This document shows positions 1-64,000 of a DNA stretch of 64,000 nucleotides, piece after piece; position 1 is the stretch's first letter, and the number at the start of each line of letters is the position of its first letter. The notes below the pieces were generated by a model. That model was not told where the DNA came from, made no database searches, and saw nothing but the letters and a program-made list of their open reading frames with translations. The position numbers and the translations under genes were made by a program. This DNA is from Ensifer adhaerens (lineage in GTDB: Bacteria; Pseudomonadota; Alphaproteobacteria; Rhizobiales; Rhizobiaceae), in the NCBI RefSeq assembly GCF_028993555.1, contig NZ_CP118610.1:2108001-2172000 (forward strand), given 5' to 3'.

Positions 1-2
1 GC

Positions 3-536
3 CGCAAGGCCTTTGCCGAAAAGGGCTACGCCGCCGCTTCCATGGATGAACTCACCGCCGATGTCGGCCTGACGCGCGGCGCGCTCTACCATAATTTCGG
101 CGACAAGCGCGGGCTGCTTGCCGCCGTGGTCACCGAAATCGACGGCGAGATGGCTGCGCGCGCCAAGGCGATCGGCGGCGGCAGCAGCGGCGACGCCTGG
201 CAAGGCATGCTTGCCGAAGGGGCCGCCTATATCGAAATGGCGCTCGATCCCGAGGTCCAGCGCATCGTGCTGCTCGATGGACCGGCCGTGCTCGGCGATC
301 CCTCGAAATGGCCGAGCCAGAACAGTTGCCTTCAGGCGACGCAGCGCTCGGTGGAAAAGTTGCTGGAGGAAGGCGTGCTGAAGCCGGTCGACGCAGAGGC
401 AGCCGCCAGGCTCTTGAGCGGTGCAGCACTCAACGCCGCCCTCTGGGTCGCCGCCAGCGACAACCCCAACGATGTGCTGCCAAAGGCGATCGATGCCTTC
501 CAGACCCTGGCGTCGGGCCTGTTGGCGGAACATTGA
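3..536 (+). CDS. TetR-family transcriptional regulator, 5' end missing
   Basis: The reading frame is open to the left edge of the window, so the start lies outside it. The first visible residues (RKAFAEKGYAAASMDELTAD, then GLTRGALYHNFGDKRGLL) are the second half of a TetR N-terminal helix-turn-helix, with the usual recognition helix reading ALYHNFGDK. The remaining 130 or so residues are a helical ligand-binding domain that gives no ligand. Only about a dozen N-terminal residues should be missing. It probably represses a neighbouring gene to the left. It converges on the cyclase gene with only about 20 bases between the stop codons. The internal ATG at 42 is not the true start because the HTH begins upstream. 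Confidence 0.88.
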   Translation, partial: RKAFAEKGYAAASMDELTADVGLTRGALYHNFGDKRGLLAAVVTEIDGEMAARAKAIGGGSSGDAWQGMLAEGAAYIEMALDPEVQRIVLLDGPAVLGDPSKWPSQNSCLQATQRSVEKLLEEGVLKPVDAEAAARLLSGAALNAALWVAASDNPNDVLPKAIDAFQTLASGLLAEH

Positions 537-557
537 AGCCGGCGCACGCCTCTCACG

Positions 558-2462
558 CTATCCCGCCCTTTCCCGAACCAACTCCCAAAGGTCGATCTTT
601 GCTGCGCGCCCCTTCACCTGCACCAGCCCGATCGCGCGGAAATCGAAACGGTCGGCGACCGCCTGATGGACGTCGCCGCTGACGAGGATCGAAGTGTTGT
701 ATTCCTTGTTCAGCCCTTCGAGCCTCGAGGCAACGTTGATGGTGTCGCCCATCGCCGTATATTGCTGGCGCGAGACCGCGCCGATGCTGCCGACGACGGC
801 AGGTCCCGTGTGCAGCCCGAAGCGGGTAAAAAGCTCCGGCCGGCCTGCCTCGCGATTGCTGGCGTTCAGGCGGTCCACACCCGCCTTCATTGCCAGTGCG
901 CAATGACAGCCGTTTTCGACGTGCCTTAAATCCTCGACCGGCGCATTCCAGACGACGAAGATGGAATCGCCGAGATACTGCACCACGGTGCCACCGTGCT
1001 CTTCGGCAATCGCATTCAAAAGCTCGAAATAGGCCGAGAGAATATTGACCACGTCCTCGGGAGAATGCTGTTCCGATATGGTGGTGAAGTCGCGGATGTC
1101 GGTGAAAAGGGCCGTCACCTCCTGCCGCCTGCCCTTGACCACGGCCCCGCCCTCAGGATCGATGATGCGCCGTACCACCTCGCGCGGCACATAGAGTGCG
1201 AACTGCACGATGGCGCGGCGGCTGGCGGCTAGCGCGCCGCCGAGCGTATTGATCTCGGTGATCCAGGAATGCGCCACGCCCTTGCCGGCAAAGTTCAGGT
1301 CGCCGATCCGGCGGGCCTCGTCGGCGAGCCGGTAGAGCTTCTGGCTGACCACCCGTGACAGCATCAGCGAGCCGAGCACGCCGGCCACCAGAAAGCCGGC
1401 GGCAATCACCAGGTTGCGCACGAGCAGCCGGTTGGCCTGCGCTACGAGATCGTCGAGCGGCACGACGATCGCGACCGAGCTTCCCCCGAACAGCCCGTCG
1501 ACACTGACCGGGGCGACCTGCGCCAGATAGCTCTCGCCGCCAAGATCAAGCTCGGCAAGGCCACCATTGGCGTAGCGTGGATCCTTTCGCAGGCGCGCCA
1601 CGGCCTCTACGCCCGGGTCCAGGCTGCCTGTGTCGATGGCGCGACCGCCAGACCATGTCCCGAGGATCCGGCCCATGATCGACGGATCGGAATGGGCAAC
1701 CAGCACATCGCCTTCGCCGATGATGAAGGACCGGGCGCGCGGCGAGATCTCCCGCGGATCGAGCAGCCGGCTGACGGTCTGCAGGTGGATGTTGACGCCG
1801 ACCACCACCGCGTGGTCGTCCTTCATCGGCGCGGCCAAGGCGAGCGTCGGAACCTTGAGCGTTCCCGTGACGAAGGGGCCGACGGAGACCGGCTCGCCGC
1901 TTTGTAGAGCGGTCTGATACCACGGCCGCTGGCGCGGATCGAAGGATGTCGGCTCGGACTTCGGCTCGCCGATCGGCCTTGTCTCGCGGTCCAGGAACTG
2001 AAGGGTCGACAGCGCCTGCGAACCCTGCCTCGGCGTGATCGTCCTGATGGCAAAGTTCGCCTCTGCCGGCGCTGAAAGGCTCTGGCGGACATAATCCCTG
2101 CCGGTATTGATGAGTTGCAGGTAGGAACCATCGGGATAGCCGGCATAGATGCTCGTCGCGTTGGACACGCTGCGCAGCACCTCCAGGAAGAATTGCTGTT
2201 TTTCCGTCAGCTCCGCGGGCGGCGCGGGAATGAGCTGGGGCACCGTCGATGCGAGCCCCACGGCCTCGTGCCCGCCTTCGAGCGCGTTTCTATAGCCCTC
2301 GATCAGCCGGAAGCTCATCTCGCGCATGTGCTTGGCGCCGGCCAGAACCGCCGCATCCCGGCCCTGGCTGAACGCCATCCAGATGATCGGCATCGCCGTG
2401 CTGAGAAGCAGCGCCACGACGAGAACGCTGAGATGCACTCTGAGGGGCCTGGACCACTGCAC
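558..2462 (-). CDS. Membrane adenylate/guanylate cyclase with Cache sensor and HAMP domains
   Basis: Class III nucleotide cyclase with an extracytoplasmic sensor. In order it has a first membrane segment (VHLSVLVVALLLSTAMP), a periplasmic Cache-like region of about 300 residues, a second membrane segment (LVIAAGFLVAGVLGSLML), a HAMP linker, and a C-terminal cyclase domain. The cyclase shows the two metal aspartates (ALFTDIRDFT, YLGDSIFVVWN) and the catalytic Asn/Arg pair (DTINVASRLE). The frame stays open to an ATG at 2558, but that ATG lies inside the terminator hairpin of the next gene. The GTG at 2462, just before the first membrane helix, is a better start; the exact start is uncertain. 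The stimulus is unknown. Product cAMP is more usual than cGMP in rhizobia, but the sequence does not settle it. Confidence 0.87.
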   Translation of the reverse strand: MQWSRPLRVHLSVLVVALLLSTAMPIIWMAFSQGRDAAVLAGAKHMREMSFRLIEGYRNALEGGHEAVGLASTVPQLIPAPPAELTEKQQFFLEVLRSVSNATSIYAGYPDGSYLQLINTGRDYVRQSLSAPAEANFAIRTITPRQGSQALSTLQFLDRETRPIGEPKSEPTSFDPRQRPWYQTALQSGEPVSVGPFVTGTLKVPTLALAAPMKDDHAVVVGVNIHLQTVSRLLDPREISPRARSFIIGEGDVLVAHSDPSIMGRILGTWSGGRAIDTGSLDPGVEAVARLRKDPRYANGGLAELDLGGESYLAQVAPVSVDGLFGGSSVAIVVPLDDLVAQANRLLVRNLVIAAGFLVAGVLGSLMLSRVVSQKLYRLADEARRIGDLNFAGKGVAHSWITEINTLGGALAASRRAIVQFALYVPREVVRRIIDPEGGAVVKGRRQEVTALFTDIRDFTTISEQHSPEDVVNILSAYFELLNAIAEEHGGTVVQYLGDSIFVVWNAPVEDLRHVENGCHCALAMKAGVDRLNASNREAGRPELFTRFGLHTGPAVVGSIGAVSRQQYTAMGDTINVASRLEGLNKEYNTSILVSGDVHQAVADRFDFRAIGLVQVKGRAAKIDLWELVRERAG

Positions 2463-2547
2463 TGGGTATCCCCGACATTCAGACCATATTTCGGAAAACT
2501 TATCACCGGACCCGGCCGGCAGGAATGCGCAATCTTTCAAAGAAATA

Positions 2548-2584
2548 GGCCATTTCATTGAATCGACGAGACAATGAAATGGCC
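2548..2584 (-). terminator. Rho-independent terminator after the deaminase gene
   Basis: Perfect 13-bp stem GGCCATTTCATTG / CAATGAAATGGCC with an 11-base loop. On the minus strand it is followed by a T-rich run (TATTTCTTT). It lies 27 bases after the deaminase stop and closes the permease-deaminase transcript. It covers the distal ATG of the cyclase frame. Confidence 0.85.
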
Positions 2585-2610
2585 AGGGATGGCAGGTGGT
2601 TTCGGCAGGC

Positions 2611-3216
2611 TCAGTTCAGCGGAATGGCGTTACCGTCCTTGCTGTCCTGGTAGGCGGAGGAGAGTTCGTCGTATTTCGCCCGGATGGCATCGGCACGCGC
2701 CTTCAGTTCCTTGCGCTGTCCCTCGGGCAGACCGTCGATCAGCGCATGGATCGACTGGCCCTTCCAGAAGGCGTTGGTGCGGTTGTAGCCGCCCGGCTCC
2801 AGCGTGAAGACCTCCTTGAGGATCTTCAGGTCATGCGGGATGGAGAACGAGTCACGGGAATCCTCGTGGCTGAAGAAGTAGAAGAAATTATCGAAGCCCG
2901 CCCAGGTGATCGCCGACAGGCACATCGAGCACGGCTCATGCGTGGAGAGGAAGATGAGATCACGGCTATCCGGCCGCTCGGTTCCCGTAATCTCGTAGAA
3001 GCGCTTCAGCGTGTGCACTTCGCCGTGCCAGAGCGGATTTTCCGTTTCGTTGTTGGTTTCGACGAGAACGGTCGAAAGATCGGATTTGCGCATCAGCGCG
3101 GCGCCGAAGATCTTGTTGCCGGCGGCAACGCCCTTTTCCGTCGCCGGAATGATGCCGTGCTCCATGGTGCCGAGCAGCGCATCGAGGAGTTGATAAGTGT
3201 CGGTCTCTGTTGTCAT
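2611..3216 (-). CDS. Cytidine/deoxycytidylate-type (nucleobase or nucleoside) deaminase
   Basis: Zinc-dependent deaminase of the CDA fold, 201 residues. The zinc site is visible as WHGEVH (His ligand and catalytic Glu, around residues 64-66) and HEPCSMC (two Cys ligands, around 96 and 99), matching the family pattern H-x-E ... P-C-x-x-C. HGE replaces the more common HAE. The ATG at 3216 is chosen because AAGGAT lies at good spacing upstream; an ATG at 3249 would add 11 residues without a ribosome site. It lies about 110 bases downstream of a nucleobase permease on the same strand, so the pair probably imports and deaminates a purine or pyrimidine such as guanine, cytosine or a derivative. The substrate cannot be read from the sequence. 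Confidence 0.82.
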   Translation of the reverse strand: MTTETDTYQLLDALLGTMEHGIIPATEKGVAAGNKIFGAALMRKSDLSTVLVETNNETENPLWHGEVHTLKRFYEITGTERPDSRDLIFLSTHEPCSMCLSAITWAGFDNFFYFFSHEDSRDSFSIPHDLKILKEVFTLEPGGYNRTNAFWKGQSIHALIDGLPEGQRKELKARADAIRAKYDELSSAYQDSKDGNAIPLN

Positions 3217-3360
3217 TCCCAATATCCTTTTGTTGGGTTTTTCAATCAACGCCAGGAAAAACAGGAAACGGCTCCCTGCCCGGAATGGCGAAACTTCAAA
3301 TCACTTCCGGAAGGAGCCTCAAGCGGCTCCCGCCCGGAACTGCATATTGTTCGAACTGGC

Positions 3361-4872
3361 CTAGTGCGCCTCCGCCGCAATCAACGGCACCTCGGTGCCC
3401 TTGGCATCGTAGAGCTTGCCATTGAGGAAATAGTCGCCGTCGTGAAGCCGAGCGATGTCCTGATAGCGGATCGTGCGTTCCGTTGCAGCCACGAACACCG
3501 ACTGCTGGTCGGAATTGCCTGCCGTGAAGTGGTTGAACAGAAGATTGAGCAGGATCGCCATGACGGCGGCCGACGAGATGCCCGAATGGAAGATCGTTGC
3601 GACCCAGGCCGGGAAGTGCTCGTAGAAGCCGGGAGCTGCAATCGGGATCATGCCGAAGCCGATCGAGGTGGCGACGATCACCAGGTTCATGTTGTTGTTG
3701 TACTCGACCTTGGACAGCGTACGGATGCCGCTGGCTGCCACCGTGCCGAAGAGCACGAGGCCGGCGCCGCCGAGAACCGAGGTCGGGACGGAAGCAACGA
3801 CGCGCCCCATGATCGGCAGAAGCCCGAGCGTCACCAGGAACAGGCCGCCGGTTGCCACCACATAGCGGCTCTTCACGCCCGTCACCGCCACGAGACCCAC
3901 GTTCTGGGCGAATGCGCTCTGGGTGAACGAGCCGACGATCGGCGCGAGAATGCTCGACAGCATGTCGGCGCGAAGCCCGTCGCCGAGCCGGCGCGAGTCC
4001 ACCTTGGTCTCGACGATCTCACCGACGGCGAGAATGTCGGCCGAGGTTTCGACCAGCGTCACCATGATGACGATCAGCATCGAGATGATGGCGGCAAGCT
4101 CGAAGGTCGGGTAACCGAAGTGGAAAATCTTCGGCAGCGCGAAGACCGGGCCGTTGGCGACCTGCGAGAAATCGGTCATGCCGGCGACATAGGCAATGCC
4201 GGTGCCGATCACGATCGAAAGCAGGATCGAGAGCCGCGAGATCGAAGCACTTCCGAGCTTGCTGAGCAGCAACACGATGATCAGCGTGACCGCCGCGAGC
4301 TGGATGTTGGCGGTGCTGCCGAAGTCCGGCGATGCCTTGTTGCCGCCCATGGCCCAGAATGCCGCCACCGGCATCAGCGTGAGGCCGATGGTGGTAATCA
4401 CGATGCCGGTCACGAGCGGCGGGAAGAAGCGGGTGATGCGCGAAAAGATCGGCGTGATCAGAAGGCCGATCAGCGATGCGGCGATGACAGCGCCAAGGAT
4501 CGCCGGAATGCCGCCATTGCCTGAGATCGCGATCATCGTCGCGACACCCGAGAATGAAACACCCTGCACCAGCGGCAGGCGGCTGCCGAAGAAAGGCACA
4601 CCGATCGTCTGCAGGATGGTGGCGAGGCCACCGGCAAAAAGCGATGCCGTGACGAGCAGGCCGACATCGCTGGAATTCAAGCCCGCCGCCTGGCCGAGGA
4701 TCAGGGGAACGGCGACGATGCCGCCATACATGGTCAGGACGTGCTGCAGGCCATAGGCGAGGTTCGCCCCGATGCTCAGCCGTTCGTCTTCGGGATTCTG
4801 GACCGGATTCTGAGCTGAATTCTGGGTATGCGTAGTGTCCTCTGAAATGCTTGCCAAGGGTATCTCCTCCAT
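3361..4872 (-). CDS. NCS2-family nucleobase permease (uracil/xanthine/urate type)
   Basis: Nucleobase:cation symporter-2 protein of about 500 residues with 12-14 hydrophobic segments. Family landmarks include the N-terminal GLQHVLTMYGGIVAVPLILG and the QNVGLVAVTGVKSRYV segment (QNxG motif) in the second half. The motif set fits xanthine/urate transporters (UacT/PbuX-like) about as well as uracil carriers. The first ATG has no clear ribosome site, whereas codons 2-3 read GGAGGAG and are followed by a TTG at 4857. Translation may therefore start at that TTG, shortening the protein by five residues. It lies upstream of the deaminase, probably in the same transcript. Confidence 0.9.
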   Translation of the reverse strand: MEEIPLASISEDTTHTQNSAQNPVQNPEDERLSIGANLAYGLQHVLTMYGGIVAVPLILGQAAGLNSSDVGLLVTASLFAGGLATILQTIGVPFFGSRLPLVQGVSFSGVATMIAISGNGGIPAILGAVIAASLIGLLITPIFSRITRFFPPLVTGIVITTIGLTLMPVAAFWAMGGNKASPDFGSTANIQLAAVTLIIVLLLSKLGSASISRLSILLSIVIGTGIAYVAGMTDFSQVANGPVFALPKIFHFGYPTFELAAIISMLIVIMVTLVETSADILAVGEIVETKVDSRRLGDGLRADMLSSILAPIVGSFTQSAFAQNVGLVAVTGVKSRYVVATGGLFLVTLGLLPIMGRVVASVPTSVLGGAGLVLFGTVAASGIRTLSKVEYNNNMNLVIVATSIGFGMIPIAAPGFYEHFPAWVATIFHSGISSAAVMAILLNLLFNHFTAGNSDQQSVFVAATERTIRYQDIARLHDGDYFLNGKLYDAKGTEVPLIAAEAH

Positions 4873-5172
4873 ACCATTGCGATATGTCCCGTCTCCAGCG
4901 GGACAACCAAAAGGTAGCTGAAGGGCGGCAAATCTCGCTTTCCTAAAAAACGCGAAACACCTTTCAGATTTTGTGCGGGAATGGCGGGAGGGGAAACAAA
5001 CGCCGCAAAGAGCGGTTTTTGCGCGGTTTCGGCGGTCGCAAGCGCAAAACTGCGTTCGACGGGAGCCAATGTGGTGCTCTCAGACGGCAGTTTCAGGAGA
5101 GCAGAGATGCTCGTCCGGCGCAACGGCCCCGCTCGCTCAAAAATCCGACAGATACCAGGTAACGCCCGGCAG
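4873..5172. other. Intergenic region upstream of the permease
   Basis: About 300 bases with no convincing gene. A small hairpin (GTCCCG TCTCCAG CGGGAC) lies just upstream of the permease start. No purine riboswitch or T-box is recognisable. Confidence 0.5.
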
Positions 5173-5511
5173 CTAGAGGCTGCAGCCCGGGTGCTTGTAG
5201 AGATCGGCCTGCGACAGGTCCGGCGGACATGCCGTGGTCCTGCCGCCCTGCTGGCCGCAGGCCGACGGCTTGATCTGCGAGATGGCGGAGTAGTGCCCCT
5301 GCGACACGTGCACCCGCACGCAAACCTTGGTCCCGGCGTTCCACCAGGTATTGTTTCCGCCGACGTCGACATAGCCCCGCGACTGCATCTCGCTTTCCGC
5401 ACCGGGTGCGCGCGCACCGACGAGGTCGGCAATATCGGCCGGCGATTTGGCAAGGGCGGCAGCTGGAAGGGAAATCAGGGCTGCTGCTGTGATCGCTAGT
5501 CTGAACCGCAT
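5173..5511 (-). CDS. Small secreted protein of unknown function
   Basis: 112 residues with a clear Sec signal peptide (MRFRLAITAAALISLPAAALA, cleavage after ALA), then a mature domain of about 90 residues. The mature part has a Gly/Asn/Trp-rich stretch (DVGGNNTWWNAGTKVCVRV) and four cysteines that could form disulphides in the periplasm. The frame runs open to 5664, but the ATG at 5511 is preceded by AGAAGGA at good spacing and starts the signal peptide. No catalytic motif is seen and I do not recognise the family. It stands alone, with no obvious operon partner. Confidence 0.72.
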   Translation of the reverse strand: MRFRLAITAAALISLPAAALAKSPADIADLVGARAPGAESEMQSRGYVDVGGNNTWWNAGTKVCVRVHVSQGHYSAISQIKPSACGQQGGRTTACPPDLSQADLYKHPGCSL

Positions 5512-5769
5512 GGGACGGCGTCCTTCTGAGCAGGACCGGCATCTGAATGCGGCTGTTTTAGCAGAAGATAAGATGAATGGCGAGATGTCTGCCACTTGCG
5601 GCTGCACCGTGCCGGCAAGTGTAGCGACGCAACAGGATGCACCGTCATTCCGCCGGCCAAGCAAGATAGACCCAAAGATGGTACGGCAGCGATCTTCAGA
5701 TCGGCCTCGAGTTCAGCTAAAGAATTTCCGCGGTACTTCGCAAATAACATATTCCAACAGGTTGAAAAC

Positions 5770-6102
5770 ATGAAAAAAATTCACTTCGCCTTCTTGGCGT
5801 CGGCGGTCGTGCTTTGTGCATCGACCACCGCCCATGCCGAGGATCTCGTCTTCACGCTGAAGAACGGCACGAACTCGGTCCTGAACAATTTCTACGCCTC
5901 TCCGACCGGCGTCGACAGCTGGGAAGATGACATCTTCGGCCGTCAGGCTCTCGGCCCCGGCGAGGAGATGGAAATCACCATCGCCGACGGCCGCAGCGTC
6001 TGCCGCTACGATATGCGCTTCGAGTTCCAGGGCGACGATCTCGACACGACGACCGACACCCAGGACCTCTGCGAGATGGGTTCCTATACGATCCATGAGT
6101 GA
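5770..6102 (+). CDS. Small periplasmic protein of unknown function
   Basis: 110 residues. A typical signal peptide (MKKIHFAFLASAVVLCASTT, then AHA) is followed by an acidic mature domain. The start is the ATG before KKIHF; the open frame extends further upstream but would bury the signal peptide. The mature domain looks like a small beta-sandwich (LVFTLKNGTNSVLNNFYASP) and contains two Cys residues (VCRYDMRFEF and DLCEMG). Similar short rhizobial proteins exist as hypotheticals; I do not know the function. A strong terminator follows eight bases after the stop, so it is probably monocistronic. Confidence 0.72.
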   Translation: MKKIHFAFLASAVVLCASTTAHAEDLVFTLKNGTNSVLNNFYASPTGVDSWEDDIFGRQALGPGEEMEITIADGRSVCRYDMRFEFQGDDLDTTTDTQDLCEMGSYTIHE

Positions 6103-6109
6103 ATGATCC

Positions 6110-6137
6110 CGGCGGGAAGCTCGATGGTTTCCCGCCG
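6110..6137 (+). terminator. Terminator hairpin of the small periplasmic gene
   Basis: Nine-base perfect stem CGGCGGGAA / TTCCCGCCG with a 10-base loop, starting eight bases after the stop codon at 6102. There is no long T-tract. Confidence 0.65.
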
Positions 6138-6156
6138 CACGCGCCTCAGGCGGCCA

Positions 6157-6263
6157 CTACAGCGCCGCGCGTCTTATTGGACGCGCAAAGATCGCTGTAG
6201 CACTTTGAATTGCTGCATGTTTTTGTCCTTCAATCGGCTACGGTTAAAGGAACCATGCAGTAG
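6157..6263 (-). repeat. RIME-like 107-bp dispersed repeat, copy A
   Basis: First of three 107-bp copies in the window (others at 29009-29115 and 61892-61998); this one is in the opposite orientation. It contains two palindromes. One has arms around CTACAGCG / CGCTGTAG enclosing GCGCGTC / GACGCGC; the other has arms TGCATG / CATGCA. Length and two-palindrome layout match what is described for the rhizobial RIME1 element, though identity is not confirmed. The remaining bases of the 6103-6454 gap hold only the terminator and nothing else I recognise. Confidence 0.75.
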
Positions 6264-6454
6264 AGCACCACTCGCAAGGCAGGCTTCGGCAAAGGAAGGA
6301 CCTCCAGACTATCGGGGACCAGATACCATTTCCAGTAGCATCGAGCTGCGTCGACACCGTGAAGCCACAGCCCTCCCGGTCGTCAGGCATTCCCGCATGG
6401 CGACCGGAAAGCCCCCCGCTCCCGGGCGGAACCCGGGCGGAAGCTTGGTAGAGT

Positions 6455-7093
6455 TCAGCCAGGAATCGGCGGCAACTCCGGGGCGGTGAGCCCGCGAAAG
6501 GGATCACGCCAGGCTTCGATCTCCTCAAGCTGCTCCGCCCAGCGTTTCAGCGACGGATAGTCCTCGATCGGCAGCCGTGCGGCGTCATTGTAGGGCAGGA
6601 AAGTCGCCATGCGAAAATCGGCAAAGGAGACCGCGTCACCCACCAGCCAGGCGCGACCCGAAAGTTCCGCTTCAAGGATTTTGGCAGCCTTGCGAAATGC
6701 CGTCAGGCCCTCCTCCACCATCTCCTCCTCGCACGGCCCGATGCCGTAGCGAAGCTTCGTGCCCCGCTCCCAGTGCACCGTGTCGCAGGCCCTGACGAAA
6801 TTCTCCTTGCCCCAGCTGATCCAGCGGATCATTTCGGGCTCGTCGTCATCCGTGCGCCAGAAATTGTCGCCGGCACGGCGAGAGAGGAAGCAGGCGATCG
6901 CGTCGGCCTCCCAAAGCGAGCGGCCGGGGCGCTCCAGGATCGGCAGGAGCAGGTTCGGGTTCAGCGGACGAAAGCGCTCCGCCTCACCAAAAGACTGCGG
7001 CGACGCATATTCGAAGACAACCTCGGCCTTCAGGTATCTGGCGACGGCCACCGCCAGGCGAGGATTGGGATTGCGGCTGAAATAGAGCTTCAT
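6455..7093 (-). CDS. Glutathione S-transferase family protein
   Basis: 212 residues in two parts: an N-terminal thioredoxin-like domain (MKLYFSRNPNPRLAVAVARY, and later ERPGRSLWEADAIACFLSRR, the usual glutathione-contact segment with an acidic residue) and a C-terminal all-helical domain with the conserved SFADFRMATFLPY segment. There is no N-terminal catalytic Cys; the early Ser or Tyr could serve. Substrate unknown. It is a single gene between a repeat element and a divergently transcribed small secreted protein. Confidence 0.83.
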   Translation of the reverse strand: MKLYFSRNPNPRLAVAVARYLKAEVVFEYASPQSFGEAERFRPLNPNLLLPILERPGRSLWEADAIACFLSRRAGDNFWRTDDDEPEMIRWISWGKENFVRACDTVHWERGTKLRYGIGPCEEEMVEEGLTAFRKAAKILEAELSGRAWLVGDAVSFADFRMATFLPYNDAARLPIEDYPSLKRWAEQLEEIEAWRDPFRGLTAPELPPIPG

Positions 7094-7321
7094 GGACGAG
7101 CCTCCGTTCGTGACGGTCGCAGGACGAACGAAGAAATCGCGTGCCGACAGGTGAGATGAGAATCACATAAAAACATCACCGCGTGCGCTGGAGGCGGCAT
7201 CGCCCGGTGAACGTCCACATCCGGGTCGCCAGACCCGCGTCTTTCGTGGCGCGAACAATTCCGTTCGGGCTGCGTTCATAAACAGAAGTGTTAGATAGGC
7301 TACCGATTCGGAGGTATGTCC

Positions 7322-7717
7322 ATGAGAAAGTTTGTTACAATCGGCCTGCTGCTCGGGTCCTTGATACCCGGCGCAGCACTGATGCCGGGCCCAGCACTGG
7401 CCCAGGGCGTAGAGCTCTATATCGATGGCGGGGGGCCAAGATATGACGACGGCCGGCGCTACTACGACGACGAGGACTACGGCGACGACTATTATCGCGA
7501 CCGCTCCTATCGCGACCGCCAGTATCGCGATCGCCGCGCCCAGCGCCGCATTTGCACACCGCAACGCGCTTTGGCGATAGCGCGGGCCGAGGGCCTGCAG
7601 AACGCCAGGGTCGGTCGAACCACCAACCAATGGATCGAAATCAGAGGGTCGCATCGTCGGACGATCGTCTTCGGCCTTCAGCCCAATTGCCCGGTCCGCG
7701 GTTACAACAACTGGTAA
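7322..7717 (+). CDS. Small secreted Tyr/Asp/Arg-rich protein
   Basis: 131 residues. Signal peptide (MRKFVTIGLLLGSLIPGAAL... ALAQ), then a low-complexity stretch rich in Tyr, Asp and Arg (RYYDDEDYGDDYYRDRSYRD), and a conserved C-terminal module with two Cys (RICTPQRALAIARAEGLQNA ... LQPNCPV). The C-terminal module is common in short secreted rhizobial proteins of unknown role. The ATG at 7322 is used because GGAGGT sits six bases upstream; the earlier ATG at 7316 would directly abut that site. Confidence 0.78.
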   Translation: MRKFVTIGLLLGSLIPGAALMPGPALAQGVELYIDGGGPRYDDGRRYYDDEDYGDDYYRDRSYRDRQYRDRRAQRRICTPQRALAIARAEGLQNARVGRTTNQWIEIRGSHRRTIVFGLQPNCPVRGYNNW

Positions 7718-7743
7718 AAGGCATTGCGGGATTTTCCGTCGAC

Positions 7744-7768
7744 GGTTGGGGCGATCTTCGCCCCAACC
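7744..7768 (+). terminator. Terminator hairpin after the secreted protein gene
   Basis: Perfect 11-bp stem GGTTGGGGCGA / TCGCCCCAACC with a three-base loop, 26 bases after the stop at 7717. Confidence 0.7.
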
Positions 7769-7912
7769 CCGGCAGATGGGCCCATCTCGGGCCTCTCCCC
7801 CAAATGAGAACGCCCCCCGCTGAGAACGGCGGGTTCGGCCGGCACGGTGAACCTCGTCGTGCAAGCAGCAAGAGGATCGCAGCGGCTGGAGCCGCTGCTT
7901 CTCCCTGTGCAA

Positions 7913-8250
7913 TCAAACCGCAAGGTGCTGATCTAAAAAGCCTTTCAGCCTTTCGAACGGGGTGAGGTCTACGCGATCGTGGAGATCCACGTGACCGGCG
8001 CCCTTCACCCAGACCAGTTCCTTGGGCTCTGCCGCCCGCCTGTAGGCGTCCTCGCTGAACTCGCGGGAATGCGCCTGATCACCGGATATGAACAGCATCG
8101 GCCGCGGAGAGATCGTCTCGATGTCGTTGAACGGGTAGAAGTTCATGAACCTCATCCTGACTTTCATCGTCGCAGGCTCCCAGCTCCCCGGCTCATCGCC
8201 TTTCTGCGCCCTTGCAAGAGACGGGATACAGGCGTCGAGGAACGTTTTGA
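7913..8250 (-). pseudogene. C-terminal remnant of an alpha/beta hydrolase
   Basis: The minus-strand frame encodes the last 110 or so residues of a YcjY-like alpha/beta hydrolase. They include the acid and His of the triad (MLFISGDQAHSRE and VKGAGHVDL). The N-terminal half with the GxSxG nucleophile is absent. The frame stays open to 8410, but upstream of about 8250 it is only the antisense of a LysR gene, so the extra residues are chimeric nonsense. No promoter or original start remains. It lies head-to-head with the LysR remnant, as expected if one deletion removed the shared promoter region and both 5' ends. Confidence 0.8.
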
Positions 8251-8713
8251 CGCCGGCGTACGCCTGGGCGAAAGCCTGGACAACGATATGATCGCAGTCC
8301 GGATCGGACCGGACTGGCGGCTGGTGGCCGTCGGATCGCGCGAATACTTCGCCCGACACCCGGCACCCAAGACGCCGCAGGAACTGGCCGGGCACAATTG
8401 CATCAACCATCGCCAGGCTGGTTCCGGCGGCCTTTACGCCTGGGAGTTCGCCAAGGACGACCGCGAGCTTCGGGTTCGCGTCGAGGGACAGCTCACCTTC
8501 AACACCTCCTATGCCATGGTCGATGCCGCCATTGCCGGTTACGGCATCGCCTACGTGCCGGAGGATTTGGTGACGGCAGAGATACGCTCGGGAAGCCTGG
8601 TGCAGGTGCTCGAGGACTGGTCACCCAGCTTTGCAGGCTACTATCTCCATTACCCGAGCCGGCGGCAGAACTCGCCTGCCTTCAAGATCGTGGTCGACGC
8701 GCTTCGCTTTTGA
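8243..8713 (+). pseudogene. C-terminal remnant of a LysR-family regulator
   Basis: From RFDAGVRLGESLDNDMIAVR onward the frame reads as the second half of a LysR substrate-binding domain, ending normally at 8713. Landmarks are AVGSREYFARHPAPKTPQEL, the GLYAWEF strand and AAIAGYGIAYVPEDLV. The DNA-binding HTH and the first part of the sensor domain are missing. The open frame back to 7979 is antisense of the hydrolase remnant and not LysR-like. It is therefore not a functional regulator. Confidence 0.82.
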
Positions 8714-8721
8714 GCTAAAGT

Positions 8722-8812
8722 CTGGCGCCGAATATCCGCATGGAACAGCCCGATGACGCCGCCTCCCTGGCCCCGCGGCATCTGTGAATTTGCTTCCCAT
8801 ATCCTGCGAAAC
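8722..8812 (+). promoter_or_regulatory. Promoter-region block shared with the MFS gene at 12995
   Basis: A stretch containing GCATCTGTGAATTTGCTT and then ATATCCTGCGAA closely resembles 12848-12891 (CATCTGTGAATTTGCTT and AGATCCTGGGAA). Both lie about 100-180 bases upstream of a start codon. It is probably a shared regulator site or a duplicated promoter, possibly bound by the LysR at 10001-10933. Confidence 0.5.
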
Positions 8813-8941
8813 CGACCCAGCTACCGGCTCTTCGGGTCCTGACTTATTTCTTTGTCCAACGGCGATGCGAACAAACCATCATCGCCTGAGCATTCCCGAC
8901 GCAGGCAGAGCCTGCCCCGTTGATCAGCAAAGGACAGTACA

Positions 8942-9952
8942 ATGGCACTCAAGGACATTCTCCCCAGCAAGCTCGGCTTCGGCGCCGCCCCGCTCGGCAA
9001 CATGTTCCGCGAAATCCCGGAACAGGAAGCGCTTGGCACCGTCGAAGCCGCGTGGAACGACGGCATCCGCTACTTCGACAATGCCCCCTTCTATGGCGCC
9101 GGCCTTGCCGAAATCCGCATGGGCGAAGCGCTTGCCGGCCGCCCGCGCGATCAATACGTCATCAGCACCAAGGTCGGCCGGGTCATCCTCGACGAGATCG
9201 AGGATGTCAGCGCCCGCGATCTCGGTGAAAAGGGCGACGTCTTCCGCTATGGCCGCCCCAACAAGATCGTCAACGACTACACGGCAGACGCAACGCTGCG
9301 CTCGATCGAGGACAGCCTGAAGCGGCTGAAGACCGACCATATCGAGATCGCCTTCGTCCACGACGTCGCGCAGGACTTCTATGGCGATGAGTGGCTCGAT
9401 GTCTTCGAGACCGCCCGCAAGGGCGCTTTCAAGGCGCTCGATCGCCTGCGCGATGAGGGCGTCATCAAGGCTTGGGGTCTCGGCGTCAACCGCGTCGAGC
9501 CGATCGAACTGCTCCTGGCGCTGGAAGGCCCCCGCCCCGATGGTTTCCTTCTGGCCGGCCGCTACACGCTGCTTGACCATGACCGCGCCCTCCAGCGCGT
9601 CATGCCTGCGGTCGCCGAACGCGGCCTCGGCATCATCGTCGGCGGCCCTTACAGCTCGGGCGCGCTCGTTGGCGGGCCGAACTTCGAATATGCCCCGGCG
9701 ACGCCAGCAATCCTGCAGAAGGTGGCAAATATCAAGGCGATCGCCGACCGCCACGGCATCTCGATGAAGGCGGCAGGCCTGCAGTTCGCGCTTGCCAATC
9801 CCGCCGTCGCCGCCGTCATCCCCGGCGCCAGCCAGCCGAGCCGCATCGCCGAGGATCGCGCAGCGCTGAACGAGGTCATTCCCGCCGCCTTCTGGCGAGA
9901 ACTCCGCGAAGCCGGTCTCGTCAACCCGGCCGCTCCGCTGCCGATCGGCTAA
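8942..9952 (+). CDS. Aldo/keto reductase (D-threo-aldose/pyridoxal dehydrogenase-like)
   Basis: 336-residue NAD(P)-dependent oxidoreductase with an AKR TIM barrel. The catalytic tetrad is visible: Asp and Tyr in YFDNAPFYGAG, Lys in VISTKVGRV, His in IAFVHDVAQD. The sequence (LGFGAAPLGNMFREI at the N-terminus, VIPGASQPSRIAED near the C-terminus) resembles the AKR subgroup containing D-threo-aldose 1-dehydrogenase and pyridoxal 4-dehydrogenase, so a sugar or pyridoxal oxidation is likely, but the substrate is open. It converges on a LysR gene with a shared terminator between, and its upstream region carries the promoter block also found before the MFS gene. Confidence 0.88.
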   Translation: MALKDILPSKLGFGAAPLGNMFREIPEQEALGTVEAAWNDGIRYFDNAPFYGAGLAEIRMGEALAGRPRDQYVISTKVGRVILDEIEDVSARDLGEKGDVFRYGRPNKIVNDYTADATLRSIEDSLKRLKTDHIEIAFVHDVAQDFYGDEWLDVFETARKGAFKALDRLRDEGVIKAWGLGVNRVEPIELLLALEGPRPDGFLLAGRYTLLDHDRALQRVMPAVAERGLGIIVGGPYSSGALVGGPNFEYAPATPAILQKVANIKAIADRHGISMKAAGLQFALANPAVAAVIPGASQPSRIAEDRAALNEVIPAAFWRELREAGLVNPAAPLPIG

Positions 9953-9990
9953 GCAAATCGGAGCCGGCCTTGCGTGCCTAAGAACCGCCA

Positions 9991-10018
9991 GCCCCGCCCG
10001 TCATGTGACGGGCGGGGC
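9991..10018. terminator. Bidirectional terminator between AKR and LysR genes
   Basis: GCCCCGCCCGTCA / TGACGGGCGGGGC is a perfect 13-base inverted repeat separated by two bases. It contains the LysR stop codon (10001-10003) and serves both converging genes. No T-tract is visible. Confidence 0.75.
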
Positions 10019-10933
10019 AATCGCTGTCGGCTCCTCCGCCAGAAAACGCTGCAGGCGCGGCACCGCAAAATCAAGGAAAGCGCGGACACGCGCGGGCAGT
10101 AGCTGGGCGCCACGAAACAGCGCATGGATCTCGTCGGCCTCGGTGATCGCGCTGTCGGCGAGCACCTCGACCAGTTCGCCGCGGGCAATCGGTCCGCGCA
10201 CGTGATAGTCGGCAATCCGCCCGATGCCGACGCCGGCGACCGCCATCCGGCGGATGGTTTCGCCGTTGTTGGTCAGCAGCGAGCCGCTCAGCATCCGCTC
10301 GACGATCCGCCCGCCCTCGCGCATCGGCCAGACCGGATTGGCCCGGCGAAAATTGAAGCCGATGCAATTGTGATTAAGCAGGTCTTCCGGCGTTTGCGGC
10401 GCGCCCCGCCTTTCCAGATAGGCGGGCGACGCCACGATGCGGCGCTTGGTCTCGCCGATCTTGCGCGCCACCAGGTTGGAATCCGGCAGCCGCCCCACCC
10501 GGATCGCCACATCCGTCCGCTCGAGATAGAGATCGACGACTTCATCCGACAGCGAAAGGTCGATGACGATCTTCGGATAGGCCTCCCAGAAGGCTGGCAG
10601 GATCGGCTCCAGCGCCGCCGCGCCGAAGCTGACGGAGGAGTTCACCCGGATCAGCCCCTCGGGCTCGGCACCCCCGTGCGCGATCTGCTGCTCGGTCTCG
10701 TCGAGATCGGCAAGCAGCCGTTGGCTGCGCTCATAGTAGAACTCGCCTTCCCGGGTCAAAAGCAGCCGCCGCGTCGAGCGTTCGACGAGCCTGATGCCGA
10801 GCCGGCTCTCCAGCCGCGCGATCAGCTTCGACACGGTCGAGGGCGTCATCATCAACTGCCGCGCTGCTTCCGAAAAACTGCCGGCCTCCACCACCTGGAC
10901 GAAAACCATCATCTCGCCTGCCCGGTTGTCCAT
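10001..10933 (-). CDS. LysR-family transcriptional regulator
   Basis: 310 residues. The N-terminal winged HTH (MVFVQVVEAGSFSEAARQLM, then TPSTVSKLIARLESRLGIRL) is typical LTTR, followed by a periplasmic-binding-protein-like effector domain. The subgroup resembles the many regulators that control neighbouring reductases or exporters. The start ATG is in a region (10934-11005) that is partly repeated upstream of the MFS gene at 12995, which suggests LysR and MFS were once divergent neighbours. Probable targets are the AKR, DUF1254 or MFS genes around it; effector unknown. Confidence 0.88.
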   Translation of the reverse strand: MDNRAGEMMVFVQVVEAGSFSEAARQLMMTPSTVSKLIARLESRLGIRLVERSTRRLLLTREGEFYYERSQRLLADLDETEQQIAHGGAEPEGLIRVNSSVSFGAAALEPILPAFWEAYPKIVIDLSLSDEVVDLYLERTDVAIRVGRLPDSNLVARKIGETKRRIVASPAYLERRGAPQTPEDLLNHNCIGFNFRRANPVWPMREGGRIVERMLSGSLLTNNGETIRRMAVAGVGIGRIADYHVRGPIARGELVEVLADSAITEADEIHALFRGAQLLPARVRAFLDFAVPRLQRFLAEEPTAIAPPVT

Positions 10934-11005
10934 GACGCCACCTGATTTGATTCATGAGATCGGCTGCCACGCTATCGCGGAAACCGCGCGCTGTCGCCGC
11001 GCATC
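10934..11005. promoter_or_regulatory. LysR upstream block, duplicated at 12772-12841
   Basis: The block beginning CGCCACCTGATTTGATTCAT aligns over about 70 bases with 12772-12841, which begins CGCCACCTGATTTGAATTCA. Shared words include GCCACCTGATTTG, ATTCAT, GCGGAAA and TGTCGC. It is likely the operator/promoter region of the LysR gene. Confidence 0.5.
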
Positions 11006-11137
11006 TCTCTTCAGCCGCATCGCGCATTCGATCGCAATTTAACAGTTACGTACTTCCGAAAACGCGCTCACTCGTGTTCCCTCGATGATGTTGGACCTCG
11101 TCCGGACGAGGTTCCGATGTCGAAGGGAGAGGCTCCG

Positions 11138-12661
11138 ATGCGCAGCAACGATGTTACCGGCTGGCACGTCAATCGCCGCGATGTTCTGAAACAAGGCGTA
11201 GCCACCGTCTCAGTCGCGGCCCTGGCGGCAGCACTCCCGGCCCTGGCCGCACCGAGACCGGCATTGGCCCAGGATGGTCAGGATCCCCTGGGTGGCCAAC
11301 CGGCCAAGGGGTCGACGCCCTCCGTCAAGGATTTCGATTATCAGATCAAGTACCAGCGCGCCTTCGAGGCGGTGCTCTGGAACATGCCAGCGATCGCGAT
11401 CTATTCCTTCCGCCGCGCCGCCATCTCCGATCTCGGCATGAAGGACAACGACATCATTGCCTATTCGGCGGTGGCGACGCCCAATGTGGAGGCGATCACC
11501 GCCAACAGCACGACACCCTATATTTCCGCCTTCACCGATCTGCAGAAGGGGCCGGTGGTTCTGGAATTGCCGGTGGCGGGTGCTGACGGCAGTCTTTACG
11601 GACAGGTCGTCGACGCCTGGCAATTGACGATTGCCGATGTCGGGCCAGCCGGCGTGGATCAGGGCAAAGGCGCCAAACTGCTCTTCACACCCCCCGGCTA
11701 CGCCGAAGCGATGCCTGAGGGTTACATCCACATCGCCTCTCCGAACTATCGCATCGCCCTTGCCTTCCGTTCGATACCGGCGGCCGGAAAATCGGCGGCG
11801 GACGCCTATGCCTACGCCAAGCGCCTGCGCATGTACTATCTGAGCGAGGCGAGCAATCCGCCGGAGCAGAAGTTCGTCGATCCGATCAACGAGCGCTACC
11901 CGACCTTGCCCTTCTACGACGAGCGCCACTTCGAGGACATGCATGCGGTCATAAGCGTCGAACCCATCAGGGAACATGACAAGGTGATGATGGGCATGCT
12001 GAAATCGCTCGGCATCGAGAAGGGAAAGCCGTTTACTCCGGACGAAACCGCCAAGCGGGCCATGAGCCAAGCGGCGATCGATGTCTGGTTCTACCTGCAG
12101 GACTGGTTCGACCACACGCCGGAGACGATGCGCTATTGGCCGGATCGCCACTATGTCTCGCTGCTTCAGGCCGACGACAACAAGACGTTTTCGTTCATCT
12201 ACGACGACTACATCGATCTCATTCCGCGCGCCGCCGAGTATTTTTGGTGCACCTACATGCCGAAGGTCCTCTCCGACACGCCGGCCACCCAATACATGAT
12301 GGCGATGGCCGACAGCCAAGGGAAGCTGCTCGAATCCGGCAAGCTCTACAAGCTCGACATTCCGGCAGAAATGCCGGTCAAGCAGTTCTGGGCGCTGACG
12401 GTCTATGATCGGGCCACCATGTCCTTCATCTACAGCGATCTCAACCGGACAACCCTGTCGTCCTATGACCTCGAGAAGATGACGAAGAACGCCGACGGCG
12501 GCGTCAGCATTTATGTCGGCCCCAAGGCGCCGGACGGACTTGAGGCAAACTGGATCCCGACATCAGGAAAACGCCCGCTTCCGGCCGTTCGCTTCTACGG
12601 CCCGACCGACGCGTTCAACAACAGGTCGTTCAAGCTGCCCGATTTCGAGCTTGTTTCCTGA
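11138..12661 (+). CDS. DUF1254/DUF1214 protein, Tat-exported
   Basis: 507 residues. The N-terminus carries a twin-arginine signal (NRRDVLKQGVATVSVAALAA ... ALAQ). The mature part has the DUF1254 region (about 60-190; AIYSFRRAAISD, YSAVATPNVEAITANSTTPY) and the C-terminal DUF1214 domain (QFWALTVYDRATMSF through to AVRFYGPTDAF). Function of these domains is unknown. The ATG at 11138 has GGGAGAGG upstream; the ATG at 11117 does not. This is one of four such paralogues in the window. It sits between a LysR and an MFS gene whose promoter regions match each other, as if this gene had been inserted between them. Confidence 0.88.
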   Translation: MRSNDVTGWHVNRRDVLKQGVATVSVAALAAALPALAAPRPALAQDGQDPLGGQPAKGSTPSVKDFDYQIKYQRAFEAVLWNMPAIAIYSFRRAAISDLGMKDNDIIAYSAVATPNVEAITANSTTPYISAFTDLQKGPVVLELPVAGADGSLYGQVVDAWQLTIADVGPAGVDQGKGAKLLFTPPGYAEAMPEGYIHIASPNYRIALAFRSIPAAGKSAADAYAYAKRLRMYYLSEASNPPEQKFVDPINERYPTLPFYDERHFEDMHAVISVEPIREHDKVMMGMLKSLGIEKGKPFTPDETAKRAMSQAAIDVWFYLQDWFDHTPETMRYWPDRHYVSLLQADDNKTFSFIYDDYIDLIPRAAEYFWCTYMPKVLSDTPATQYMMAMADSQGKLLESGKLYKLDIPAEMPVKQFWALTVYDRATMSFIYSDLNRTTLSSYDLEKMTKNADGGVSIYVGPKAPDGLEANWIPTSGKRPLPAVRFYGPTDAFNNRSFKLPDFELVS

Positions 12662-12771
12662 AGCGACTCCATAGGGGTCGCCGCACGACCTCAAGGACGG
12701 GTCCCTGCAATGCCGCCGCGGAAGTGTTTCCGACGACACCCGGGCGCGCGAACGCTTGCGCACTTCTCCGT

Positions 12772-12891
12772 CGCGCCACCTGATTTGAATTCATAGATCT
12801 GCCGCCAGATTGGCGCGGAAATCCCGCCTTGTCGCAAGCGCTGCAGTGCCTCCACGGCCCATCTGTGAATTTGCTTATCAGATCCTGGGAA
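12772..12891 (+). promoter_or_regulatory. Composite promoter block upstream of the MFS gene
   Basis: Lies in the 333-base gap 12662-12994. The first part matches the LysR upstream block at 10934-11005; the second (12848-12891) matches the AKR upstream block at 8761-8810. Within the second part ATCTG and CAGAT flank 13 bases, an inverted repeat with LysR-box geometry. The beginning of the gap holds a weak hairpin after the DUF1254 stop and nothing else. Confidence 0.5.
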
Positions 12892-12994
12892 CCCTCGCCG
12901 TCTACTGCCTGGCCGCCCGTCGTGAGATCTCTTGTCTCAAGCGGACGGTCCATCAAGCGACGGTCCAGCACCAACGAGAGAAGGGATCACCGAG

Positions 12995-14287
12995 ATGTCT
13001 CAGACCGCCGAAGCCACCCTCGCCCCGCAGACCGCCATTTTCGATGTCGCCAGCCTGCGCCAGCGTATCGGTGGCGCGCCGATCGCGACCCGCAAGCGCG
13101 CAGCACGGCCGGTCGTCGAGGCCCCGACCCCGCAGAACAACCGCCTGACGCTGCTGGCGCTGGCGCTCGGCAGCTTTGCGATCGGCACCTCGGAATTTGC
13201 CAGCATGGGCATCATCCAGCTTTTCTCTGAAGCGATGAACATCGGCGTGCCGGAGGCAACCAGCGCGATTACGGCTTACGCCTTCGGCGTCGTCATCGGC
13301 GCGCCGCTGGTGACACTGGCCGCCGCAAGGGCGAACCGGCGCACGCTGCTTCTGGCGCTGATGGCGCTCTTCGTCCTCGGCAACGTGCTTTCGGCGATCG
13401 CCGCCAACATGGGCATGCTGATGGCCGCGCGCTTCATCAGCGGTTTGCCGCAAGGCGCCTATTTCGGCGCCGGCGCTGTGGTCGCATCCTATGTCGTCGG
13501 CCCCGGCCAGGCCGGCAAGGCCTTTGCCATCGTCATGACCGGGCTGACGGTCGCGACCATCGTCGGCTCGCCGCTTGCCACCTTCCTCGGCCAGACGCTC
13601 GGGTGGCGCGAAACCTATCTGGCGATCGCCGCCTTTGCCGTCCTTGCGTTCCTCGCAATCTGGGCCTGGGTGCCGCGCACGAAAGCACTTGACGGCGTCC
13701 CGGTCGTGCAGGAGCTCTCGTCGCTGCGCAAGCCGCGTGTCTGGGGCGTGATGCTGGTCGCAGCCACCGGTATCGCCAGCATCTTTGCGGTCTATACCTT
13801 CATCGCCCCGATCGTAACGGATGTCGCTACCCTCTCGCCCGCCATGATCCCGGTGGCGCTCGCGCTGTTCGGCATGGGCATGACGGCTGGCAACCTCGTC
13901 GGCGGCAAGCTTGCCGATCTCTACCCCGCCCGCGGCATCGCGCTTGGCTTTGCAGCCGCGCTTGTCACGCTGGCTGTGCTCGCACTCGGCGCGGCAACCC
14001 CCTGGGTGCTCTTGTCCGCCCTCTTCGGTGTCGGTGCAGCAACCATGGCCGCCATCCCGACGATCCAGGTTCGCCTCACCCGCTTCGCCCCGGAAGCCCC
14101 GAGCCTGATGGGCGCCATGAACCTTGCAGCGCTCAACGTCGCCAACGCCGTCGGCGCCGAGGCCGGAGGTGCCGCGATAGCCGCCGGCCATGGCCTGCTC
14201 TCGGCCGTCTGGGCAGGCTTCACCCTGACCGCTGCCGGCCTCATCCTCTTCGGCCTCACGCTGTTGTCGAAGAAGGCGCGGCAGTAA
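12995..14287 (+). CDS. MFS efflux transporter (DHA1/AraJ-like)
   Basis: 430 residues with about 12 membrane segments. After a cytoplasmic N-terminal tail of about 45 residues, helix 1 begins (LLALALGSFAIGTSEFASMG, a hallmark of the AraJ/YdhP/arabinose-efflux subgroup). Later landmarks are AARFISGLPQGAYFGAGAVV and the basic loop RANRRTLLL (motif A position). The ATG at 12995 is preceded by GAGAAGGGA; the earlier ATG at 12932 is less likely. It probably exports a small metabolite or drug; substrate unknown. Upstream it carries the composite promoter block shared with the LysR and AKR genes. Confidence 0.88.
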   Translation: MSQTAEATLAPQTAIFDVASLRQRIGGAPIATRKRAARPVVEAPTPQNNRLTLLALALGSFAIGTSEFASMGIIQLFSEAMNIGVPEATSAITAYAFGVVIGAPLVTLAAARANRRTLLLALMALFVLGNVLSAIAANMGMLMAARFISGLPQGAYFGAGAVVASYVVGPGQAGKAFAIVMTGLTVATIVGSPLATFLGQTLGWRETYLAIAAFAVLAFLAIWAWVPRTKALDGVPVVQELSSLRKPRVWGVMLVAATGIASIFAVYTFIAPIVTDVATLSPAMIPVALALFGMGMTAGNLVGGKLADLYPARGIALGFAAALVTLAVLALGAATPWVLLSALFGVGAATMAAIPTIQVRLTRFAPEAPSLMGAMNLAALNVANAVGAEAGGAAIAAGHGLLSAVWAGFTLTAAGLILFGLTLLSKKARQ

Positions 14288-14307
14288 GCGCACACACGAG
14301 ATGGCGA

Positions 14308-14336
14308 GCCGGCGGCCTGATCTTCAGCCCGCCGGC
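14308..14336. terminator. Bidirectional terminator between MFS and NmrA-like genes
   Basis: GCCGGCGG / CCGCCGGC stem with an inner CTGA/TCAG stem, 29 bases in all. It includes the stop codon of the minus-strand gene (14324-14326) and serves both converging genes. Confidence 0.7.
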
Positions 14337-15202
14337 ACAAACGGCCGAAGCGCCAGGGCGAGATCGGTTTTACCCCGACGTACCTCGCCCCGGCCCGGCT
14401 CGACGTCGATCAGCCCGCCCCGCTCGTGGGCGTCGTAAATACCGACCAGCAGGGTGGCAACGCTTCCGCTCACCACCCGCTCCAGGCTCTGCCGCCAATC
14501 GGCCCGCGGCACGGCCCGCGCCGTGATCGGACGGCCGAGCAAGGCGCTCAAGGCGTCAGCGACATCGGCGGCACCGTAGCGGCGCGGTCCCTCCACATGC
14601 ACGATCCTTTCGGCAGTTCCGGTCGCCGGCTCACGAAGCAGATCGGCGGCGATCCGGCCTACGTCCACGGCTGAAACATTGGCAAAGGTCCGCTCGGGCT
14701 GCTGATGCAGGGTCGGCAGGATGCCCGTTGCAGCCGCCACGGATAAAGCGCGAGCCCAGCCCTCCATATGCTCGGCCGAGCGCAGCAACACCTTGGGCAT
14801 ATCGAGCGAACGAAGGTGCTCCTCGAAAAGCCGGTACATCGTGGGCATGCCGATATCCTCGGGCACGTGGGCGCCGTAGTCGGAGATTGCCAGCACGCGG
14901 TCCGGCCCTGCACGCGCAATCGCCTCGGCCATGGTCTGCGTCATCAGGCGCATCTCGGCCACGGCATCCTCGGCCCCAAGCGGCGGCGGCAGGATGAGCT
15001 GCACGGCTTGCGCGCCCGCGACCGCCAGGCGGAGTGCGGCCGGGTCCTTGAGATCGGCAAGCGCGACATCGCAACCGATCGCACGCAATCTCTCCGCCTT
15101 GGCCGTATCGCGCAGCACTGCCCTCACCGGCAGGCCCGCCGCGCGCAGTGTCGATGCCGTTGAAAACCCCACCTTTCCGGCAGCCCCGAGAATGACAAAC
15201 AT
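14324..15202 (-). CDS. NmrA/SDR-like NAD(P)-binding oxidoreductase
   Basis: 292 residues. The N-terminal Rossmann motif GAAGKVG (GxxGxxG) follows MFVIL directly, with the acidic-free loop RDTAKAERLRAIGCDVALAD typical of NmrA-type and quinone-oxidoreductase 2-like atypical SDRs. No Tyr-x-x-x-Lys pair is obvious, so it may be a sensor or a redox enzyme. AAGGAA precedes the ATG at 15202, whereas the ATG at 15244 adds 14 residues before the Rossmann strand. It follows the AraC gene on the same strand with a gap of about 100 bases and may be its target. Confidence 0.85.
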   Translation of the reverse strand: MFVILGAAGKVGFSTASTLRAAGLPVRAVLRDTAKAERLRAIGCDVALADLKDPAALRLAVAGAQAVQLILPPPLGAEDAVAEMRLMTQTMAEAIARAGPDRVLAISDYGAHVPEDIGMPTMYRLFEEHLRSLDMPKVLLRSAEHMEGWARALSVAAATGILPTLHQQPERTFANVSAVDVGRIAADLLREPATGTAERIVHVEGPRRYGAADVADALSALLGRPITARAVPRADWRQSLERVVSGSVATLLVGIYDAHERGGLIDVEPGRGEVRRGKTDLALALRPFVPAG

Positions 15203-15303
15203 GATCTTTTCCTTGCTGAAGATGGTCTTGCTGAAGACGGGCAAGGACTAGGGGTCGCGACGCCCAGCGTCGCGCAGATTCGGCCAGGATCTTGCAGCTT
15301 CGG

Positions 15304-16176
15304 TCAGATTTCGGCTGCGCGCCGCATGATCTCGCCGGGCGTCGCGCCCAGAAGCCGGCGCATCGTCGCGGCCATGTGGCTTTGATGGGCGAAGCCTGCG
15401 GCGACGGCAATCTCGCTCGCCGCCATCGTCGTCGTGGTCATCAGCGCACGGGCATATTCGACACGGCGGCGAATGACATACTGATGCACCGGCAGACCGG
15501 TGCTGTTGCGAAAGAGCGTCTTCAGCCGCGTGGCGCTCAGGCCCGCGACCGCGGCCAGATCGGCAAGATGAAGCCGCTTGTCCAGATGGGTCTCGATGAA
15601 CTCGGTCAGAACCCGCAATTGCCGCGCCGAGAGTTTCGGTTCGCTGTGCCCTTCCGCCTGACGCAGTCCGCCGGTCGCCGTCTCGATCAGCCGCACGGCC
15701 AGCGCATTGGCAAGCAGGTCGATATAGAGCGGATCGGATGGCGTGTCGGCCTCCAGATCCGCCTTGATCGCCCAGCCGATCGCTTCGAGCCTGGTGTCGC
15801 GCACCTGCAATCGCGGCAACAACTCCACCCCGTCTCCATGCCGCCCCAGATCCGTGGCGACCCGGTCGAGCAGCGAGCGCGAGAAACTGAGCCGCAGGAT
15901 CCGGCAGTCGGCATCATCCTCCCAGGAACCCTCGACCCCGGCCGGAATGATGTCGATATCACCCGGCTTCTGCACCCGCCGCATGCGCCGGCCGCCGCAT
16001 TGGCAATCGGCATTGACGGGCGGCCCGAAATGCATGCCCAGCCGATGCATGTCGCCGCCCGGCACTTGCACCCGCCCGCGCGGAATATGGATGAAATCGG
16101 CCGAAAGCCCGTTCCACGCCCGTCCGGCGCTGGTGAGCAGAATCTGCGGTGCGGGTTGAGTGGAAGAAAGGGTCAT
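15304..16176 (-). CDS. AraC-family transcriptional regulator
   Basis: 290 residues. The last 100 residues form the double helix-turn-helix of AraC proteins (LHLADLAAVAGLSATRLKTL, then FRNSTGLPVHQYVIRRRVEY and ASEIAVAAGFAHQSHMAATM). The N-terminal part is a cupin-like sensor with a Cys pair (NADCQCGGRRM). Upstream of the NmrA-like reductase on the same strand, it may control that gene. The 210 bases upstream contain no further gene. Confidence 0.87.
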   Translation of the reverse strand: MTLSSTQPAPQILLTSAGRAWNGLSADFIHIPRGRVQVPGGDMHRLGMHFGPPVNADCQCGGRRMRRVQKPGDIDIIPAGVEGSWEDDADCRILRLSFSRSLLDRVATDLGRHGDGVELLPRLQVRDTRLEAIGWAIKADLEADTPSDPLYIDLLANALAVRLIETATGGLRQAEGHSEPKLSARQLRVLTEFIETHLDKRLHLADLAAVAGLSATRLKTLFRNSTGLPVHQYVIRRRVEYARALMTTTTMAASEIAVAAGFAHQSHMAATMRRLLGATPGEIMRRAAEI

Positions 16177-16387
16177 GACCGGTTGGCTCGGGTCCGAGGT
16201 TGCAGAGCGCGATGCTACGACCGGAGCGCGGGTTTAACAACCGCGTGCCTGCCCGAATGCGTCTGAAGGCGTGGCGATCAACTCCGCGTCTGATCCGACG
16301 CGGAGAACCGCGCGACGATCTGTCCTTGGACACCGCCCGTGCCGGGCCCCCAGCGCCTGGGGCGCTATCCTGGACGCTCCGCCCAAA

Positions 16388-17329
16388 TCAGAACGGGTTG
16401 ATGTAGTTGGTGATCGCGATCTGGCGCAGAAGTACCCGGCGGATCACATGTGCGGCCTTCACCCGGTCGGTGAAGATGGCGGCATCCCCCGCAGCGCCCG
16501 CGGGCAGCCTGGCGGCAAAGGCCTCGTCATCGAGCTTGATGCGCACGATGAAGGGGGCGGCCGAGACCGCCTCCGGTGTCACCGCCGTGCCGGAGACCCT
16601 CGCCTGTCCGGAGGCGATCGCCTGCAGCACGCTTTCGACCTTGCCGGTATAGGTCTCGCCGGGGGCGAACTTGAAGGTCGCTTCCACCATCTGGCCGGGC
16701 TGAATGTATCGCGCGTCGATCTGGTTGATCTCCACGCCGATGATCGTCTCGGACGTATCGATGAAGGCCATGGCCGGCGACAGCGGCAGGGTCGCAACAC
16801 GCGCGCCTTTCCGAAGTGCCAGATTGGTGACGTAACCGTCGGCCGGCGCCCGCACGGTCGTCTTGCCAAGCTCCCATTCGGCATTGCTGATCTGTGCCTT
16901 CAGATTGTCGACGTCCGCCTGGCGCTGCTGCACATCGAATTCGGTCGCGGCATCGCGCGATGCCAGCTTCGTCATCTGCGAAAGCCTGAGCTCCTGCAGG
17001 GAAAGCTGCGCCTGCAGCGCATCCACCTTCGCCTGGTAGGGCACGGGATCGATGCGGAAGAGCACGTCGCCGGCCTTGAGCGGGCTGTTGGAGGCGACCG
17101 GCACGTCCATGACCTCACCCGCGACATCGGGCACGATCGCAACGGAGTTGCGCACCACCAGCGCCTTGCCCTGCGGCGCGCCCCAGTTCATCGGAATGAA
17201 CAGGCCGACGAGGAGCAGCAGGAAGACGATCGCCGGCGAGATCTTCCAGAAGAGGTTGAAAGGCACAATCCTGAATTTGACCAGGCAGAAGAGGATGGCC
17301 AGATAGACATTGAGCAGGACGACGATCAT
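16388..17329 (-). CDS. HlyD/EmrA-type membrane fusion protein (YiaV/YibH-like)
   Basis: 313 residues. It has a short N-terminal hydrophobic segment (MIVVLLNVYLAILFCLV), a second one at about 30-47, a lipoyl-like half motif (VAIVPDVAGEVMDVPVASNS), a coiled-coil hairpin (about 95-150; LQAQLSLQELRLSQMTK) and the returning lipoyl half (TVRAPADGYVTNLALRKGAR). It would span the periplasm as an efflux adaptor. Its start overlaps the DUF3302 stop by four bases (ATGA), so the two are translationally coupled. The same pairing of a HlyD protein with a DUF3302 protein occurs in Escherichia coli yiaV-yiaW. No outer-membrane or pump partner is in the window. Confidence 0.87.
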   Translation of the reverse strand: MIVVLLNVYLAILFCLVKFRIVPFNLFWKISPAIVFLLLLVGLFIPMNWGAPQGKALVVRNSVAIVPDVAGEVMDVPVASNSPLKAGDVLFRIDPVPYQAKVDALQAQLSLQELRLSQMTKLASRDAATEFDVQQRQADVDNLKAQISNAEWELGKTTVRAPADGYVTNLALRKGARVATLPLSPAMAFIDTSETIIGVEINQIDARYIQPGQMVEATFKFAPGETYTGKVESVLQAIASGQARVSGTAVTPEAVSAAPFIVRIKLDDEAFAARLPAGAAGDAAIFTDRVKAAHVIRRVLLRQIAITNYINPF

Positions 17330-17583
17330 GGCTGGCCCACCTCACCTGGACGGGATGCGTTCGGGCGCGGCACGTCCACATAGGCCCAGACGAGCGCGAT
17401 CGGCCAAAGTGCAAAGCCGAGGAACAGCGTCACCCAACCGGCAATATTGACGGCTTCTGCCCACGGATGGTTGCGGCGCCTCGCGATAGACCCCGGCAGC
17501 ATGGCGAGAAAGATCAGGACCGCGACCGTGCTGGCAACCAGCACGATCAACACGATCCAGGCGAAAAGATCGATGAAGCTCAT
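17326..17583 (-). CDS. DUF3302 inner-membrane protein (YiaW-like)
   Basis: 85 residues with two membrane helices (IDLFAWIVLIVLVASTVAVL and GWVTLFLGFALWPIALVWAY) separated by a conserved basic loop (PGSIARRRNHPWAEAVN). This matches the DUF3302/YiaW family. The start at 17583 begins exactly at the conserved MSFIDLFAW; the frame is open to 17646 but the extra residues are polar and unlikely. The stop overlaps the HlyD start. Role unknown, presumed partner of the HlyD-type protein. Confidence 0.82.
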   Translation of the reverse strand: MSFIDLFAWIVLIVLVASTVAVLIFLAMLPGSIARRRNHPWAEAVNIAGWVTLFLGFALWPIALVWAYVDVPRPNASRPGEVGQP

Positions 17584-17682
17584 CGGAGGGTTCTCATCTT
17601 CCACCAGTTGTAAACGACGGCACCGAGTGCCCACATCCGGCGGCAACGACAGGTCGCCTGAACGTCGGCCTCAGCCCGTGCC

Positions 17683-19152
17683 CTACCGCACTTCTTCGAA
17701 ATCCGCCGGCTTCCAGCTACCGTCGAAGGCCGGGCCTTCCGGGCCGTAGATGCGGATATAGGCAAACCAGCCGCGGCCGGGCACGGTCTTGATCCAGCGT
17801 CCCTCCTGCCCTTCAGGCGCCCTTGGACCGAAGTAGAGATCGACCGGATCGCTGCCCTTGACGTCCTTCAACTCGAACAGCGAGCGCAGCGCCGCCTTGT
17901 CCTGGTCGGTCTGAACCTCCGAACGCGTCTGGGCATCATAGGCCGTCACCGACCAGAAGAGCTTGCCCGGAACAGGCTGGGGTATGGTGAGCTTGTAGGT
18001 CTTGCCGCCATCGAGATAGGCACCCGTGCCGTCGCGCGCCGCAAGCCAGTAGAGCGAGCCGGCGCCGGGAGTGCGCCGGAACATCGCCGGCGAGGTCACG
18101 ATCGCCTGGGCAAACCAGCGGTCGCGGGCCTCCAGATCGATGCCGCCCGTCGGCGTTTCGAACTGCACGCTGCCGGGCACCAGGCCAACCCACTCCCATT
18201 TGCGATCGGGCCAGGCGAAGCGGTCGGACCGGGTGCTGTCGAAGGCCGAGACATGCAATTGATCCCGCCCCTCGCGGGCCGCCTTTTCGAGGATCGCCGC
18301 CATCCGCGCGTCGGGTTCGAACGCCTTTCCCTTCTCAATGCCGAGTTCAGCAAGAAGCCCATACATCGGCAAGTATTTCTCGATTACGGGTTCTTGCTCA
18401 ATGATCTCCGACAGCTTCTGCCAGAACTGGATGTTGTCCTCCCACTTCAAGGAAGTGCTGTCGATCGCCATCTCGGTGGTGTTGACGACCTTCGCCGGCT
18501 TTGGGTCGGCCGCGTCGGCAAGCGGATAGATCTTGACCGCCTGCAAGGCTGCAAGCGCCTTGGGCTGGTCGCCGCCGACAGGCAGCGCGCGAACGGCAAG
18601 AAGGTTCTTGTAGGTCGGGGTGTGGCCGACGAGATAGCCTTCCGGCACCGCGCCCTTGTAGTCCGGCCCGATGACCAGGTGCTTGCCGCCCTTGCCGGCA
18701 TCCGGACCCGGCAGGCCCATGTCGAGCACCCAGCCCTGATTGTGGTCGTTGACGAGGCCGATATAGGCGCCCGGCGGCAGTTCCACCACCATTGGCCCTT
18801 TGGAGACGTCGATCGTCGCCGAGCCGTAAGGCGTATCCGAATTCAGCGTGAAGCCCACCTGGCGCGGACCGGCTGCTGCCGCCCCCATCGCCTCGTTGTC
18901 CTTGATGCCGATCGAGCGATTGCCGTTGAAAATGCCCTCGACGGAGACCGTCGGGTACCAGAAGCGATAGGCGGTGATCGCACGCTGCAGATCGGCGTCG
19001 TCATAGGCCTTGGCGCTGGTCTCGGCCGTCGGGTAGCCCTGGTTGAACGTGTAGGCCGATGTGCCGTTGGCCGTTGCCGGGCCGACATGGATCAGGCTGA
19101 CGGAAGCCATGGCGGCAAGGAACAACAGGCTTCTCAATCTGCGATGCGTCAT
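17683..19152 (-). CDS. DUF1254/DUF1214 protein with Sec signal peptide
   Basis: 489 residues. Signal peptide MTHRRLRSLLFLAAMASVSL ... ATA; then DUF1254 (about 30-160, including AITAYRFWYPTVS) and DUF1214 (LFWSVTAYDAQTRSEVQTDQ, ending WFAYIRIYGPEGPAF). The ATG at 19152 follows CGGAGACAAGC; the ATG at 19209 would bury the signal peptide. It is the second gene in a same-strand run DUF1254-DUF1254-DUF3302-HlyD. It is more similar in layout to its upstream neighbour than to the Tat-exported copies, so the pair probably arose by tandem duplication. No function is known for the family in bacteria. Confidence 0.88.
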   Translation of the reverse strand: MTHRRLRSLLFLAAMASVSLIHVGPATANGTSAYTFNQGYPTAETSAKAYDDADLQRAITAYRFWYPTVSVEGIFNGNRSIGIKDNEAMGAAAAGPRQVGFTLNSDTPYGSATIDVSKGPMVVELPPGAYIGLVNDHNQGWVLDMGLPGPDAGKGGKHLVIGPDYKGAVPEGYLVGHTPTYKNLLAVRALPVGGDQPKALAALQAVKIYPLADAADPKPAKVVNTTEMAIDSTSLKWEDNIQFWQKLSEIIEQEPVIEKYLPMYGLLAELGIEKGKAFEPDARMAAILEKAAREGRDQLHVSAFDSTRSDRFAWPDRKWEWVGLVPGSVQFETPTGGIDLEARDRWFAQAIVTSPAMFRRTPGAGSLYWLAARDGTGAYLDGGKTYKLTIPQPVPGKLFWSVTAYDAQTRSEVQTDQDKAALRSLFELKDVKGSDPVDLYFGPRAPEGQEGRWIKTVPGRGWFAYIRIYGPEGPAFDGSWKPADFEEVR

Positions 19153-19275
19153 GCTTGTCTCCGAATGTTTGCTTATGCGCTGTTTCTGCGGCAGTGCCCG
19201 GGGCGACAACCGCCATGGTCATTGCTGGTCGGGAGCCTCAAAATGGCTGAGCCACCGACTCCTTTCGAACCCGCC

Positions 19276-20772
19276 TCATTTGACCTCGACGAAATCCTCG
19301 AGCTTCCACGACTGGTCGAACCAGGGCGTAAGCGGTCCATAGAGCCGGAAGATCGTGAACCAGCTCTTGCCCGGGATCGTCTGGATCCAGTTCGGGTTGT
19401 CGGCGGGTTTCGTCGGCGAGAAGATGATGTCGGTGGAGCCGTCGGCGTTCGGCTTCAGATTCTTCTGGCTCGACAGGCTCGGAAACTGCTGGTCCGTCTG
19501 CAGCATCGAGCGCGTCTGCGGGTCATAGACCACCACCGACCAGAAATCCTTGGCCGGCACATTGGCCGGCACGTGCAGCCGGTAGGTCTTGGCGCCGTCG
19601 AACGGCTTGCCGTCCTTGTCGAAATTGGTCGCCGCATATTGCGAGCCGATGCCGGGCATGGCGACGGCCATCGCCGGCGTGTTGATGGTCGCGGCATAGT
19701 AAAACAGCGTGCGCGCATCGAAATTGCGGCCGCCATCCTTCAGCCATTCATAGCTGCCGCCAATGAAGGGCGTCGTCCACTTGCGGTCGGGGTAGATCAT
19801 GACTTGCGGGTCGCGCGGCCGGAAATCGATGGCGCGCGCCGTCGCATTGCCGACGGCCACCGCATCGGTCAGGATTTTCGTCATGCGCTCGTCCGGCTGA
19901 AACGGCTTTCCCTTCTCCATGCCGATCGCTGAGAAGATGCCGGTCATGTCGGGGCCGTAAGCGCCGGCCGGCTCCTCCTGGATGATCTGGTTCACCTCCT
20001 CGAAGAACTTGATGGTGTTGGCGTGAACGGTGTTCATCGCCTTGCCGGAGAGATCGAGGAATTTCGTTTCGGGCGGCGCGTCCTTCTTGTCATAGGGATA
20101 GACGCGCAGGTTCTTCTTCAGGCTTGCGACACCCGGCGCCGGATCGCCATCCTTCATGAAGGCACGGCCGAAGAGCAGGTTGCCGTAGGTCGGGGATTCG
20201 AAGACGAAGTAGCCTTCGGGCCTCTCGCCCTTCCAGCCTGGCGGCACGAAGAGATACTTGCCGCCCTTGCCCTTGTCCGGTCCGGCATTGCCGAGGTCCG
20301 TGACATAACGGAACCAGAAATCGTCGACGACGCCGAGAATGCCGGGCGGGCTTTCGACGACCACCGGCCCATCCTTCAGGTCCATCCAGTTCCAGAAATA
20401 GATTGTCTCGGTGTTGGCCGTCAGAAACAACGACTTCGAGTCCATCAGCGTCTCGAAGACGCCGATCGTGCTCTTCTCGGCGCCCACTTCGCGAAGACCG
20501 GTGCGGATCGCCACCATCGAGGCGCCGGGAATGCCGTTGAGGAAGGCTTCGATCCCACGGCTGAAATCGAGCTGGTCCCAGACCTTCTGCGCGGTCTCGG
20601 CCGTCGGAACGCCGTCGTTGAACTGAAGCGTACCGATGCGTGTCTCGACGCTATCGGGCGTCAGGATTTCCTGCGGTATCGGCGTCGTCATCTTGAAGGT
20701 GTCAGCAAGGACCGGACCTACAGCCAGCAATACGGCGCTGCTAAAAAGGATGGCGCGCATGGCAAGGGTCAT
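19276..20772 (-). CDS. DUF1254/DUF1214 protein with Sec signal peptide
   Basis: 498 residues. Signal peptide MTLAMRAILFSSAVLLAVGP ... LA, DUF1254 region (about 35-165), and a C-terminal DUF1214 domain ending WFTIFRLYGPLTPWF and SWKLEDFVEV. TGGAGCG precedes the ATG at 20772. It is the first gene of the same-strand run reaching down to 16388. Just upstream, the perfect palindrome GTTACGTAAC (20864-20873) may be an operator; AGTTACGTA also occurs before the DUF1254 gene at 11138. Confidence 0.88.
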   Translation of the reverse strand: MTLAMRAILFSSAVLLAVGPVLADTFKMTTPIPQEILTPDSVETRIGTLQFNDGVPTAETAQKVWDQLDFSRGIEAFLNGIPGASMVAIRTGLREVGAEKSTIGVFETLMDSKSLFLTANTETIYFWNWMDLKDGPVVVESPPGILGVVDDFWFRYVTDLGNAGPDKGKGGKYLFVPPGWKGERPEGYFVFESPTYGNLLFGRAFMKDGDPAPGVASLKKNLRVYPYDKKDAPPETKFLDLSGKAMNTVHANTIKFFEEVNQIIQEEPAGAYGPDMTGIFSAIGMEKGKPFQPDERMTKILTDAVAVGNATARAIDFRPRDPQVMIYPDRKWTTPFIGGSYEWLKDGGRNFDARTLFYYAATINTPAMAVAMPGIGSQYAATNFDKDGKPFDGAKTYRLHVPANVPAKDFWSVVVYDPQTRSMLQTDQQFPSLSSQKNLKPNADGSTDIIFSPTKPADNPNWIQTIPGKSWFTIFRLYGPLTPWFDQSWKLEDFVEVK

Positions 20773-20950
20773 AAATCGCTCCAGCATTCGTTCAATTCGG
20801 GCGGCGTGCAGACGCAGGCCGCTCTCTGGCTTGGAGCAAAGTCATCACGGGCGCGGGCGTCAAGTTACGTAACGGTTACCACACGCGGCGCCGGCCCGAT
20901 CGTCGCCGGGGCGAATGGCGCGTGTGTCGACCGTGTCCAGGGAACGGCAA

Positions 20951-22468
20951 TCAGCCGGCCGCATCGCGATCCAGCGGATAGACAGGCCGCCGCACGCGCT
21001 GAAAATTCCGCGCGCCGATGTTGGCGCTGCTCAAGCCCGTGCCGTCGATCTCGACGATGGCCGAGGCAATCGGACCGAAGGCGGCGCGGAAGTGTTGCTG
21101 CGATTTGACGACGACGATTGTGTAGTCGGACGGCTCGATGCCGACGGCGCGGAAGAGATTGCGGTCGAGCATCTGCTGGCGCTCGCTGCAAATGAGGATG
21201 TCGATGCCATCGACATGGAAGCGAACGCTCGGTCCCATGGTTGCCGGCAGGCCCTGAAACATCGGCCCCTCGAAGACGATCCTGCCGTCGGAGATCGCCT
21301 CCACCCGGCCCGTGACCGTGACCGGCCCGCCGCCGATGGCGGGGTCGATCTTGCAGCCGAGCGTCACCTGACGCTCTGCACCGATGCCTGCGGCAACGAG
21401 TTCGGCCGCCACGTCAGGGTCGCAGAGCGCGCCGAAGGCCGCATGATTGACACCGATCTCAAGGAGCTTGGCAAGCACGCAGGTGGAATCGCTATAGGCG
21501 CCGCAGCCGGGGTTGTCGGAGAAATCGGCGATGACAAGCGGACCATGCCGCTCCCCGCCCAGATGCTCAGCGACGATGCCAGGCAGCGCATCGAGCGGCA
21601 GTTGCTCGTCCTGATGCTCGCGCCGGTCCCAGATCTCGCGGCAAAGCCGCTCTGCCTCGGCTTCCGCCTGCGCAGGCTGAACCCGGTTGCGGTCGTAGCA
21701 GATCACCGCCGATGGCCCGGTGTTGAAGATATCGGCATCATAGAAACCGGCATTGATCGAGGTCGCGAGCATGCCGTCGCGCGCTGCGATTGCGTCGGCG
21801 ATCTCGAGCAGTTCGGTCATGGCGCAGGCATGGGTCGTGCGCCCGTCATTGCAGCCGTTCAACATCGGCGGCTGGCGGATAGCGATCGCCGGGCGGATCA
21901 CGCCGCGCATGGCGCGCTCCAGAAGCGCGCCGGCTTTGTGGGCGCATTCGGCCATGTCGACATGCGGATAGGTGCGGAAGGAAACAGCGATATCGAGCAG
22001 CCCGGCCATCTCGGGTGCGGAATTGGCGTGCAGGTCGAAGGTCGCGGCAATGGGCATGTCAGGCCCGACGAGGCCGCGCACCACCTCCAGAAGCTGCATC
22101 TGCGCGTCATCCGCCGTCTCCGTGCACATGGCGCCGTGGAAGACGATGAAGACGCCATCGAGTTTTTGCCCCTCAAGCGCGCTTGTGAGGTCGGCAACGA
22201 AGCGCTGGCGCATGGCCTCCTCCACCCGGCCGCCGGGCTCGGCCCGCGCCGCCACGGTATAGACCGGCTGCCAGCCATACTTGTCGCAGCAATCGATGAA
22301 ACCGCCGATCTCCGAATTGGTCCCTCGGCAATGGGTCTCGATCTCCTGGCCCAGGAAATAGTGGCAGGCTTCGAAATCCCTGAAGCCTGTCTTGAGCTTC
22401 GAGAACGTGTTGGTTTCCTGGTTGAATTCGAGAACGGCGACACGGAAGCTCATCGCATGCACTTTCAT
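20951..22468 (-). CDS. M81-family metallopeptidase (MlrC-like)
   Basis: 505 residues. Zinc-binding pattern of the MlrC/microcystinase family: DLHAN around residues 145-149 (DxH) and PHVDMAECAHKAG around 168-180. The N-terminal (RVAVLEFNQETNTFS) and C-terminal (VVKSQQHFRAAFGPIA) signatures are also present. Related rhizobial proteins usually sit beside peptide ABC transporters and probably hydrolyse small or cyclic peptides. Here it lies downstream of a solitary amino-acid-binding protein, same strand, separated by a 440-base repeat-rich gap. The ATG at 22453 is an alternative start that would drop five residues. No signal peptide, so cytoplasmic. Confidence 0.88.
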   Translation of the reverse strand: MKVHAMSFRVAVLEFNQETNTFSKLKTGFRDFEACHYFLGQEIETHCRGTNSEIGGFIDCCDKYGWQPVYTVAARAEPGGRVEEAMRQRFVADLTSALEGQKLDGVFIVFHGAMCTETADDAQMQLLEVVRGLVGPDMPIAATFDLHANSAPEMAGLLDIAVSFRTYPHVDMAECAHKAGALLERAMRGVIRPAIAIRQPPMLNGCNDGRTTHACAMTELLEIADAIAARDGMLATSINAGFYDADIFNTGPSAVICYDRNRVQPAQAEAEAERLCREIWDRREHQDEQLPLDALPGIVAEHLGGERHGPLVIADFSDNPGCGAYSDSTCVLAKLLEIGVNHAAFGALCDPDVAAELVAAGIGAERQVTLGCKIDPAIGGGPVTVTGRVEAISDGRIVFEGPMFQGLPATMGPSVRFHVDGIDILICSERQQMLDRNLFRAVGIEPSDYTIVVVKSQQHFRAAFGPIASAIVEIDGTGLSSANIGARNFQRVRRPVYPLDRDAAG

Positions 22469-22611
22469 TTTGCTGACTGGGAAAATCGAGGAGACGGGCG
22501 CCGGGGAAAACGCGAAACCCCGGCGCCGCGCCTGTCCGCCTGCCGCGCCCTGCGTCGAAAGCAGCGCGCGGCAGGCGAATGCTGTGTGGGCGTTCTGGCC
22601 ATTGCCGTTAG

Positions 22612-22871
22612 CCGGGTTTGGGTTTGCCCTTCCCCAATTCCGGGTCTGGGCTGCCCCTCACCGTTTCGGGGTCCGGCTTGCCCCTCACGCATTCCGGTCC
22701 GGGCTGCCCCTCACCCTGACCCTCTCCCCGCACGCGGGGAGAGGGAGCGCGGTCGCGCGTGCGGTCATCGGAGAAAACCGCGGGCGTGGGAGGTTACGGG
22801 CGGGCGGTTGCTGCGCGTCTCCTTCGCCGCGCCTGCGGGGAGAAGGTGACCGGCGGGCCGGATGAGGGGCA
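22612..22871. repeat. Imperfect tandem repeats and REP-like hairpins
   Basis: The gap 22469-22910 holds no gene. From 22612 about four imperfect units of about 27 bases follow each other, each built around GGGCTGCCCCTCAC. They run into a hairpin at 22720-22745 (stem CCCTCTCCCCG / CGGGGAGAGGG, loop CACG) and a second element at 22817-22871 ending CGGGCCGGATGAGGGG. These are members of a GC-rich palindrome family common in rhizobial intergenic DNA. Confidence 0.7.
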
Positions 22872-22910
22872 GAACCGCAAGCCTCAGCGGGCGCGCCTCC
22901 CTTCACCCAC

Positions 22911-23699
22911 TCAGCGGAAGTACTCGCTGGTGGTCTTCGGCTTGGCCATGATGTCGAAGTCGAAATACTGCTTGCGGATCCGGTCGTAGGTGCCGTTTTC
23001 CATGATCGTCTTCAGCCCGGCATTGAGCTTGGCGAGCAGCGCCTCGTCACCCTTGCGCACCGCCATGGCGTTGCCCTCGGCCGTGTCGAGCACGAAGCTG
23101 TCGCCGACGAAGGCGCAGCAGCCGCTCTCGTCCTTGGCCAGCCACTCGGTAAAGGCCATCTGCCCCTCGAGGATCAGGTCGAGCCGGCCGTTCTCCATGT
23201 CGAGGAACACTTCGCTGAGCGTCGGATAGAGCTTCACCTCGCTGTCGGGAAAGAACTGCTGCAGCGCCTCGACCGCGACCGAGCCCGATTGCGTGCCGAT
23301 CACCTTGCCCTTCAGCGCCTCGGGTGAGATCTCCTTCAGATCCAGATCCTTGCGCGCGACGAAGCGCATGGCGTTGAAATAATAGGGGTTGGTGAAGTCC
23401 ACTTTCGTCTTGCGGTCCGGATTGATCGCCATGGAGGCGATCATCACGTCGAACTTCTTGGCCTGCAGCGCCGGGATGATGCCCGACCATTCATTGGTGC
23501 TCCAGACGCATTCCACCTTGATTTCGGCGCAGACCGCCTGGCCGATATCGTAGTCGAAGCCTTTGATCTCGCCGGCCGACGTCACATAGTTGAACGGCGC
23601 GTAGTCGCCCTCCGTGCCGATCGAAAGCGTCTCGGCCCGGGCGCTCCCGGCCGCCATCAGAAGCAACAATACCGATGCGGTCATGAACTTCTTTTTCAT
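22911..23699 (-). CDS. Amino-acid ABC transporter substrate-binding protein (family 3)
   Basis: 262 residues. Signal peptide MKKKFMTASVLLLLMAAGSA (cut after ARA), then the SBP family 3 fold: LSIGTEGDYAPFNYVTSAGE, GFDYDIGQAVCAEIKVECVW, the conserved NPDRKTKVDFTNPYYF loop and IGTQSGSVAVE. This is typical of the lysine/arginine/ornithine/opine branch. AAGGGA before the ATG at 23699 sets the start. No permease or ATPase genes follow, so it either serves a distant transporter or acts in sensing. A divergent LysR gene probably controls it. Confidence 0.87.
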   Translation of the reverse strand: MKKKFMTASVLLLLMAAGSARAETLSIGTEGDYAPFNYVTSAGEIKGFDYDIGQAVCAEIKVECVWSTNEWSGIIPALQAKKFDVMIASMAINPDRKTKVDFTNPYYFNAMRFVARKDLDLKEISPEALKGKVIGTQSGSVAVEALQQFFPDSEVKLYPTLSEVFLDMENGRLDLILEGQMAFTEWLAKDESGCCAFVGDSFVLDTAEGNAMAVRKGDEALLAKLNAGLKTIMENGTYDRIRKQYFDFDIMAKPKTTSEYFR

Positions 23700-23943
23700 C
23701 TGGTTCCCTTTGTTTTCCTGTCGGCCAGCCACGAAATTCCGATCGCAAGCAGGTCATCGGGCCTTCCCCCAATGTGCCTATCGCGCGAAACTGCCTGGAT
23801 TTTCGGCCGATTTCAGTTTTCGTTTTGCTTTATTATGGATCGACAATGCGGGAGGCAGCGGCCCTGCGCAATGTGAAAGAAATCATTCCAGCCATCGAAA
23901 AAATTCATATAGGCTGCAGGAGATCCAGAACCCGGAGAAACGG

Positions 23944-24846
23944 ATGCGTGACCTGCCGAGCCTCAAATCCCTGCGTGCCTTCGAGGCGGCCGCACGCAAC
24001 GGCAGCCTGACAGCCGCCGCCGACGAGCTCTGCATCGGCCAGGGCGCCATCAGCCACCAGATCAGGATCCTTGAGGAACATCTCGGCCTGCGCGTCTTCG
24101 TGCGCAAGCAGCATGGCGTCGAGCTGACGCCCGAGGGCGGGCTGCTCTATGCCTCCTGCCAGCGCGCCTTCGACGATCTCGAAGGCGTCGTCCAGCACAT
24201 CCGCCCGCGCGTCAGCGGCAAGATCCTGCGCGTGCGGGTCGGGCCGTTCTTTTCGATGAAGGTGATCGCGCCGCGCATCTCGGAGTTCCTCGCCGCCAAT
24301 CCCGGCGTGCAGCTCCACCTCTCCCACCTCGAAACCATCACCGCCGGCACCGGCCCGGCCGATGTGACCATCGCCTATTGCCTGCAGCCGCCGGCCGGGC
24401 GCTTCGCCCGCAAGCTGCTGCGCGAACGGCTGGTGCCCGTCTGCGGCCGCGAGCTCTTTCAGAAGGCCGAAGACAAGCAGGCGCTGCTTTCCGGCAACCG
24501 CCTGCACTATCGTGGCCTTCAGGAATGGCAGAGCTGGATCGCCTCCTCGGGCCTCGCGCTGCCGCGCAGCCACCAGGACCTGATCTTCGACGACCAGCAC
24601 ATCATCCTCGAAGCAGTGAAGGAGGGCCAGGGCGTGGCGCTGATCGACCGCACCATGGTCGAGCACGAACTGAAGACCGGCCAGATCTGCCTGGTCCACG
24701 ACCATTTCTACGAACCGGCCGAAACCTACCAGTTCGTCTGCCAAGAGGAACTGTTGCGCACCAAGCCGGTGACGAAGAGTTTTCTCAACTGGCTGATCGC
24801 GGAGATTGAGGAACGCGAGCGTCGTAGCGCCGGGCCTGGTGGCTGA
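23944..24846 (+). CDS. LysR-family regulator (GcvA-like)
   Basis: 300 residues. The N-terminal HTH (LPSLKSLRAFEAAARNGSLT, then IGQGAISHQIRILEEHLGLR) is GcvA-type, followed by an effector domain. The open frame extends to 23614, but the ATG at 23944 has GGAG eight bases upstream and starts at the conserved MRDLPSLKSLRAF. It is divergent from the amino-acid-binding protein, with a 244-base shared promoter region, the usual layout for a regulator and its target. Effector unknown. Confidence 0.87.
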   Translation: MRDLPSLKSLRAFEAAARNGSLTAAADELCIGQGAISHQIRILEEHLGLRVFVRKQHGVELTPEGGLLYASCQRAFDDLEGVVQHIRPRVSGKILRVRVGPFFSMKVIAPRISEFLAANPGVQLHLSHLETITAGTGPADVTIAYCLQPPAGRFARKLLRERLVPVCGRELFQKAEDKQALLSGNRLHYRGLQEWQSWIASSGLALPRSHQDLIFDDQHIILEAVKEGQGVALIDRTMVEHELKTGQICLVHDHFYEPAETYQFVCQEELLRTKPVTKSFLNWLIAEIEERERRSAGPGG

Positions 24847-25004
24847 TCCCTCTCGGAATCCGGAGCCGTACATCCTCGATTTGCCGGTCCAGCGGGCAGG
24901 CCAACCGACGATCAACAAATCGGAATTGGGTAAAATTCTCCTGGCCAAGTGCGCAATTGATTGAGCCTTCATCGGTAAAGCTCAATGCAACCGAGGGAGG
25001 TATC

Positions 25005-25055
25005 ATGAACACAGCCTTCATTCTGATTTTTGAATCTGATCATGTGGCCATTTGA
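25005..25055 (+). CDS. Possible 16-codon leader ORF with a strong ribosome site
   Basis: GAGGGAGGTATC immediately precedes an ATG that opens a 16-codon frame (MNTAFILIFESDHVAI) stopping at 25055. It overlaps, in another frame, the start of the next gene, which has no ribosome site of its own. It may be a coupling leader peptide, or a sign that the real start of the next gene has been frameshifted. Confidence 0.3.
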   Translation: MNTAFILIFESDHVAI

Positions 25056-25857
25056 GAACGACGAGTATCCCGAAGGCTACGTGTTGTCGGAGGCCCCGGG
25101 CCAGCCAAAATATCGCTGGAGCGATTACGGCCAGCGACACGGAGCAGCCGTTCTCCACCATCGCTTTGGAAGGCCTTATGCCGCCGACAATGTCCGCCTG
25201 CCGGACGGATCGCGCGGCCGGGCTCATGCCGCGCATATCGACCGCCAAGACTGGCGGCGTCCGCTCAACGACCATGAGCGCGCCTGGTCCAGCGCGGCGA
25301 CAGCAATTCCGATCCGCTGGCGTTGGGGTACCTTGGTTGTCACACCGGACGATCTGGTTTTCGAGGACGATCAATCGCCGCCATCATTCGAGCTGGCTGG
25401 ACACAACGCACAACTGAACGACGACCTCTGTCAAAGCGTGGAAATCAAGCAACTGGCCTTGACGATGGAAGGCTGCAACGCGCTTTACGGGTCGCTGCTG
25501 CTAGGACTTTGGGGGCGGAGCCGCGACGCTGAGGAAGGCACGTCGTACTCGCGCAAGGAAGCAGCAAAATTGTTGGCAAAAGTTCGCGGCCTCGGCGAGA
25601 CCCACTACGACATCAAGGGTGCGAGATGGCTGAATTACCGAGCATATCCGTCCGAGCTTCAGTCGGTGTCTCACTACTTCGAACGGCTCGGCTGGTACGA
25701 CCTGACGGAAAAGCCTGCGGGCAATACTGCTGCCGACGAGCGACCCTACGAGCCTGATGGCCTCCGTGAACTGATGCGGAGGCTGACGCTTTTTCTCGTC
25801 GCTTCGATGGTGGCTCTTTTCATCCTCCTGGCCGCAATGGCCGTCACGACCAAATAG
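25042..25857 (+). CDS. Unknown protein with a C-terminal membrane anchor
   Basis: 271 residues, acidic and basic by turns, with one hydrophobic segment at the very end (LTLFLVASMVALFILLAAMA). The rest should be cytoplasmic, making it a tail-anchored type protein. No recognisable domain; a central region (LNDDLCQSVEIKQLALTMEG) looks globular. The start is uncertain: ATG 25042 or TTG 25030 have no ribosome site, but a 16-codon ORF with a strong one overlaps this point. It converges on the EF-G paralogue. I do not recognise its family. Confidence 0.65.
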   Translation: MWPFENDEYPEGYVLSEAPGQPKYRWSDYGQRHGAAVLHHRFGRPYAADNVRLPDGSRGRAHAAHIDRQDWRRPLNDHERAWSSAATAIPIRWRWGTLVVTPDDLVFEDDQSPPSFELAGHNAQLNDDLCQSVEIKQLALTMEGCNALYGSLLLGLWGRSRDAEEGTSYSRKEAAKLLAKVRGLGETHYDIKGARWLNYRAYPSELQSVSHYFERLGWYDLTEKPAGNTAADERPYEPDGLRELMRRLTLFLVASMVALFILLAAMAVTTK

Positions 25858-25979
25858 CGCCGCTCACACTCTCCTCTTCCCAAGCGACACCACGCGCCGG
25901 CGCACCCGCTGGCAAGCGCGTGCGCGCCGTCACTGGCGCTGCTGACATCGTCACCGTCAGTTTGGCGTGCCGGTCTTGA

Positions 25980-27938
25980 CTACCCCGCCTGCTGCGCCCC
26001 ATGCGCGTGGACCACCGCGTCCGCTTCCTTGCCGTAGAGTTCCTCGAAATGGTCGAAGCTCTTGGAGAAGTAGCCGATCCCCTGCGTCGCCGCCCGCAAG
26101 GCGCGGGCGAGATCGTCGAGCGCCGATCCCGGCACCAGGGCGCGGAAGATGTCCCAGCCCTTGGCGGTCTCGTCCCGGTCGAAGCCGAGCACCTGACCCT
26201 TGTAGGTGGAGACGATCGGCACCAGGCTGCCGGAATAGATCGAGGGGATGTGGATCTCGATGCGGATGACCGGCTGCATGAGGACGGCAGAGGCCTGTGA
26301 CAGTGCCTGGCGCACGCCCATCTTGGCGGCCGCGCGGAAGGCGAAGTCGTTGCTGTCGACCGAATGGTGCTGGCCGTCCGTCAGCGTCACGCCGACATCG
26401 ATCACCTGAAAGCCGAGTGGGCCCTTCTCCATCGCCTCGCGGGCGCCCGCCTCGATCGCCGGAATGAAGTTGCGCGGCACCGCCCCGCCCTTCACCGTCT
26501 CGGCGAAGGAGAAGCCGGCGCCGCGCTCGTTCGGGTGCACGCTGAGCTTGACGTCGGCAAATTGCCCGGCGCCGCCCGTCTGCTTGCGGTGGCGGTAGTG
26601 GACATCGGAGGGTTTCAGCACCGTCTCGCGGTAGGTCGGGCTCGGCGACTTGTCGGTGACGCCGACATGGAAGACGTCGGCAAGCGTCTTGCAGAGATCG
26701 CGCAGGTGCATCGGCCCCTGCACGCAGACGAGCTGGGCGCCGGTTCCCTCCTCCTGCATGACCACGAGCCCGCGGTCCGTCTCGGCAAGTTTGGCGAGCG
26801 TGCCGGAAAGCTTGGTTTCGTCGCGCTCGCTGTCGGGCACCAGGATACGCTCCAGCATCGGCGTCGGCGGCACCGTCCAGTCCGGCGCCTCGGCGGTGGT
26901 ATTGGCGGCAAGCAACGCCGGCACCGGCAGGTGCTCGGATTTGACCGCCGCGATGATCGCGCCGGCTTCCGGCGTGGCGTTTGGCAGCGGTTTGCCGGTC
27001 GCCGGATCCTGCAGCGAGCCGAGGCTGCCGCCGCCGAGCGTGCTGCCCTGCTTGATGCCCGATGTCAGCGCCCTGACCAGCACGGTCTTGCCGACATTGG
27101 CGCGGTGGTAGGCATGGAAGCTGACGGCGGAAAGCGCCGTTTCGGTAATCGTGCCGGCCGCAGCCAGCCGATTGCGCAGCGCATCCACAGCCGGCGCCTC
27201 GTGGCGCAGTGCCTTCATCAGCCGCATGATGCCATTGGCATGGCTCGCCGAACCCACCAGCACCGGAATGATCCGGTTTTCCTTCAGGAGCCGTGTGGAG
27301 ATCGCGTAGATCGTGTCGCTGGCCGGCGCCCGGTCTTCGATCAGCTCTTCGAGCAGCCAGTCGTCGAACTCGGAGAAATGTTCGAGAAGCTCGGCGCGCG
27401 CCTCCTTCTCGCGCTCCATCACCGTATCGGGGATCTCGATCAGGGCCGAGGTCTGCCCTTCGCGGTAGCGCCAGGCGCGCTCGGAGATCAGGTCGCAGCT
27501 ACCGACGATCTGGTCGCCCTCGCGGATCGGCACCTGGCGCAGGAGCAGCATGTGGCCGGAATAGTCCTGAAGGGCGGCGATCACGTCGCGCAACCGCGCC
27601 CGTGGCTCGTCCATGCGGTTGATGAAGAGAATGCAGGGCGTGCCCGAGGCCTCGATCACCTTGAGATAGGGGGCGGCCAGCACCGCCTCCTCCGGCGCCG
27701 GCGAGACGCAGAGCACACAGGCGTCGCTGGCGATCAGCGCATGCTGCGCGTGGCCAAGCGCCTCGGTTCCGCCGGGTGCATCCAGCGCACACCAGGGCTC
27801 GCCGCCAAACTCGAATTCCGTGAGGTTCAGTCCATAGGGTGAAGCAGCCTTTCTGGAGGCCCCCTCCAGACCGGCCAGCTTGTCTACCAGCGTGGTTTTC
27901 CCGGTCTGTGAGGGCCCAAGTACCGTGAAGCAGCGCAT
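25980..27938 (-). CDS. Elongation factor G-like GTPase paralogue
   Basis: 652 residues, shorter than housekeeping EF-G (about 700). P-loop GPSQTGKTT at 8-16, DxxG as DAPG at 53-56, and NRMD in place of NKxD near 106. The usual switch I RGIT motif is not visible. Domains II-V follow, ending in the domain V segment IEIHIPSIYSGSLVPIVSTY. This matches the alphaproteobacterial EF-G-like paralogue group rather than FusA. Translocase activity is doubtful given the degenerate switch region; a ribosome-associated regulatory role is possible. It is not near str-operon genes. Confidence 0.88.
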   Translation of the reverse strand: MRCFTVLGPSQTGKTTLVDKLAGLEGASRKAASPYGLNLTEFEFGGEPWCALDAPGGTEALGHAQHALIASDACVLCVSPAPEEAVLAAPYLKVIEASGTPCILFINRMDEPRARLRDVIAALQDYSGHMLLLRQVPIREGDQIVGSCDLISERAWRYREGQTSALIEIPDTVMEREKEARAELLEHFSEFDDWLLEELIEDRAPASDTIYAISTRLLKENRIIPVLVGSASHANGIMRLMKALRHEAPAVDALRNRLAAAGTITETALSAVSFHAYHRANVGKTVLVRALTSGIKQGSTLGGGSLGSLQDPATGKPLPNATPEAGAIIAAVKSEHLPVPALLAANTTAEAPDWTVPPTPMLERILVPDSERDETKLSGTLAKLAETDRGLVVMQEEGTGAQLVCVQGPMHLRDLCKTLADVFHVGVTDKSPSPTYRETVLKPSDVHYRHRKQTGGAGQFADVKLSVHPNERGAGFSFAETVKGGAVPRNFIPAIEAGAREAMEKGPLGFQVIDVGVTLTDGQHHSVDSNDFAFRAAAKMGVRQALSQASAVLMQPVIRIEIHIPSIYSGSLVPIVSTYKGQVLGFDRDETAKGWDIFRALVPGSALDDLARALRAATQGIGYFSKSFDHFEELYGKEADAVVHAHGAQQAG

Positions 27939-28219
27939 CGGCGATCCTCCCCTGTCGCGTTTGCCCGAGGGCGCCGAGCGTTGCGACGCCGTTACTCTAT
28001 TAATTCTAGGGCAGCTTTTGCGCTTTCAATGGCTGTGCGCAAATTCGATACGGTTCGTGTGCCGGCTGCGCTGACCATGCAGCCTCGTCCGGCACCACAA
28101 TCTGCTTGCAAGTTTATACCGGTTGAGAAATTATATCAGTACTGCCGTAGACAACCGAAAGTGTAGCGCTAGTTCCATTGCATCAGTCCACGCACCCGTC
28201 CGAGCCGGAGATCATCCGC

Positions 28220-28900
28220 ATGTCCCTCACACTTTACCAGCATCCGCTCGCCTCCTTCTGCCATAAGGTGCTGATCGCGCTCTACGAGAGCGAGACCCCC
28301 TTCAAGAGCAGCCTGGTCGATCTTCTGGACCCGGAGGAAGCGGCTCGCTTCGCAGCCCTCTGGCCGGTCGGCAAGATGCCGGTTCTGACCGACAGCGCGC
28401 GCGACGTCGTCATCCCCGAGACCTCGATCATCATCGAGTATCTCGACCGCCATTATCCCGGCCGCCAGCGGCTGATCCCCGACGATCAGGACACGGCGCT
28501 GAAGGCCCGGCTGTGGGATCGCTTTTTCGATCTCTACATCCACGTACCGATGCAAAAGATCGTCACCGACACGCTGCGTGCGTCCGGCGAAAACGACCAT
28601 CGCGGCGTGACCGACGCCCGCGCCGCCCTTACCGTTGCCTATGGCATGGCCGACAAGCATTTCGCAGAAAACACATACGCGGCCGGCGACGCCTTCAGCC
28701 TTGCCGATTGTGCCGCCACGCCTGCGCTCTTCTATGGCGGCATCGTCGAGCCCTTCGATGAGAAGCACCCGCATCTTGCCGCCTATTTCGAGCGCCTGCT
28801 CAAGCGTCCTTCGGTGCGCCGCGTGCTCGCCGAAGCGCGCCCCTATTTTCACATGTTCCCCTACAGGAACCTGATGCCGGCGCGGTTCTTCGATATGTAG
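28220..28900 (+). CDS. Glutathione S-transferase family protein
   Basis: 226 residues. The N-terminal thioredoxin-like domain (MSLTLYQHPLASFCHKVLIA) has a Cys at the catalytic position. The glutathione loop VIPETSIIIEYLDRHYPGRQ carries the conserved E-T/S pair. A C-terminal helical domain contains GDAFSLADCAATPALFYGG. The ATG at 28220 has GGAG upstream; the earlier in-frame start at 28178 is less convincing. It is monocistronic, with RIME-like copy B downstream. Substrate not predictable. Confidence 0.86.
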   Translation: MSLTLYQHPLASFCHKVLIALYESETPFKSSLVDLLDPEEAARFAALWPVGKMPVLTDSARDVVIPETSIIIEYLDRHYPGRQRLIPDDQDTALKARLWDRFFDLYIHVPMQKIVTDTLRASGENDHRGVTDARAALTVAYGMADKHFAENTYAAGDAFSLADCAATPALFYGGIVEPFDEKHPHLAAYFERLLKRPSVRRVLAEARPYFHMFPYRNLMPARFFDM

Positions 28901-29008
28901 TCCGCGACGGATTTCCTCAACGATAACAAAAAGAACAGATGCTTTCATGAATCGGAATGGCAGGCATCCCGGCACACCGGAAGGCCGCCATCACTTTTCG
29001 GCTCAGAC

Positions 29009-29115
29009 CTACTGCATGTCTCTTTGAATCGACCTCGATTTAAGGACACAGACATGCAGAAAATCAAAGTGCTACAGCGAACTTTGCGCGTCTCACAAGA
29101 CGCGCGGCACTGAAG
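29009..29115 (+). repeat. RIME-like 107-bp dispersed repeat, copy B
   Basis: Same length and layout as copies at 6157-6263 (inverted) and 61892-61998. It runs from CTACTGCATG to CGGCACTGAAG and includes CAAAGTGCTACAGCG and the GCGCGTCTCACAAGACGCGC hairpin. It ends 21 bases before the start codon of the reductase gene and so forms part of its 5' leader. Confidence 0.75.
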
Positions 29116-29136
29116 GGCGGCAAGGAGAAGATCACG

Positions 29137-29673
29137 ATGGCGAAACTCGTCTTTGCATTGAACCAGTCGCTGGACGGCTACGTCGACCACATGGCCATGG
29201 CGCCCGATCCCGTGCTTTTCCGTCATTTCATCGATGACGTGCGCAGCGTGGCCGGCAGTCTCTACGGTCGCCACATGTACGAGGTGATGCGCTACTGGGA
29301 CGACGAACATCCAGAGTGGGACGAAGCGGAACGGGAGTACGCCGAGGCGTGGCGCGGCCAGCCCAAATGGGTCGTGTCGCGCTCGCTGACATCGGTCGGT
29401 CCGAACGCCACACTTGTCGCCGAAGACATCGAGGCGACGGTACGCGGCCTGAAAGCTCGGTTCGATGGGGAGATTGAAGTTGCCGGACCCGAACTGGCGG
29501 CAAGCCTGGGCAAGCTCGGCCTTGTCGACGAGTATCGCCTGTACTTCCATCCGGTCGTGCTCGGTGGCGGCAAGCCGTACTTCGCCGGCCCGCTGCCGCC
29601 GTTGCGCCTGGTGGCGAGCGATCGTATCGGCGAAAACGTGATCCGGCTGACCTACGTTCCCGCCTCGCCATAG
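29137..29673 (+). CDS. RibD C-terminal/dihydrofolate reductase-fold protein
   Basis: 178 residues of the RibD_C fold: MAKLVFALNQSLDGYVDHMA at the N-terminus (typical LxxSLDG), YGRHMYEVMRYW in the middle, and the strand IEVAGPELAASLGKLGLVDE with EYRLYFHPVVLGGGKPYF near the end. It probably reduces a small molecule with NADPH. AAGGAGAAG upstream supports the start. Its leader includes a RIME-like repeat. It converges on the outer-membrane protein gene. Confidence 0.85.
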   Translation: MAKLVFALNQSLDGYVDHMAMAPDPVLFRHFIDDVRSVAGSLYGRHMYEVMRYWDDEHPEWDEAEREYAEAWRGQPKWVVSRSLTSVGPNATLVAEDIEATVRGLKARFDGEIEVAGPELAASLGKLGLVDEYRLYFHPVVLGGGKPYFAGPLPPLRLVASDRIGENVIRLTYVPASP

Positions 29674-29770
29674 GCAGCACGCCGCACCGTGCAGACGAGG
29701 GGCACACGGCTGGCCACTTCGGCAAGACTGTGGCGCGGCCGTCCCTGCGCGATGGCGTAGCCTGGCTGCC

Positions 29771-30748
29771 CTATTTCACTTGCGCCGGCGGCGTGCCGAT
29801 CGGGAAGGCGATGGTGACGAAGCCCGCCGTACCCTCCGGCCGGTTCTTGGCGCCGAATTCCTGGAAGACCTTCAAGGTCAGCGAAACCGGCGTTTCGGCC
29901 GCCTTGAAATTGTAACCGACGGTGCCGCCTATCGCGGCAATGCGGCCCTTGAAGTCGCCGAGCGCTGCGCCCGGACCGCTGTCTCCCGTCACCTGCTGGT
30001 AGAAATAGCCCGCAAGACCGGCAGAAAATTCCTGGCCGAAGTGCCTGGTAACCGCCCATTCCGCGTGGAATTCCGTACCCGTGCGATAATCGGTCGCCGG
30101 GTTCTCCCCGTTGAAGGTGAAGCCCGCGGCACCCGACAGGTCGAAACCGGTTTCCGGATTGAACCAGGTGCCGGCAAGGGTGAAGTCGCCTGCCCAGCGG
30201 TTGAAGGAAATGTTGGCAAGCTCGCCCTTTCGGTAGTCGCCGATCGGCACGTTGACGGTGGCGTTCGCCGTCCAGTGGAAATCACCCTCATGCCAGCCGA
30301 GCGTGGCACCAAGTACAGGGTCGCCGATGGTGAAGACCTCATCGCTGGCCGAGGCCGAACGGCCGGCACGCGGGGCCGAAAGCGTCGCATCGACACTGGG
30401 CCCGCCGAAGGGCACAATCGCGGTAAAGCCGAGATTGCCGCCAAGCACCTCCTCGGGCATGACCCAGAGACCGGTGCCGAAGACGCCGACGAGCCTCGCG
30501 TCGACTTCGCCGACGATTTGGCCGCCGAGAGGAAGCTGCTTGTTGCCCTTGAGTTCACCCACGTAGAAGTAGTTGTCGTTCTGAAAATAGGTTCCGGGCG
30601 GCGCCAGCAGGCCGGCCAAGGGGCCGCGGGCACCGAGCAGATAGAAGCCGGCACCGTTTTCAGCCGCGTTCGCCGTCGAAGGCACGATCACGGTCGACAG
30701 GCCGGCGGCAAGTGCCGACGCGCAAAGCAGCCTTTTCGCGTAGCTCAT
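29771..30748 (-). CDS. Outer-membrane transporter-like protein (SphA/Phenol_MetA_deg type)
   Basis: 325 residues. Signal peptide MSYAKRLLCASALAAGLSTV ... ANA, then ENGAGFYLLGARGPLAGLLA and alternating beta strands through to a C-terminal strand (GFVTIAFPIG). This fits the SphA / phenol-degradation MetA-pathway family of beta-barrel proteins that admit hydrophobic compounds. The ATG at 30748 begins the signal peptide; GAGAGAGGGG lies upstream. The 34-residue longer frame is unlikely. It is divergent from the aldo/keto reductase, so both may respond to the same compound. Confidence 0.78.
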   Translation of the reverse strand: MSYAKRLLCASALAAGLSTVIVPSTANAAENGAGFYLLGARGPLAGLLAPPGTYFQNDNYFYVGELKGNKQLPLGGQIVGEVDARLVGVFGTGLWVMPEEVLGGNLGFTAIVPFGGPSVDATLSAPRAGRSASASDEVFTIGDPVLGATLGWHEGDFHWTANATVNVPIGDYRKGELANISFNRWAGDFTLAGTWFNPETGFDLSGAAGFTFNGENPATDYRTGTEFHAEWAVTRHFGQEFSAGLAGYFYQQVTGDSGPGAALGDFKGRIAAIGGTVGYNFKAAETPVSLTLKVFQEFGAKNRPEGTAGFVTIAFPIGTPPAQVK

Positions 30749-30951
30749 GAAAGTGATTCCCCTCTCTCTCGGCCCGAACGATACCATCCTGCCGTGCGCA
30801 AGCCAGCCCTGACAAACCGCAGGCGCGCAAACACAAACTGCCCGATTCATCGGGTAGCCTAGCCGCCGAACCTTGCGCGACCCACGCTTGCCGCTAATTT
30901 AGTTCTCCGGGCGCCTCGTTGCGGACAGACCCGCGCCGCCACGCTTGATCC

Positions 30952-30972
30952 ACGCGCGAGCGCTCCGCGCGT
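30952..30972. promoter_or_regulatory. GC-rich palindrome in the AKR leader
   Basis: ACGCGCG / CGCGCGT arms around AGCGCTC, 22 bases before the chosen start of the aldo/keto reductase. It could be an operator or a leader hairpin. Confidence 0.35.
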
Positions 30973-30993
30973 ATGAGCAAAGGACCCGAGACC

Positions 30994-32043
30994 ATGGAAT
31001 ACCGGCTGCTCGGCCGTTCCGGCCTGAAAATCTCCACGATTACCATGGGCACCATGACGATCGGCGGGCGCGGCAAGTTCGCCGAGGTCGGCAATGTCGG
31101 CCTCAAGGAGGCGAGCCGCTATGTCGATCTCTGCCTCGATGCCGGCGTCAACCTGATCGACACCGCCGATATCTATTCGACCGGCGCCTGCGAGGAGATC
31201 ATCGGCGAGGTGCTCGGCGGCAAGCGCAAGAACGGCGTGCTGGTCGCCACCAAGGCACGCTTCTCCATGGGGCCGGGACCGAACGACGGCGGCCTTTCGC
31301 GCCACCACCTGATTGCCGCCTGCGAGGCGAGCCTGAAACGACTGAAGACCGACGTCATCGATCTCTACCAGGTGCATGAATGGGACGGCCAGACACCGCT
31401 CGAAGAGACGATGGAGGCGCTCGACAGCCTCGTTCGAAGCGGTAAGGTCCGCTATATCGGCTGCTCCAACTATTCCGGCTGGCACGTCATGAAGGCGCTC
31501 GGTATCAGCGCGCTCGAGGGCCGGCAGCGCTTCGTCAGCCAGCAGATCCACTACACACTGGAAGCCCGCGAGGCCGAGTATGAGCTGATGCCGATCTCGA
31601 TCGACCAGGGGCTTGGCGTGCTCGTCTGGAGCCCGCTTGCCGGTGGCCTGCTCTCCGGCAAGCACCGACGGGGCGAGACGCCCGAGGGTACCCGCCAGCT
31701 CGCCGGCTGGAACGAGCCGCCGATCCGCGACGAGGAACGGCTGTGGAAGATCGTCGACATGCTGGTCGCCATATCCGGCGAGCGCGGCGTCTCCCCGGCT
31801 CAGGTTGCGCTCGCCTGGCTGATCGGCCGCAAGGGCGTCACCTCCGTCATCATCGGCGGCCGTACGGAAGCGCAGTTCTCGGACAACCTCGCCGCCGCCA
31901 GCCTGAAGCTTTCCGACGAGGAAAAGGAACTGCTCGACGCCGTCAGCCTGCCGCCGGTGATCTATCCCTACTGGCACCAGCTCTGGACCGCCAAGGACCG
32001 GCTCGGCGAAGCGGATCTGTCGCTGCTGGGGCCGCATGTGTAG
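30994..32043 (+). CDS. Aldo/keto reductase
   Basis: 349 residues. MEYRLLGRSGLKISTITMGT opens the barrel. The tetrad is Asp and Tyr in LIDTADIYSTG, Lys in LVATKARFS, His in YQVHEWD. The NADP-binding tail is SVIIGGRTEAQFSDNL. It resembles the YajO/YrpG subgroup active on aldehydes. The ATG at 30994 has AAAGGA upstream; the ATG at 30973 adds seven residues and abuts a palindrome. It is divergent from the outer-membrane protein gene. Confidence 0.88.
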   Translation: MEYRLLGRSGLKISTITMGTMTIGGRGKFAEVGNVGLKEASRYVDLCLDAGVNLIDTADIYSTGACEEIIGEVLGGKRKNGVLVATKARFSMGPGPNDGGLSRHHLIAACEASLKRLKTDVIDLYQVHEWDGQTPLEETMEALDSLVRSGKVRYIGCSNYSGWHVMKALGISALEGRQRFVSQQIHYTLEAREAEYELMPISIDQGLGVLVWSPLAGGLLSGKHRRGETPEGTRQLAGWNEPPIRDEERLWKIVDMLVAISGERGVSPAQVALAWLIGRKGVTSVIIGGRTEAQFSDNLAAASLKLSDEEKELLDAVSLPPVIYPYWHQLWTAKDRLGEADLSLLGPHV

Positions 32044-32484
32044 AGGACGGTGCCCCATCCGGCTCGCCAACGCTTCTTCGGCATTATGGAGCAAGGGCGA
32101 CAAGATGCCGATGAAGGCCGATGTGATCTCCTGAGGGTGCCTTGGGAGTGTTGCCTATGGTCGAAGTCGTAGACGAATTGAAAGCGAAACTGGGTGAGAT
32201 CGACGCCTCGGATCGAGGAGCGACCCAGCGCGCAGTGGGGTCGAAGTCCCGAAAACCACCTTCCTTCGAATGACGCCGTTCGCCCATTGGACCGCAACCG
32301 ACCTTTGCAGGGATGGCTTCGCGGATCCCGTTCCTGCTGAAGGCGGTACGCTCGCGAAGCGTCGCTATAAGACCGTCTCAATGGTATCATGAACCCGCAC
32401 GGTCGCGGTGTCGGGCAGCCGGATGGTGCATGTCGCGTCAATTGCCTGGCTTCATCCGGCGGATCTCCTGAGGGGGAGACAGCC
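32044..32484. other. Intergenic region before the cyclase gene
   Basis: About 440 bases without a gene I can support. The short string GATCTCCTGAGGG occurs twice (about 32124 and 32460). No hairpin or known repeat is clear. Confidence 0.4.
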
Positions 32485-34242
32485 ATGGCAACTGCAAGAG
32501 CAGAGCGGCGGCTGGCCGCGATCCTGGCCGCTGACGTCGTTTGCTATTCCCGACTCGTCGAACATGACGAGGCTGGGACGTTGTCGGCCCTCAAGGTTCT
32601 GCGCCGGGAGGTGATCGATCCGCTGCTGGCCGACCATCAGGGCCGTATTGTCAAGTTGATGGGCGACGGTGAGCTCGTGGAGTTCGGCTCGGTCGTCGAT
32701 GCCGTCGCGTGCGCGGTCGCCATCCAGAAGGGGGTTGCCCAGAACCAGGCCGATATTCCGGCGGAGCGACGCATCATCTTCCGGATCGGCGTCAATCTCG
32801 GGGATGTGATCCATGAGGTCGATGGGGATCTCTACGGCGATGGCGTCAACATCGCCGCCCGCCTCCAGACCTTGGCGGATCCAGGTGGCATTTGCATTTC
32901 CGGCACGGCGTACGATCACCTCCCGGGCAAGCTTGACTGCGATTACGAGTATCTCGGCGAACGGGCGCTCAAGAACATGGAGCGGCCGGTGCGACTGTAC
33001 CGCCCCCTTCTGGAAAAGGCGACCGCGGGAACGGCATCGCCGAGGCCCTCCCTTCCGGACCGACCATCCATTGCCGTGCTGCCGTTCAACGCCATGAGCG
33101 CCGACCCGGAGCAGGACTTTTTCAGCGATGGGCTCACCGAGGACATCACCACCGCCCTATCCAAGCTCAAGGGGTTCTTCGTGATCGCCCGCAACACGAT
33201 GTTCACCTACAAGGGAAAGCCCGTGGATGTGCGCGCCATCGGGCGCGAACTCGGGATCCGCTATATTCTCGAAGGCAGTGTCCGCAAGTCCGGCAAGCGG
33301 GTGAGAGTGACTGCGCAGCTCATCGATGCGGCCTCCGAAGTCCATCTCTGGGCCGAGAGGTACGATGGCGACCTTGGCGACATCTTCGTCATTCAGGACG
33401 AAATCACCGCAAGCGTCGTCGGCCGCATCGGGCCGGAACTCCTGGCGGCCGAGCATGCCCGCGAAAGCCCCAAGCCGCATCATGGCCTTGATGCGTGGGA
33501 ATGTGTCGTGCGGGCGGTGTTCCTGTGTTCGCAACTGTCTGAGGAGAGCAGCGGGAAGATGCTCCCCCTGCTCGATCGGGCAATCGGACTGGCTCCCGGT
33601 TATGCCCAGGCGCTCGCCATGAAAGGCTGGATTACCATGTGGCGCGCGTTCCAGGGCTGGGAGGACATGGGATACGCCCTGGCCCTTGCCAGGGATTTCG
33701 TCCAGCAAGCCATTGCCGCGGACGACAACGAACCGTGGGCGTACCTTGCGCAGGCGATGATAGCCTTTGCGGCGCGTGACAATGTCCTGGCGATGGCAGC
33801 GATCAGCCAGGCTGTCGCGATCAACCCCAACTCCGCGTTTGCACACGGCCAGTTGGGACTTGCGCATGCCAACGGGGGCCGCGCGGCGGACGCCATCCCC
33901 TGCATCGACTACGCCCTCAGACTGAGCCCGCGCGAGGCTTTTCTCGGCGACTTTCAGTTTTACTATGCCATGGCCTATTTCCAGGGCGCGGATTACGAAC
34001 TTGGATTGAGCTACGCGCGGGAGGCGCATCGCCTGCGGTCCGGCCACGCGGTTCCGCTGGTCATCGGCACGGCCTGTGCCGGACTTCTGGACAACCAGGA
34101 GGCTGCCACGGACCTGCTCGGACGGCTCAAATCGCTGGTCCCTGACATCTCACGGGACGCCGTCGCAGCAACATCTTCTTTCGTCCGCGCCGAGGATCGG
34201 GCGCGTCTGATCGAGGGACTTGCCCGTGCCGGCCTGAACTGA
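32485..34242 (+). CDS. Class III adenylate/guanylate cyclase with TolB-like and TPR regions
   Basis: 585 residues, soluble. The N-terminal cyclase domain (1-180) shows metal Asp residues in ILAADVVCYSRL and KLMGDGELVEF and the Asn/Arg pair in GDGVNIAARLQ. A TolB/FlgO-like domain follows (SIAVLPFNAMSADPEQDFFS, ILEGSVRKSGKRVRVTAQLI) and then several TPR-like repeats to the C-terminus. This three-part layout is widespread in rhizobia. GAGGGGGAGAC sits before the ATG at 32485; the earlier ATG at 32389 is unlikely. It is monocistronic. The TPR part probably binds partners; whether the product is cAMP is not proven. Confidence 0.87.
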   Translation: MATARAERRLAAILAADVVCYSRLVEHDEAGTLSALKVLRREVIDPLLADHQGRIVKLMGDGELVEFGSVVDAVACAVAIQKGVAQNQADIPAERRIIFRIGVNLGDVIHEVDGDLYGDGVNIAARLQTLADPGGICISGTAYDHLPGKLDCDYEYLGERALKNMERPVRLYRPLLEKATAGTASPRPSLPDRPSIAVLPFNAMSADPEQDFFSDGLTEDITTALSKLKGFFVIARNTMFTYKGKPVDVRAIGRELGIRYILEGSVRKSGKRVRVTAQLIDAASEVHLWAERYDGDLGDIFVIQDEITASVVGRIGPELLAAEHARESPKPHHGLDAWECVVRAVFLCSQLSEESSGKMLPLLDRAIGLAPGYAQALAMKGWITMWRAFQGWEDMGYALALARDFVQQAIAADDNEPWAYLAQAMIAFAARDNVLAMAAISQAVAINPNSAFAHGQLGLAHANGGRAADAIPCIDYALRLSPREAFLGDFQFYYAMAYFQGADYELGLSYAREAHRLRSGHAVPLVIGTACAGLLDNQEAATDLLGRLKSLVPDISRDAVAATSSFVRAEDRARLIEGLARAGLN

Positions 34243-34307
34243 CGGGTTGGATGGGCTGCAAGAACCTATGGTGGCGTTTGCTGCCGAAGGCCGCGCTTCG
34301 TCCACGG

Positions 34308-34383
34308 TTGCCCCGCATCCGCCCGGTGAGGGATTGCCCCGCATCCGCCCGGTGAGGGATTGCCCTCATCCGGCCCACCGGCA
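34308..34383. repeat. 26-bp tandem repeats
   Basis: Two perfect 26-base units (34308-34333 and 34334-34359), each starting TTGCCCCGCATCCGCCCGG, followed by a degenerate third. The same family occurs in inverse orientation at 36030-36078, on the other side of the toxin-antitoxin pair. Confidence 0.75.
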
Positions 34384-34476
34384 GCACGCACGCAGGACAG
34401 TATCCGATGCAAAGCCGAGCCTCGGCGGCGATGTCTCTCCGGCAGCATCCCGCACAGCAAACGTCGCCATCGCCCC

Positions 34477-34517
34477 TTGACTTCTCGCCCAGCATTGCCA
34501 TTTTATATCATATGATA
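34477..34517 (+). promoter_or_regulatory. Promoter and palindromic operator of the toxin-antitoxin pair
   Basis: TTGACT at 34477-34482 as -35, then a TTTTAT-like -10 around 34501-34506, overlapping the perfect palindrome TATCATATGATA (34506-34517). Antitoxins of this family usually repress their own operon through such a palindrome. Confidence 0.6.
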
Positions 34518-34544
34518 CACGAAATCTTGGCATAGGAGACAAGG

Positions 34545-34949
34545 ATGGCCAGCGCTCAACCGGCATTCGCCCCTGATCGGCAAGCCGCCCGGCAGGAAGA
34601 GGCGGTTATCGTCAAGGCCGTGGTCAGGGCCTGCGACCTCTGGAACCTCACCAACAAGGAGGCGGCCCAGCTCTTCGACGTGCCGATCGCCACCTGGAAC
34701 CGCATGAAGGCGGGTGACTTCAAGGGCAAGCTCGACCAGGACAAGCGCATGCGCGCGAGCCTGATCGTCGGCATCTTCAAGGGTCTCAGGCTGTTCTTCA
34801 ACGGTCCGCTCACCTATCAATGGCCAAAGGCGGTCAACACCGGTGCACTGTTTGCCGGCCACTCGCCGGTGGACTTGATGATCGAGGGCGGCATTCCCAT
34901 GATGCTGAAGGTGCGGCGTTATCTCGATGGCCTGCGCGGCGGCCTATGA
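34545..34949 (+). CDS. Antitoxin, Xre/MbcA/ParS family
   Basis: 134 residues. The N-terminal helical DNA-binding part (VVRACDLWNLTNKEAAQLFD, ATWNRMKAGDF) is followed by the Xre/MbcA/ParS toxin-binding domain (RASLIVGIFKGLRLFFNGPL, then ALFAGHSPVDLMIEGG and RRYLDGLRGG), the classical C-terminal signature. It neutralises the RES toxin encoded next, whose start overlaps its stop by four bases (ATGA). AGGAGACAAGG precedes the ATG. The palindrome upstream is the likely autoregulatory site. Confidence 0.9.
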   Translation: MASAQPAFAPDRQAARQEEAVIVKAVVRACDLWNLTNKEAAQLFDVPIATWNRMKAGDFKGKLDQDKRMRASLIVGIFKGLRLFFNGPLTYQWPKAVNTGALFAGHSPVDLMIEGGIPMMLKVRRYLDGLRGGL

Positions 34950-35635
34950 TATCCGAGATCGACTTCAACGAGCCGGCGACCGTCCGGCTGATCTCGACCG
35001 CCTATATCGCCGAGCCCGCCGTCAAGCCGCTCGCAGACGATGACGACGAGATCGAGATCCTCAACCGGCTGGAGGCGATGACGTCCGCGCGGCTCAGCCC
35101 CCTCGCCCTGCCCGTCGGCGTCGATCCCGCCGAGCTTTTGAACGAGACCTTCGGCTACGGCTGGTCGCTGATCAACGCCGCCTTCTGCCATGCCCGTCCG
35201 CCGGGCAACCGCTTCAACGGCGAGGAGCGCGGCGCCTGGTATTGCGCCTTCGGCCCGCGCGCGCTTCAGACCTGCCAGGCGGAAATCGTCTACCACCGCA
35301 CCCGGGCGCTCAGCGAAGCCGGAAGCTTTCACGACATCGGCCGCTACCGCGAGCTGATCGCCGGCTTCACCTGCCGCTTTCACGATGTGCGCGGCGAAAA
35401 GGGCGCCGCCTATCTCGATGCCGATACGGCGGTTGCCTACCCCGCCGGCCAGGCGCTCGCTGCCACTATTCTGGCGCAAGACGGCAACGGCCTGATCTAC
35501 CCTTCCGCCCGCGACCCCGAGGGCGAATGCCTCGCCGTCTTCCGCCCTGCCGTCATCCAGAACATCCGCCAGGGCCGCACCATCACCTTTCAATGGTCGG
35601 GTGCGCCCGAGCCGCGCATTCTGGAAGAAGATTGA
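34946..35635 (+). CDS. RES-domain toxin (probable NAD-degrading)
   Basis: 229 residues with the RES fold: Arg in PPGNRFNGEERGAWYCAF, Glu in TCQAEIVYHRTR and Ser in GLIYPSARDPEGECLAVF, the three residues the domain is named for. Studied homologues (MbcT, ParT, Res) degrade or transfer from NAD and so stop growth. It starts at the ATG at 34946 that overlaps the antitoxin stop; the longer open frame upstream is antitoxin DNA read in another frame. Complete toxin with no truncation seen, so the pair is probably functional. Confidence 0.9.
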   Translation: MISEIDFNEPATVRLISTAYIAEPAVKPLADDDDEIEILNRLEAMTSARLSPLALPVGVDPAELLNETFGYGWSLINAAFCHARPPGNRFNGEERGAWYCAFGPRALQTCQAEIVYHRTRALSEAGSFHDIGRYRELIAGFTCRFHDVRGEKGAAYLDADTAVAYPAGQALAATILAQDGNGLIYPSARDPEGECLAVFRPAVIQNIRQGRTITFQWSGAPEPRILEED

Positions 35636-36121
35636 CCCGGCGAGACAGATCGAAAAGCAGCGCCAAGAACGGCCCGCAATGTTGCCGCAATGCGCCCGCT
35701 CGACAAGGGCTCGCCTTTCCGGATTCCCGCGCCAAACTGCCGAGGCCGGATTCGGCTTGAATGGAAACCACTTATAAATCAAATTGTTATTGACGCCTTT
35801 GCCCGGCTGGACATGCGCCGGCACTTGGAAGCGAAGCCTCACTCTCTCCTGCGCTGCGAGGAGAGGAAAACGGCCGCACCACGTTCCACTTGACGACCGC
35901 CCGTTTCGCGTAGGCTGCGACGCGACCGACGCGTTCTCCAGGCTTGGGATGTGACTATAGCGAGCGCTGCACCGTCCCTTCTCCCCGCCCGCGGGCAGAA
36001 GGTGCGGCAGGCGGGTGCGGAGAAAGCTCCTCACCGCGCGGATGAGGGCAAATCCCTCACCGCGCGGATAAGGGGCGCCCGACGGCAAACCGCCGAGCAA
36101 AGCGTCGACCATGAGGAACGA
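35636..36121. repeat. Intergenic region with REP-like inverted repeats
   Basis: No gene is seen. From 35976 a CTTCTCCCCGCCCGCGGGCAGAAGG-type hairpin region runs into two near-identical units, CTCACCGCGCGGATGAGGGC and CTCACCGCGCGGATAAGGGG (36030-36078). These are inverse copies of the repeat family at 34308-34383. Confidence 0.65.
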
Positions 36122-36568
36122 ATGACGATTACACTTTTGCCAGTCGATGCCGTCGATGCCGATGTCATCCGAAAGCTCGACGTGCATGAAAACCAGATGG
36201 ACTTCATCGCCAGCAACAAGGAGTCGCTGGAAGAACTCGCCGAGCGCCCCGAATGCGTCGGCTTTGCCGTGATGGCCGAAGGCGCGCCCGTCGGCTTTGC
36301 CATGTATGCGCTCGACCCGGATGACGGCAACCATTGGATCTACCGCCTGATGATCGACGCCCGCCACCAGGGCAAGGGCTATGGCGCCAAGGCGCTTACC
36401 GCCCTGCTCGAGCATATGGCCACGATCCCCGAATGCGGCGACATCTATCTCGGCGTCTACCCGGAAAACACGCGCGCCCACGCCCTTTATCACCGCTTCG
36501 GCTTCCGCAAGACCGGCATGATGCTCGGCGGGGAGAAGGTGATGCGGCTGGACCGCACGTCGAAATAA
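36122..36568 (+). CDS. GNAT-family N-acetyltransferase (BltD/spermidine type)
   Basis: 148 residues, one GNAT domain. The acetyl-CoA loop reads RHQGKGYGAKALTALLEHM (Q/RxxGxG), preceded by the WIYRLMIDA strand and followed by YLGVYPENTRAHALYHRFGF. The VGFAMYALDPDDGNHWIYRL segment resembles spermine/spermidine acetyltransferases (BltD, PaiA), so a polyamine substrate is possible. GAGGAACGA precedes the ATG at 36122; the open frame back to 35951 is intergenic repeat. It converges on the MFS gene with a shared terminator. Confidence 0.87.
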   Translation: MTITLLPVDAVDADVIRKLDVHENQMDFIASNKESLEELAERPECVGFAVMAEGAPVGFAMYALDPDDGNHWIYRLMIDARHQGKGYGAKALTALLEHMATIPECGDIYLGVYPENTRAHALYHRFGFRKTGMMLGGEKVMRLDRTSK

Positions 36569-36596
36569 CGCTCGGGACATCGTCGCGTTCGGGAGC

Positions 36597-36621
36597 GGAT
36601 GGGAGCGTTGCGGTCCCATCC
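36597..36621. terminator. Bidirectional terminator between GNAT and MFS genes
   Basis: GGATGGGA / TCCCATCC perfect eight-base stem with a nine-base loop, between two converging stops (36568 and 36646). Confidence 0.65.
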
Positions 36622-36645
36622 ACATTCGGCTGATGCCGCGCCGCG

Positions 36646-37842
36646 CTACGACGCGGCCGCAGCCGCCACCGGTTTCGTCAGGCGCAGGCCGAGAACCAAT
36701 AGCCCGCCCAGTGCATAAACGACGACGACCGAAAGCCAGATGGCGCCCGGCCATTGCTCGTGGACGACGAAATAGAGGCTAGAAAAGGCCAGCGGACTGA
36801 TGATCGACGCCAGGCTCACGGCTGAGGCCAGCACGCCCTGGAACTGGCCCTGCTGGCTCTCGTCCACCTGCCGGGTCGCGAGCGATTGCAGCGCCGGCAC
36901 GCCGATGCCGCCGAGCGCAAAGACCGGCATGACCGCAAAGATCATCCAGCCCTCGGTCGCAAACGCCATGACGGTCAAGGCAAGGCACACGCCGGCAACA
37001 CCCACCAGAATGGCGCCACGCTCGCCGAAGAGCTTTACGGCCGGTCCCGGAAGGAACGCCTGGGCAAGCGTCTGGCAGACACCGAAAGCGCCAAGCGAAA
37101 GGCCGATCCAGAACCCGTTCCACTGGAACGTCTCGCTGCCCCAGAGCGCCCAGCAGGTGCCGTAGGCTTCGCCTGTGGCGCTGAAGATCAGGAACAGAAA
37201 GACGATCGGCAGCACGCTCTTCACCGAGAACACCCAGCGCAGCGGCCGAAGCGGATTGAGCGCGGCAAGATCGATCCTCTCGCGGCTCGGTATGCGCGAT
37301 TCCGGCAGCACGAAATATGCCAGCGCCAGATTGCAGCCGTTCAGCACCGCCGCGGCAATGAAGGGCAGCCGCAACCAGTGATCGCCGAGAACGCCGCCGA
37401 GAACGGGGCCGATGATGAAGCCGATGCCGAACATGGCGTTGAACAGGCCGAAGCGCTGGGCACGCTTATCCTCGGGCGTGATGTCGGTGATATAGGCGGT
37501 TGCGACCGACATGTTGGCGCTGGTCAGCCCGGCGATCGCGCGGCCGGCAAGGAGCATCCAGAGATTGGGCGCAAAGGCGAGGAACAGGTAGTTGATGGCA
37601 GCACCGGCAAGCGAGATCAACAGCACCGGCCGGCGGCCCAGCCGGTCGCTGAGCGCACCCAGCACCGGCGCGAAGATGAACTGCATGACCGCGTAGAGAG
37701 CGGTCATCGTGCCGATATAGGGCGCCACGCTTTGGGCTTGGGTCACGTCCTTGAGCAGCGAAGGCAGGATGGGAAAGATGAGGCCGATGCCCACGGCATC
37801 GAGCACAATGGCGGTAAAAATGACGATTAGGGGCTTCTTCAT
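36646..37842 (-). CDS. MFS exporter, TetA(tetracycline-efflux)-like
   Basis: 398 residues, 12 membrane segments. KKPLIVIFTAIVLDAVGIGL at the N-terminus and the motif A loop GALSDRLGRRPVLL are characteristic of the TCR/TetA group of 12-TMS antiporters. YITDITPEDKRAQRFGL and GPVLGGVLGD (motif C) follow. The ATG at 37842 with GGAA upstream begins just before helix 1. Tetracycline resistance is not implied: many chromosomal TetA-like proteins have other substrates. No adjacent TetR gene. Confidence 0.87.
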   Translation of the reverse strand: MKKPLIVIFTAIVLDAVGIGLIFPILPSLLKDVTQAQSVAPYIGTMTALYAVMQFIFAPVLGALSDRLGRRPVLLISLAGAAINYLFLAFAPNLWMLLAGRAIAGLTSANMSVATAYITDITPEDKRAQRFGLFNAMFGIGFIIGPVLGGVLGDHWLRLPFIAAAVLNGCNLALAYFVLPESRIPSRERIDLAALNPLRPLRWVFSVKSVLPIVFLFLIFSATGEAYGTCWALWGSETFQWNGFWIGLSLGAFGVCQTLAQAFLPGPAVKLFGERGAILVGVAGVCLALTVMAFATEGWMIFAVMPVFALGGIGVPALQSLATRQVDESQQGQFQGVLASAVSLASIISPLAFSSLYFVVHEQWPGAIWLSVVVVYALGGLLVLGLRLTKPVAAAAAS

Positions 37843-38394
37843 GATGCGTTCCGATCGACGCAAGCACGCGCACGCCAACAGGCGCCGATGCCTTGCGATT
37901 GGGTGACCTGACGATGCAGGCGATGAGTTTTGGGAAACGCTGGCCGATCCGTGCTCAAACGGCAGGGATGGCGTGTGCTTGACCGCCTGGACGGGAATTC
38001 GTCCACCTGTTTACTCCGCCACTGAGCGGATCAAGGGAAGCGGTCGCTTTTCGCGATGGCGGGCACTTAACTCCGGATGGCGGGACGCGACAAGCCCCGG
38101 ATTCTTGCAGCACGAGCGAGCAGAAGCCAAACGATCCGGCGTGTCATCCCCGCTATCTTGGCGTGCTGGAAACGATGCCACGTACTGAGCACACGTCGAA
38201 GCAGCGTAGCCGCGCTCACAACCGGCAAATGGTCAACAGGACCTTTTTCGATTACAGTTGGGGCAGAAACCACGACAGTCGTCAGAGCGGAAAACTCCTT
38301 GAGCCTGGCCCGACCGTGGTCCCCTTTCGGTGGCCACGCAACTCGGGACGGAGCACCCGCTTGCCGATGCGGAATTCGTGGGTGGAGCGCAGCG
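37843..38394. other. Intergenic region between MFS and GNAT genes
   Basis: About 550 bases. The plus-strand frame is open upstream of the GNAT start, but its translation looks random. I see no gene, repeat or RNA here. Confidence 0.4.
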
Positions 38395-38913
38395 ATGGAA
38401 CAGAACTCCGAGATCGGCCCGGCCGAAGCTGACGACTTTCCTGCCATTCGATCCTTGTGCAACGGCTTCCTCGACTGGTGCCGATCGCGCTACGGCGAAA
38501 ACGCGTGGTTCGTCGACCACTACTACACGCCGGAACAATGGGCCGCGCTCCTCGACAGCCTGCCGAAAATCCACTCGGCTCCAGATGGGGAGATTCTTGT
38601 TGCCCGTCTGAACGGAAAGGTGGTCGGCTGTGTGATGATGCAGCGGATCGGCGAACACACATGCGAGATGAAGCGCATGTTCATCAGCCCCGAGGGCCGA
38701 GGCCTGGGGCTGGGCCGCCGCCTCGCCGAAACTCTCGTGCGGGTGGCCGCCGAGCGGGGCTATACCGCCATGCGGCTGGATACTGGCCGCAACCACGACG
38801 AGGCGCTGAGCCTGTACCGTTCTCTTGGATTCCAGGAGATCGCGCCCTACTACAACGCACCTCCCGAACTGGGCAACCATCTCATCTTCATGGAAGCTCC
38901 TCTGGCGGGATAG
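38395..38913 (+). CDS. GNAT-family N-acetyltransferase
   Basis: 172 residues. The acetyl-CoA signature is GRGLGLGRRLAETLVRVA, after MKRMFISPE; then the fourth motif YTAMRLDTGRNHDEALSLYR and SLGFQEIAPYYNAP. The RLDTGRNHDEAL pattern is shared with many small uncharacterised acetyltransferases. GGAG seven bases before the ATG at 38395 sets the start. The acceptor substrate is unknown. A GFA-type gene follows 200 bases downstream on the same strand. Confidence 0.85.
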   Translation: MEQNSEIGPAEADDFPAIRSLCNGFLDWCRSRYGENAWFVDHYYTPEQWAALLDSLPKIHSAPDGEILVARLNGKVVGCVMMQRIGEHTCEMKRMFISPEGRGLGLGRRLAETLVRVAAERGYTAMRLDTGRNHDEALSLYRSLGFQEIAPYYNAPPELGNHLIFMEAPLAG

Positions 38914-39113
38914 TCCCGTCCGCCAGTTCGCCCCGCCACAATGCGCCGTCCGGTCCGCATGCGCCCTGGCGAAGACCGGATGAACCGGGGATATGGGGTG
39001 AGCCCACGGTCGAACGAGAGCGGCGACACGCTCCGCTTGGGTTTCGGCCGCCATTGCCGGCACCGCCCGATCGGCGCAATATCCCCACACATCAACAGCG
39101 GAATCGATGCACC

Positions 39114-39515
39114 ATGCTCAAGGGCTCTTGCCATTGCGGCAAAGCGAAATGGACACTGGAAGGCGACCCCGGGTCGATTACGGCCTGCAACTGCTCGCTC
39201 TGTCACCGCTACGGTACACTCTGGGCCTATGACTACGAAGGCGAACGGATCACCGTCAGCGGCGCGCTCACCTCCTACACCCGCGCCGACGAGAAGAACC
39301 CGACACTCGAAATCCTGTTCTGCCCGACCTGCGCCGGCGTCGTCGCCTGGCGGAGCTTGCAGCCCGACGAGCACGGCCGCCGGCGCATGGCCGTCAATCT
39401 CAGGCTCGCGGAACTGGAACACGTCGCCGACCTGCCGATCGACCATTTCGACGGCTTGACCACCTTCGAGGATCTGCCATCGGACGGCCGCTGCGTGCGC
39501 GATCTGTGGGCGTAA
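39114..39515 (+). CDS. GFA-family (glutathione-dependent formaldehyde-activating) protein
   Basis: 133 residues with the zinc cysteines of the GFA/CENP-V fold: CHCGKAKW near the start, CNCSLCHRYG around 25-35 and FCPTCAGVV around 75. The known family member Gfa binds glutathione and zinc; most relatives have no proven reaction, so formaldehyde detoxification is only a possibility. The start ATG has no strong ribosome site; the long upstream frame belongs to shifted GNAT sequence. Single gene. Confidence 0.85.
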   Translation: MLKGSCHCGKAKWTLEGDPGSITACNCSLCHRYGTLWAYDYEGERITVSGALTSYTRADEKNPTLEILFCPTCAGVVAWRSLQPDEHGRRRMAVNLRLAELEHVADLPIDHFDGLTTFEDLPSDGRCVRDLWA

Positions 39516-39694
39516 GGAGGGTGTGGGGCCTTGCCTTGCGTCGCCAGCGGAGGCATCCACGCGAGGTCAAGGCCGCACCCGAGGGTTCTGGAACTGCTCC
39601 GGGCCATCCCGCGCCTCTTCCCTGGGTTGGGGCAAGCAAGCACTCAATTTCGGGGATTAAGGCATAGGAGCATGGCGCAGCGTAATTTCTTCGG

Positions 39695-40561
39695 ATGACA
39701 GATACTGGTGCGCTGCGTAGCCTGGCGAGCATGGGCGTAGGGGATTGGACAGATACGGAAAATGACGCGATCGTCGCGGCCTATTTTTCAATGCTCAGCG
39801 ACGAACTTTCTGGTCGCCCCCATAACAAGGCCGTGCAAAACCGGGTTCTGCAAGAAACGCTCGGAAGAAGTCGCGGTTCGATAGAGTTCAAACATTGCAA
39901 CATTTCGGCGGCTGCAAAAGGCTTTGGCCTTCCCATTCTCAGCGGCTACCAGCCACGGTTCAATTTTCAGATGTCGCTGGCCGAGGCAATATCCCGATGG
40001 CTAGCGCGACATTCGCAATGGGACAGTGCCCTCGGCACTCATCCAGCGTCCGGGGTGGCTGAACCACCGGCGCTTTTCGTTGGTGTCGCGCCCACTCTCC
40101 ACAATGCCCCGCCACCCGTTGAATTGACGCAGATGCAGGCGGTTGCACGGCGTTTCGATGTGGCCGGGCGAGACGAACGCAATCGCGCCCTTGGTCGCGC
40201 TGGGGAAGAGCGCGTGCTCCATCATGAACGCATGCAGCTCCAACAAAGCGGTCGCCAAGATTTAGCCCGCCAGGTTCGGTGGGTGGCTGAGGAGGATGGC
40301 GATGGTGCGGGCTATGACATCGCAAGCTTCACGCCAGACGGTCGCGTGCGTTTGATCGAGGTAAAGACCACCAACGGTTGGGAACGTACGCCTTTCCATA
40401 TTTCGCGTAACGAACTTGAGGTGGCCGAGTCGCGACGTGAGGCGTGGTGTCTCCTCCGTCTTTATGATTTCTCGCGCCATCCACGGGCCTTCGAACTGCG
40501 CCCGCCCCTTGACACTCATGTCTCTCTCATCGCCACCAGCTATCAGGCGAACTTCCACTGA
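39695..40561 (+). CDS. DUF3883 PD-(D/E)XK nuclease-like protein
   Basis: 288 residues. An N-terminal domain (WTDTENDAIVAAYFSMLSDE ... SIEFKHCNISAAAKGFGLPI) of a kind often fused to HNH or DUF3883 modules. After a linker comes DUF3883, with E in GRAGEERVLHHE (about 171), D208 in GYDIASF and E222-x-K224 in LIEVKTT. That is the D ... ExK arrangement of PD-(D/E)XK nucleases. It may cut DNA as an orphan restriction-like enzyme; no methylase or other defence gene is beside it. An ATG at 39731 is an alternative start. Upstream and downstream genes are unrelated. Confidence 0.78.
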   Translation: MTDTGALRSLASMGVGDWTDTENDAIVAAYFSMLSDELSGRPHNKAVQNRVLQETLGRSRGSIEFKHCNISAAAKGFGLPILSGYQPRFNFQMSLAEAISRWLARHSQWDSALGTHPASGVAEPPALFVGVAPTLHNAPPPVELTQMQAVARRFDVAGRDERNRALGRAGEERVLHHERMQLQQSGRQDLARQVRWVAEEDGDGAGYDIASFTPDGRVRLIEVKTTNGWERTPFHISRNELEVAESRREAWCLLRLYDFSRHPRAFELRPPLDTHVSLIATSYQANFH

Positions 40562-40612
40562 ACAAACGGCTCGTCCCGTTGCTGAGGAGATGGGGTATCC
40601 ATTCAAGGCCGG

Positions 40613-41437
40613 TCAGTGCGTCGCCAGCACCCGCGCCTCCACCGGCTGATCGATGCCCTTCAGCACCAGTAGCCGGGTTGCGGCGCCCGCGGCGAACGCC
40701 TGCGCTTGCGCCGCTGTCTCCTGCGAGACGAGGATCTCGCCGGCCTCGGCCTGAGATTCCAGCCTCGAGGCCAAGTTGACGGTGCCGCCGATCGCGGTGA
40801 AGTCGCTGCGGAAGCTCGAGAACTCGCCGATCTCGACATCGCCTGTGTGAATGCCGACCCCGACACCGAGCGGCTGGCCCTTGAGATCGTCGAGTTGCAG
40901 GCTGCCAAGCGCTTGAGCGCAGAGCCGCTGGATGTCGAGCGCCGCCAGGATCGCGGCCTGCGCGTGATCCTTCCTGATGATCGGGAAGTTGAAGATTGCC
41001 ATCAACCCGTCGCCCATCTGCTTGTTGACGATGCCGTCATGCGCCCAGATCGCCTGCGCACAGCGATCCTGAAACAGGCTGACGATTTCACTCAACCTGA
41101 CCCGCTCTATCCGCTCGGAAAGATGCGTGAAACCGCGGATATCGGCAAACAGGATCGTTGCGCTTGCCGCCACGTGACTCTGCTTCTTGACGTAACGGAA
41201 GGAGCGCTCGCAGATCGTGCAGATGTTCGGGTTCATCTTGCTGCGGGTAATGCCGAAGGCACGAAACGGCAGCGCCAGGGCCCCGCGAATGGGGATCGGC
41301 ACATGCATCTGATCCCAGCATCCCCGGCAGATGCGGGCGTCGCCGCGTTGGCTCGGCTGGATGGTAGAAGCTTCTGTCATGGTCGGCATCTGCTCCGGCT
41401 GACATGGCCCGACGGGTGTGACCGAAGCTTCTGACAT
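40613..41437 (-). CDS. Class III nucleotide cyclase with N-terminal zinc ribbon
   Basis: 274 residues, soluble. Cys pairs C37-x-x-C40 (CRGC) and C73-x-x-C76 (CTIC), 32 residues apart, look like a zinc ribbon or rubredoxin-like knuckle. The cyclase domain follows: ILFADIRGFTHLSERIERVR (metal Asp), KQMGDGLMAIFNFP (second Asp) and GTVNLASRLES (Asn/Arg). The Cys pairs could bind zinc or sense redox state. The start is uncertain: ATG at 41437 or the one 19 codons later (41380), each followed by a similar short CAGAAGCTTC string. Confidence 0.83.
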   Translation of the reverse strand: MSEASVTPVGPCQPEQMPTMTEASTIQPSQRGDARICRGCWDQMHVPIPIRGALALPFRAFGITRSKMNPNICTICERSFRYVKKQSHVAASATILFADIRGFTHLSERIERVRLSEIVSLFQDRCAQAIWAHDGIVNKQMGDGLMAIFNFPIIRKDHAQAAILAALDIQRLCAQALGSLQLDDLKGQPLGVGVGIHTGDVEIGEFSSFRSDFTAIGGTVNLASRLESQAEAGEILVSQETAAQAQAFAAGAATRLLVLKGIDQPVEARVLATH

Positions 41438-41651
41438 TTGATTAGCTTTAGCAACGGCTGGAACAGGTCACGGCGGCGAAAACCAGTGCCTGCGACCATC
41501 GATGCGCCCGACCGGCCGCCTCGATGGTCGCTTTAAACTGGCCTCGCGATTGCGGCTTCTGCCTTGATCCAATTGCTGACGGCGAAGCTTCGCCCATATC
41601 TGGCGTTGCCAGATTGGCTTCCAGCGTCGCTGATCGCCTGCCCCGCTTGCC

Positions 41652-43091
41652 CTACCCCGCCTTCTTTGCCGGCGGGATGACCCAGGAGCCGTCGAGAATG
41701 GATGGCGGGCTGTCGTCGGGCCAATAGAGCCGCATCATCAGGATGAACTTGCCCTTCGGCGCCGGCAGCCAGTTGGCCTCCTTGTCCTTCCCGGGTGATT
41801 CATTCTGGATATAGATCTCGGTCGACCCGTCGGCATTGGCCTTGGGGCTGACGCGGGCACTGATCGAATAGCGGTTGAGCGGATTGTCGACGAAGAAATA
41901 GTCTTGGTCATACATGGTGATCGACCAGAAACCGCGCACCGGCGGCAATTGCCCCTTCGGAAAGGTGATGACGTATTTGTTGGCGCCATTGTAGGCCCGG
42001 GAGAAAAGCCCGTCCTTGGATTTCAGCGACGTCGGATAGATCGCATCCTGCGGGCGATTGGCGCCAAGCCCGATTGCCGTGATCAGCGCGCGCTGCAGAT
42101 AGCCGTTCCCGTAGATGCCGGTCTTGGTGGTAAAGCCCCAGCCGTTGACCTCCTGAATATCGCCATCGCTGAACTTGAAATGCAGCATGATGCGATGGAA
42201 CGCCGTGACCGGAATGCGCGAGACGAAGGCGGCGTCCAGCTTGCTCTTGTCGAAATCCTTGCCGGGCACGATGCCGATCTCGGCAAACTTGGCGATCGCT
42301 TCTCCGTCCGCAGCCGTCGGCGGGTTGGTCTTCATCAACTCGCAGAGCAGCGTGAAGTACTCGACCGCATCCATCCGGTTGACCTGCTCGCGCACCGCTG
42401 CCTTCATGTCGATGTGCGGATCGACCTTACCCGGTGGCGGCGTCCAATCCTTGCCATAGGCGCTGAGCGGCACCAGCTTGCACTCGTCCTGCAGCGCGTG
42501 AACCGCCTTGTAGTCTTCGGGCGAGCCGTCGCAATAGATGCGGCCCAGGATCCAGACGATGCTCGTCGGCGACTTGTATTCGGTGACGCCATCAGGGACG
42601 GTTCCCTGCCAGCCGGGCCCGGTGATCGCGTAGGACTGTGCGCCATCGCCGGTCGTCCGCTTTCCTGGCACCTGGAACACCGTCGTCCAGCCGTCGAGCA
42701 TCGGAAACAGGAAGTAGCGATCCTTCATGTCGGGGATCGACAGCACCCAGGGCTCCTTGCCCACATCGACGAAGGCGGTCGTATAGAGCGTATCGGCGTT
42801 TGGTGCGGTGACGTCCTTGAAGGATGCGTTCGGATATTCGCGCAGCTTGATGATGTGGCCCATCGGGCCCTTCGTGCCTTCGGGCTGTTCGACATTGGTG
42901 ACGACCCGGCGGGTCATTTCCGTCGTCACTAGCGGATAACCGTAGATATAGGCTTCGACGGCCAACCAGAAATCGTCAGCCGCCTCGATCGGATCGATCA
43001 GCGGAGATTCCAGAGCATTCGCGGATATAAATGAAACCGTTGCGAGCAGGCCAGCGCCGCCCAAAGCGACGGCACGACGTGTCATATCCAT
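41652..43091 (-). CDS. DUF1254/DUF1214 protein, Tat-like export signal
   Basis: 479 residues. The N-terminus MDMTRRAVALGGAGLLATVS carries a twin-arginine-like motif and hydrophobic core. DUF1254 region about 40-170 (AVEAYIYGYPLVTTEMTRRV), DUF1214 at the C-terminus (GFWSITMYDQDYFFVDNPLN, ending KGKFILMMRLYWPDDSPP). It is the fourth paralogue in the window and the most diverged at the C-terminus. It stands alone; the upstream gap 43092-43538 contains no gene. Confidence 0.88.
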   Translation of the reverse strand: MDMTRRAVALGGAGLLATVSFISANALESPLIDPIEAADDFWLAVEAYIYGYPLVTTEMTRRVVTNVEQPEGTKGPMGHIIKLREYPNASFKDVTAPNADTLYTTAFVDVGKEPWVLSIPDMKDRYFLFPMLDGWTTVFQVPGKRTTGDGAQSYAITGPGWQGTVPDGVTEYKSPTSIVWILGRIYCDGSPEDYKAVHALQDECKLVPLSAYGKDWTPPPGKVDPHIDMKAAVREQVNRMDAVEYFTLLCELMKTNPPTAADGEAIAKFAEIGIVPGKDFDKSKLDAAFVSRIPVTAFHRIMLHFKFSDGDIQEVNGWGFTTKTGIYGNGYLQRALITAIGLGANRPQDAIYPTSLKSKDGLFSRAYNGANKYVITFPKGQLPPVRGFWSITMYDQDYFFVDNPLNRYSISARVSPKANADGSTEIYIQNESPGKDKEANWLPAPKGKFILMMRLYWPDDSPPSILDGSWVIPPAKKAG

Positions 43092-43384
43092 GTTCGCCTC
43101 CCTTTGCCCTCATGGCAGAAGAAGGTTAGCACACGCTAATTAACACTACTAGACATTGTACCTTGGCTCGCAGCAGCACAGGACCTCCCCATGCCTGGCC
43201 GAGGGATCGTCGGGCCGCTGATCGCGAGGCGCGCCGTAGCCAGGCGACGCCCTGTCATTCGGGAGCGGAAAGCCTTCAAAATGCAGGCGTTCGTGCGTTC
43301 GCCAGACATGTATGAGGGCGCCCGACCGAGCAATGCTCTCGCCCGCAATGCGCTGGCGTAAGACACATTCATAGCATCGAAATA

Positions 43385-43414
43385 TTTAAGGCGGAGCTGA
43401 GGCTCCGCCTTAAA
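43385..43414 (-). terminator. Strong rho-independent terminator
   Basis: Perfect 13-base stem TTTAAGGCGGAGC / GCTCCGCCTTAAA with a four-base loop, followed on the minus strand by TATTT. It closes the beta-barrel gene ending at 43539, about 125 bases before. The rest of 43092-43538 (about 445 bases) shows nothing I recognise. Confidence 0.8.
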
Positions 43415-43538
43415 CGAACTTCGGTCCTTTGCAGTCCGGCGTCGCCTTTGCGATCTGTCGCGCAAGAACGCGTCATGTACGGCGGCTGCCGCGGATGGTA
43501 GGGCAGCACGAGATGCCTTACGACCGCCAAGCAGTCGA

Positions 43539-44387
43539 TCAGAACGACAACCGGTTGTTGGACCAGACCGGACCGAGGCGCTCTTCTTGCCTGAGCGTCG
43601 TGGAACCGTAGGAGAAGCGCAGGCCACCGAAGATGGTGCTGGTGTCGCCCGAGACCGATGCGCTGAGACCCGAAAGCTCCTCGTTGGTGTATTTGTACCC
43701 GGCAAAGAGCGTGACGGGGAAGGTCTCCAGCCGGTAGTTCGCCGTGAGCTTCAGGGTGCGCAGATCGTAGTCAAGGTTGTCCTCGGTGAGGCGATCGAGT
43801 TTGCCATCGATGTCGAAGCGCAGGTTGTCGGTCGCGTAGATGCGGACGCCGAGCGCGCCCATATAGTGGTTGGCGTCGATGTCGTCGAAGTCCGACACGC
43901 TCGCCTGGCCGAAGCCGACCGCGCCGTGTACCGTCCAGGTATCGAGGAAATAGGCCGCTTCGATGCCGCCCATGTAATCGTTGAGGTCGACGCCGATGCC
44001 CGGGTCGAGCCGCGCCGCCTGCGCAAAGACGCCCGCCGCGTAAAGATCGTTGCGGTAGTAGCCGTGCAGCGCGCCGTCATAGCTGTTCGTATCGGCATCC
44101 TCGTAGGAGGCGCGCGTATAGCCGAGATCGACCTGCAGGTTCATACCGGCGCCGGCGTCGAAGTTCACCGCGCCGCGCAGGTCCCAGGCGTCCGTATCGA
44201 TATCGCCTGGTGTATCGATGCCGGCTCCATAGGAGCCCTCGATGTAGCCGGCGATGCCGCCTGATGCCTGCTCCACCGGCACTTCATAGGCGTCCTGCGG
44301 CCCGACCAGCGGGCCGTCGATATCGGCAGCCACTGCGAGCTGAACGCTTGATAAAAGAAAAATGACGAAACCGCTCGCCCTGACCAT
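43539..44387 (-). CDS. Outer-membrane beta-barrel protein
   Basis: 282 residues. Signal peptide MVRASGFVIFLLSSVQLAVA, then a Gly/Asp/Tyr-rich sequence of alternating amphipathic strands (GIAGYIEGSYGAGIDTPG, DLRGAVNFDAGAGMNLQVDL, LGVRIYATDNLRFDIDGKLD) typical of porin-like barrels. The C-terminal strand does not end in the canonical Phe but in SNNRLSF, which fits well enough. GGAGTGGGG precedes the ATG at 44387; the upstream ATG at 44432 would bury the signal. Function unknown; a strong terminator follows. Confidence 0.78.
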   Translation of the reverse strand: MVRASGFVIFLLSSVQLAVAADIDGPLVGPQDAYEVPVEQASGGIAGYIEGSYGAGIDTPGDIDTDAWDLRGAVNFDAGAGMNLQVDLGYTRASYEDADTNSYDGALHGYYRNDLYAAGVFAQAARLDPGIGVDLNDYMGGIEAAYFLDTWTVHGAVGFGQASVSDFDDIDANHYMGALGVRIYATDNLRFDIDGKLDRLTEDNLDYDLRTLKLTANYRLETFPVTLFAGYKYTNEELSGLSASVSGDTSTIFGGLRFSYGSTTLRQEERLGPVWSNNRLSF

Positions 44388-44554
44388 TGCCCCACTCCGG
44401 TTGAAAGCCCCTGAAGATAGGTAAGCGAACATGGTTAATACAATCTGTACGGGAAGTGGATCAGGTTAACAACGCGTTGGCGTCCGTGCTGATCCTCGCC
44501 CTATGCGGCGGCGATCAAAGCCGAAATCCGCCCGTCGTGTCCCGTCGCAGGCTT

Positions 44555-44580
44555 CCCTCTCCCTGCCGTCAGGGAGAGGG
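44555..44580 (-). terminator. REP-like hairpin after the YCII gene
   Basis: CCCTCTCCCT / AGGGAGAGGG, perfect ten-base stem with a six-base loop, 47 bases after the YCII stop. Same GC-rich hairpin family as at 22720-22745; it may act as terminator. Confidence 0.55.
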
Positions 44581-44626
44581 TCAGGGTGAGAGGCAAGCCC
44601 ACCCTTGAGGTCAGTGCGGAGCGCAC

Positions 44627-45049
44627 TCACCCCTTGGCGATCTTCTCGCGCAGGCGCTCGTCCTGCGCGACAATCTCGGGCGTGATCACTTCGCCGAAAT
44701 CTTCGAGTTCGAACACCGGGCGAATTTCGATTTCGCTCGGTCCCGGCATCGGGTTCGGGCAGCGCTTCACCCACGCGATCGCCTCGTCCATGTCCTTGAC
44801 GGTCCAGATCCAGAAGCCGGCGACCAGTTCCTTGGTCTCGGCAAACGGGCCGTCGATGACCATACGGTTCGGTCCGTCGAAGGCAACGCGGGCACCGCGC
44901 GAGGAAGGATGCAGCCCCTCACCCGCCTGCATGATGCCGGCGTTGACCAGCTCCTCGTTGAACTTGCCCATGGCTTCGAGCAGCTCGGTCGAAGGCATCT
45001 TGCCCGCTTCGCTGTCCTCGGTCGCCTTTACAAAAACCACTACGCGCAT
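44627..45049 (-). CDS. YCII-related (DGPF-domain) protein
   Basis: 140 residues of the YCII/DGPF fold: MRVVVFVKATEDSEAGKMPS opens the first strand, and DGPFAETKELVAGFWIWTVK holds the signature DGPF. The fold is related to muconolactone isomerase-like barrels. In rhizobia, proteins of this kind often lie next to ECF sigma factors; none is beside it here. Function unknown. The start ATG follows GGAGAATGGACA. Confidence 0.85.
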   Translation of the reverse strand: MRVVVFVKATEDSEAGKMPSTELLEAMGKFNEELVNAGIMQAGEGLHPSSRGARVAFDGPNRMVIDGPFAETKELVAGFWIWTVKDMDEAIAWVKRCPNPMPGPSEIEIRPVFELEDFGEVITPEIVAQDERLREKIAKG

Positions 45050-45616
45050 TGTCCATTCTCCTCTGTCACGCCAGTCCCGGTCCTCGTGACCTCTGGGGGT
45101 GCCGGCGTGGTGAAACCCAAATAGTAAGAGCAGGTTGCGGGCGCCAGACCCACACGGATTTTTTTCCTATCCCGCTCCGGTGAAGGAAGCCGAATGGGCC
45201 TCCTTGCCTAAATGACGAACGGGAAACGGCGGCGCCGACAGGGTGTGTCAGATTTTTTCAGAAGAAAGACGATGTTGCAGAGCCGAACGCCAAAACCGCA
45301 GCTCGGCAAGGCCATCGCGGCCAATCCAAGTGTGCCCGGTCGACACGGCGATCGCAGCACTCTCCCCCTCGCCTCTGTGCTTGTCACGGAGATCCAGCCA
45401 CCGTGCGCCTGCACGGCGGGAGGTGCAGGCCGGCACGCCGATGATCGATATTTGGAAACTCTCTCGCGCCGCCGACGCGGCTGGATTCCTGTGACAAGCA
45501 CAGGAATGACGAGACCCAGCGTTACACCGCCCAATGAACGCAAGAAGGCCACACCGCGCCGGCATGGCCCTCTGTCATCATCCGTTCTTGCAGCCGAAAA
45601 CCTCGGCCACAGCGCC
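45050..45616. repeat. Intergenic region with a long inverted repeat
   Basis: No gene is supported in about 565 bases. Arms at 45375-45399 (CTGTGCTTGTCAC...) and 45479-45503 (...GTGACAAGCACAG) are 25 bases each and nearly perfect complements, with about 80 bases between. A short inner hairpin ATTCCTGTG / CACAGGAAT lies at 45485-45507. It looks like a REP/MITE-like element with no coding content. Confidence 0.6.
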
Positions 45617-46315
45617 CTATTGCGCCTGCATATGCAGCTCCGCCAGCGCCTGCCTCAGATCGTCGATCGGCGTCTGGTTGGCCATCTTCTTGCCTTCGAG
45701 TTCCGGCGGCATCTTCCAGCCGGGATCGATGCCTTCCATGTTGGGCAGCTCATGCGCGATGCCCTTGTGGCAGTCGATGCAGGTCGCCTTGCCGGAAAGC
45801 AGGTAGCGGGTGTGGATCTCGGCGGCCCGCTGCGTCTGCTTCTGCAGGTCCATGGCAACGGAGGAATGGCAGTTGCGGCATTCCAGGCTGTCGTTAGCCT
45901 TCATGCGAGCCCATTCGTGCTGGGCCAGTTCCAGGCGTTTTTCGAGGAACTTCGAGCGTGTGTTGATCGTGCCGAAGATCTTGCCCCAGACCTCCTTCGA
46001 CGCCTGCATCTTGCGGGCGATCTTGTCGGTCCACTGGTGGGGCACGTGGCAGTCCGGACAGGTGGCGCGCACGCCGGAGCGGTTGGAGAAGTGGATGGTG
46101 CGCGTCAGCTCCTGGTAGACGTTGTCATGCATCTCGTGACAGGAGGTGCAGAACTTCTCGGTGTTGGTGAGTTCCAGCGCCGTGTTGAATGCGCCCCAGA
46201 ACATGACGCCGCCGATGAAGCCGCCGAGCGTGAGGAAGCCAAGGCCGAGCGTGCCGGCCGGCGTCGCCATGATGCCCCAGGCCCAAAGGATGATTTTCCT
46301 GATCCAGGCGATCAT
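45617..46315 (-). CDS. napC: NapC, tetraheme cytochrome c quinol dehydrogenase
   Basis: 232 residues. One N-terminal membrane anchor ([20 protein letters not shown]), then four CxxCH haem sites in the periplasm: CTSCH, CPDCH, CRNCH and CIDCH. NapC takes electrons from the quinol pool and hands them to NapB-NapA. Size and haem count match the NapC/NirT family. It is the last gene of the nap cluster, with four bases between the NapB stop and its start. The cluster order EFDABC agrees with Sinorhizobium and Paracoccus relatives. Confidence 0.95.
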
Positions 46316-46319
46316 GTCG

Positions 46320-46775
46320 TCACTCGCTTCCGGCCGGCTTGAAGCCCAGTTCGCTCATATCCTTGAAATTGCTCGGCACCAGCGGGCTGGTGTCCGCCTG
46401 CGGCACATGGCAGGCCGTGCAGAAATAGCGCCGCGGCGAAACGTCGGCGATCATCTGCCCGTCGCGCGTCATGTAATGGGTGACGCTGATCATCGGCGCG
46501 CCGGAATCCTGGGTGAATTCGCGCTTGTGGCAGGACAGGCAACGGTTGGCATTGACCGAAAGCTCATAACCCTCGATCGAATGCGGGATCACCGGCGGCT
46601 GGTCGGGATAGGCACGCATCTTGCGCTTGTCGTCGACCACCCATTTCGGCAAGGGCGCTGCCGCCTCCGTCGCCATCTGCTGCGTCGGGCCTTCGAGCTG
46701 CGGCACCAGCTTTTCAGCAACTTGGGCCACCGCGGCGGTGGTGACGAACACCATCAGCCCGGCGGCCATCGCCAT
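46320..46775 (-). CDS. napB: NapB, diheme cytochrome c subunit of nitrate reductase
   Basis: 151 residues. A hydrophobic N-terminus ([20 protein letters not shown]), then the NapB domain with two haem sites, CLSCHK and CTACHV, and the conserved [20 protein letters not shown] segment. It shuttles electrons from NapC to NapA in the periplasm. The only canonical start in frame is the ATG at 46775, which gives a signal peptide without basic residues. A basic stretch (SGSGAARPVW-like) lies just upstream in the same open frame, so the true start may be non-canonical or lost. The 116-base gap to NapA is also unusually long. Confidence 0.85.
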
Positions 46776-46891
46776 CCAGACGGGGCGCGCTGCGCCGCTT
46801 CCAGCGGAAGTGCGAAGCGCCTTTGTGTTAGGAACGGTCCCGAAACAAAGAGACAGGACGTTTCCGCAAATCCGCTTCAGCCGTGAAAACC

Positions 46892-49399
46892 CTAGAGGGT
46901 AACGGGAACGATCTTGACCGCGCATTTTTTGAAATCCGTCTGTTTGGAGATGGGATCGGTGGCGTCGAGCGTAACCTTGTTGATGAGCTGGCTCGCGTCG
47001 AACCAGGGAACGAAGATGACGCCGGGCGGCATGCGGTTGCGGCCGCGGATATCGACGCGCGAGCGGATTTCGCCGCGCCGCGAGACGATGCGCACTTCCA
47101 TGCCCTGGTTGATGCCGCGCTTGCGCGCGTCCTCGGCATTCATGAAGACGCGCGCACCCGGAAACGCCTTGTAGAGTTCCGGCACCCGCATGGTCATCGA
47201 GCCCGAATGCCAGTGTTCGAGCACGCGGCCGGTCACCAGCCAGGTGTCGTATTCCGCGTCGGGGGATTCGGCCGGCGGCTCGTAGGGCACGGCGAGAATG
47301 ATCGCCTTGCCGTCCTTGTTGCCATAAAACTTCACGCCCTCGCCCGCCTTCACGTAGGGGTCGAAGCCCTCGCGGTAGCGCCACTTCGTCTCCTGGCCGT
47401 TGACGACAGGCCAGCGCAGCCCCCTGACCTCGTGATAGGTGTCATAGGGCGCCAGATCGTGGCCGTGGCCACGGCCGAAGGTGGCATATTCCTCGAACAG
47501 GCCCTTCTGGATGTAGAAGCCGAAGTCCTTGGCCTCGTTGTTGTCGTACTCGGCGCTGACGTCGGTGATCGGAAAGCGATCGACCTCTCCGTTCTTGAAC
47601 AGGACTTCGAACAGCGTCTTGCCGCGATATTCGGGGCTGGCGTCGAGGATTTCCTTCGGCCACACCTCGTCGGTGATAAAGCGCTTGGAAAATTCCACCA
47701 TCTGCCAGAGATCCGAGCGTGCCTCGCCGGGAGCCTGGACAAGCTGATGCCAGACATGGGTGCGCCGCTCGGCATTGCCGTAAGCGCCTTCCTTCTCCAC
47801 CCACATGGCGGCGGGCAGGATCAGGTCGGCGCTCATCGCGGTGATCGTCGGATAGGCATCGGAAACGACGATGAAGTTGTCCGGGTTGCGATAGCCCTGC
47901 CAGGTCTCGTTGGCAGTGTTGGGACCCGCCTGGACGTTGTTGTTGACCTGCACCCAGTAGAAATTGAGCTTGCCGTCCTTCAGCATCCGGTCCTGCTGCA
48001 CGGCGTGATAGCCGGGCTTTTCCGGGATGATGCCGTGCGGGATGCGCCAGATTTCCTCCGCGTGCTTGCGATGCTCGGGGTTGGTCACCACCATGTCGGC
48101 CGGCAGCCGGTGCGCAAAGGTGCCGACCTCGCGCGCCGTGCCGCAGGCCGAAGGCTGGCCGGTCAGCGAGAACGGGCTGTTGCCGGGCTCGGAGATCTTG
48201 CCGGTCAGAAGGTGCAGGTTATAGACCATCTGGTTGGCCCAGACGCCGCGCACATGCTGGTTGAAGCCCATGGTCCAGAGCGACATGACCTTGCGGCCGG
48301 GGTCGGCATAGAGCTCGGCAAGCTGCTTCAGGAATTCCGGCTCGACGCCGGTCAGCTCGACGGTCTTTTCCAGCGTGTATTCCGAAACCAGCGCCTTGAA
48401 CGCCTCGAAGTCGATCGGCTCGGTCTTGCCCGGATCCTTGGAGTTGGCGGCATTGACCTCGACCGGATTGTCGGGCCTGAGGCCGTAGCCGATATCGGTC
48501 ACGCCGCGGGCAAACTTGGTGTGCTTGTTGACGAAGTCCTCGTTGACGCGGCCAGTCTCGATGATGTGGTTGGCGATATAGTTGAGGATCGCCAGATCCG
48601 TGCCCGGCTTGAAGACAATGGGGATATCGGCGAGATCCATGCTGCGATGGGTGAAGGTCGAAAGCACCGCGACCCGCACATGCGGCTGGCCGAGACGCCG
48701 GTCGGCGACCCGCGTCCAAAGGATCGGGTGCATCTCCGCCATGTTCGAGCCCCAGAGCACGAAGGCATCGGCGTTCTCGAAATCGTCGTAGCAGCCCATC
48801 GGCTCGTCCATGCCGAAGGTGCGCATGAAGGCGACGGCGGCCGACGCCATGCAGTGGCGGGCATTGGGGTCGAGGTTGTTGGAGCGGAAGCCCGCCCGCA
48901 TCAGCTTGGTCGCGGCATAGCCCTCGAAGATCGTCCACTGGCCGGAGCCGAACATGCCAACCGCCGTCGGCCCCTTCTCCTTCAGGACCCTCTTTGCCTG
49001 CTCGGCCATCACGTTGAAGGCCTCGTCCCAGCTCACCGGCTCGAACTCGCCGTCCTTGGCGTAGGCGCCGCCTCGCTTGCGCAAAAGCGGCGTCGTCAGC
49101 CGGTCGTTGCCATACATGATCTTGGAGAGGAAGTAGCCCTTGATGCAGTTGAGGCCGCGGTTGACCTCCGCCTGCATGTCGCCGTGGGTGGCGACCACCT
49201 GGCCTTCCTTCACGCCCACCATCACGCCGCAGCCCGTGCCGCAGAAGCGGCACGGCGCCTTGGACCATTTGATCTCCAGCGCGTTGACACCGCCCGGCAC
49301 CGGCTGTGCGGCCGCAGGCAGCGCAATGCCGGCCGTGGCGGCGGCGATGCCGGCTGCGTGGGCCTTCAGAATGTCACGCCGCGTCAGTTCTCCGCTCAT
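46892..49399 (-). CDS. napA: NapA, catalytic subunit of periplasmic nitrate reductase
   Basis: 835 residues, full length. Twin-arginine signal ([20 protein letters not shown]). 4Fe-4S cysteines at 50, 53, 57 and 85 (CRFCGTGC ... LNCIKGY) and the molybdenum ligand Cys at about 183 ([10 protein letters not shown]), followed by the bis-MGD-binding domains. It reduces nitrate to nitrite in the periplasm. Its start overlaps the NapD stop (ATGA). Folded and cofactor-loaded before Tat export with the help of NapD and NapF. Confidence 0.97.
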
Positions 49400-49680
49400 G
49401 GCTCCTGCCTTTCCTCTTCCATTTCGACATGCTCGAAAACCATGTTGGCCGAGATCACGCCATCAAGCAGCGAGATCCTCGACAGGCATTCGCCGAGCGC
49501 GCCCGTGCTTTTGCCTTCGATGACGATGACGATCTTGCCGCCGCCTTGGCCGTGGATTTCGACGTTTTCCATTCCTTGGAGCGTTGCGATCACCGCTTCG
49601 GTGCTCAGAGGCATCGTGGCGACCACGGCGCTCGAAATGTGATAGGGCGTGCCCGCTTTTGCTGTTGCCGCCTCAGACAT
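49396..49680 (-). CDS. napD: NapD, chaperone for NapA
   Basis: 94 residues. [20 protein letters not shown] starts the ferredoxin-like fold; [11 protein letters not shown] is the conserved NapD motif. It binds the NapA signal peptide during cofactor insertion. The stop overlaps the NapA start by four bases, and its own start lies within the end of napF (eight-base overlap), so translation is tightly linked. The longer frame toward 49965 is antisense or shifted NapF. Confidence 0.92.
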
Positions 49681-50173
49681 GAGCCACCTCCACTTCCAAT
49701 GCCTTGACCGCGATCGCGCTGACCGGGCAGCCGGCAAGGCAGGCGCCGCAGCCGGTGCATCTGGCCGCGTTGATCTCCGGCAGGAACGGCCCGCCGATGC
49801 GTGGGCGAAAGCGGATCGCCTGCTCGGGACAGCTTTCGCCGCAGGACTGGCAGGCGACGTTGCGGCGCGCCAGGCATGTGTCGGTGATCGCGGCGACATG
49901 GGGGAAGCGTCGCACGTTCTTCTCTGCGAATACCGGCTCCGGACAGGCTTCCGCGCAGGCGCCACAAAAGGTGCATTCGCCGCGCGCGAAGTCGATGAAA
50001 GGAAGACCGTCGGCGAGACGGATTATGTCGGTGGGACATCGCTCGGCGCAGAGGCCGCAGCCGGTGCAGGCCGCAAGGCTTGGATCCGACACCCCGGGCG
50101 GGCGGATGCGCACCGGCCTTGCGGCAGCGCGGCCGGTAAAGAGTTCACGGCGGGAAAGAGGTTCTGCAGCCAT
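49673..50173 (-). CDS. napF: NapF, ferredoxin-type iron-sulfur protein
   Basis: 166 residues with four Cys-rich clusters: CTGCGLCAERC (from Cys 36), CTFCGACAEACPEP, CQSCGESCPEQ and CTGCGACLAGCP, fitting several 4Fe-4S centres. It is cytoplasmic and helps load or activate NapA. GAGGTGAGCC precedes the ATG; there are eight bases to the NapE stop. Confidence 0.93.
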   Translation of the reverse strand: MAAEPLSRRELFTGRAAARPVRIRPPGVSDPSLAACTGCGLCAERCPTDIIRLADGLPFIDFARGECTFCGACAEACPEPVFAEKNVRRFPHVAAITDTCLARRNVACQSCGESCPEQAIRFRPRIGGPFLPEINAARCTGCGACLAGCPVSAIAVKALEVEVAHV

Positions 50174-50181
50174 GGCTCACC

Positions 50182-50370
50182 TCAATGCCCGGGCGGGCCC
50201 GGCGGGCCGAAGATGATCTGCAGCATCCAGACGAGGAAACCGTAGCCGCCGACGATGCCAACAGCAACGATCGGCCAGATGCCGAAGGCAAGCACCAGGA
50301 AGGTGATGAACTCCGCGCGCCGCGACCGCGGGCGGTTTTCAATTGGCTGCGGCTGAACGAGTTCCGGCAT
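50182..50370 (-). CDS. napE: NapE, small membrane protein
   Basis: 62 residues with one membrane segment (EFITFLVLAFGIWPIVAVGI) preceded by a basic stretch (ENRPRSRRAEF), the usual NapE layout. Function unknown. The ATG at 50370 is preceded by GGGGGACGCGGGA; the ATG at 50388 adds six residues. First gene of the nap operon, transcribed behind the FNR-type box at 50492-50505. Confidence 0.9.
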   Translation of the reverse strand: MPELVQPQPIENRPRSRRAEFITFLVLAFGIWPIVAVGIVGGYGFLVWMLQIIFGPPGPPGH

Positions 50371-50491
50371 TCCCGCGTCCCCCAACACAATCTAAAGTAA
50401 GATGCGCCACCGGAAATAAAAATCAATCCCGTGACCTGCGAATGACAAGAATCCAACTCGTCGCAGAGTAGATAGCGAACAGGCGGAGACA

Positions 50492-50505
50492 TTGATCTGT
50501 GTCAA
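50492..50505 (-). promoter_or_regulatory. FNR/FixK/NnrR-type box upstream of nap
   Basis: TTGATCTGTGTCAA matches the consensus TTGAT-N4-ATCAA-type site of Crp/Fnr regulators, with a perfect TTGA/TCAA core. It lies about 120 bases before the napE start and should switch the nap operon on at low oxygen or with nitrogen oxides. No such regulator gene is in the window. Confidence 0.75.
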
Positions 50506-50590
50506 ACAGCAGGAATCCAAAGCGAAAATCGGCTGAAATTCTCCGATCGCGCGGCCAAATAACTTCCAGGAGAAGCTCAGTTTTACAATA

Positions 50591-50616
50591 TCGATATATT
50601 TCTAGGAATATATCGA
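50591..50616. promoter_or_regulatory. AT-rich 26-bp palindrome in the nap/DUF4180 intergenic region
   Basis: TCGATATAT ... ATATATCGA with a CTAG centre; only one base pair of the 13 is mismatched. It lies about 90 bases from the FNR-type box and about 140 bases upstream of the DUF4180 gene. The length and symmetry suggest an operator for a dimeric regulator not identified here. Together with the FNR-type box it is the only structure seen in the 388-base gap 50371-50758. Confidence 0.5.
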
Positions 50617-50758
50617 ATCTCCAACTTCAGTCGCCGGAGCAAGTCAAGCAACGCAAACGTCTGGCGAACCTTGGCGAAACGCCAGGCGGCGTTTCCGAGC
50701 AGCAGCGCCCGATCCGATCGCCCTTGCAACCCTGGGCTTTATCCACTATCCCCGACGA

Positions 50759-51133
50759 ATGACACAGCTTCTCGAAATCGGAACCGTGCGCGTCTTGAAA
50801 TGCGCTGACGATGGGCCACTCCTTGCCCGACCGGGCGACGCCAATGATTTTCTCGGCGACGCCTGGGCGCATGAGGCCACCGTCGTGGCGATCCCGGTGC
50901 AACGGCTCGGCCCGGATTTCCTCGATCTTTCGACCCGTATTGCCGGCGAAGTGTTCCAGAAATTCGTCAATTACCGCATGCAGCTCGCCATCGTCGGCGA
51001 TATCGGCGCAAGGCTCGAAGCGAGCAAGGCGCTGGCCGATTTCGTGCGCGAGACCAACAAGGGCAATTCGATCTGGTTCGTGCCGGATTTCGAGGCGCTC
51101 AGCGCCAGGCTTGTCAACACGCCGGTCGCCTGA
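50759..51133 (+). CDS. DUF4180-domain protein
   Basis: 124 residues matching DUF4180 in the C-terminal half (YRMQLAIVGDIGARLEASKA, then LADFVRETNKGNSIWFVPDF). The fold is unknown in function; members are often encoded singly. It is divergent from the nap operon and may share control through the intergenic palindrome, but that is speculative. CCCCGACGA is a weak ribosome site. Confidence 0.82.
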   Translation: MTQLLEIGTVRVLKCADDGPLLARPGDANDFLGDAWAHEATVVAIPVQRLGPDFLDLSTRIAGEVFQKFVNYRMQLAIVGDIGARLEASKALADFVRETNKGNSIWFVPDFEALSARLVNTPVA

Positions 51134-51208
51134 TCGCCGCTTGCATGGCAAGCTCGAAGCACCGGCGCGCTTTTGATCCCGATCTCCCGGCCACATGGGG
51201 TTAGGCTC

Positions 51209-51790
51209 ATGACGACCAAGGCGACGAAATCCGGACCGCTCCGCTGCATCAGTCTATGCACGCATCGTCTCGTCCTGCGCCCGACGACCCCTGCGGATGC
51301 AACCCGCGCCTTCGAAATCCAGTCGGATTGGGACGTCACGCGCATGCTGCGCATGGCCCAGTTCCCGCCGAGCCTCGATGACATGACCGGATGGTTCGCC
51401 GAGCACCAAGGGGAATGGACTTCGGGCACCGCCTTTCGATTTGCCATCGAGCGCGCCGGCCGCATGATCGGCGTGGTCGATCTCGATGAAATCGACGGCG
51501 ACCAGGGAGAGCTCGGCTATTGGCTCGAGAAGCCAAGTTGGGGACAGGGATATGCCCTCGAGGCCGCGCAGGCCGTGGTGGACTTCGCCTTTCGGGTGCT
51601 GGGGCTTACGACACTGCGCTCAGGCCACGCCGCCGACAATCCGGCATCCGGCAAGGTACTGGTCAAGCTTGGCTTTCGCCCGCATCGGACGGTGCAAAAG
51701 GCCTCCCGTTCGAGAGGCGAAGAGATCCTGCATCAGAGCTACAGCCTCACGCCCGCGACAAACAGCAACCGGCAGGATGCCGGTCGCTGA
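51209..51790 (+). CDS. GNAT acetyltransferase, RimJ/RimL-like
   Basis: 193 residues. The N-terminal segment LCTHRLVLRPTTPADATRAF is typical of the RimJ/RimL/SpeG branch, with the acetyl-CoA loop YWLEKPSWGQGYALEAAQAV and the final SGHAADNPASGKVLVKLGFR. The ATG at 51209 or the one at 51173 may be used; the second adds 12 residues. Substrate unknown, possibly an amine or a ribosomal protein N-terminus. It converges on an MFS exporter. Confidence 0.85.
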   Translation: MTTKATKSGPLRCISLCTHRLVLRPTTPADATRAFEIQSDWDVTRMLRMAQFPPSLDDMTGWFAEHQGEWTSGTAFRFAIERAGRMIGVVDLDEIDGDQGELGYWLEKPSWGQGYALEAAQAVVDFAFRVLGLTTLRSGHAADNPASGKVLVKLGFRPHRTVQKASRSRGEEILHQSYSLTPATNSNRQDAGR

Positions 51791-51852
51791 GAAGCGGCCA
51801 CGGGTGATCGCGCGCAGCTCTGCCGGATCACCGTGTCGCCGAGGTTGGCTCG

Positions 51853-53295
51853 TCAGGATGCGTTGCGAGCGCGCGCAGCCGTTCCGCCGCGCGCCCTGCT
51901 CGCGACCGTGATCGTAAGCGCAATCGCCGTCAGAAGCCCCGCGACCGCAAAGGTCACCTGCATGCCCCCCGCGACCGCCTCCGGCGCGGCCTTGGCGATA
52001 TCGCTCGCAGCCACGGCTGCGGCGAAGATCGCCCCCATGACCGATGCGCCGGTGACGAGCCCGAGATTGCGCGAGAGGTTGAGCAGACCGGAAACGACGC
52101 CGCGCCGGTCCAGGCCGACGTCGGCCATGACGGCGGTGTTGTTGGCCGCCTGGAAGAGCTGGTAGCCGGGCGTCAGCATCGCGATCGCCGCAATGTAGCC
52201 TGCGACACCCGCCAGGCCAGGCAGAGCGGCGAGCGCGATGCAGCCCGCAGCCATGGCCGCGAGACCGGCAACGACGATCGCGCCCGCGCCCAGGCGATCG
52301 ACGATCCGCCCGGCGACCACGCCACCGAAGGCCGAGATCACAGGGCCGATCGACATGACGAGCCCGACCAGTGCCGCATCGAGCCCGAGCCCGCGCGAAA
52401 GATAGAAGGGCCCGACCACCAGCGTCGCCATCATCACCGTCGAGACCAGCGCGTTGGTCGAAAGCCCGACGCTTAAGGTCCGCTCGCGAAACAGCGCCAG
52501 CCGGATCAACGGCGAGGCAACCCTGGCCTCGACCAGCAGGAACAGCCCAAGGCCGAGCCCAGCCCCCGCCAAAAGAGCGACATTCAACAGGCCGAAACTG
52601 CCGCGCCCCACCGTCATCGCCAGCGCATAGGCGCCGAGCGAAAGTGCAAGCAACAGCGTGCCCGGCACGTCGAAGCGCGGGCGCTCCCTGCCCTCAGGCA
52701 TGCGGTCTTCGGCCAGATGCCGATGGGCAAGAAAGAGCGCCACGAGACCGAGGGGTACGTTGACGAGGAAGATCGCCCGCCAGCCGAGGCCGGTCACCAG
52801 CGCGCCGCCGAGCGAGGGGCCGAGCGCGGTGCCGACCGCCGACATGGTGCCGAGCAGGCCCATGGCGCTCCCGGTCTTTTCCTTCGGCACCGCCTCGCCG
52901 ACAAAGGCCATGGTCAGCGCCATCATGATCGCAGCGCCGATACCCTGCACCGCCCGCGCCGCGACCAGCACCGCAAAGCTCGGCGTCAGGCCGCAAAGGA
53001 CGGAAGCCGCGGTAAAAAGCGCAATACCGGCAACGAGCAGCCGCCGCCGGCCGACGATATCGCCAAGCCGCCCGACGCTGACGATCAGGGTGGTGATCGC
53101 CAGCAGATAGGCAAGCACCACCCACTGCACCGCCTGAAAGGACGCAGCGAATGCGTCCGCCAGCGCCGGCAGCGCGACATTGGCGCTGCTGGTGCCGAGC
53201 GAGGAGAGCAGCATGGAAAGCGAGAGGCTGGCGAGCACCCAGCGAACGGAAGGCGCCGGGGCAGCGGGGGCCAGAAGCGTGTCTGCCGCGGTCAT
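51853..53295 (-). CDS. MFS exporter, DHA2/EmrB-QacA type (14 segments)
   Basis: 480 residues with about 14 membrane segments. SSLGTSSANVALPALADAFA and AYLLAITTLIVSVGRLGDIV (motif A loop RLGDIVGRRRLL) with GRRR are typical of DHA2 drug:H+ antiporters; motif C appears as GPSLGGALV. GGGAGGTGGGCG before the ATG at 53295 sets the start. It is divergent from a LysR whose upstream region contains a clear inverted repeat, so it is probably under that regulator. Substrate not known. Confidence 0.88.
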   Translation of the reverse strand: MTAADTLLAPAAPAPSVRWVLASLSLSMLLSSLGTSSANVALPALADAFAASFQAVQWVVLAYLLAITTLIVSVGRLGDIVGRRRLLVAGIALFTAASVLCGLTPSFAVLVAARAVQGIGAAIMMALTMAFVGEAVPKEKTGSAMGLLGTMSAVGTALGPSLGGALVTGLGWRAIFLVNVPLGLVALFLAHRHLAEDRMPEGRERPRFDVPGTLLLALSLGAYALAMTVGRGSFGLLNVALLAGAGLGLGLFLLVEARVASPLIRLALFRERTLSVGLSTNALVSTVMMATLVVGPFYLSRGLGLDAALVGLVMSIGPVISAFGGVVAGRIVDRLGAGAIVVAGLAAMAAGCIALAALPGLAGVAGYIAAIAMLTPGYQLFQAANNTAVMADVGLDRRGVVSGLLNLSRNLGLVTGASVMGAIFAAAVAASDIAKAAPEAVAGGMQVTFAVAGLLTAIALTITVASRARGGTAARARNAS

Positions 53296-53551
53296 CGCCC
53301 ACCTCCCGTGCGCAAGCTCGAAACGACGGAAAAACAAAGCTTTACAGTGAGTTCGTGACTCTGTTTGTGCGGCAATCGCCTGGGATCGGATCGGGGCGTC
53401 GGGGACGTCGGAACACGGCCAAAAGCCATGGGTGCCAGCCGGCGTATAGGCATCGGGAAACCCTCCATAATCGGTTCCTCGAAAACCTAGTCTCCTGACA
53501 CATGCGGCGGAAGGCGCAGCATTTGCACTTCATTCGTGCGTTTGACGCCAC

Positions 53552-53571
53552 ATCACGAACTAACTCGTGAT
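53552..53571. promoter_or_regulatory. LysR-type operator between the MFS and LysR genes
   Basis: ATCACGAACTAACTCGTGAT has perfect seven-base arms and contains the T-N11-A pattern of LysR boxes. It sits 11 bases before the LysR ATG. A related half-site (GTGAGTTCGTGAC) lies at about 53346, close to the MFS start. Confidence 0.65.
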
Positions 53572-53581
53572 ATGAAGGGCG

Positions 53582-54472
53582 ATGACCAGACCGGATCTCA
53601 ACCTGCTCGTCACCCTCGATGTACTGCTTTCGGAAGGCAGCGTCGCCCGTGCCGCCACGCGCCTGCAGCTTAGCCCCTCGGCCATGAGCCGGGCGCTCGC
53701 CCGGCTGCGCGAGGCGACCGGCGATCCTCTGCTGGTGCGCGCCGGCCGCGGCCTCGTCCCGACACCCAGGGCCCTCGAACTGGCTAGCCGTGTCGGTGCG
53801 CTGGTGGAAGCGGCGGAAGCCTGTCTCCGCCCCGCCGAGAGCCTGGACCTGAAAAAGCTCACCCGCACCTTTACGCTCCGCAACCGCGAGGGTTTCGTCG
53901 AGAATTTCGGCCCGGCACTGATTGCCCGCGTCAGTGCGGAAGCGCCCGGCGTGCGTCTGCGCTTCGTGCAGAAGCTCGATCGGGAAAGCAGCCCTCTGCG
54001 CGAAGGCAGCGTCGATCTCGAAACCGGCGTGATCGGCGATACGACCGGCCCGGAGCTTCGCGCCCAGGCGCTTTTCCACGACCGCTTCGTCGGCGTCGTC
54101 AGATCCGGTCATCCGCTTTCTGGCGGCGAGATCACGCCCGCCCGCTATGCTGGAGCCCGCCACATCCACGTGTCCCGCCGCGGCAACGACGCCGGCCCGA
54201 TCGACACGGCCCTTCAACCGCTCGGTCTCAAACGCGAGATCGCCGCATCCGTCGGCAGCTTCTCCGAAGCCCTGGCGCTCGCCCGTGCCACAGACCTCGT
54301 CGCCAGCGTGCCCGAGCGCTACACCGGAACGCTGCGCGAAAACCTCTTCACCTTCCCCCTGCCCGTGGTTTTCCCTGAGATCACCATCTCCCTGCTCTGG
54401 CACCCGCGCCTCGACGCCGACCCGGCGCACCGGTGGCTAAGGGGATGTGTCAGGGAGGTGTGCACGGCATGA
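53582..54472 (+). CDS. LysR-family regulator (NodD/NahR-like branch)
   Basis: 296 residues. DLNLLVTLDVLLSEGSVARA starts the HTH as in the NodD/NahR/LinR branch, with LSPSAMSRALARLREATGDP the recognition helix. The C-terminal effector domain ends in ISLLWHPRLDADPAHRWLRG. Divergent from the DHA2 exporter, with an operator between; it presumably controls that exporter and itself. It converges on the receiver gene. Confidence 0.88.
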   Translation: MTRPDLNLLVTLDVLLSEGSVARAATRLQLSPSAMSRALARLREATGDPLLVRAGRGLVPTPRALELASRVGALVEAAEACLRPAESLDLKKLTRTFTLRNREGFVENFGPALIARVSAEAPGVRLRFVQKLDRESSPLREGSVDLETGVIGDTTGPELRAQALFHDRFVGVVRSGHPLSGGEITPARYAGARHIHVSRRGNDAGPIDTALQPLGLKREIAASVGSFSEALALARATDLVASVPERYTGTLRENLFTFPLPVVFPEITISLLWHPRLDADPAHRWLRGCVREVCTA

Positions 54473-54533
54473 AGCCACGGCCGAAGCGGGATCCCGGGCG
54501 GGCATCCGCCGGGCCGTACGCTGAAACCACTTC

Positions 54534-54899
54534 CTAGCGCAGCGTCCCCAGTGCATCGGCCAGAGTGTCCCTGGAAACCGGCTTGTTGAGGAATGCGGCG
54601 GCACCGGCCTGAAGACAGCGCTCGCGCGTGCCTTCCTGTTCCGATCCGGTGATGACGATGGTCTTCATCACGATGCCGCGGCGGTCGAGTTCCTCCAGGA
54701 GTTCCAGGCCGGTCATGCCCGGCAGGTGCAGGTCGATCAAAGCGCCCTGGGGCACCGCGTCATCCACCGAAAGGAGAAAGGCTTCGGCCGACGAAAAGGC
54801 GATCGGCTGGCAGGACAGCGATGCGACGAGGCGTGAAAGCGCGCGGCGAACCAGTTCGTCGTCGTCCACGATGGCAATGGCTGGCGTTCGCTCGCTCAT
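54534..54899 (-). CDS. Single-domain response regulator (receiver only)
   Basis: 121 residues, a bare receiver: acidic pocket VDDDELV, phospho-acceptor Asp about 56 (ALIDLHLPGMTG), Thr in VITGSEQ and Lys in FLNKPVS. No output domain. It could act as a phosphate sink or a second partner for the adjacent kinase. The 19-bp CTAG-centred motif lies 34 bases upstream of its start, in the same orientation relative to the gene as the copy before the sulfatase, so it is probably a target of the FixJ-like regulator. Confidence 0.87.
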   Translation of the reverse strand: MSERTPAIAIVDDDELVRRALSRLVASLSCQPIAFSSAEAFLLSVDDAVPQGALIDLHLPGMTGLELLEELDRRGIVMKTIVITGSEQEGTRERCLQAGAAAFLNKPVSRDTLADALGTLR

Positions 54900-54932
54900 G
54901 CCATAAACGTGGGCCGAAGCCGGCCGCCGGTC

Positions 54933-54951
54933 CAGTTGGACCTAGGGCCAA
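54933..54951 (-). promoter_or_regulatory. 19-bp CTAG-centred regulatory site, copy 1
   Basis: On the minus strand TTGGCCCTAGGTCCAACTG, identical over 19 bases to 57588-57606. The core TTGGNCCTAGGNCCAA is an inverted repeat. It sits in the 72-base gap between the two response regulator genes, upstream of the receiver gene. Confidence 0.75.
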
Positions 54952-54971
54952 TGCAGGAAACGACGGACACC

Positions 54972-55595
54972 TCAGCGCCCATATTCGACCAGCCGCACGA
55001 GATCGGCGACGGTCCTGACCCCCATCTTCGCCATCATCCGGGCGCGGTGAACCTTGATGGTCTTTTCCACCGTTCCGAGATCGCCCGCGATCTGCTTGTT
55101 CAGCCGGCCGGCAACCACATGCTGCAGCACTTCCGCCTCACGCGCCGTGAGGCTCTCCAGCCTGGCCTGGACCCGAGCCTTCTGCTGATCGGCCTCCCTC
55201 TCGCCCCGCGTCCGCTGCACGCCGGCCTCGATCGCCACCAGAAGGGCCGCTTCCTCGACCGGCTTCATCAGGAAATCCACGGCCCCGGCCTTCATCGCCC
55301 TGACGCTGGAGGGAACATCGGCACGGCCGGTGAGGAAGACCACGGAGGGGTGCCCATCGATGGTTGAAAGCGCCTCCTGCACGCCAAGCCCGTCCGTATC
55401 GGGAAGACCGAGGTCGAGCACGATGCATTCGGCAGTCGCCAGTTCGGCGCATCCGAGCAACGAGCGCGCATCGGCAAAGGGCGTCACCGCATAGCCGGAG
55501 AGTTTCAGCAACCGCTGCAGGGAGCGCAGGACACGCTCGTCATCGTCGACGATGAAAACCGTTCCGGCCCTTTCCTGCCCTGCTCCCTCCTGCAT
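54972..55595 (-). CDS. FixJ/NarL-type response regulator with LuxR HTH
   Basis: 207 residues. Receiver domain at about 12-125 (VDDDERV, phospho-acceptor Asp 61 in VLDLGLPDTDG, LTGRADVPSSVRAMKAGAVD) with the FixJ-like DFLMKPVEE segment. LuxR-type HTH at about 148-205 (LTAREAEVLQHVVAGRLNKQ, VEKTIKVHRARMM). It lies 36 bases downstream of the kinase frame, forming a two-component operon. It should bind the 19-bp CTAG-centred site. Confidence 0.9.
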   Translation of the reverse strand: MQEGAGQERAGTVFIVDDDERVLRSLQRLLKLSGYAVTPFADARSLLGCAELATAECIVLDLGLPDTDGLGVQEALSTIDGHPSVVFLTGRADVPSSVRAMKAGAVDFLMKPVEEAALLVAIEAGVQRTRGEREADQQKARVQARLESLTAREAEVLQHVVAGRLNKQIAGDLGTVEKTIKVHRARMMAKMGVRTVADLVRLVEYGR

Positions 55596-55631
55596 CGCAG
55601 ATCCCTCCAGAAGCCTGTCGCACGGCGCGCT

Positions 55632-57463
55632 TCAACCAGCCGGCAATGTGACGACGGCGCGCGCACCGCGTGTCGCCTTACCGTCGAAGACAAGCTTGCC
55701 GCCCCGCGCCTCGACGAGCGAGCGGCATATGGCAAGACCCAGCCCGAGCCCGTTCTCCTTGGTACTGACGAACGGCTTGAACACCTCAGCCATCTGCTCG
55801 GGCGCAATGCCCGGCCCGGCGTCGCTGACGGTCAATTGGCGCGTGCCATTTTCGCCGAGACGCGTGGCGATTTCAATCTTGCGCCGCTTCGGCGGCAGTT
55901 CCGTCATCGCGTCGGCGGCATTCAGGATCAAATTGAGGATCACCTGCTGCAACTGCACCATGTTGGCCTTGACGGGCAGCGGCTCGGCGCTCGAATTGAG
56001 CGAAACCTGGGTGCGGCGCGCCACCATCTCGGCGTTGACGAGCCCGACGGTCGAGCGCACCGCGTCGTTGAGGTCGATCCGCTCGACCGAAACGTCGCCC
56101 TTGCGCATCATGCTGCGAAGCTGCGCGATCACCTCGGCCGCACGTTTGTTGTCAGCGACGATATCGTCGAAGATCTCGCCGATTTCCTGAAGATCGGCAT
56201 CGTCTGCCCGTGCGATCTTCCGGCCCGCTTCCGCATTGGCAAGGATGGAGGTGAGCGGCTGGGTCAACTCATGTGCCAGCGTACCGGAAAGCTGGCTCAC
56301 CTGCGAGCGCCGCGACATGTGTGCGAGTTCCAGCCGCTGCGTCGAAACCGTGTCCTCGAGCCGTCGATTGCGCCGGTTCTGGAAGATGATCGCCGCGATC
56401 GAAACCGTCTGGGCGGCTATGACCGAGAGCCCGAGAATGATCGGCAGCCGGAACTGCTCCCAGGCGGTCGGCTGGTAGTTGAGGATCTCGGCATCCGCAG
56501 GGATCTTGTCGCGCGCAATGCCGCGGCTGGCGACCTGTCGCCAGTCGATCAGCGCCACCTCCTTCAGCGTGGCCGGCGGGCCAATGCTGTTGCCGTCGAA
56601 CAGTCGCAGCGCAAGCGACGCCATCTCCTCCCCGATCGCCGCGAAGGTGCGCCGACATGTCCTGCAAGCACCGTGCCGTCGAAGTAGCTGCTGTAGACGC
56701 TGTAGACAGGCGCGCCCGACGTTACGGCGATCCGGCTCGCCGCATCGCGCGGAATGTAGGAAACGCCGTTGGCATCGGCGAAGACTGAAAGGATCAGGAG
56801 CACGCTATCGGCCGGCAGGCCCGCAGCCATGGCCTTGAAGTCCTCGAGCGAAAGACCGCTGACATAATCGATGTCGAAGCCGGCATAATGTTCGCCGACC
56901 AGCGCCCGCGCCGTCTCCTCCCAACTCCGGTCGAAGGGAGCGGACCCCGTCAGGATCGTCGTCCGCTTTGCCTCCGGCTGCAGCTTGCGGGCAAGCTCGA
57001 GCGTTCCCTTGACGTCGAACCGGCTGAGAACACCTGTTGCATCGGCCGGCACCGGAACATCCCTCGGCACCTCGCGCACCGCGCCAAAGACGATCGGAAC
57101 GCCGGGCGCGAACCGGCCACGCTCGGCCAGCGCAAAGCGCAGCGCGCTCGGCCCCACCGTCAGAAGGGCGTCGAGCGGCTTGCCGGCATATTTTTCCTGA
57201 ACGTAGCGGATCAGTCTTTGCCGGTCGCCTTCGGCGCCGAAGCGCACGAGGTCGAGATGTTCGGAATAGAGTTCGATATGGCGCGCGTCCTTGGCGAGCC
57301 GCCCGGCAATGCCCTGAGATATCTCGATCGTCGCGGGCTGCGTGCTTTCGTTTTCGTAGAGGATCAGGATGCGTTCGGCAGACGCGGTTTCGCCGAAGGC
57401 GGCGACGCCCATGAGAACGAGCACCGGAAGCGCTGCCCTTCGAAGCCGGAAACCCCACCCCAT
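55632..57463 (-). pseudogene. Sensor histidine kinase with ABC-substrate-binding sensor domain, frameshifted
   Basis: Two adjacent frames make one protein. The upstream half (stop at 56564) has a signal/anchor peptide (GFRLRRAALPVLVLMGVAAF) and an ABC_sub_bind-type periplasmic domain (ILILYENESTQPATIEISQG ... SYFDGTVLAGHVG). The downstream half (ATG at 56624) continues with ASLALRLFDGNSIGPP, a membrane helix at about 60-82, the H-box SGTLAHELTQPLTSIL (His 118), N-box ILNLILNAAD and G-box DAGPGI and GLGLGLAICRSLVEARGG. Near 56650 the frame shifts: after GHVG the other frame reads TFAAIGEEMAS directly into the second half. This is one base lost or two gained. It may be a real mutation or a sequencing error. 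The start (ATG 57463 or GTG 57472) is uncertain. Confidence 0.82.
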
Positions 57464-57587
57464 GCGGTCCACACGCCCTCCCTCTTCCGCGTTCCAAAGC
57501 ACGCATTCGTTACAGTAGCTTCGGAGTTTCCCCAGGAGAAGACCAGTCACGCGCGCCTGTTCCGGGCGACCGCTGAGGGCGATCAAG

Positions 57588-57606
57588 TTGGCCCTAGGTC
57601 CAACTG
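57588..57606 (+). promoter_or_regulatory. 19-bp CTAG-centred regulatory site, copy 2
   Basis: TTGGCCCTAGGTCCAACTG, identical to the minus-strand copy at 54933-54951. It lies between the divergent kinase and sulfatase genes, about 150 bases before the sulfatase GTG. It is probably bound by the FixJ-like regulator of the same cluster. Confidence 0.75.
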
Positions 57607-57754
57607 TTCAGGCGATGAGAATGGTCCAGAATACCGCCTGTCTTAGCGCAACGAGAAGCCGCGACCCGCCATGCTGCCCGCCTCGGGCAACGGAGGAAAA
57701 AATGCGGCCCGGCATGAGAGATGTTTCACCGACCGTCCCTCAAGGAGAAGTTCA

Positions 57755-59401
<1,647 letters not shown>

Positions 59402-59416
59402 GGTTTGCACGGACAG

Positions 59417-59440
59417 CGCCCGGCTCAGATGGGCCGGGCG
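59417..59440 (+). terminator. Terminator hairpin after the sulfatase gene
   Basis: CGCCCGGC / GCCGGGCG stem with an eight-base loop, 15 bases after the sulfatase stop. Confidence 0.65.
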
Positions 59441-59550
59441 ACTGCGACGGCACCGCGCTTGCCGCGAACGCAAGCCCACCTCGCAACCACGGCTCACGCG
59501 CGATCCTCGACATGGTCAACCTTCCACCTGGACTCGCGACGGTCGCTCCC

Positions 59551-61860
59551 CTACTTCCGCACCTCGATCACGAGCGGGTAGCCCTCGTCGTTCCACTCCA
59601 GAAATCCGCCGGCGAAATAGTAGACGCGCTTGTAGCCCCAGGCGATCGCCTTGGCCGACGCATAGGCGGCGTAGGTGCAGCTCCTGCCCTGGCAATAGAA
59701 GGCGACCTCGTCCTCCTTTCCCACCACCTGGGCGAGGCTTTCCCTCGAAAGGTCCGTGACGAGCGACAGGTTGACCGCCCTTGGGATATGGCCGTTGTCG
59801 TAGTTGGGCGGGGCCCGCACGTCGACGAAGACGACGCCGCGCGCCAGCAGCGCCCTTGCCTCCGTCACATCGACCTTGATCGTTCCGTCGACACTCAGTT
59901 CGCCGTTGGTCACCGTCATGAACTTCGCATAGTCGTCGAGCGCGAGGTCGGTGCCAGCGCCCTCCGGCAATCCGGCCTTGCGAAGCCCCTCCTGCAGGCG
60001 CGCAATGTAGGGCCGGTGATAGCTGAAGGCGCTGCCATACCACTCATAGGCGCTTTCCTGGACGGTAAGCGGATCGCCCAGAAACGACAGCGACAAGCTG
60101 TTGTAGCGGTCGACCAGCGCGGCAATGCCGCCCGTGCGTCCGAGGTGTCCGTAGCTCGCGATCAGAGTGGCATAATCCGCAAGAAGCGCGGCCTTGCCTT
60201 CGATCACGCGTTGATAGGTGTCGACGGCTTTCTCGTATTTGCCCTGGGAGAAAAACGAGACTGCCAGCATGCGCAGCGTTGCCCGCGAGGGATGGGGATC
60301 GAACCGCATCGCCAGGCCGGCCTCAGCTTCCGCCTCCGCCGCACGTCCGGTCGCGTTTAGGATACGCGCCATCCCCACATGGTTGTCAGGGTCGTTCGGC
60401 GCCAGCTTCACCGCCTGGCCGATGGCGGCAAACGCATCGTCGTAGCGCCCCTGTTGCGCCAGCACCTGCGCCGAGACGGCATAGGCAAGCGGCGTCGGCC
60501 GCTCCAGCGCCTTGGCAAGATTTCTGGTCAGGTTCGTGGACGCGGCTTCCCTGCGGGAAAAGTCCCAGGAGAGCACACTCGCCCGCCAGTTTGCCGCCGC
60601 CAGAGACGCGTAGGCACGGCTATAGTCCGGATCGAGCACGATCGCCTTCTGGAAGAATGCCGAAGCCGCCACCGTTTCGGCCTCGCTGTCGCGACGCAGA
60701 TGTTCCCATCCCTTGAGCAAAGTGTCGTAGGCTTGCGGATTGGTCGTTTCCGGCACCGCTGCGACGCTTTTTTCGGCGCTTGTCAGCTTTACCGAGAGCG
60801 TCGACACGATCTGCGCGATCACCCGGTCCTGCAGGCCGAATACGCCGCTCATTTCACCGTCGTAACGCTCGGCCCAGAGATGGTGCCCGTCGACCGCGTC
60901 GATCAGCTGGGCATTGACCCGGACATGGCTTCCCTCCCGACGGACGCTGCCCTCGAGGATGTAGTGGACGCCCAGTTCCTCGGCCACCTGTTGCACCTTG
61001 GTCGGCTTGCCCTTGTAGGTGAAGGTCGAGTTGCGCGCGATCACGAAGATGCCGGAGAGCTTCGAGAGTTCGGTGATCAGGTCGTCGGTCATTCCGTCGG
61101 CAAAGTAGCTCTGCGCCGCATCCGAACTCAGATTTTCGAAGGGCAGGACCGCGATCGAGGGCGTTTTGGGCATCGGCAAGGCCAGCCGCGCCATGGATGC
61201 GGCCTCCGTATTCTCGCGTCTAAGCACGCCCCATGTTGCGGCCATCCCGATCAGCAGGAGCGCGACCAAGGCGGCTGCAGTCCGCCAGCCTCGAACCCGC
61301 CTGAAGGTGAAGCGCCGGGGCCGGACCTTTCCCTCAAACCGCATCCGGTAGACGCGGACGGGCCGCTGGATGTTCTTCACATGGTGCTCGCCGATAAACT
61401 CCAGCGGCAGTTCGAACTTGCCCTGCAAATGGTCGAAAGCGGTGCCGGATACGAACAGTCCTCCCGGCTCGCATATCTGCTCGAGTCGGGCCGCGACATT
61501 GACGCCGTCGCCGAGCAGATCGTCCCCTTCGACGACGACATCGCCAAGATTGATGCCCATGCGCAGCAGCAGCCGGTGTTCGGATGGAACATCGTTTTGG
61601 CGTGCAGCGACCTCTTTCTGTGACGCAACGGCGCAAGCGACGGCATCGACGACGGAGCCAAATTCCACGATCGCGCCGTCGCCCATGAGCTTGACGATGC
61701 GCCCGTGATAATCCTCCCGGAGTGGATCGAAGACTTCGGATCGCCAGGCCTTGATGGCAGCGAGCGTGCACGCCTCGTCGGCCTCCATCAATCGCGAATA
61801 ACCAACGATGTCGACGGCAAGAATTGCCACCAGGCGACGTTCTGCGCGAACTGCTTCCAT
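59551..61860 (-). CDS. Class III cyclase-TolB-like-TPR protein fused to a C-terminal rhodanese
   Basis: 769 residues. Cyclase domain at 1-180 (LAVDIVGYSRLMEADEA, KLMGDGAIVEFGS, GDGVNVAARLEQ), a single membrane segment at about 213-230 (AALVALLLIGMAATWGVL), a TolB/FlgO-like domain (SIAVLPFENLSSDAAQSYFA), TPR repeats, and a rhodanese domain in the last 115 residues (ARGVVFVDVRAPPNYDNGHI, active-site loop CQGRSC with Cys about 723). The order is inside-out: a cytoplasmic cyclase joined to a periplasmic sulfurtransferase/TPR region if the helix spans. GGAGAGG precedes the ATG at 61860; a GTG at 61866 is the alternative. Confidence 0.87.
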   Translation of the reverse strand: MEAVRAERRLVAILAVDIVGYSRLMEADEACTLAAIKAWRSEVFDPLREDYHGRIVKLMGDGAIVEFGSVVDAVACAVASQKEVAARQNDVPSEHRLLLRMGINLGDVVVEGDDLLGDGVNVAARLEQICEPGGLFVSGTAFDHLQGKFELPLEFIGEHHVKNIQRPVRVYRMRFEGKVRPRRFTFRRVRGWRTAAALVALLLIGMAATWGVLRRENTEAASMARLALPMPKTPSIAVLPFENLSSDAAQSYFADGMTDDLITELSKLSGIFVIARNSTFTYKGKPTKVQQVAEELGVHYILEGSVRREGSHVRVNAQLIDAVDGHHLWAERYDGEMSGVFGLQDRVIAQIVSTLSVKLTSAEKSVAAVPETTNPQAYDTLLKGWEHLRRDSEAETVAASAFFQKAIVLDPDYSRAYASLAAANWRASVLSWDFSRREAASTNLTRNLAKALERPTPLAYAVSAQVLAQQGRYDDAFAAIGQAVKLAPNDPDNHVGMARILNATGRAAEAEAEAGLAMRFDPHPSRATLRMLAVSFFSQGKYEKAVDTYQRVIEGKAALLADYATLIASYGHLGRTGGIAALVDRYNSLSLSFLGDPLTVQESAYEWYGSAFSYHRPYIARLQEGLRKAGLPEGAGTDLALDDYAKFMTVTNGELSVDGTIKVDVTEARALLARGVVFVDVRAPPNYDNGHIPRAVNLSLVTDLSRESLAQVVGKEDEVAFYCQGRSCTYAAYASAKAIAWGYKRVYYFAGGFLEWNDEGYPLVIEVRK

Positions 61861-61891
61861 AACCACCTCTCCGAAGGTGTAGAAGGCCTCG

Positions 61892-61998
61892 CTCCTGCAT
61901 GTTGCCTTTGATCATAGCCGATTGAACGACAAAACCATGCAGCAATTCAAAGTGCTACAGCGACCTTTGCGCATCAGATATGACGCGCGGCGCTGAAG
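61892..61998 (+). repeat. RIME-like 107-bp dispersed repeat, copy C
   Basis: Same 107-base element as at 29009-29115 (same orientation) and 6157-6263 (inverted): CTCCTGCATG ... ATTCAAAGTGCTACAGCG ... GACGCGCGGCGCTGAAG. It lies between the two cyclase genes, in the promoter region of the rhodanese-fused one. Confidence 0.75.
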
Positions 61999-62079
61999 TG
62001 CGTTGTCAGGGGTTGAAACTCAGGCGTTCTTGCCCGAAGCCGCGCTGCTCCCTGCTCCGGCCAGAACGTCGTCCGGCCG

Positions 62080-63816
62080 TCAGCCTGCCCCCGCCTTCAC
62101 CAGCCCCTCGCGCAAATGCTGCGTGTCCGTGTCCTGCGCATAGTGCATCGTCGCCAGGAACGCCTCGATCTCGAACGCCGGCGCAAGCGCCCGCACCTTG
62201 TCCATATGTGCCGCAGCCGCAATTCCGTCGCCGAGCCAACCGTAGCAGGCGGAGACGAAGGCGTGCTGGGTTTCGTCCATCGAGGTCAGATGCATGAAGG
62301 CCTCGATCGCCTCGCCATATTGGCGGGCGGCAAAATGGGCCTTGCCGAGGTGGCTCCAGAAGCGTTCCGGGTGATGCGGATTGAGGCGCATGGCCTTGCG
62401 GATCCACTCCACCCCCTCCTCCGGCCGGCCGAGCCATGTCAGGAGTTCGCCCTGCTGCACCACGACGAGGTCGTAGTTGGGGTTGAGGAAGAGCGCCCGC
62501 TCCTGGTGATAGCGCGCCGTCGTCAGTGCGTTGTTGTTGACGTTGACGGCCGCAAGGATCCGGTGCACGTCGGCGTCGTTGTCGTCGAGCGAAAGCGCCC
62601 GTTCGAGCTCGGCATTGACCTCGAGCCACGTCGCCTCCTTGTCTTTGCACCAGCCATAGACCCAGGCCTGGCCGAGGATGCAGGCCCGCCAGGCGTGCGC
62701 ATGGGCATAGCCGGGGTCGAGCGAGACGGCCCGGTCGATCAGCGACTGCGCCTGGGCGTTGTCGGCGACGGTGCTGCGATGGTGCAGCACCTTGGCGGCC
62801 AGCGCGCATTCGTAAGCCGCCATGTTGGCCGGCTTGGTGCGCGAGAGCTGGTCGCGCTGCGCGGCCTCCAGGCGCCCGGGTACGGTGGCGGCGATCGCCG
62901 CCGTCACCTCGTCCTGAATGGCGAAGATATCGTCGAGCTGCCGGTCGTATTTGTCGGCCCAGATATGGGCATCGTTGACCGCATCGATCAGCTGCACGGT
63001 GACCCGCACCCGCTCGCCGATCTTGCGCACGCTGCCTTCGACCAGATATTGCGCGCCGAGGCTGGCCGCCACCTCACGCGCGTTCACCGACTGGTTCTTG
63101 TAGACGAAGGAGGAGTTGCGCGAGATGACGAAGAGCTCGTGCCGGCGCGAAAGCTCGGTGATGATGTCCTCGGTCAGGCCGTCGGCGAAAAATTCCTGGT
63201 CCGGATCGCCGCTCATATTGTCGAAGGGCAAGACGACGATCGTCGGTTTGCAGACGCCCTTTTTCGCTTCGCTCGCCCCCGTCGAGGTCGGAAGGTCCAG
63301 GCCCTCGAGACCGATGCGGTAGAGGCGCATCGGCCGGCTGATGTTCTTCAGCGTCTTTTCTCCGAGATCTTCGATCGGCAGTTCCAGCCGGTCGGCCACC
63401 TGTGTCGCCACCGCTGCGGTGACGCAGATGCCACCGACCTCGGCCAGCTGCTCGGCCCGCGCCGCGATGTTGACGCCGTCGCCGAAGATGTCGTCATCCT
63501 CGAAGATGATGTCGCCGAGATTGATGCCGATGCGGAATTCGATCCGCCGGTCCTCCGGCACGTCGGAGTTCCGCCGCTTCATGCGCTGCTGGATCTCGAC
63601 GGCGCATTTGACCGCATCGGTCACGCTCTGGAACTCGACCAGCAAGCCGTCGCCGGTGGTCTTGATCAGCCGGCCCTTGTTCTTGGCAATCGCGGGATCG
63701 ATGAGCTCGATGCGGTGGGTTCTCAGCCGCGCAAGCGTGCCCGCCTCGTCGGCTTCCATCAGCCTGGAGTAGCCGGCCATATCGGCCGCCAGCACTGCGG
63801 CGAGTCTCTGCTCCAT
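62080..63816 (-). CDS. Class III adenylate/guanylate cyclase with TolB-like and TPR regions
   Basis: 578 residues, soluble. Cyclase domain with AAVLAADMAGYSRLMEADEA, KTTGDGLLVEFQS and GDGVNIAARAEQ; TolB-like region (IVVLPFDNMSGDPDQEFFAD, LVEGSVRKIGERVRVTVQLI); C-terminal TPR repeats. It is close to the cyclase at 32485 in architecture, without membrane helix or rhodanese. The ATG at 63816 begins the conserved MEQRLAAVLAADM; the earlier ATG at 63864 is less likely. It is followed by the rhodanese-fused paralogue on the same strand, suggesting tandem duplication with later fusion. The last 184 bases of the window (63817-64000) hold no gene. Confidence 0.87.
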   Translation of the reverse strand: MEQRLAAVLAADMAGYSRLMEADEAGTLARLRTHRIELIDPAIAKNKGRLIKTTGDGLLVEFQSVTDAVKCAVEIQQRMKRRNSDVPEDRRIEFRIGINLGDIIFEDDDIFGDGVNIAARAEQLAEVGGICVTAAVATQVADRLELPIEDLGEKTLKNISRPMRLYRIGLEGLDLPTSTGASEAKKGVCKPTIVVLPFDNMSGDPDQEFFADGLTEDIITELSRRHELFVISRNSSFVYKNQSVNAREVAASLGAQYLVEGSVRKIGERVRVTVQLIDAVNDAHIWADKYDRQLDDIFAIQDEVTAAIAATVPGRLEAAQRDQLSRTKPANMAAYECALAAKVLHHRSTVADNAQAQSLIDRAVSLDPGYAHAHAWRACILGQAWVYGWCKDKEATWLEVNAELERALSLDDNDADVHRILAAVNVNNNALTTARYHQERALFLNPNYDLVVVQQGELLTWLGRPEEGVEWIRKAMRLNPHHPERFWSHLGKAHFAARQYGEAIEAFMHLTSMDETQHAFVSACYGWLGDGIAAAAHMDKVRALAPAFEIEAFLATMHYAQDTDTQHLREGLVKAGAG

Positions 63817-64000
63817 GGCTTGCCAACACTTTGAAAAGCGGCCCGTTCCGGACTTCCGGACCAAGGAGGTTCTGGTCCGATACTATCGCACGGCCGGGCA
63901 TTATCCTATCTAAATTAGCGAACTCCGCCCCTCTATCGACACGGCTCCGCTCGGCATCGATTGCCCGATCGCAAGCTCACCTTTGGCCATGACACGCCGG

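Follow-up and report, generated by a model that had tools for sequence, protein, structure and literature searches.

Two identical 19-bp sites in Ensifer adhaerens as the predicted operator of a FixJ-like regulator linked to an arylsulfatase gene

The gene set and its two 19-mers

The 64-kb stretch of Ensifer adhaerens DNA that was analysed (the window) contains genes for a sensor kinase, a FixJ-like response regulator, a single-domain receiver and, divergently from the kinase, an arylsulfatase. The regulator (54972..55595, minus strand, 207 aa) combines a receiver domain (PF00072, 1.2e-23) with a LuxR-type HTH domain (GerE, PF00196, 1.4e-17), which places it in the FixJ/NarL type, and it is the proposed operator-binding protein. 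The receiver (54534..54899, minus strand, 121 aa) is CheY-like and matches PF00072. The arylsulfatase (57755..59401, plus strand) comprises 548 aa when read from a GTG codon at 57755, just ahead of which lies AAGGAGAA, and has a sulfatase domain (PF00884, 4.6e-48). The protein carries RRSVL at residue 25, which we take to be a Tat-type motif, and CTAGR at residue 112 (58088..58102, plus strand), which fits the general pattern C/S-x-A/P-x-R and presumably represents the formylglycine motif C-x-A/P-x-R of type I sulfatases. The genome contains three candidate FGE genes (PF03781 matches, all above the cut-off), and the top-scoring chain among the solved structures compared with the sulfatase was 7aj0, 'Arylsulfatase'. 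As a separate observation, the sulfatase is 82-84% identical over about 90% of its length to proteins whose names assign them to Verrucomicrobium, Caulifigura and Nitrospira, which is above what we expected from the species distances. Elsewhere in the window two adjoining adenylate cyclase-TPR proteins are encoded at 59551-63864 (minus strand), of which the first has a rhodanese domain at its C-terminus, and a gene that looks by eye like NapA (periplasmic nitrate reductase) is found at 46892-49399 (minus strand) with a ferredoxin-like gene nearby (49673-50173).

The kinase is encoded in two frames in the window. The N-terminal piece (56564..57463, minus strand) has a signal peptide, recognised by eye, and a TrpX-like periplasmic domain. 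The C-terminal piece (55632..56624, minus strand), in a separate frame, has a membrane helix, also assigned by eye, and matches both HisKA (PF00512) and HATPase_c (PF02518), as a sensor histidine kinase should. In a relative (L063) the kinase is a single protein of 609 aa with matches to HATPase_c and HisKA, the latter slightly below its cut-off. The two window pieces meet at residues 270/271 of this relative, near position 56650 (frame change at 56640-56660, minus strand), where the N-terminal piece leaves the frame of the intact relatives. Since an intact 609-aa protein (P0012) exists that is about 99% identical to both pieces, the frame break is either specific to the strain or an assembly error.

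The earlier note, which was based on the sequence of the window, had described this protein as a periplasmic ABC-type sensor kinase, a description that holds in part. Fold comparison assigned the window's sensor domain a two-lobed, TrpX-like type I binding fold, the matched chains being, as we assume, members of the TrpX / PF04392 (ABC_sub_bind) solute-binding family, and PF04392 was precomputed on 9 of the 120 kinase relatives listed and absent from the other 111. On the debit side, the sensor piece itself matched no Pfam family at E<=1e-3, PF04392 included, and the kinase is frame-broken. The rmsd to the TrpX-like chains is about 6 A, and the lobes therefore differ. Weak Foldseek neighbours (the amino-terminal domains of NMDA receptors and LacI regulators) were taken to reflect the common type I binding fold rather than kinship. 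As to the signal, a sulfated compound would be our guess.

The 19-mer TTGGCCCTAGGTCCAACTG occurs in two exact copies in the window. The first predicted operator (54933..54951, minus strand) faces the receiver gene: its start lies 20 bp beyond the stop codon of the regulator and 52 bp ahead of the receiver ATG (54899), and its end is 33 bp from that ATG. The second (57588..57606, plus strand) lies in the intergenic region from which the kinase and sulfatase genes diverge and faces the sulfatase, with the kinase ATG (57463) at 124 bp and the sulfatase GTG (57755) at 148 bp. As the earlier note had claimed, the two copies are identical and have the same orientation relative to the downstream gene, and the 16-bp core is an inverted repeat, in which 7 of 8 pairs are complementary. 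Equally, CTAG is rare: there are 20 occurrences in the window versus a mean of 79 in shuffles, which is about fourfold below the dinucleotide expectation. At up to three mismatches TTGGNCCTAGGNCCAA was found at two places in the window, both without a mismatch (1.78 expected at this threshold), and in the 7.77-Mb genome exact copies are confined to these two places, with one more place at two mismatches. When the centre was left free (TTGGNCCNNGGNCCAA, at most one mismatch), five places were found in the genome, namely the two window sites and three with one mismatch. These counts agree with the idea of a regulon that is private in this genome, and a genome-wide regulon in this strain, which was considered as well, is not supported by them.

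Consensus, direction and spacing of the sites

A search with the full-length kinase gave matches in 21 of 394 family genomes, and the family- and order-level matches together fell into two clades of loci, designated S1 and S2. When 48 sites (43 of them distinct) were read towards their target, the consensus TTGGnCCnnrGTCCAACTA was obtained. The original description of the site as CTAG-centred had to be abandoned at this point: CTAG, considered as an essential core, is found in 7 of the 43 distinct sites only, the centre is not conserved, and the element has a direction and reaches as far as CCAACTA. In fact, three of the genus genomes (G445, G447 and G452) carry TTGGACCTGGGTCCAA and TTGGCCCTTGGTCCAA at the same two positions, so that conservation is confined to the half-sites, with a variable centre. 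In the kinase-sulfatase intergenic region the CCAACTA side points away from the kinase, which makes the sulfatase, or its replacement, the likelier target.

The spacing towards the receiver is equally regular. In all but one of 20 loci the site starts 52 bp ahead of the receiver ATG; the exception, L138, has 51 bp. A Shine-Dalgarno-like word stands ahead of this ATG in one of the 20 loci (L143), and TATA-like stretches are found about 9 to 14 bp before it in many relatives; no TATA-like box was seen in the window's own receiver promoter or in its close group. The receiver transcript is probably leaderless, and we infer that the regulator is bound beside the -35 region. In one locus (L081, genome G375) the receiver gene itself is in two frames, and stops follow closely on the ATG found at 52 bp from the start of the site.

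A palindrome close to a promoter can serve as a repressor site, and the regulator might accordingly be a repressor that blocks transcription until a signal relieves its binding. We consider this unlikely. The distance from the site centre to the start codon is fixed at 44 bp, and 19 of 20 loci have no Shine-Dalgarno-like word ahead of that codon, an arrangement that suits an activator beside the -35 of a leaderless transcript better than it suits a protein that blocks the -10 or the start. From the geometry alone we thus infer activation rather than repression.

Distribution of the sites and regulator clades

Within the genus an orthologue of the regulator (E<=1e-60) is present in 5 of 16 genomes, namely the present one (G000), G154, G445, G447 and G452, the regulators of the last three being 62-63% identical. 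Sites with at most one mismatch to the CTAG form occur in all five (one in G154, two in each of the others) and in one of the other 11 genomes (G270), where a single site lies in a stretch in which no module genes were found. Exact sites occur in 3 of 297 family genomes, all three with the module or its remains. By a fixed rule, which asked for a site at no more than two mismatches within 250 bp after the regulator match, 14 of 14 S1 loci have the site, whereas none was found in the 12 S2 loci or in the 18 further loci of the FixJ type. This count repeats an earlier one with hand-set gap limits, which were chosen after the sites were known and gave a site before the receiver in 15 of 15 S1 loci (500 shuffles: mean 0.10, maximum 2) and within 300 bp ahead of the kinase in 12 of 14, the exceptions being L081 and L145 with three mismatches (500 shuffles: mean 0.25, maximum 3); because several loci are close kin (L062-L064, L139/L140, L081/L082), the locus counts are not independent.

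The regulators were placed in a tree of 44 members (14 S1, 12 S2 and 18 others), from which L143 (no regulator), L007 (broken), L155 (fragmented) and the plasmid loci L199-L205 were left out. The 14 S1 regulators form one side of a branch (100/99) that adjoins S2. Their recognition helix reads KT[IV]KVHR in all 14; the corresponding stretch is ERT[VI]KAHR in 10 of 12 S2 regulators and EITVK in 14 of the 18 others. The suggestion that the motif is tied to the regulator, rather than scattered at random, is supported by this co-occurrence in relatives and by the fact that the site-bearing loci make up one regulator clade with its own recognition helix. In short, the 19-mer pair is private to the locus in this genome and is conserved in position, direction and spacing in one regulator clade, and the other clades that were covered showed no such site between regulator and receiver.

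The S2 loci, which are also mostly linked to a sulfatase, have sites of the TATTGTCCTTTGGGG type at positions corresponding to those of the S1 sites. This pattern was derived from the kinase-upstream sites of L090, L147, L148 and L150 and from the receiver gap of L090, and these places are therefore no tests of it. With up to two mismatches TATTGTCCTTTGGGG is found between regulator and receiver in 7 of the 13 S2 loci scanned (6 of 12 without L090), and sites of this type lie upstream of the kinase in 8 of 13, a number that includes the loci from which the pattern was drawn. A match to the S1 pattern at the same threshold was present within 400 bp ahead of the kinase in 2 of 13 S2 loci (L148 and L149). 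The present genome also holds an S2 module (L090, G000:C2, about 142.5-146.1 kb) with a divergent sulfatase (41%). Its operator, TATTGTCCTWWGGGGMAG, has three exact copies in the genome, all at the S2 module, and one inexact place each is found elsewhere on C2 (one mismatch) and at the S2 module (two mismatches). S1 and S2 sites are unmixed in this genome.

Sites with one mismatch at both positions were also recovered from plasmid records, namely Ensifer adhaerens NER9 pB, Sinorhizobium meliloti ABS7 pSymA, S. meliloti LMB1 pA and S. medicae WSM419 pSMED01. Outside the family, Alloyangia pacifica (Rhodobacterales) has a gene row of an ATP-binding protein (the kinase), two response regulators, an arylsulfatase and a HAD hydrolase, with a two-mismatch site ahead of the sulfatase and none at up to three mismatches ahead of the receiver. 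The betaproteobacterium Eleftheria terrae has two sites (one and two mismatches) upstream of a regulator that is 54% identical, and no sulfatase was found in the fetched stretch. There was no site in Microvirga ossetica (regulator 45%), nor in the Xanthobacter loci L041 and L042, which have part of the same gene set.

Several loci are incomplete. L143 (genome G064) has kept the sites, the kinase, the receiver and the sulfatase, and has no regulator between kinase and receiver. In L138 (genome G103) the kinase match begins at residue 334 and the sensor half was not found there, and in L155 the regulator match is fragmented. In Ensifer sp. LC11 (L007/L040) the module has decayed, the front of the sulfatase being lost and the kinase and regulator matches fragmented; a perfect site still stands before the receiver. 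In G103 exact sites are found on two contigs, and the regulator and the kinase core on a third. The idea that these exact sites are unrelated and due to chance was dropped in view of these genes and of the position of one site before a DUF3300 gene.

The sites might instead belong to another, unlinked DNA-binding protein, with the FixJ-like regulator binding elsewhere; the module-free site of G270, the sites that remain in G064 without a regulator gene in place and the separation of the exact G103 sites from the module contig speak for this. We consider the reading unlikely, since the presence of the operator tracks the regulator clade, a different operator occupies the corresponding positions in the S2 clade, and the regulator and the kinase core of G103 are present on the third contig. 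A functionless pair, arisen by chance duplication or as a mobile repeat, to which the identity of the copies over 19 bp might point, is hardly credible, considering that the same two positions are conserved between diverged flanks, that the counts are not reproduced by shuffles and that in relatives the two copies of one locus differ from each other and are therefore not recent copies.

Predicted targets, proposed circuit and known systems

On the preferred reading, in which the sites are the operator of the FixJ-like regulator, the genes that they face would be its targets. A site with up to two mismatches lies upstream of the sulfatase in 12 of the 14 S1-type loci that have one (the window, L062, L063, L064, L081, L082, L141, L142, L143, L145, L146 and, outside the regulator tree, L199, L201 and L203). 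The exceptions are L081 and L145, which have only three-mismatch sites near the kinase although a sulfatase is present. Where the sulfatase has been relocated it keeps a site of its own, as in L141 and, after the receiver, in L142, L143 and WSM419. A sulfatase was not found in the fetched stretch of L138, L139, L140, L144, L200 and L204. Other genes also occur: L141 and L144 have DUF1254/DUF1214 genes opposite the kinase, L143 has a HAD hydrolase gene after the sulfatase and L146 an FGE-type gene near its sulfatase, and DUF3300 genes lie within the module stretch of L082, L139, L140, L142, L145, L146 and S. meliloti ABS7.

The DUF3300 gene of G103 has an exact site about 140 bp ahead of the start codon assigned to it, and the next gene is presumably DUF2950. 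In the same genome another exact operator (L009:9470) lies about 140 bp before an ORF of 68 aa (9624), beside what appears by eye to be an OmpR-type two-component pair. DUF3300 co-occurs with the module in 15 of 16 module genomes versus 10 of 106 genomes in which clade S1 is not known to occur, numbers that are uncorrected for kinship and genome size. Among the DUF3300 loci of module genomes, 4 of 20 have a site with up to two mismatches within 700 bp upstream, which in one of the four (G336) is the site of the receiver itself; in other genomes the figure is 1 of 13. DUF3300 as a general target was therefore retained in part only, and with 16 of the 20 loci in module genomes lacking a site in this range the link to the operator is no more than suggestive. 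In a published study DUF2950 and DUF3300 are described as always adjoining, as induced in two RNA-seq studies and as having a neighbourhood that gives no hints, and the pair is flagged as a plant-interaction determinant without functional hints (PMC4653623).

We assign a probability of about 0.83 to the explanation as a whole, that is, that the two 19-mers serve as operator for the FixJ-like regulator whose gene lies between them and work in the following circuit, as judged from sequence. The kinase would bind a small, possibly aromatic, ligand via its periplasmic TrpX-like domain and phosphorylate the FixJ-like regulator, a dimer of which would bind the consensus element just upstream of the promoter. 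The bound regulator would turn on the arylsulfatase and the single-domain receiver, and the latter would compete for phosphate and so provide a feedback brake. This sensor-and-switch gene set very likely controls the arylsulfatase, and the kinase with its TrpX-like sensor, the FixJ-like regulator, the receiver and the arylsulfatase are predicted to constitute a private regulon. Because the operator stands before DUF1254 genes, and sometimes DUF3300, in some other species, there may be a small envelope and sulfate-ester regulon.

A wider reading is tentative, and we would put it at clearly less than even odds. It supposes a rhizobial family of dedicated sulfate-ester sensors, in which a TrpX-like, aromatic-binding kinase detects aryl sulfates or their aromatic product and directly induces the arylsulfatase, whether or not sulfur is scarce. 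Paralogues in one cell would be kept separate because operator and recognition helix have changed together (TTGGnCCnnrGTCCAACTA in S1, the pattern given above in S2), and the same operator would be the first regulatory setting for DUF3300-DUF2950. For an orphan two-component system of Ensifer and Sinorhizobium the analysis yields a precisely delimited operator with a short list of predicted targets, and thereby a direct route to the signals to which soil and plant-associated bacteria respond by making arylsulfatase. Moreover, it offers a natural test of a joint change of operator and recognition helix in paralogous regulators of one genome, together with an initial, as yet weak, lead on DUF3300-DUF2950.

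The regulon is undescribed in the literature searched (titles and abstract openings, with most subscription journals outside the scope), where no description of the sulfatase regulon or its operator was found; the type of system is already known. It resembles FixL/FixJ-type systems (NarL/LuxR-HTH) in having a kinase, a receiver-GerE regulator (PF00072 and PF00196) and a palindromic site by the target promoters. The sensor of FixL is a haem-PAS domain, whereas the present module has a TrpX-like periplasmic sensor, a sulfatase and a receiver as presumed targets, and the operator TTGGnCCnnrGTCCAACTA. Unlike the solute-binding proteins of the TrpX / PF04392 family, the sensor domain is fused to a membrane kinase, has no Pfam match and superposes on their chains at the rmsd of about 6 A given above. 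The sulfatase has the features of formylglycine-dependent arylsulfatases (PF00884, the motif C-x-A-x-R, FGE-type genes in the genome and the similarity to chain 7aj0). Arylsulfatases are typically controlled by sulfur limitation, whereas a dedicated two-component control is proposed here. Finally, single-domain receivers can act as hubs, inhibitors or phosphate sinks, according to published reports (PMC5964349, PMC9430884, PMC4214558). The present receiver is likewise encoded with a kinase, and it differs from the known examples in that its gene appears to carry the module's own operator, at a fixed distance of 52 bp.
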